From the NCBI GenBank assembly GCA_003165615.1, contig PLWR01000272.1, positions 1 to 9,862 on the forward strand: a stretch of DNA of 9,862 nucleotides, read 5' to 3'. This DNA comes from Acidobacteriota bacterium (GTDB lineage Bacteria > Acidobacteriota > Terriglobia > UBA7540). The notes beneath the pieces were generated by a model that did no database searches, was not told where the DNA came from, and worked only from the letters and a program-made list of their open reading frames with translations. Made by a program: the position numbers and the translations under genes. Below are positions 1 through 9,862 of this stretch, piece after piece; positions within the stretch are counted from its first letter, which is position 1; each line of letters begins with the position of its first letter.

Positions 1-597
1 CATCGCATCCAAACGCCTTCCCTGCGGGGAGTGAATATCCAGCGCCTCTTCGGTTCTCAGCGTGCCCTTAAGACCGTGGAGGACTTTACCGAATTCGAAC
101 AGCGTGCCGCCTATTTCGACGGCGACATCGCCATGGCCGCCAAGAAAGGGGTTAACATTCTGGAAAGGGGTTCCCAGGTCCATGCCATGGCGGAATTCCT
201 GGAGATTCTGGATTTCCCTCCGGCTCCCAAACTTAACATTTATGGCGAACTCGACCGCACCAAGGCCACCGCAAGCGAACTCAGCGGTGAGGCGCTCTTT
301 AACGGAAAAGCGCGGTGCGCATTCTGCCATCCTGCCCCTTACTACACCGATAACAGCATGCACAACCTCAAGGCGGAGCGCTTTTACAAGCAGGAAATGG
401 TGAATGGCATGATGATGGATGCCGACGGCCCCATTAAGACTTTCCCCTTGCGAGGCATCAAGGACTCCCCACCCTATCTGCACGACGGGCGGTGCTTTAC
501 CCTTGAGGATACGGTGGAATACTTCAACCTCGTTCAACAGCTTCACTTGACCGCCCAGGAAAAGGAGGACCTCGTCGCTTTCTTGCGCACTTTATAG
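1..597 (+). CDS. MauG/di-heme cytochrome c peroxidase family protein, C-terminal part (5' end outside window)
   Basis: The frame is open from base 1, so the gene begins upstream and 198 residues are visible. The family comprises periplasmic c-type cytochromes with two haem domains; peroxidase members reduce H2O2 with electrons from small redox proteins, and MauG-type members oxidise protein or other substrates. The first visible residues include TPSLRGV, which usually closes the first haem domain. A CAFCH haem-binding motif (CxxCH) is encoded at 316-330, then an aromatic YYTDNSMHNL stretch, a Met-rich segment (NGMMMDADG) and the family-typical C-terminus TFPLRGIKDSPPYLHDGR...EDTVEYFNL. The protein ends in a helix finishing FLRTL, a normal end for the family, with TAG at 595-597. 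The signal peptide and first haem motif must lie outside the window. Substrate cannot be told from this fragment; family assignment is strong, peroxidase activity is not shown. Confidence 0.88.
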   Translation, partial: HRIQTPSLRGVNIQRLFGSQRALKTVEDFTEFEQRAAYFDGDIAMAAKKGVNILERGSQVHAMAEFLEILDFPPAPKLNIYGELDRTKATASELSGEALFNGKARCAFCHPAPYYTDNSMHNLKAERFYKQEMVNGMMMDADGPIKTFPLRGIKDSPPYLHDGRCFTLEDTVEYFNLVQQLHLTAQEKEDLVAFLRTL

Positions 598-724
598 GAA
601 TTATCTCCACGGAAAGACAAGAACGTAGAATTTGGCGCTGTGAAGAACATGCTGCCGAAGCTTGGCGCCGATCATGTGTGGATGATGCGGCTTTATTGTT
701 CCACTCATTAGATCTCCGATTAAG

Positions 725-769
725 GGATAGATTCTCTCTTGAAGTTCAAGAGAGAATCTATCCGTTTTT
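725..769 (+). terminator. Rho-independent terminator with very long perfect hairpin
   Basis: Arms 725-743 and 745-763 are exact reverse complements (19 bp, one central base; in RNA the loop would open to about 5-7 nt). A TTTTT run follows at 765-769. It lies 127 nt after the cytochrome stop and fits termination of that transcript. On the other strand no T-run follows the hairpin, so it is a weaker terminator for the convergent comEC transcript, though it could still protect its 3' end. Confidence 0.8.
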
Positions 770-788
770 GCCCTTTACCCTTTGCCAT
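768..788 (-). repeat. Three in-phase heptanucleotide repeats
   Basis: Reading + strand, TTGCCCT, TTACCCT and TTGCCAT follow each other without gaps; on the - strand this is the AGGNTRA-like 7-mer family seen in longer arrays at 5661-5709 and 6054-6109. It overlaps the end of the terminator T-run. Confidence 0.55.
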
Positions 789-824
789 TTGGTTTTCTTA
801 TGCCGGTCGACCACGCTGTGCTTC

Positions 825-3590
825 TCAAAGAAGGGGCGACGGCTTGCCGGCTCCCATAATGACCACTGCATCCGAACCCCAGTAGGTGCGGACTGTCAAC
901 GACCCATCCTTCCATTCCACCGTGGTGGCGCCGTCGAGGTCGGTTCGGAATATTTTGGCTCCGGCGTTGTGCAATGCTTCCAGTGCCGCGGAATTGGGCA
1001 AGCTTCCCACTCCGTTGTCCGCGCCCTCGGAACTGATAACCGCCACGCGCGGAGCGACGCGCTGGAGGAAACCTGCGCTTGAGGCTGACTTCGACCCGTG
1101 GTGCGCCACCGTGAGCACCTGGCTTTCCAGCGGTTCATGCAAGGCCAGCATTCCCTCTTCCGCAATCTTGCCCGCGCCTCCCGGCAGCAGGAAATTCATT
1201 CCCCTCGCGCTGATGCGCATGACCAATGAATCGTCGCTGGCATGTGACGCTACGTTGCCGGAGTCGGGTCCCGGCCACAGCACTCGAACTGACGCATCGC
1301 CAAACGTAAGGGCATCGCCCGCGATAAGGGTTCGAGTGGGAATCCCGTGTTCCGCTACTTTCTCCAAAAGGTCCGCGTACTCAGGAGTCTCAGGACTGGC
1401 AGCGTGCCAGAATTCGCCCACGCGGAAGTTCTCCAGAATGGCGTAAAGCCCGCCGAGGTGGTCCGGGGACGCGTGGGTGAGCGCCACCACATCGATCCGC
1501 TTGATTCCGAGCGACCACAGGTAGGGTGAAACAATATCCTCGCCGGAGTCCCAGCGCCGGCCCTGGAAGCCACCCTCCCGCGCTCCCCGCGCACGACTGC
1601 CGCCGGCATCCAGCAAGATCGTGGTGCCATCGGGAAGCACTACAAACACTGCTTCACCCGAGCCGCAATCGAGCGCCGTCATTTGCAACACACCGTGCGG
1701 CAAACGGGGCGCAAAGGGATGGGCTGCCACGAGCCCCACAAAAACCGCGCACGCTGCCAGCGCCGCACCCACCGCCCTCGGTGCAAATCGGAGTGCCACG
1801 CCCGCGAGCACAAACGCCCCGCAGAATCCATACGCCACCCACAGCGGCGGCGCCGGCATGCGGTAGGAGAGCCACGCCGCGAGTCCGGGTAAATGCGTCA
1901 TGTCAAAGAGCAAGGCCATGACCAGACTCAGCACCTTGGCCGGCCACGCCGCCGCTGCCGGTGACGCGACGCTCAACAAGTTGATCGGCAAGGCAAGCCC
2001 CAGAAGCACCGTCATCACCGGAATTGCCAGGGCGTTCATTCCCACGCCCGCAAAGGTAACGCGGTGAAAGGTCACCACCATCGGCAGCAGCAGCCCCAAT
2101 TGCAGGACGGCGGAAAACGCTAGGATGTTGGCGACCCACACCATGAGTCTCAGAGGCGCCACGATCACGTTGCGTGAGAGGGCAGGGAAGCGATCGAAGA
2201 GGCCGACGCGGCGGCGCAACGCATAGATCAGGGCGCGCAGGTCCAGGCGAGTTTGGGCGATGCGAGGTGAGAAGCGATCGTCGAGCAGTACATCGTCCAA
2301 CCGTAGCAGAGCGCGGCGATAGGGTTCAGTGGTGCGCGCGAGAATCGGAACCGCGACGCCGACAATCAGCAGCGCTGCGGAGAAGGAAAGCTGGAATCCT
2401 GATTCGAACAACCACGCCGGACGGAGATAGAGAAGAATCAGAGCAACGCCGCCAATGGCATTCATAGGGGAGTGGTCACGGTCGAGAATGCGCGCCACCA
2501 GGTAAAGCGCGATCATCAGTGTGGCACGCAGGGTGGGCGCGCGCTGCTCCACCAGGAAAGCGTAGACCACCAGGAACGCCAGCACCATAAACGCGCGGGT
2601 CACCCGCCGGAATCCCAACCCCCGCAGCAGGAATTCCACCAGCAGCGTGAGCAAACCCACGTGCAGACCGGCAATCACCAGCAAGTGGTAAAGGCCCGTC
2701 TTGCGAAAGTCTTCGATGGTGGCGGAATCAAGCGCCGTGCGGTCTCCCCACAACACCGCCTTCAGCACCGCGCCATTGCGCCCCTGGGCCGACCACGGCG
2801 GATAGATGTCATCAATGCCGCGCAGCAGGCGCTGGCGCGCGTGCTCCACGAATTCCGCGAAAGGGAACCCCGCGGGGTGGCCCACCTTTTCCACAAGGCG
2901 CGGATTCTTTACGGTTCCCACCCAGTAGATGTCTTCAATGTCCTCCATCCACCGGCGAAAATCGAAGCTCCCGGGGTTTTGATAAATGTGCGGCTTCTGC
3001 AAGCGGACGAGGGTTTGAATCTCGTCACCGAATTGGATTTCCCCGGTACCGCTCGAATCGTCACGATCATCGAAGCCCTGCACTCGCAGGCGGACCTTCC
3101 CGGTGACGGGATATACGTGCGCGAGTGACTCGACTTGCTGCGCCCCCACGTCAAACTGCGACCCGTATCCCGTGTGATAGGGAGTCGAAATCACCCTTCC
3201 CTTCAGCCGCACGGGGCTGTTCAGGTCCACACCCAAAGATCCCAGATAACGAACGTGGTTCAATGGGAAGCGCTGCTCCCAACGGCGCGCGGCCGCCACG
3301 CCGGTGAGTGTCATGCTCGCGAGCGCCAACCACACCGCCGTGCGGCCCCAGCCCGCACGAAGCAAGATCAGTCCAACGAGAATGGTGGCGGCTGCACTGG
3401 CAAGGAACCAGGGGATCCCCACCGTAGCGTGGATGTAATGCGCCCACACAATCCCCAAAGCAAAGCTCGAGGCGAGCGCCGCCAGGGGAGATTTGAAACG
3501 GTACGGCAGGTCTCGCCCCGGTGCATCGCCCCGCGATAATGCGCCGCGCGCCGACGAGGTCGAATTTTGATCAGCCACACTGCGGTTCAA
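825..3590 (-). CDS. comEC: ComEC/Rec2 family DNA-uptake channel protein
   Basis: Inner-membrane channel that takes single-stranded DNA into the cytoplasm during natural transformation. At 921 residues it has the full three-part family layout: N-terminal DUF4131-like region with membrane segments (about 35-100) and a soluble OB-like stretch (about 120-230); the Competence domain (about 270-600) with signature LLVIAGLHVG at 303-312 and many hydrophobic helices, plus a roughly 55-residue basic hydrophilic loop at 419-475; and a C-terminal metallo-beta-lactamase-like domain (about 634-905) with DCGSGEA at 641-647, THASPDHLGG at 705-714 and HHGS at 830-833. Start is TTG, chosen because GGTGG (3598-3602) sits 7 nt upstream and the preceding gene ends only 12 nt away; GTG codon 5 is an alternative. 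Some expected metal ligands in the C-terminal domain are changed (Gly805 where Asp is usual). Last gene of a three-gene operon. Confidence 0.93.
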   Translation of the reverse strand: MNRSVADQNSTSSARGALSRGDAPGRDLPYRFKSPLAALASSFALGIVWAHYIHATVGIPWFLASAAATILVGLILLRAGWGRTAVWLALASMTLTGVAAARRWEQRFPLNHVRYLGSLGVDLNSPVRLKGRVISTPYHTGYGSQFDVGAQQVESLAHVYPVTGKVRLRVQGFDDRDDSSGTGEIQFGDEIQTLVRLQKPHIYQNPGSFDFRRWMEDIEDIYWVGTVKNPRLVEKVGHPAGFPFAEFVEHARQRLLRGIDDIYPPWSAQGRNGAVLKAVLWGDRTALDSATIEDFRKTGLYHLLVIAGLHVGLLTLLVEFLLRGLGFRRVTRAFMVLAFLVVYAFLVEQRAPTLRATLMIALYLVARILDRDHSPMNAIGGVALILLYLRPAWLFESGFQLSFSAALLIVGVAVPILARTTEPYRRALLRLDDVLLDDRFSPRIAQTRLDLRALIYALRRRVGLFDRFPALSRNVIVAPLRLMVWVANILAFSAVLQLGLLLPMVVTFHRVTFAGVGMNALAIPVMTVLLGLALPINLLSVASPAAAAWPAKVLSLVMALLFDMTHLPGLAAWLSYRMPAPPLWVAYGFCGAFVLAGVALRFAPRAVGAALAACAVFVGLVAAHPFAPRLPHGVLQMTALDCGSGEAVFVVLPDGTTILLDAGGSRARGAREGGFQGRRWDSGEDIVSPYLWSLGIKRIDVVALTHASPDHLGGLYAILENFRVGEFWHAASPETPEYADLLEKVAEHGIPTRTLIAGDALTFGDASVRVLWPGPDSGNVASHASDDSLVMRISARGMNFLLPGGAGKIAEEGMLALHEPLESQVLTVAHHGSKSASSAGFLQRVAPRVAVISSEGADNGVGSLPNSAALEALHNAGAKIFRTDLDGATTVEWKDGSLTVRTYWGSDAVVIMGAGKPSPLL

Positions 3591-3597
3591 ATTTGGA

Positions 3598-3602
3598 CCA
3601 CC
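3598..3602 (-). promoter_or_regulatory. Ribosome binding site of comEC (GGTGG)
   Basis: On the - strand GGTGG lies 7 nt before a TTG codon, in the 12-nt gap after the methyltransferase stop (TAA at 3605-3603). It is the main support for a TTG start of comEC. Confidence 0.55.
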
Positions 3603-4877
3603 TTAGCTTCGGCGCGAGAGCCGGGCGAGGGATTCAATGTGGAAGGTCTGGGGAAAGAAATCGAACAGCTCCAAACTATCGAGCTGGTAACTGCGTTGGA
3701 GCAAGAAGCCCAAGTCGCGGGCCAGAGTGGGTGGGCTGCACGAAATGTAACACAGGCGCTTGGGACGCAAGGCCAAAAGGAGCTTCAAAGTTTCCGTCCC
3801 CACGCCGGCGCGGGGAGGGTCCATCACCACCAGGTCAGGGTCCATCTGGGCGCTGCGCCGCAGAAAGTCAAACGCCGTCCCGGCGATTGCTCGAACCTTC
3901 TTGCCGGGCACGGAGCGCGCGTTGGCGGCGAGATTATTGGTTGCTTGCGGCTGCACCTCCACTGCCATCACTTGGTCAAATCGCTTTGACAGGGGAAGCG
4001 CGAACAGGCCCACTCCGGCGTAAAGGTCAATCGCCACCGCGCCGGATTCTTCCGCCGTCACCGCGGTCACGAGCTCAGGGAGCAGGAACCGCGCGCTTTG
4101 GAAGAAGGCCGTCGGACCGACGCGATAGGCAAACTCTCCTATGCGATAGCTGAGATGCTGGTCACCGAAAACCTTCACGCTTGCGTCCTGCGCGAAGGCG
4201 ACGGTGGAAACGCCCCCAAGTCCCGCCAGGCACTTGTGGGCCAGCGTTTCCGCTTCCTCCTCGTTCCAGCTTCCGGAAAGCGTCACCATCACTTTTTCGT
4301 CACGATCATCAGCCAGAAGTTCCATCTCGCGACCCCTCGCCAGTTCGCTGATCCAGGGCTCGGTGCGCAACACCGCCAGCAGCGCGTTCAGGCGCGGGGA
4401 AAGAATCGGACAAGCATCGATGGGAACCAGGCGGTTTGACTCTGCCTCGAAAAATCCCAGCGCCGGCGCACCATCGGGTACCATCCCAATTTTCAATTGC
4501 CCCTGGTTGCGGTAGTTCCACTCCGGGCCGGAATGTGCCGTGATGGGTTGCTCCCATTTCACCTGACCCAACCGGCGCAGAGTTTCGCGCAGGATTTCAG
4601 TCTTCGCCGCCACCTGCGCGGGGTACGCCAGGTGCTGATATTGGCAGCCGCCGCAGCGGCTGAAATACGGACACCCCGCTTCGATGCGCTCGGGCGAGGG
4701 CGCAAGAATCCGCAGCGGGCGAGCATGGATCACACCTTTTTGCCGGCGGACTTCTTCCACTTCGGCTCGTTCGCCGGGCAAAACGCGCGGCGCGAGTACC
4801 GTGTGCCCGGCATGGAAGCCCAGCGCCTCGCCGCCATAAACCAACTTGACCGGTGAAAATTGAAATGGTGAAGACAC
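3603..4877 (-). CDS. rlmD: 23S rRNA (uracil-C5)-methyltransferase, RlmD/RumA type
   Basis: SAM-dependent enzyme that methylates C5 of a uridine in 23S rRNA (U1939 in E. coli RlmD). The 424 residues show an N-terminal TRAM RNA-binding domain (about 4-58), a [4Fe-4S] cluster motif with Cys69, Cys75, Cys78 and a distant Cys156, the SAM-binding motif DLYAGVG at 284-290, DPPRAG at 353-358, the catalytic cysteine loop SCSPPTLARD with Cys380 at 379-388, and the general-base segment FPQTFHIES with Glu415. All catalytic elements look intact. The usual FFQxN motif reads FFQSA at 258-262, so an often conserved Asn is Ala. GTG start, with AAGG 7 nt upstream overlapping the preceding gene's end; 9 nt separates the two genes and 12 nt the next, so it is the middle gene of an operon. 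RlmC- or RlmCD-type specificity cannot be excluded from sequence alone. Confidence 0.92.
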   Translation of the reverse strand: MSSPFQFSPVKLVYGGEALGFHAGHTVLAPRVLPGERAEVEEVRRQKGVIHARPLRILAPSPERIEAGCPYFSRCGGCQYQHLAYPAQVAAKTEILRETLRRLGQVKWEQPITAHSGPEWNYRNQGQLKIGMVPDGAPALGFFEAESNRLVPIDACPILSPRLNALLAVLRTEPWISELARGREMELLADDRDEKVMVTLSGSWNEEEAETLAHKCLAGLGGVSTVAFAQDASVKVFGDQHLSYRIGEFAYRVGPTAFFQSARFLLPELVTAVTAEESGAVAIDLYAGVGLFALPLSKRFDQVMAVEVQPQATNNLAANARSVPGKKVRAIAGTAFDFLRRSAQMDPDLVVMDPPRAGVGTETLKLLLALRPKRLCYISCSPPTLARDLGFLLQRSYQLDSLELFDFFPQTFHIESLARLSRRS

Positions 4878-4886
4878 GCGTATACC

Positions 4887-5603
4887 TTACAGGTAGAACA
4901 AACTCAACCGTGGAATCTTGTAATGTTCGAGCAGCCGGTTCTTAAGGAATCGCCGCTCCAACAAATCGACCTCTGGCGCCGCCATCTTGCGCCGAAACGG
5001 AATGAGGCCTCGATCCACTTCCGCGCGTAACTGCGCCAGGACTTCCACAGGTGTCCCGCGCAGGAGGGAAGCATTCAGCTTTTCTTCCAGCGCCGTCAGG
5101 TTTCTTTCCGTCTCTTCCAAGTCACCCATCGCCCCTGCCTGGGCGCGCGTCCCGAAAGTTTGAAGTGCGGCGGCGGCTTCCGCCAGTTCGTCCGCCAACA
5201 CTTGCTTTCCTTCGCCTCGCGCCTGCTGGCCCGCGCTTTGCACCGCCCCCGCGCAGCGCGCGAGAAATCGCGAAATCTCCTCCGTTGAAAACGACGCTTG
5301 TGCCTCCGCCTTTGCCGCGCGGGAAGTTCCTCCTTGCGCCGCCATCGCCCGGCCTTCCTCGACGGCGCGGAAAACTTCCTGCGAACAATACGCCAGGGTG
5401 TTCACCTTGCGATAGCTGCGCTTTCCCGTTTTGAATTTCTCAAAGGAGCGCTCGATTCCCGCCAGCACCGCTTCCAGCGGGAACCCCTGCTCTTTCCATG
5501 ATTCCACCAGCGCCCAATCAAGCGGGGAAAGCAGGACAGGTTCGGATCGGCACTTGCGGAACTGCTCCTCGATTTCGGTGAAGTAGTTGAAATAGTTTTC
5601 CAC
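4887..5603 (-). CDS. Unrecognised helical protein, first gene of the rlmD-comEC operon
   Basis: I do not recognise a named family. The 238-residue product has no signal peptide or membrane segment and looks cytoplasmic and mostly helical. An aromatic, acidic N-terminus (ENYFNYFTEIEEQF) is followed by LSPLDWALVESWKEQGFPLE at 25-44, whose pattern recalls the DnaD-type helical module of replication-initiation proteins; this is only a resemblance. A KVNTLAYCSQEVF segment (66-78) and an Ala/Glu/Gln-rich region (about 90-160, possible coiled coil) come next, and the C-terminus is basic-hydrophobic (FLKNRLLEHYKIPRLSLFYL). GTG start with AGG 6 nt upstream (5610-5612). It lies 9 nt before rlmD and is surely co-transcribed, so a role in RNA/ribosome or DNA metabolism is possible but unproven. 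Upstream DNA is repeat island, and no clear promoter is visible. Confidence 0.78.
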   Translation of the reverse strand: MENYFNYFTEIEEQFRKCRSEPVLLSPLDWALVESWKEQGFPLEAVLAGIERSFEKFKTGKRSYRKVNTLAYCSQEVFRAVEEGRAMAAQGGTSRAAKAEAQASFSTEEISRFLARCAGAVQSAGQQARGEGKQVLADELAEAAAALQTFGTRAQAGAMGDLEETERNLTALEEKLNASLLRGTPVEVLAQLRAEVDRGLIPFRRKMAAPEVDLLERRFLKNRLLEHYKIPRLSLFYL

Positions 5604-5612
5604 GGTAAACCT

Positions 5613-5643
5613 AGGTGCCAGGTATCAGGTGCCAGGTGTCAGG
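5613..5643 (+). repeat. Tandem 14-mer repeat (AGGTGCCAGGTRTC)
   Basis: Two adjacent 14-mers (5613-5626 and 5627-5640) differ at one base and are followed by a partial third unit (AGG). The reverse-complement counterpart with the same GGTGTC/GGTGCC/GGTATC vocabulary is at 6129-6158. The array abuts the ribosome binding site of the gene starting at 5603. Confidence 0.7.
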
Positions 5644-5660
5644 AGCAATTTCAAAGTTTA

Positions 5661-5709
5661 AGGATAAAGGGTAAAGGATAAAGGGTGAAGGCTGAGGGGT
5701 GAAGGCTAA
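5661..5709 (+). repeat. Heptanucleotide tandem array, seven units
   Basis: Seven gap-free 7-mers: AGGATAA, AGGGTAA, AGGATAA, AGGGTGA, AGGCTGA, GGGGTGA, AGGCTAA. The consensus is AGGNTRA. The period of 7 is strict although units vary, which suggests an old, diverged tandem array. Confidence 0.75.
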
Positions 5710-5713
5710 CCCT

Positions 5714-5728
5714 GATTTCTCACCAGCC
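5714..5728 (+). repeat. Left arm of 15-bp inverted repeat
   Basis: GATTTCTCACCAGCC here is exactly reverse-complementary to 6012-6026. It lies between the 7-mer array and the REP-like unit. Confidence 0.7.
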
Positions 5729-5748
5729 GTGGAGCGCAAGCCTTGCAA

Positions 5749-5830
5749 GCCCCAACGGGGCGGGATAACTCAGCCCAGGCCAACGGCCTGGGTTTCGGTA
5801 ACAAAGCTCTACGCCAAGCCCTGAAGGGGC
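5749..5830 (+). repeat. REP-like element, left copy (three hairpins)
   Basis: Three short palindromes in fixed order: GCCCCAACGGGGC (5749-5761), CCCAGGCCAACGGCCTGGG (5774-5792), GCCCTGAAGGGGC (5818-5830), with gaps of 12 and 25 bp. The same triple occurs inverted at 5899-5978 with gaps of 23 and 12. A GGAG at 5731, followed by a small GCAA/TTGC stem, recalls the GTAG/GGAG head of REP elements mobilised by RAYT transposases; that comparison is inference. Confidence 0.8.
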
Positions 5831-5898
5831 GTCCCAACCTTTCGAAATTGTCTCGCGATTGCCGATTCGTCCCCAGGAGTGGAGCTGAAAAGTGTATC

Positions 5899-5978
5899 GC
5901 CCTTTCAGGGCTCGGCCGTGTAACAATCTGTAAACCCAGGCCGTTGGCCTGGGCTGAGTTATTGCGCCCCTTTGGGGC
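5899..5978 (-). repeat. REP-like element, right copy (inverted)
   Basis: Reverse-oriented copy of the left unit: GCCCTTTCAGGGC (5899-5911), CCCAGGCCGTTGGCCTGGG (5935-5953), GCCCCTTTGGGGC (5966-5978). The shared core around the middle hairpin (AATAACTCAGCCCAGGCCAA in this orientation) is nearly identical to the left copy, while the hairpin 2-3 spacer is diverged. Together they make a BIME-like head-to-head pair. Confidence 0.8.
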
Positions 5979-6011
5979 TGAAAACTTCAATCGCCGAGAG
6001 AAAACCGCCGA

Positions 6012-6026
6012 GGCTGGTGAGAAATC
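6012..6026 (-). repeat. Right arm of 15-bp inverted repeat
   Basis: Exact reverse complement of 5714-5728, placed symmetrically outside the right REP-like copy. Confidence 0.7.
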
Positions 6027-6053
6027 CGGGCTAAAGGGCAAAGGGTGGCCAAT

Positions 6054-6109
6054 TCAGCCTTTATCCTTCACCCTTTACCCTTCACCCCTTGTTCATCACC
6101 CTTTACCCT
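6054..6109 (-). repeat. Heptanucleotide tandem array, eight units, inverted
   Basis: In-phase 7-mers on the + strand: TCAGCCT, TTATCCT, TCACCCT, TTACCCT, TCACCCC, TTGTTCA (degenerate), TCACCCT, TTACCCT. They are reverse complements of the AGGNTRA family at 5661-5709. A few 7-mer units in the opposite orientation occur near 6034-6047. Confidence 0.75.
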
Positions 6110-6128
6110 TTTGAGCTTCAACCTTCAT

Positions 6129-6158
6129 CCTGGCAGCTGATACCCGGCACCCGACACC
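6129..6158 (-). repeat. Outer GGTGCC/GGTATC repeat, inverted copy
   Basis: The reverse complement reads GGTGTCGGGTGCCGGGTATC followed by AGCTGCCAGG, built from the same hexamer words as 5613-5643 but in different order. It marks the right edge of the island. Confidence 0.6.
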
Positions 6159-6217
6159 TTTCTTGCTCCGCGCCTCCGCGGCGAAGGCCAGCTAGCCTCC
6201 GGTCGCTATTTTTAGGC

Positions 6218-6244
6218 TTGACAAGAGTAGCAAGGTAGTATACA
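6218..6244 (+). promoter_or_regulatory. Candidate sigma70-type promoter in gene-poor region
   Basis: A perfect TTGACA (6218-6223) is followed after 15 bp by TATACA (6239-6244); TACACT at 6241-6246 would give 17 bp. Transcription would start near 6251 and run into 6250-6720, where no recognisable gene exists, which is why an untranslated RNA is possible. The spacing is slightly short. Confidence 0.4.
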
Positions 6245-6509
6245 CTTGAGGGGTTGTTGCAAGGCAGGCCCCGCCATGGTTAAAGCTCTCGCCCCCTCAG
6301 CCACTGCTCCCGCAGTCAAGGCTCGAACCTCACGACAAAGCCACCAGGATTCAAGGCGCCGAGTTGCAGGCGTTGAGCCCGGGAGATCAAGCGGGTGCCA
6401 ACTCTCTTCGGCACGCTTTCCGCAGCTTTCGGACATTTATTCACCCTTCCAGAGGGTTCAACGTGGACAAATGGTCCGAGCAAAGAGGAAGAATACAAAG
6501 AAAAAAGAA

Positions 6510-6543
6510 TTTTCAACGACCAAAGCCGGAATGTTGTTGAAAA
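6510..6543. other. Stem-loop, 11-bp stem
   Basis: TTTTCAACGAC (6510-6520) can pair with GTTGTTGAAAA (6533-6543) with one G-U pair, leaving a 12-nt loop. No T-run follows on the + strand, so it is not a typical terminator. Confidence 0.45.
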
Positions 6544-6582
6544 CATTAGAAACACGGACAAAATGTATACCTATTTGACGGC

Positions 6583-6632
6583 TTTTTGACACGAAACGTC
6601 GTTCATTTTGCACTTTTTGTAACGAAACGTCG
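6583..6632 (+). repeat. Pair of 19-bp direct repeats spaced 31 bp
   Basis: TTTTTGACACGAAACGTCG (6583-6601) and TTTTTGTAACGAAACGTCG (6614-6632) match at 17 of 19 positions, 31 bp start to start, about three helical turns. A weaker third copy (GACGCGAACCGACGG, from 6651) follows 32 bp after the second. This could be a protein-binding array or the multiple-repeat end of a decayed insertion sequence. Confidence 0.6.
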
Positions 6633-6731
6633 GACATATTTGTCCCCAATGACGCGAACCGACGGCTAAAAGCTGCATTTTTGATGCAAATGACAGCAAA
6701 GAGGGCTCGGTGCCTATTGTACGATTCAGGT

Positions 6732-6756
6732 GGCTCCGAATTCCGTATTCCGAGCC
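6732..6756. repeat. Imperfect inverted repeat, 10-bp arms
   Basis: GGCTCCGAAT (6732-6741) and ATTCCGAGCC (6747-6756) are reverse complements except one position, with a 5-nt loop. No T-run follows on either strand, so it is not a classical terminator. Confidence 0.5.
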
Positions 6757-6819
6757 TCGCAATCCTCACTCCTGATTTCGCCCTCCAGATTGGGAAGATC
6801 CCTCCACTCCGCCATACAG

Positions 6820-6848
6820 TTGTAACTTATCCCTTCGAGGGGTAGACT
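6820..6848 (+). promoter_or_regulatory. Candidate promoter for the CHAD gene
   Basis: TTGTAA (6820-6825), 17-bp spacer, TAGACT (6843-6848): each hexamer matches the sigma70 consensus at 4 of 6. The start would fall near 6855, giving a leader of about 100 nt. The same bases (GAGGGG at 6837-6842) would be the ribosome binding site of a possible small ORF starting at 6849, so the two readings compete. Confidence 0.35.
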
Positions 6849-6974
6849 ATGAGCTCCTTTATTCGAGGCTTTATGATCGCCCGGGTGCGCGGGTTTCCCA
6901 ACCTGCGAATTCCCATCGGGGCGGCGTATTCCCTCCCAATTTTTTCGAGGCTACTTCCATGGAAGAGGCATTAA
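6849..6974 (+). CDS. Possible 41-aa small protein or leader peptide before the CHAD gene
   Basis: ATG at 6849 is preceded by GAGGGG with 6-nt spacing, an excellent ribosome binding site. The frame runs 41 codons to TAA at 6972-6974, overlapping the CHAD start (6959) by 16 nt in another frame. The product (begins MSSFIRGFMIARVRGFPNLR) is basic and partly hydrophobic, with no family I know. A second in-frame ATG at 6873 has GAGG 4 nt upstream, inside a TTCGAGGCT 9-mer that recurs before the CHAD ATG (6862-6870 and 6944-6952). The overlap would suit translational coupling. It needs a promoter upstream of 6820, and chance cannot be ruled out at this length. Confidence 0.3.
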   Translation: MSSFIRGFMIARVRGFPNLRIPIGAAYSLPIFSRLLPWKRH

Positions 6975-8017
6975 ACCCGGGCCACAGCGTCGCAACGGTG
7001 GGGCCGGATGAACCGTCCAGGCAGGCGGAGGCGGCCGCGCCCAAAAACGTGCTTCTGCTGCCCTACGAGGAAAGCGCCGGAAAGGTCCGCGAGCTCGCGC
7101 TGCACCAACTGAATCGCCTGATGTCGTTTGAAGCCAGAGTCCTGAAGGGCGACGACGCCGACGCCATTCATGATATGCGTGTGGCCAGCCGCCGCCTGCA
7201 GCAAGTCCTGGACCTGCTCTATCCCAAGCCGCGCCCGCAGGAGTATCGCCGCATGCGCCGCCAGATTCAACGCTGCCGCCAGGTGCTGGGTGACGTGCGC
7301 AACTGCGACGTCCTGCTGGAGATTGTCGGCCGCTCGCTGGGAAGAAAGCGCTCCGCCCGTCGTGAGGCTTGGACCTCGGTGCAACACTTCCTGCTGATGC
7401 GCAGGTCGGAAACCTTTTCGCGCACCATCCGCAAGATCGGCAAGATCAACCTCTCCGTCTTTTACGTCAACCTCAAGGAATTCCTCCATCGCGATAAGGC
7501 GCATAGCCATGTTGCCGAGCATCACGCCCACAGCGCGGGAGCTCCGCGTCCCGGGTTTGCCAAAGACCTCACCAGCGCGCTTGAATCCACATGGAAGCGG
7601 TTTGAAGACCAGATTGAGCTTTCGCACCGGGATCCGCGCCCCGAAGCCATCCACGGCGCGCGCATTGCCACCAAGCGATTGCGCTATCTGCTGGAGGTTT
7701 TTCATGAGTTCGCCGTGCCCGGCAGCGCTGACGCCCTGGTCTGCCTGCGGCAATTGCAAAAGGACCTGGGGGAATGGCACGACCTGGAAGTGCTGGAGCA
7801 GATGATGATTGAGTTGCTGGCGCGGAGGGAATTTCTGCGCGATCATTTGCCGCTGGCGATGCAGGTTGAGAAGCTGGTTTTGCGCAACCGGGAGAGCAAA
7901 GCTGAACTGGTGGAGACGTACTTCCAGTTGTCCCGCGAATCGGCGGAGATTCACCGATTGAAAGAGTGGGTCACCTATCTGCTGGCGTCGCCTTCCACAG
8001 CAATGGTCAAAGCCTGA
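6959..8017 (+). CDS. CHAD domain-containing protein (polyphosphate-binding fold)
   Basis: CHAD domains are alpha-helical bundles with basic surfaces that bind inorganic polyphosphate. The 352-residue product has both halves of the domain: IHDMRVASRRLQQVLDLL at 70-87 and its internal repeat IHGARIATKRLRYLLEVF at 231-248, with the conserved His71/His232 and the Arg/Lys clusters behind them; each half also has a matching LGDVRNCDVL (110-119) or LGEWHDLEVL (270-279) segment. A His-rich linker (HSHVAEHHAH, 182-191) separates the halves. There is no CYTH triphosphatase domain and no signal peptide, so this is a stand-alone cytoplasmic CHAD protein. The first ~35 residues look disordered. ATG start with GAGG at 6947-6950, 8 nt upstream. 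The 3' end overlaps the convergent kinase gene by 43 bp. Family sure; cellular role unknown. Confidence 0.9.
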   Translation: MEEALNPGHSVATVGPDEPSRQAEAAAPKNVLLLPYEESAGKVRELALHQLNRLMSFEARVLKGDDADAIHDMRVASRRLQQVLDLLYPKPRPQEYRRMRRQIQRCRQVLGDVRNCDVLLEIVGRSLGRKRSARREAWTSVQHFLLMRRSETFSRTIRKIGKINLSVFYVNLKEFLHRDKAHSHVAEHHAHSAGAPRPGFAKDLTSALESTWKRFEDQIELSHRDPRPEAIHGARIATKRLRYLLEVFHEFAVPGSADALVCLRQLQKDLGEWHDLEVLEQMMIELLARREFLRDHLPLAMQVEKLVLRNRESKAELVETYFQLSRESAEIHRLKEWVTYLLASPSTAMVKA

Positions 8018-8829
8018 TCCTCAGCCGCGGATTCAGCCTGGTCGGTGGTTGAGGGTTTGGCGGGGGCGGGCATTTCCAGCACCTTGTGAGTGGCTGCATC
8101 AACAGGTTCGGCGGGCGGTGCCACGACGGAAAACAGCGGTTCGCGCGGCTCGCCCCTCAGCACGCGGGCCACACCGGCACGAAGATGTTCAAACACCGTG
8201 CGCGGGTCGGGCGTGGCGTCAATGACTTCGAAGTTGTACTCGTTTGCCAGGTTGTCAAACTCGGTCAGAAGCTCGGTTTGATACTTGCGGAAGCTGTCGT
8301 ACATATCCTCGCTGGGGTGAATGTCCATGCCCGACTCCCAATAATCGAAGCCGCGGGAGAAGACCACGCGAGGGATGAGGTCGTCCACGCCGATGCGCAG
8401 GTAAAACGTGGCGTCGGGCTTCAGGGCAAAGCCGTAAGCATTGCGAATCCAGCGGGGATCAGCGCCGCGCACAATGGCCCGGGCGATGAGCGAATAGATG
8501 TAACGGTCGGTGAGAACCACAAAGCCCGCACGCAGCGCGGGAACGATCTCATGTTCCAAGCGGTCGGCGAAATCAGTGGCATAGAACAGGCTGAGCGTGA
8601 TGCGCCCCAGCGTGTGGCCTTCCTTGGCCTGCTGAATGCCCTTGCCCGCAAGCTCCGAGCGCTTGATGGCGGTGTCAAGAACGGCGCGGCCCTGCTGCTC
8701 AAGCCACGGGCGCAGCAGGCGGATCTGCGTCGAGCGGCCAACCCCGTCAGTGCCTTCAATCACGATCAGCTTGCCGGACATTTCCGCCAGGTTCATGCCG
8801 GGCAGAGGAGCGGCATAGGTCTCTCTCAT
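7975..8829 (-). CDS. Thymidylate kinase-like P-loop protein, second of a tandem pair (Arg in P-loop)
   Basis: A P-loop nucleoside-monophosphate-kinase family protein of 284 residues. The Walker A motif reads GTDGVGRST (26-34), with Arg32 where the catalytic Lys is expected. Also present: ATDFADRLEH (84-93), the DRY motif VVLTDRYIYS (104-113), and YWESGMD (163-169) in the lid region. True thymidylate kinases usually carry an A-Y-Q after DRY...S; here it is ARAIVRG, so dTMP specificity is doubtful. The last ~60 residues are rich in Pro/Ala/Glu and look disordered, unlike the upstream paralogue. Start ATG overlaps the upstream stop as ATGA, with GAGGG (8837-8841) 7 nt upstream, which decides the start over Met12 or Met17. 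The 3' end overlaps the CHAD gene. Could be a degenerate or regulatory partner, or a kinase with altered chemistry. Confidence 0.85.
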   Translation of the reverse strand: MRETYAAPLPGMNLAEMSGKLIVIEGTDGVGRSTQIRLLRPWLEQQGRAVLDTAIKRSELAGKGIQQAKEGHTLGRITLSLFYATDFADRLEHEIVPALRAGFVVLTDRYIYSLIARAIVRGADPRWIRNAYGFALKPDATFYLRIGVDDLIPRVVFSRGFDYWESGMDIHPSEDMYDSFRKYQTELLTEFDNLANEYNFEVIDATPDPRTVFEHLRAGVARVLRGEPREPLFSVVAPPAEPVDAATHKVLEMPAPAKPSTTDQAESAAEDQALTIAVEGDASR

Positions 8830-9509
8830 GGCGCAACCCTCAATCTTTTCGCCTGGGCCAGCTTGGCCTTCACGGTCTGCCGCATGTAGGCCTGCTGCTC
8901 TTCAATGGGAAGCGTGGCATCCACGGTGGTCAGGTCGAACTCCGGAACCATCTTCTCGTACTCATCCAGGATTCGCCCCTGGAAGATGCCAAAGCTCTCT
9001 TCTGCGTCCTCGCTCAAGCCCAGATCCATTCCGGCCTCGTAATACTTCACGCCGTTGCGGCCATCCAGAATGCGGTTGATGGCCACGTTCAGGGGAACGC
9101 GGAAGTAGAATGCGGCGGTGGGCTTCACGGCAAAGCTGTAAAGCTCGCGCACCCACTGGCGATCCATGCCGCGCACCACGTCGCGCGCAAACGCCGTGTA
9201 GATATAGCGGTCGCACAGCACCACGGCGCCAGCTTTGAGCAAGGGGAGGATGTTGTGCTCCATGCGGTCAGCAAAGTCGGTGGCATGAATCAGGGAGAAA
9301 GTGGAGGGCGTCAGCGCCTGCCGCTTCTTGCCGCGCTTGGTGGTTTCACGGACGAGCGGGGAGGAGTTCCACTCACTGAAGACCACTCCGTAACCTTCCG
9401 CTTGCAACCACTGGTGCAGAAGAGCGAGCTGAGTGGATTTTCCCGAGCCGTCGATTCCCTCAACCACGAAGAGCTTGCCGGGAAAGCGATGCTCACCGTA
9501 CCGTTTCAT
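8826..9509 (-). CDS. Thymidylate kinase-like protein, first of a tandem pair (intact P-loop)
   Basis: A P-loop kinase of the dTMP kinase superfamily, 227 residues, about the usual length. The Walker A motif GIDGSGKST (18-26) is intact; ATDFADRMEH (76-85), VVLCDRYIYT (96-105) and KYYEAGMDLGLSED (155-168, lid region) follow. It clearly resembles the downstream gene along its whole length, so the pair arose by duplication. As in its partner, ARDVVRG replaces the AYQ segment of classical thymidylate kinases, so the true acceptor may not be dTMP. Start ATG at 9509 is chosen because GGAG (9517-9520) sits 7 nt upstream; the longer frame would run into the divergent acetyltransferase gene. The stop overlaps the next start (ATGA), so the two are translated together. 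Annotation as dTMP kinase is plausible but unproven. Confidence 0.87.
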   Translation of the reverse strand: MKRYGEHRFPGKLFVVEGIDGSGKSTQLALLHQWLQAEGYGVVFSEWNSSPLVRETTKRGKKRQALTPSTFSLIHATDFADRMEHNILPLLKAGAVVLCDRYIYTAFARDVVRGMDRQWVRELYSFAVKPTAAFYFRVPLNVAINRILDGRNGVKYYEAGMDLGLSEDAEESFGIFQGRILDEYEKMVPEFDLTTVDATLPIEEQQAYMRQTVKAKLAQAKRLRVAP

Positions 9510-9552
9510 GATGGCACTCCGCTTAACAAACCTCTGCTTGAATTGAAACGCA

Positions 9553-9558
9553 ATTGTA
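9553..9558 (-). promoter_or_regulatory. Candidate extended -10 promoter of the kinase operon
   Basis: On the - strand TGTTACAAT (9561 to 9553) is an extended -10 (TG-N-TACAAT, 5 of 6 in the hexamer). No good -35 is seen. Predicted start near 9546 gives a leader of about 36 nt that includes the GGAG ribosome binding site. An AATTG/CAATT inverted repeat at 9541-9555 overlaps it and could be an operator. Confidence 0.4.
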
Positions 9559-9609
9559 ACACAGGCCTCAGGGGCGGGAATAGCGAGCGGGGGGGGAATG
9601 CGGCTCCAT

Positions 9610-9638
9610 TTGGCTATCGACAGAACCGGGGTTACAAT
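9610..9638 (+). promoter_or_regulatory. Candidate promoter of the acetyltransferase gene (leaderless)
   Basis: TTGGCT (9610-9615), 17-bp spacer, TACAAT (9633-9638). The expected transcription start coincides with the ATG at 9645, and no Shine-Dalgarno sequence lies in front of it, so the mRNA would be leaderless. Confidence 0.5.
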
Positions 9639-9644
9639 TCCACC

Positions 9645-9862
9645 ATGCTGAACATCCGAAAAGCTATAGCCGACGACATCCCCCTCATTTTGGACTTCAT
9701 TCGCGAACTTGCCGATTACGAACGCCTGGCGCATGAGGCCGTCGCCACTCCGGAAGATTTGCTGCGGGACGGATTCTCCGGCGAACCGCGATTCCACGTG
9801 GAAATTGCCGAGTGGGAGGGTGAACCCGCGGGCTTCGCGCTCTGGTTCTACAACTACTCCAC
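9645..9862 (+). CDS. GNAT family N-acetyltransferase, N-terminal part (runs off window)
   Basis: 72 codons are visible. The N-terminus MLNIRKAIADDIPLILDFIR is the usual first strand and helix of GNAT acetyltransferases, which move acetyl from acetyl-CoA to amines. The next segments (ELADYERLAHEAVATPEDLL; then AEWEGEPAGFALWFYNYS) match the subfamily close to spermidine/spermine (diamine) N-acetyltransferases, in which FYNYST precedes the acetyl-CoA-binding half. The CoA-binding motif lies beyond the window, so integrity cannot be judged. Divergent from the kinase operon with 135 bp between starts. Substrate is an inference from subfamily only. Confidence 0.85.
   Translation, partial: MLNIRKAIADDIPLILDFIRELADYERLAHEAVATPEDLLRDGFSGEPRFHVEIAEWEGEPAGFALWFYNYS

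Follow-up and report, generated by a model that had tools for sequence, protein, structure and literature searches.

How can several kinds of repeat come to lie on both sides of one centre, in the same order from the outside inwards and in opposite orientation? The question is raised by an island at positions 5613–6159 of a 9,862-nucleotide stretch from an Acidobacteriota genome (GCA_003165615.1, contig PLWR01000272.1; the window refers to this whole stretch), in which a first-pass annotation had described four nested layers of 14-mer words, 7-mer arrays, a 15-bp perfect inverted repeat and a REP-like unit. All four layers are indeed present where that annotation had placed them, and its claim that the order is beyond chance agrees with the folding of 5611–6160 as single-stranded DNA, which gives a z score of −14.3 with 0/100 shuffled sequences as stable; 5710–6030 folded in the same way gives −11.9, again with 0/100. 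We read the island as three nested palindromic elements, namely a period-7 unit, an IS1380-type MITE and a three-hairpin end pair of Y1 type that lacks its gene (Table 1), and put the probability of this reading at about 0.85. Since each of the nested elements is an inverted repeat, the mirror order arises automatically.

Table 1. Features of the island and of the adjoining gene, in window coordinates
Feature	Positions	Strand	Basis
Flanking conserved gene, 238 aa, no Pfam match	4887–5603	−	island starts 10 bases before gene start
Outer word array (AGGTRYC)4.4, left arm of period-7 palindrome	5613–5643	+	TRF period 7, 4.4 copies; word family also in relatives
Heptad array AAGGRTA/AAGGGTG, left arm	5660–5709	+	TRF; ends in the 4-base left target duplication; in register with 6035–6047 after insert removal
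Left target-site duplication CTAA	5706–5709	+	exact repeat of 6031–6034
321-bp MITE-like element, IS1380-type ends, without transposase gene	5710–6030		terminal inverted repeat pair and exact 4-bp target-site duplication
Left terminal inverted repeat CCCTGATTTCTCACCAGCC	5710–5728	+	18/19 positions match right terminal repeat
Acido-Lenti-1 (RF01687), left copy	5748–5792	−	37.4 bits against gathering score 37; model R1 39.2 bits
Outer small hairpin, left three-hairpin end	5749–5761		stem 5, loop 3; inside left Acido-Lenti-1
Large hairpin, left end	5774–5792		stem 8; inside left Acido-Lenti-1
Inner hairpin segment, left end (GCCCTGAAGGGGC, 5818–5830)	5813–5831		one G-T pair; pairs with 5898–5916, 89%
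Centre, 66 bases, position of tnpA in transposase-bearing relatives	5832–5897		hairpin order and spacing compared with Y1 loci
Inner hairpin segment, right end (GCCCTTTCAGGGC, 5899–5911)	5898–5916		pairs with 5813–5831; hairpin comparison
Acido-Lenti-1 (RF01687), right copy	5935–5979	+	43.3 bits against gathering score 37
Large hairpin, right end	5935–5953		stem 8; inside right Acido-Lenti-1
Outer small hairpin, right end	5966–5978		inside right Acido-Lenti-1
Right terminal inverted repeat (CCCGGATTTCTCACCAGCC, minus strand)	6012–6030	−	pairs with left terminal repeat
Right target-site duplication CTAA	6031–6034	+	exact repeat of 5706–5709
Remainder of plus heptad array, displaced by insertion	6035–6047	+	AAGGGCA (including the A at 5709) followed by AAGGGTG
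Heptad array, right arm of period-7 palindrome	6053–6110	−	TRF; pairs with left array at 73–90%, several registers
Outer word array, right arm	6138–6159	−	word matches

The perfect 15-bp inverted repeat GATTTCTCACCAGCC (5714–5728 and 6012–6026) belongs to a 22-nt pair that matches at 91%, the REP-like arms (5748–5795 and 5932–5979) are 48 nt long and complementary at 94%, and an additional inner pair (5813–5831 and 5898–5916, 89%) leaves a centre of 66 bases (5832–5897). The mirror nesting of the layers is therefore borne out, but the heptad layer and the palindrome do not share a centre, contrary to the description, since plus-strand heptads are also found at 6035–6047, to the right of the inner palindrome. 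This matters for one of the two origins that had been proposed, the duplication of a single composite unit in inverted form with later divergence of the halves. Such a duplication would account for the presence of every layer on both sides in mirror order, but it does not agree with the patchy match of the arms (94%, 91% and about 80%), with a heptad array that is split off-centre, or with the unequal spacers (5729–5747 and 5980–6011), which differ in length and share little similarity.

The 15-bp inverted repeat is a portion of longer terminal repeats, CCCKGATTTCTCACCAGCC, flanked by CTAA. When 5710–6030 and one CTAA are removed in silico, the left heptad array joins 6035–6047 in exact register; the repaired array reads AAGGATA, AAGGGTA, AAGGATA, AAGGGTG, AAGGCTG, AGGGGTG, AAGGCTA, AAGGGCA, AAGGGTG, which TRF reports as 8.9 copies with 0% indels. 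Given the CTAA duplication and the in-register repair, we conclude that a palindromic element was inserted in an older heptad array. The second proposed origin, in which repeats were inserted around an older palindrome, thus had the order of events reversed. The exact CTAA flanks, together with the occurrence of the layers singly elsewhere, also speak against an inverted duplication of the composite, which we rejected on the in-register heptad repair and which is hardly credible.

The words and heptads had been counted as two of four unrelated classes, but both have period 7 and they co-occur elsewhere in a fixed order. Around the 52 distinct word sites found in all loci gathered at that stage, the window's two included, plus heptads lie within 320 bp on the inner side in 7 cases and on the outer side in 0, minus heptads in 5 versus 0, and opposite words in 19 versus 0; in this tally pairs enter once from each end, and a good number of sites lack both heptads and opposite words. 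Because heptads and opposite words fall on the inner side only, we treat words and heptads as one palindromic intergenic unit. The locus L100 in genome G001 represents this outer unit without an insert, as do L099 and others (G and L numbers are our labels for genomes and loci). Short tandem heptad repeats (STRR) are also known in cyanobacteria. It had been argued that the nesting would be a coincidence if the layers occurred independently elsewhere without preferred order or orientation. They do occur independently, but not without order, as each layer is a palindrome with a preferred inner order; the nested layers look mirror-ordered because every layer is itself palindromic.

The inserted element is short (321 bp), has no transposase gene and exists in several copies, with relatives in G001 and G020, as expected of a MITE. 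Its terminal inverted repeats of 19 bp match at 14/15 and 18/19 positions and have CTAA on both sides. A relative with 78% identity, on contig C50 of G001, covers query positions 92–417, and the terminal pattern is dispersed through both genomes (56 G001 and 122 G020 matches at ≤3 mismatches, compared to 8 and 3 for a reversed control). A script applied to the window together with 55 G001 and G020 loci yielded 37 terminal-repeat pairings, alternates counted, 8 of which, the window's included, have an exact 4-bp duplication, and all 8 duplications are YTAR. Searches with the MITE gave no match in phage records and matched two plasmid records, both from Thiodictyon.

The assignment to IS1380 comes from locus L189 in G023, where an IS1380 transposase gene (NF033539, 351.5 bits) is located between CTAG-CCCGCATTTCTCACC and GGTGAGAAATGCGGG-CTAG. 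These ends differ from the window's terminal repeat by one base, and L189 thus represents an autonomous partner with nearly the same ends. It is the single case among 30 IS1380 loci in which both ends (≤3 mismatches) are accompanied by an exact duplication, and its genome is neither G001 nor G020; the two PF13701 matches in G001 and the two in G020 include no autonomous partner with these ends. Among the other IS1380 loci, L188 and L217 have one good end each, and L191 carries the variant CCCGGATTATTCAT at each end, next to TTAG and CTAG. The window element resembles the IS1380 family and its MITEs in the CCC at the start of the terminal repeat, in the 4-bp YTAR duplication and, through L189, in the IS1380 transposase found between near-identical ends, but this copy is without the gene and has a REPIN-like interior.

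That interior consists of two copies of Acido-Lenti-1 (RF01687), which Rfam places in the class sRNA and which was rated ‘y’, probably RNA, by Weinberg et al. 2010 (PMC2864571); both arms in the window score above the gathering score of the family described there. The motif is found in 10 of the 12 first relatives, with 47 matches in G001, and in 50 of 199 genomes sampled evenly across the phylum, a scan run with stricter filters than that of the 12. Neighbouring copies tend to be divergent: among the loci retrieved with the motif, divergent pairs account for 18 of the 23 neighbouring copies and are 153–377 bases long (232 in the window). L042 and L049, which repeat L033 and L038, do not enter this count, nor do five weak rows of L052, L279, L303 and L306. 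The arrays L292 and L293 were counted apart and hold 12 pairs, 2 of them divergent. These two and L307–L346, in G211 and G169, are arrays of Acido-Lenti-1-like copies whose copy number differs between the two genomes, which are ∼95% identical across most of the sequence compared (two 200-kb pieces each, compared by the listed motif-like matches and alignment blocks rather than by every indel). The tag on the 5′ side of the large hairpin is usually NTAG, and is TCAG in the window; in chosen lists rather than among every hit, GT[AG]G, the tag 5′ of the hairpin foot in REPs, was found in 21/49 flanking and 10/48 dispersed copies, and NT[AG]G in 41/49 and 43/48.

With a covariance model built from 24 copies (model R1), nine matches were also obtained on a plasmid of Candidatus Thiodictyon syntrophicum (NZ_CP020372.1; W01), which has two divergent pairs in the piece labelled L347.

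Acido-Lenti-1 is associated with genes for Y1 (IS200/IS605-like) transposases. A model R1 match (E ≤0.01) lies within 450 bp of the Y1 gene at 38 of 59 loci and on both sides at 26, in 23 of which the left copy is on the minus strand and the right copy on the plus strand, while 21 of the 59 have no model R1 match within 450 bp. Excluding the 11 loci that fed the model leaves 48, with a match at 27, on both sides at 18 and in this orientation at 15. These counts omit L248 (a copy of L159) and matches with E >0.01, and keep both L260 and L265, which come from closely related genomes. The same model gave no match in 60 control loci (30 IS1380 and 30 word loci, 178,817 bases). The Rfam RF01687 model (E ≤0.3) matches at 11/20 and 11/20 Y1 loci, chosen from 31 and 29, and at 0/20 when applied to 20 of the 30 IS1380 loci.

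The association extends to whole genomes. Of the 199 genomes, 44 have a Y1 match and 50 have RF01687; both are found in 38, Y1 only in 6 and RF01687 only in 12 (Fisher P = 5e-24, uncorrected for kinship, which inflates the significance). The Y1 profile for this comparison was made from three Y1 proteins adjoining Acido-Lenti-1. G009 has 43 copies of the motif and no PF01797 match, and incomplete MAGs may explain part of the motif-bearing genomes in which no Y1 match was obtained.

The arrangement of hairpins is shared as well. At five of nine chosen loci (L144, L158, L257, L266 and L140), the Y1 gene is bracketed by six hairpins in the order small, large, small, tnpA, small, large, small, with a large stem of 8 bp and gaps of 10–13 and 20–29 bases; the series is partial at L118, L159, L273 and L349. 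In the window the gaps are 12 and 25, then the centre, then 23 and 12, so that the series is that of the Y1 loci with the gene absent. Its hairpin at 5818–5830 was missed by the hairpin script because of the G-T pair and was detected in the inverted-repeat comparison; hairpins in the equivalent place adjoin the Y1 genes in the same five loci. When a hairpin test was applied to the 59 Y1 loci, 24 passed on both sides, 13 on one side and 22 failed on both. Random windows in the control loci passed on both sides in 0/3000 cases and on one side in 15/3000, and those in G211 and G169, which carry the motif arrays, in 28/3000 and 63/3000.

Outside the Acidobacteriota, a Persicobacter plasmid (Bacteroidota; L349) has 43- and 19-nt inverted repeats around a Y1 gene, an architecture recognized by eye. 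None of five plasmid Y1 loci (L348–L352) scores with model R1, nor does it match anywhere on the whole plasmids of L348 and L349; the upstream inverted repeats of L348 are of another kind. A plasmid search with the Persicobacter Y1 protein found nothing beyond the two records already known, and no Y1 relatives were found in the viral contigs searched.

We consider it likely that Acido-Lenti-1, despite its listing as a ‘small RNA’, is no RNA gene and makes up two thirds of each three-hairpin end in a family of Y1 single-stranded DNA transposons of Acidobacteriota, with at least one Bacteroidota plasmid case. These would be the cognate ends for Y1 subclass 1.2, and the island would be a REPIN carried inside an IS1380 MITE, so that two unrelated transposases could move it. 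If instead Acido-Lenti-1 were a functional small RNA or a cis-acting RNA, as its Rfam class and the rating ‘y’ by Weinberg et al. (PMC2864571) would have it, the proximity to Y1 genes would reflect hitch-hiking. Some genomes with many copies have no Y1 match, as that would allow, and the stems covary, with two-sided changes in 10 of 11 pairs, although such changes fit RNA and single-stranded DNA equally. The divergent pairs, the high copy number, the arrays of varying copy number and the preferred orientation in which Y1 genes are flanked all argue against an RNA, which we find improbable. In the part of the literature naming Acido-Lenti-1 that was available, we found no link to a transposase.

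The Y1 proteins themselves can be compared with known transposases. All four proteins scanned (L144, L159, L349 and L140) score above the cut-off of the NCBIfam model transpos_IS200 and none reaches that of REP_Tyr_transpos (80 bits), with 20.1 and 21.6 bits for two and no match for the other two. Of 19 proteins, 17 have Y-x3-Q, in the exact form Y-x3-Q-x2-HH in 12 and with QxxRH or QxxHR in 5, and no such motif was found in L138 or L118. Some proteins have DH[IV]H as the HUH motif, others NH[VL]H or DHAH, and by sequence the nearest entries of known structure are transposases, 2xm3 and 2f4f among them (E about 1e-4). In a tree of the 19 proteins, those linked to Acido-Lenti-1 do not form one clade, with 2 changes for each label. 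The system thus appears to work in a REP-like manner without having a RAYT in the strict sense.

As in the REP, REPIN and REPtron systems with RAYT (TnpA-REP) transposases (PMC2817692, PMC6006769; see also PMC3116915), doublets of inverted palindromes occur in many copies and bracket a gene for a Y1 HUH transposase. The differences are that here each end has three hairpins rather than one, the tag is mostly NTAG, and the proteins have Y-x3-Q instead of the Y-x3-NP of RAYT and fall below the REP transposase cut-off. Another counterpart is TnpA-Y1 subclass 1.2, listed by Quentin et al. 2018 (PMC6006769) with the signature Y---Q--HH, found mainly in Cyanobacteria and Bacteroidetes, and with ‘no’ for REP. 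That signature is exact in 12 of our 19 proteins, and the assignment is by this motif; the genes found here are from Acidobacteriota and have repeated three-hairpin ends. The TIRYT elements, including Koribacter ORF1552 (Di Nocera et al. 2013, PMC3733652), likewise include Y1 genes of Acidobacteria with long inverted repeats on both sides, part of which belong to a repeated family; the word Rfam is absent from the main text of that paper. Acido-Lenti-1 is a probable RNA in PMC2864571, whereas the motif is read here as two of three transposon-end hairpins.

The same terminal-repeat shell can hold different interiors, which bears on whether the composite moved as one. Acido-Lenti-1 pairs lie within the shell in the window and at L109, L111, L112, L114 and L116, while eight loci in G001 (L168–L170, L172–L174, L176 and L177) have a different palindromic cassette by eye, 328–403 bp in total, with no Acido-Lenti-1 match inside those eight shells; the matches of L172 fall outside its element. 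These eight shells with quite different interiors would be expected if the core palindrome had entered an IS1380-type MITE that had already landed in the window, and the composite had never moved as a unit. However, the combination of terminal repeats and Acido-Lenti-1 interior recurs in G020, where the sequence from terminal repeat to core looks alike by eye, and L111 and L112 have exact YTAR duplications of their own, so that a late entry of the core seems rather unlikely. At L120 (G020, contig C134, 1259–1684), an Acido-Lenti-1 MITE appears by eye to be itself interrupted by another repeat element.

We favour a composite that moved as one, for which the following history can be proposed. 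The oldest layer is an intergenic period-7 palindrome with words outside, heptads inside and inverted arms. A 321-bp miniature element with IS1380-type ends then entered the left heptad arm at CTAA, duplicating those four bases. The interior of this element is a divergent pair of three-hairpin ends, represented by Acido-Lenti-1, that elsewhere brackets a Y1 gene and has no gene here. TnpA of IS200/IS605 recognizes hairpins of element ends and of REPs in single-stranded DNA, and a Y1 transposase from elsewhere would probably recognize the hairpins of this pair in the same form of DNA; because the transposase would be supplied elsewhere, the pair can be viewed as a REPIN-like non-autonomous unit. 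Such a pair would presumably have become the interior of an IS1380-type MITE and then have been spread by the IS1380 transposase.

If Acido-Lenti-1 marks transposon ends, its annotations as non-coding RNA would change, and a Y1 subclass published as being without REPs would gain a recognizable substrate. This reading also touches a 2026 study (PMC13298647), which suggests that Acido-Lenti-1 may help to regulate proteases of Tannerella; its passage on them reports no transposase nearby.

The island also coincides with a change of gene order. The 238-aa gene has relatives in Acidobacteriota MAGs (81% identity in L001), and coaX is found no more than 250 bases upstream of it in 24 of 27 relatives (among the three others, L027 has just 276 bases upstream); a tblastn search of the window gave no coaX. 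In L001 the word family is found directly behind coaX, in the same gap. The CHAD gene on the other side of the island is, in G020, divergent to another gene, which by its appearance we take to be ilvD-like, and not to the operon of the 238-aa gene. A junction of two regions in or near the island (window 5603–6960), of the kind left by a rearrangement, is thus indicated, and mediation of the rearrangement by the repeats is a possibility. The island shows that mirror-ordered repeat stacks can arise when palindromic elements nest, with no inverted duplication involved, here at a break in gene order.

The position between divergent units had suggested an action on transcript ends, and strong hairpins right before the 238-aa gene could be kept as a bidirectional terminator or insulator. 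However, consensus scans found no terminator-like site within 5613–6159 and no minus-strand promoter-like site in 5500–7000, and coaX occupies this place in those 24 of 27 relatives; retention for such a function is accordingly a poor prospect.

Three further features were noted in the neighbourhood. Between the island and the CHAD gene, a consensus scan gave a sigma-70-like promoter match, TTGACA-17-TACACT, at 6218–6246 on the plus strand. About 52 bases of the CHAD-gene leader (6510–6561) recur, twice, on contig C222 of G001; the matching sites are L089 2540–2591 and L083 2817–2868 and 3109–3161. Finally, the minus strand of 7975–9797 encodes two neighbouring thymidylate-kinase-like genes with a 4-base overlap.
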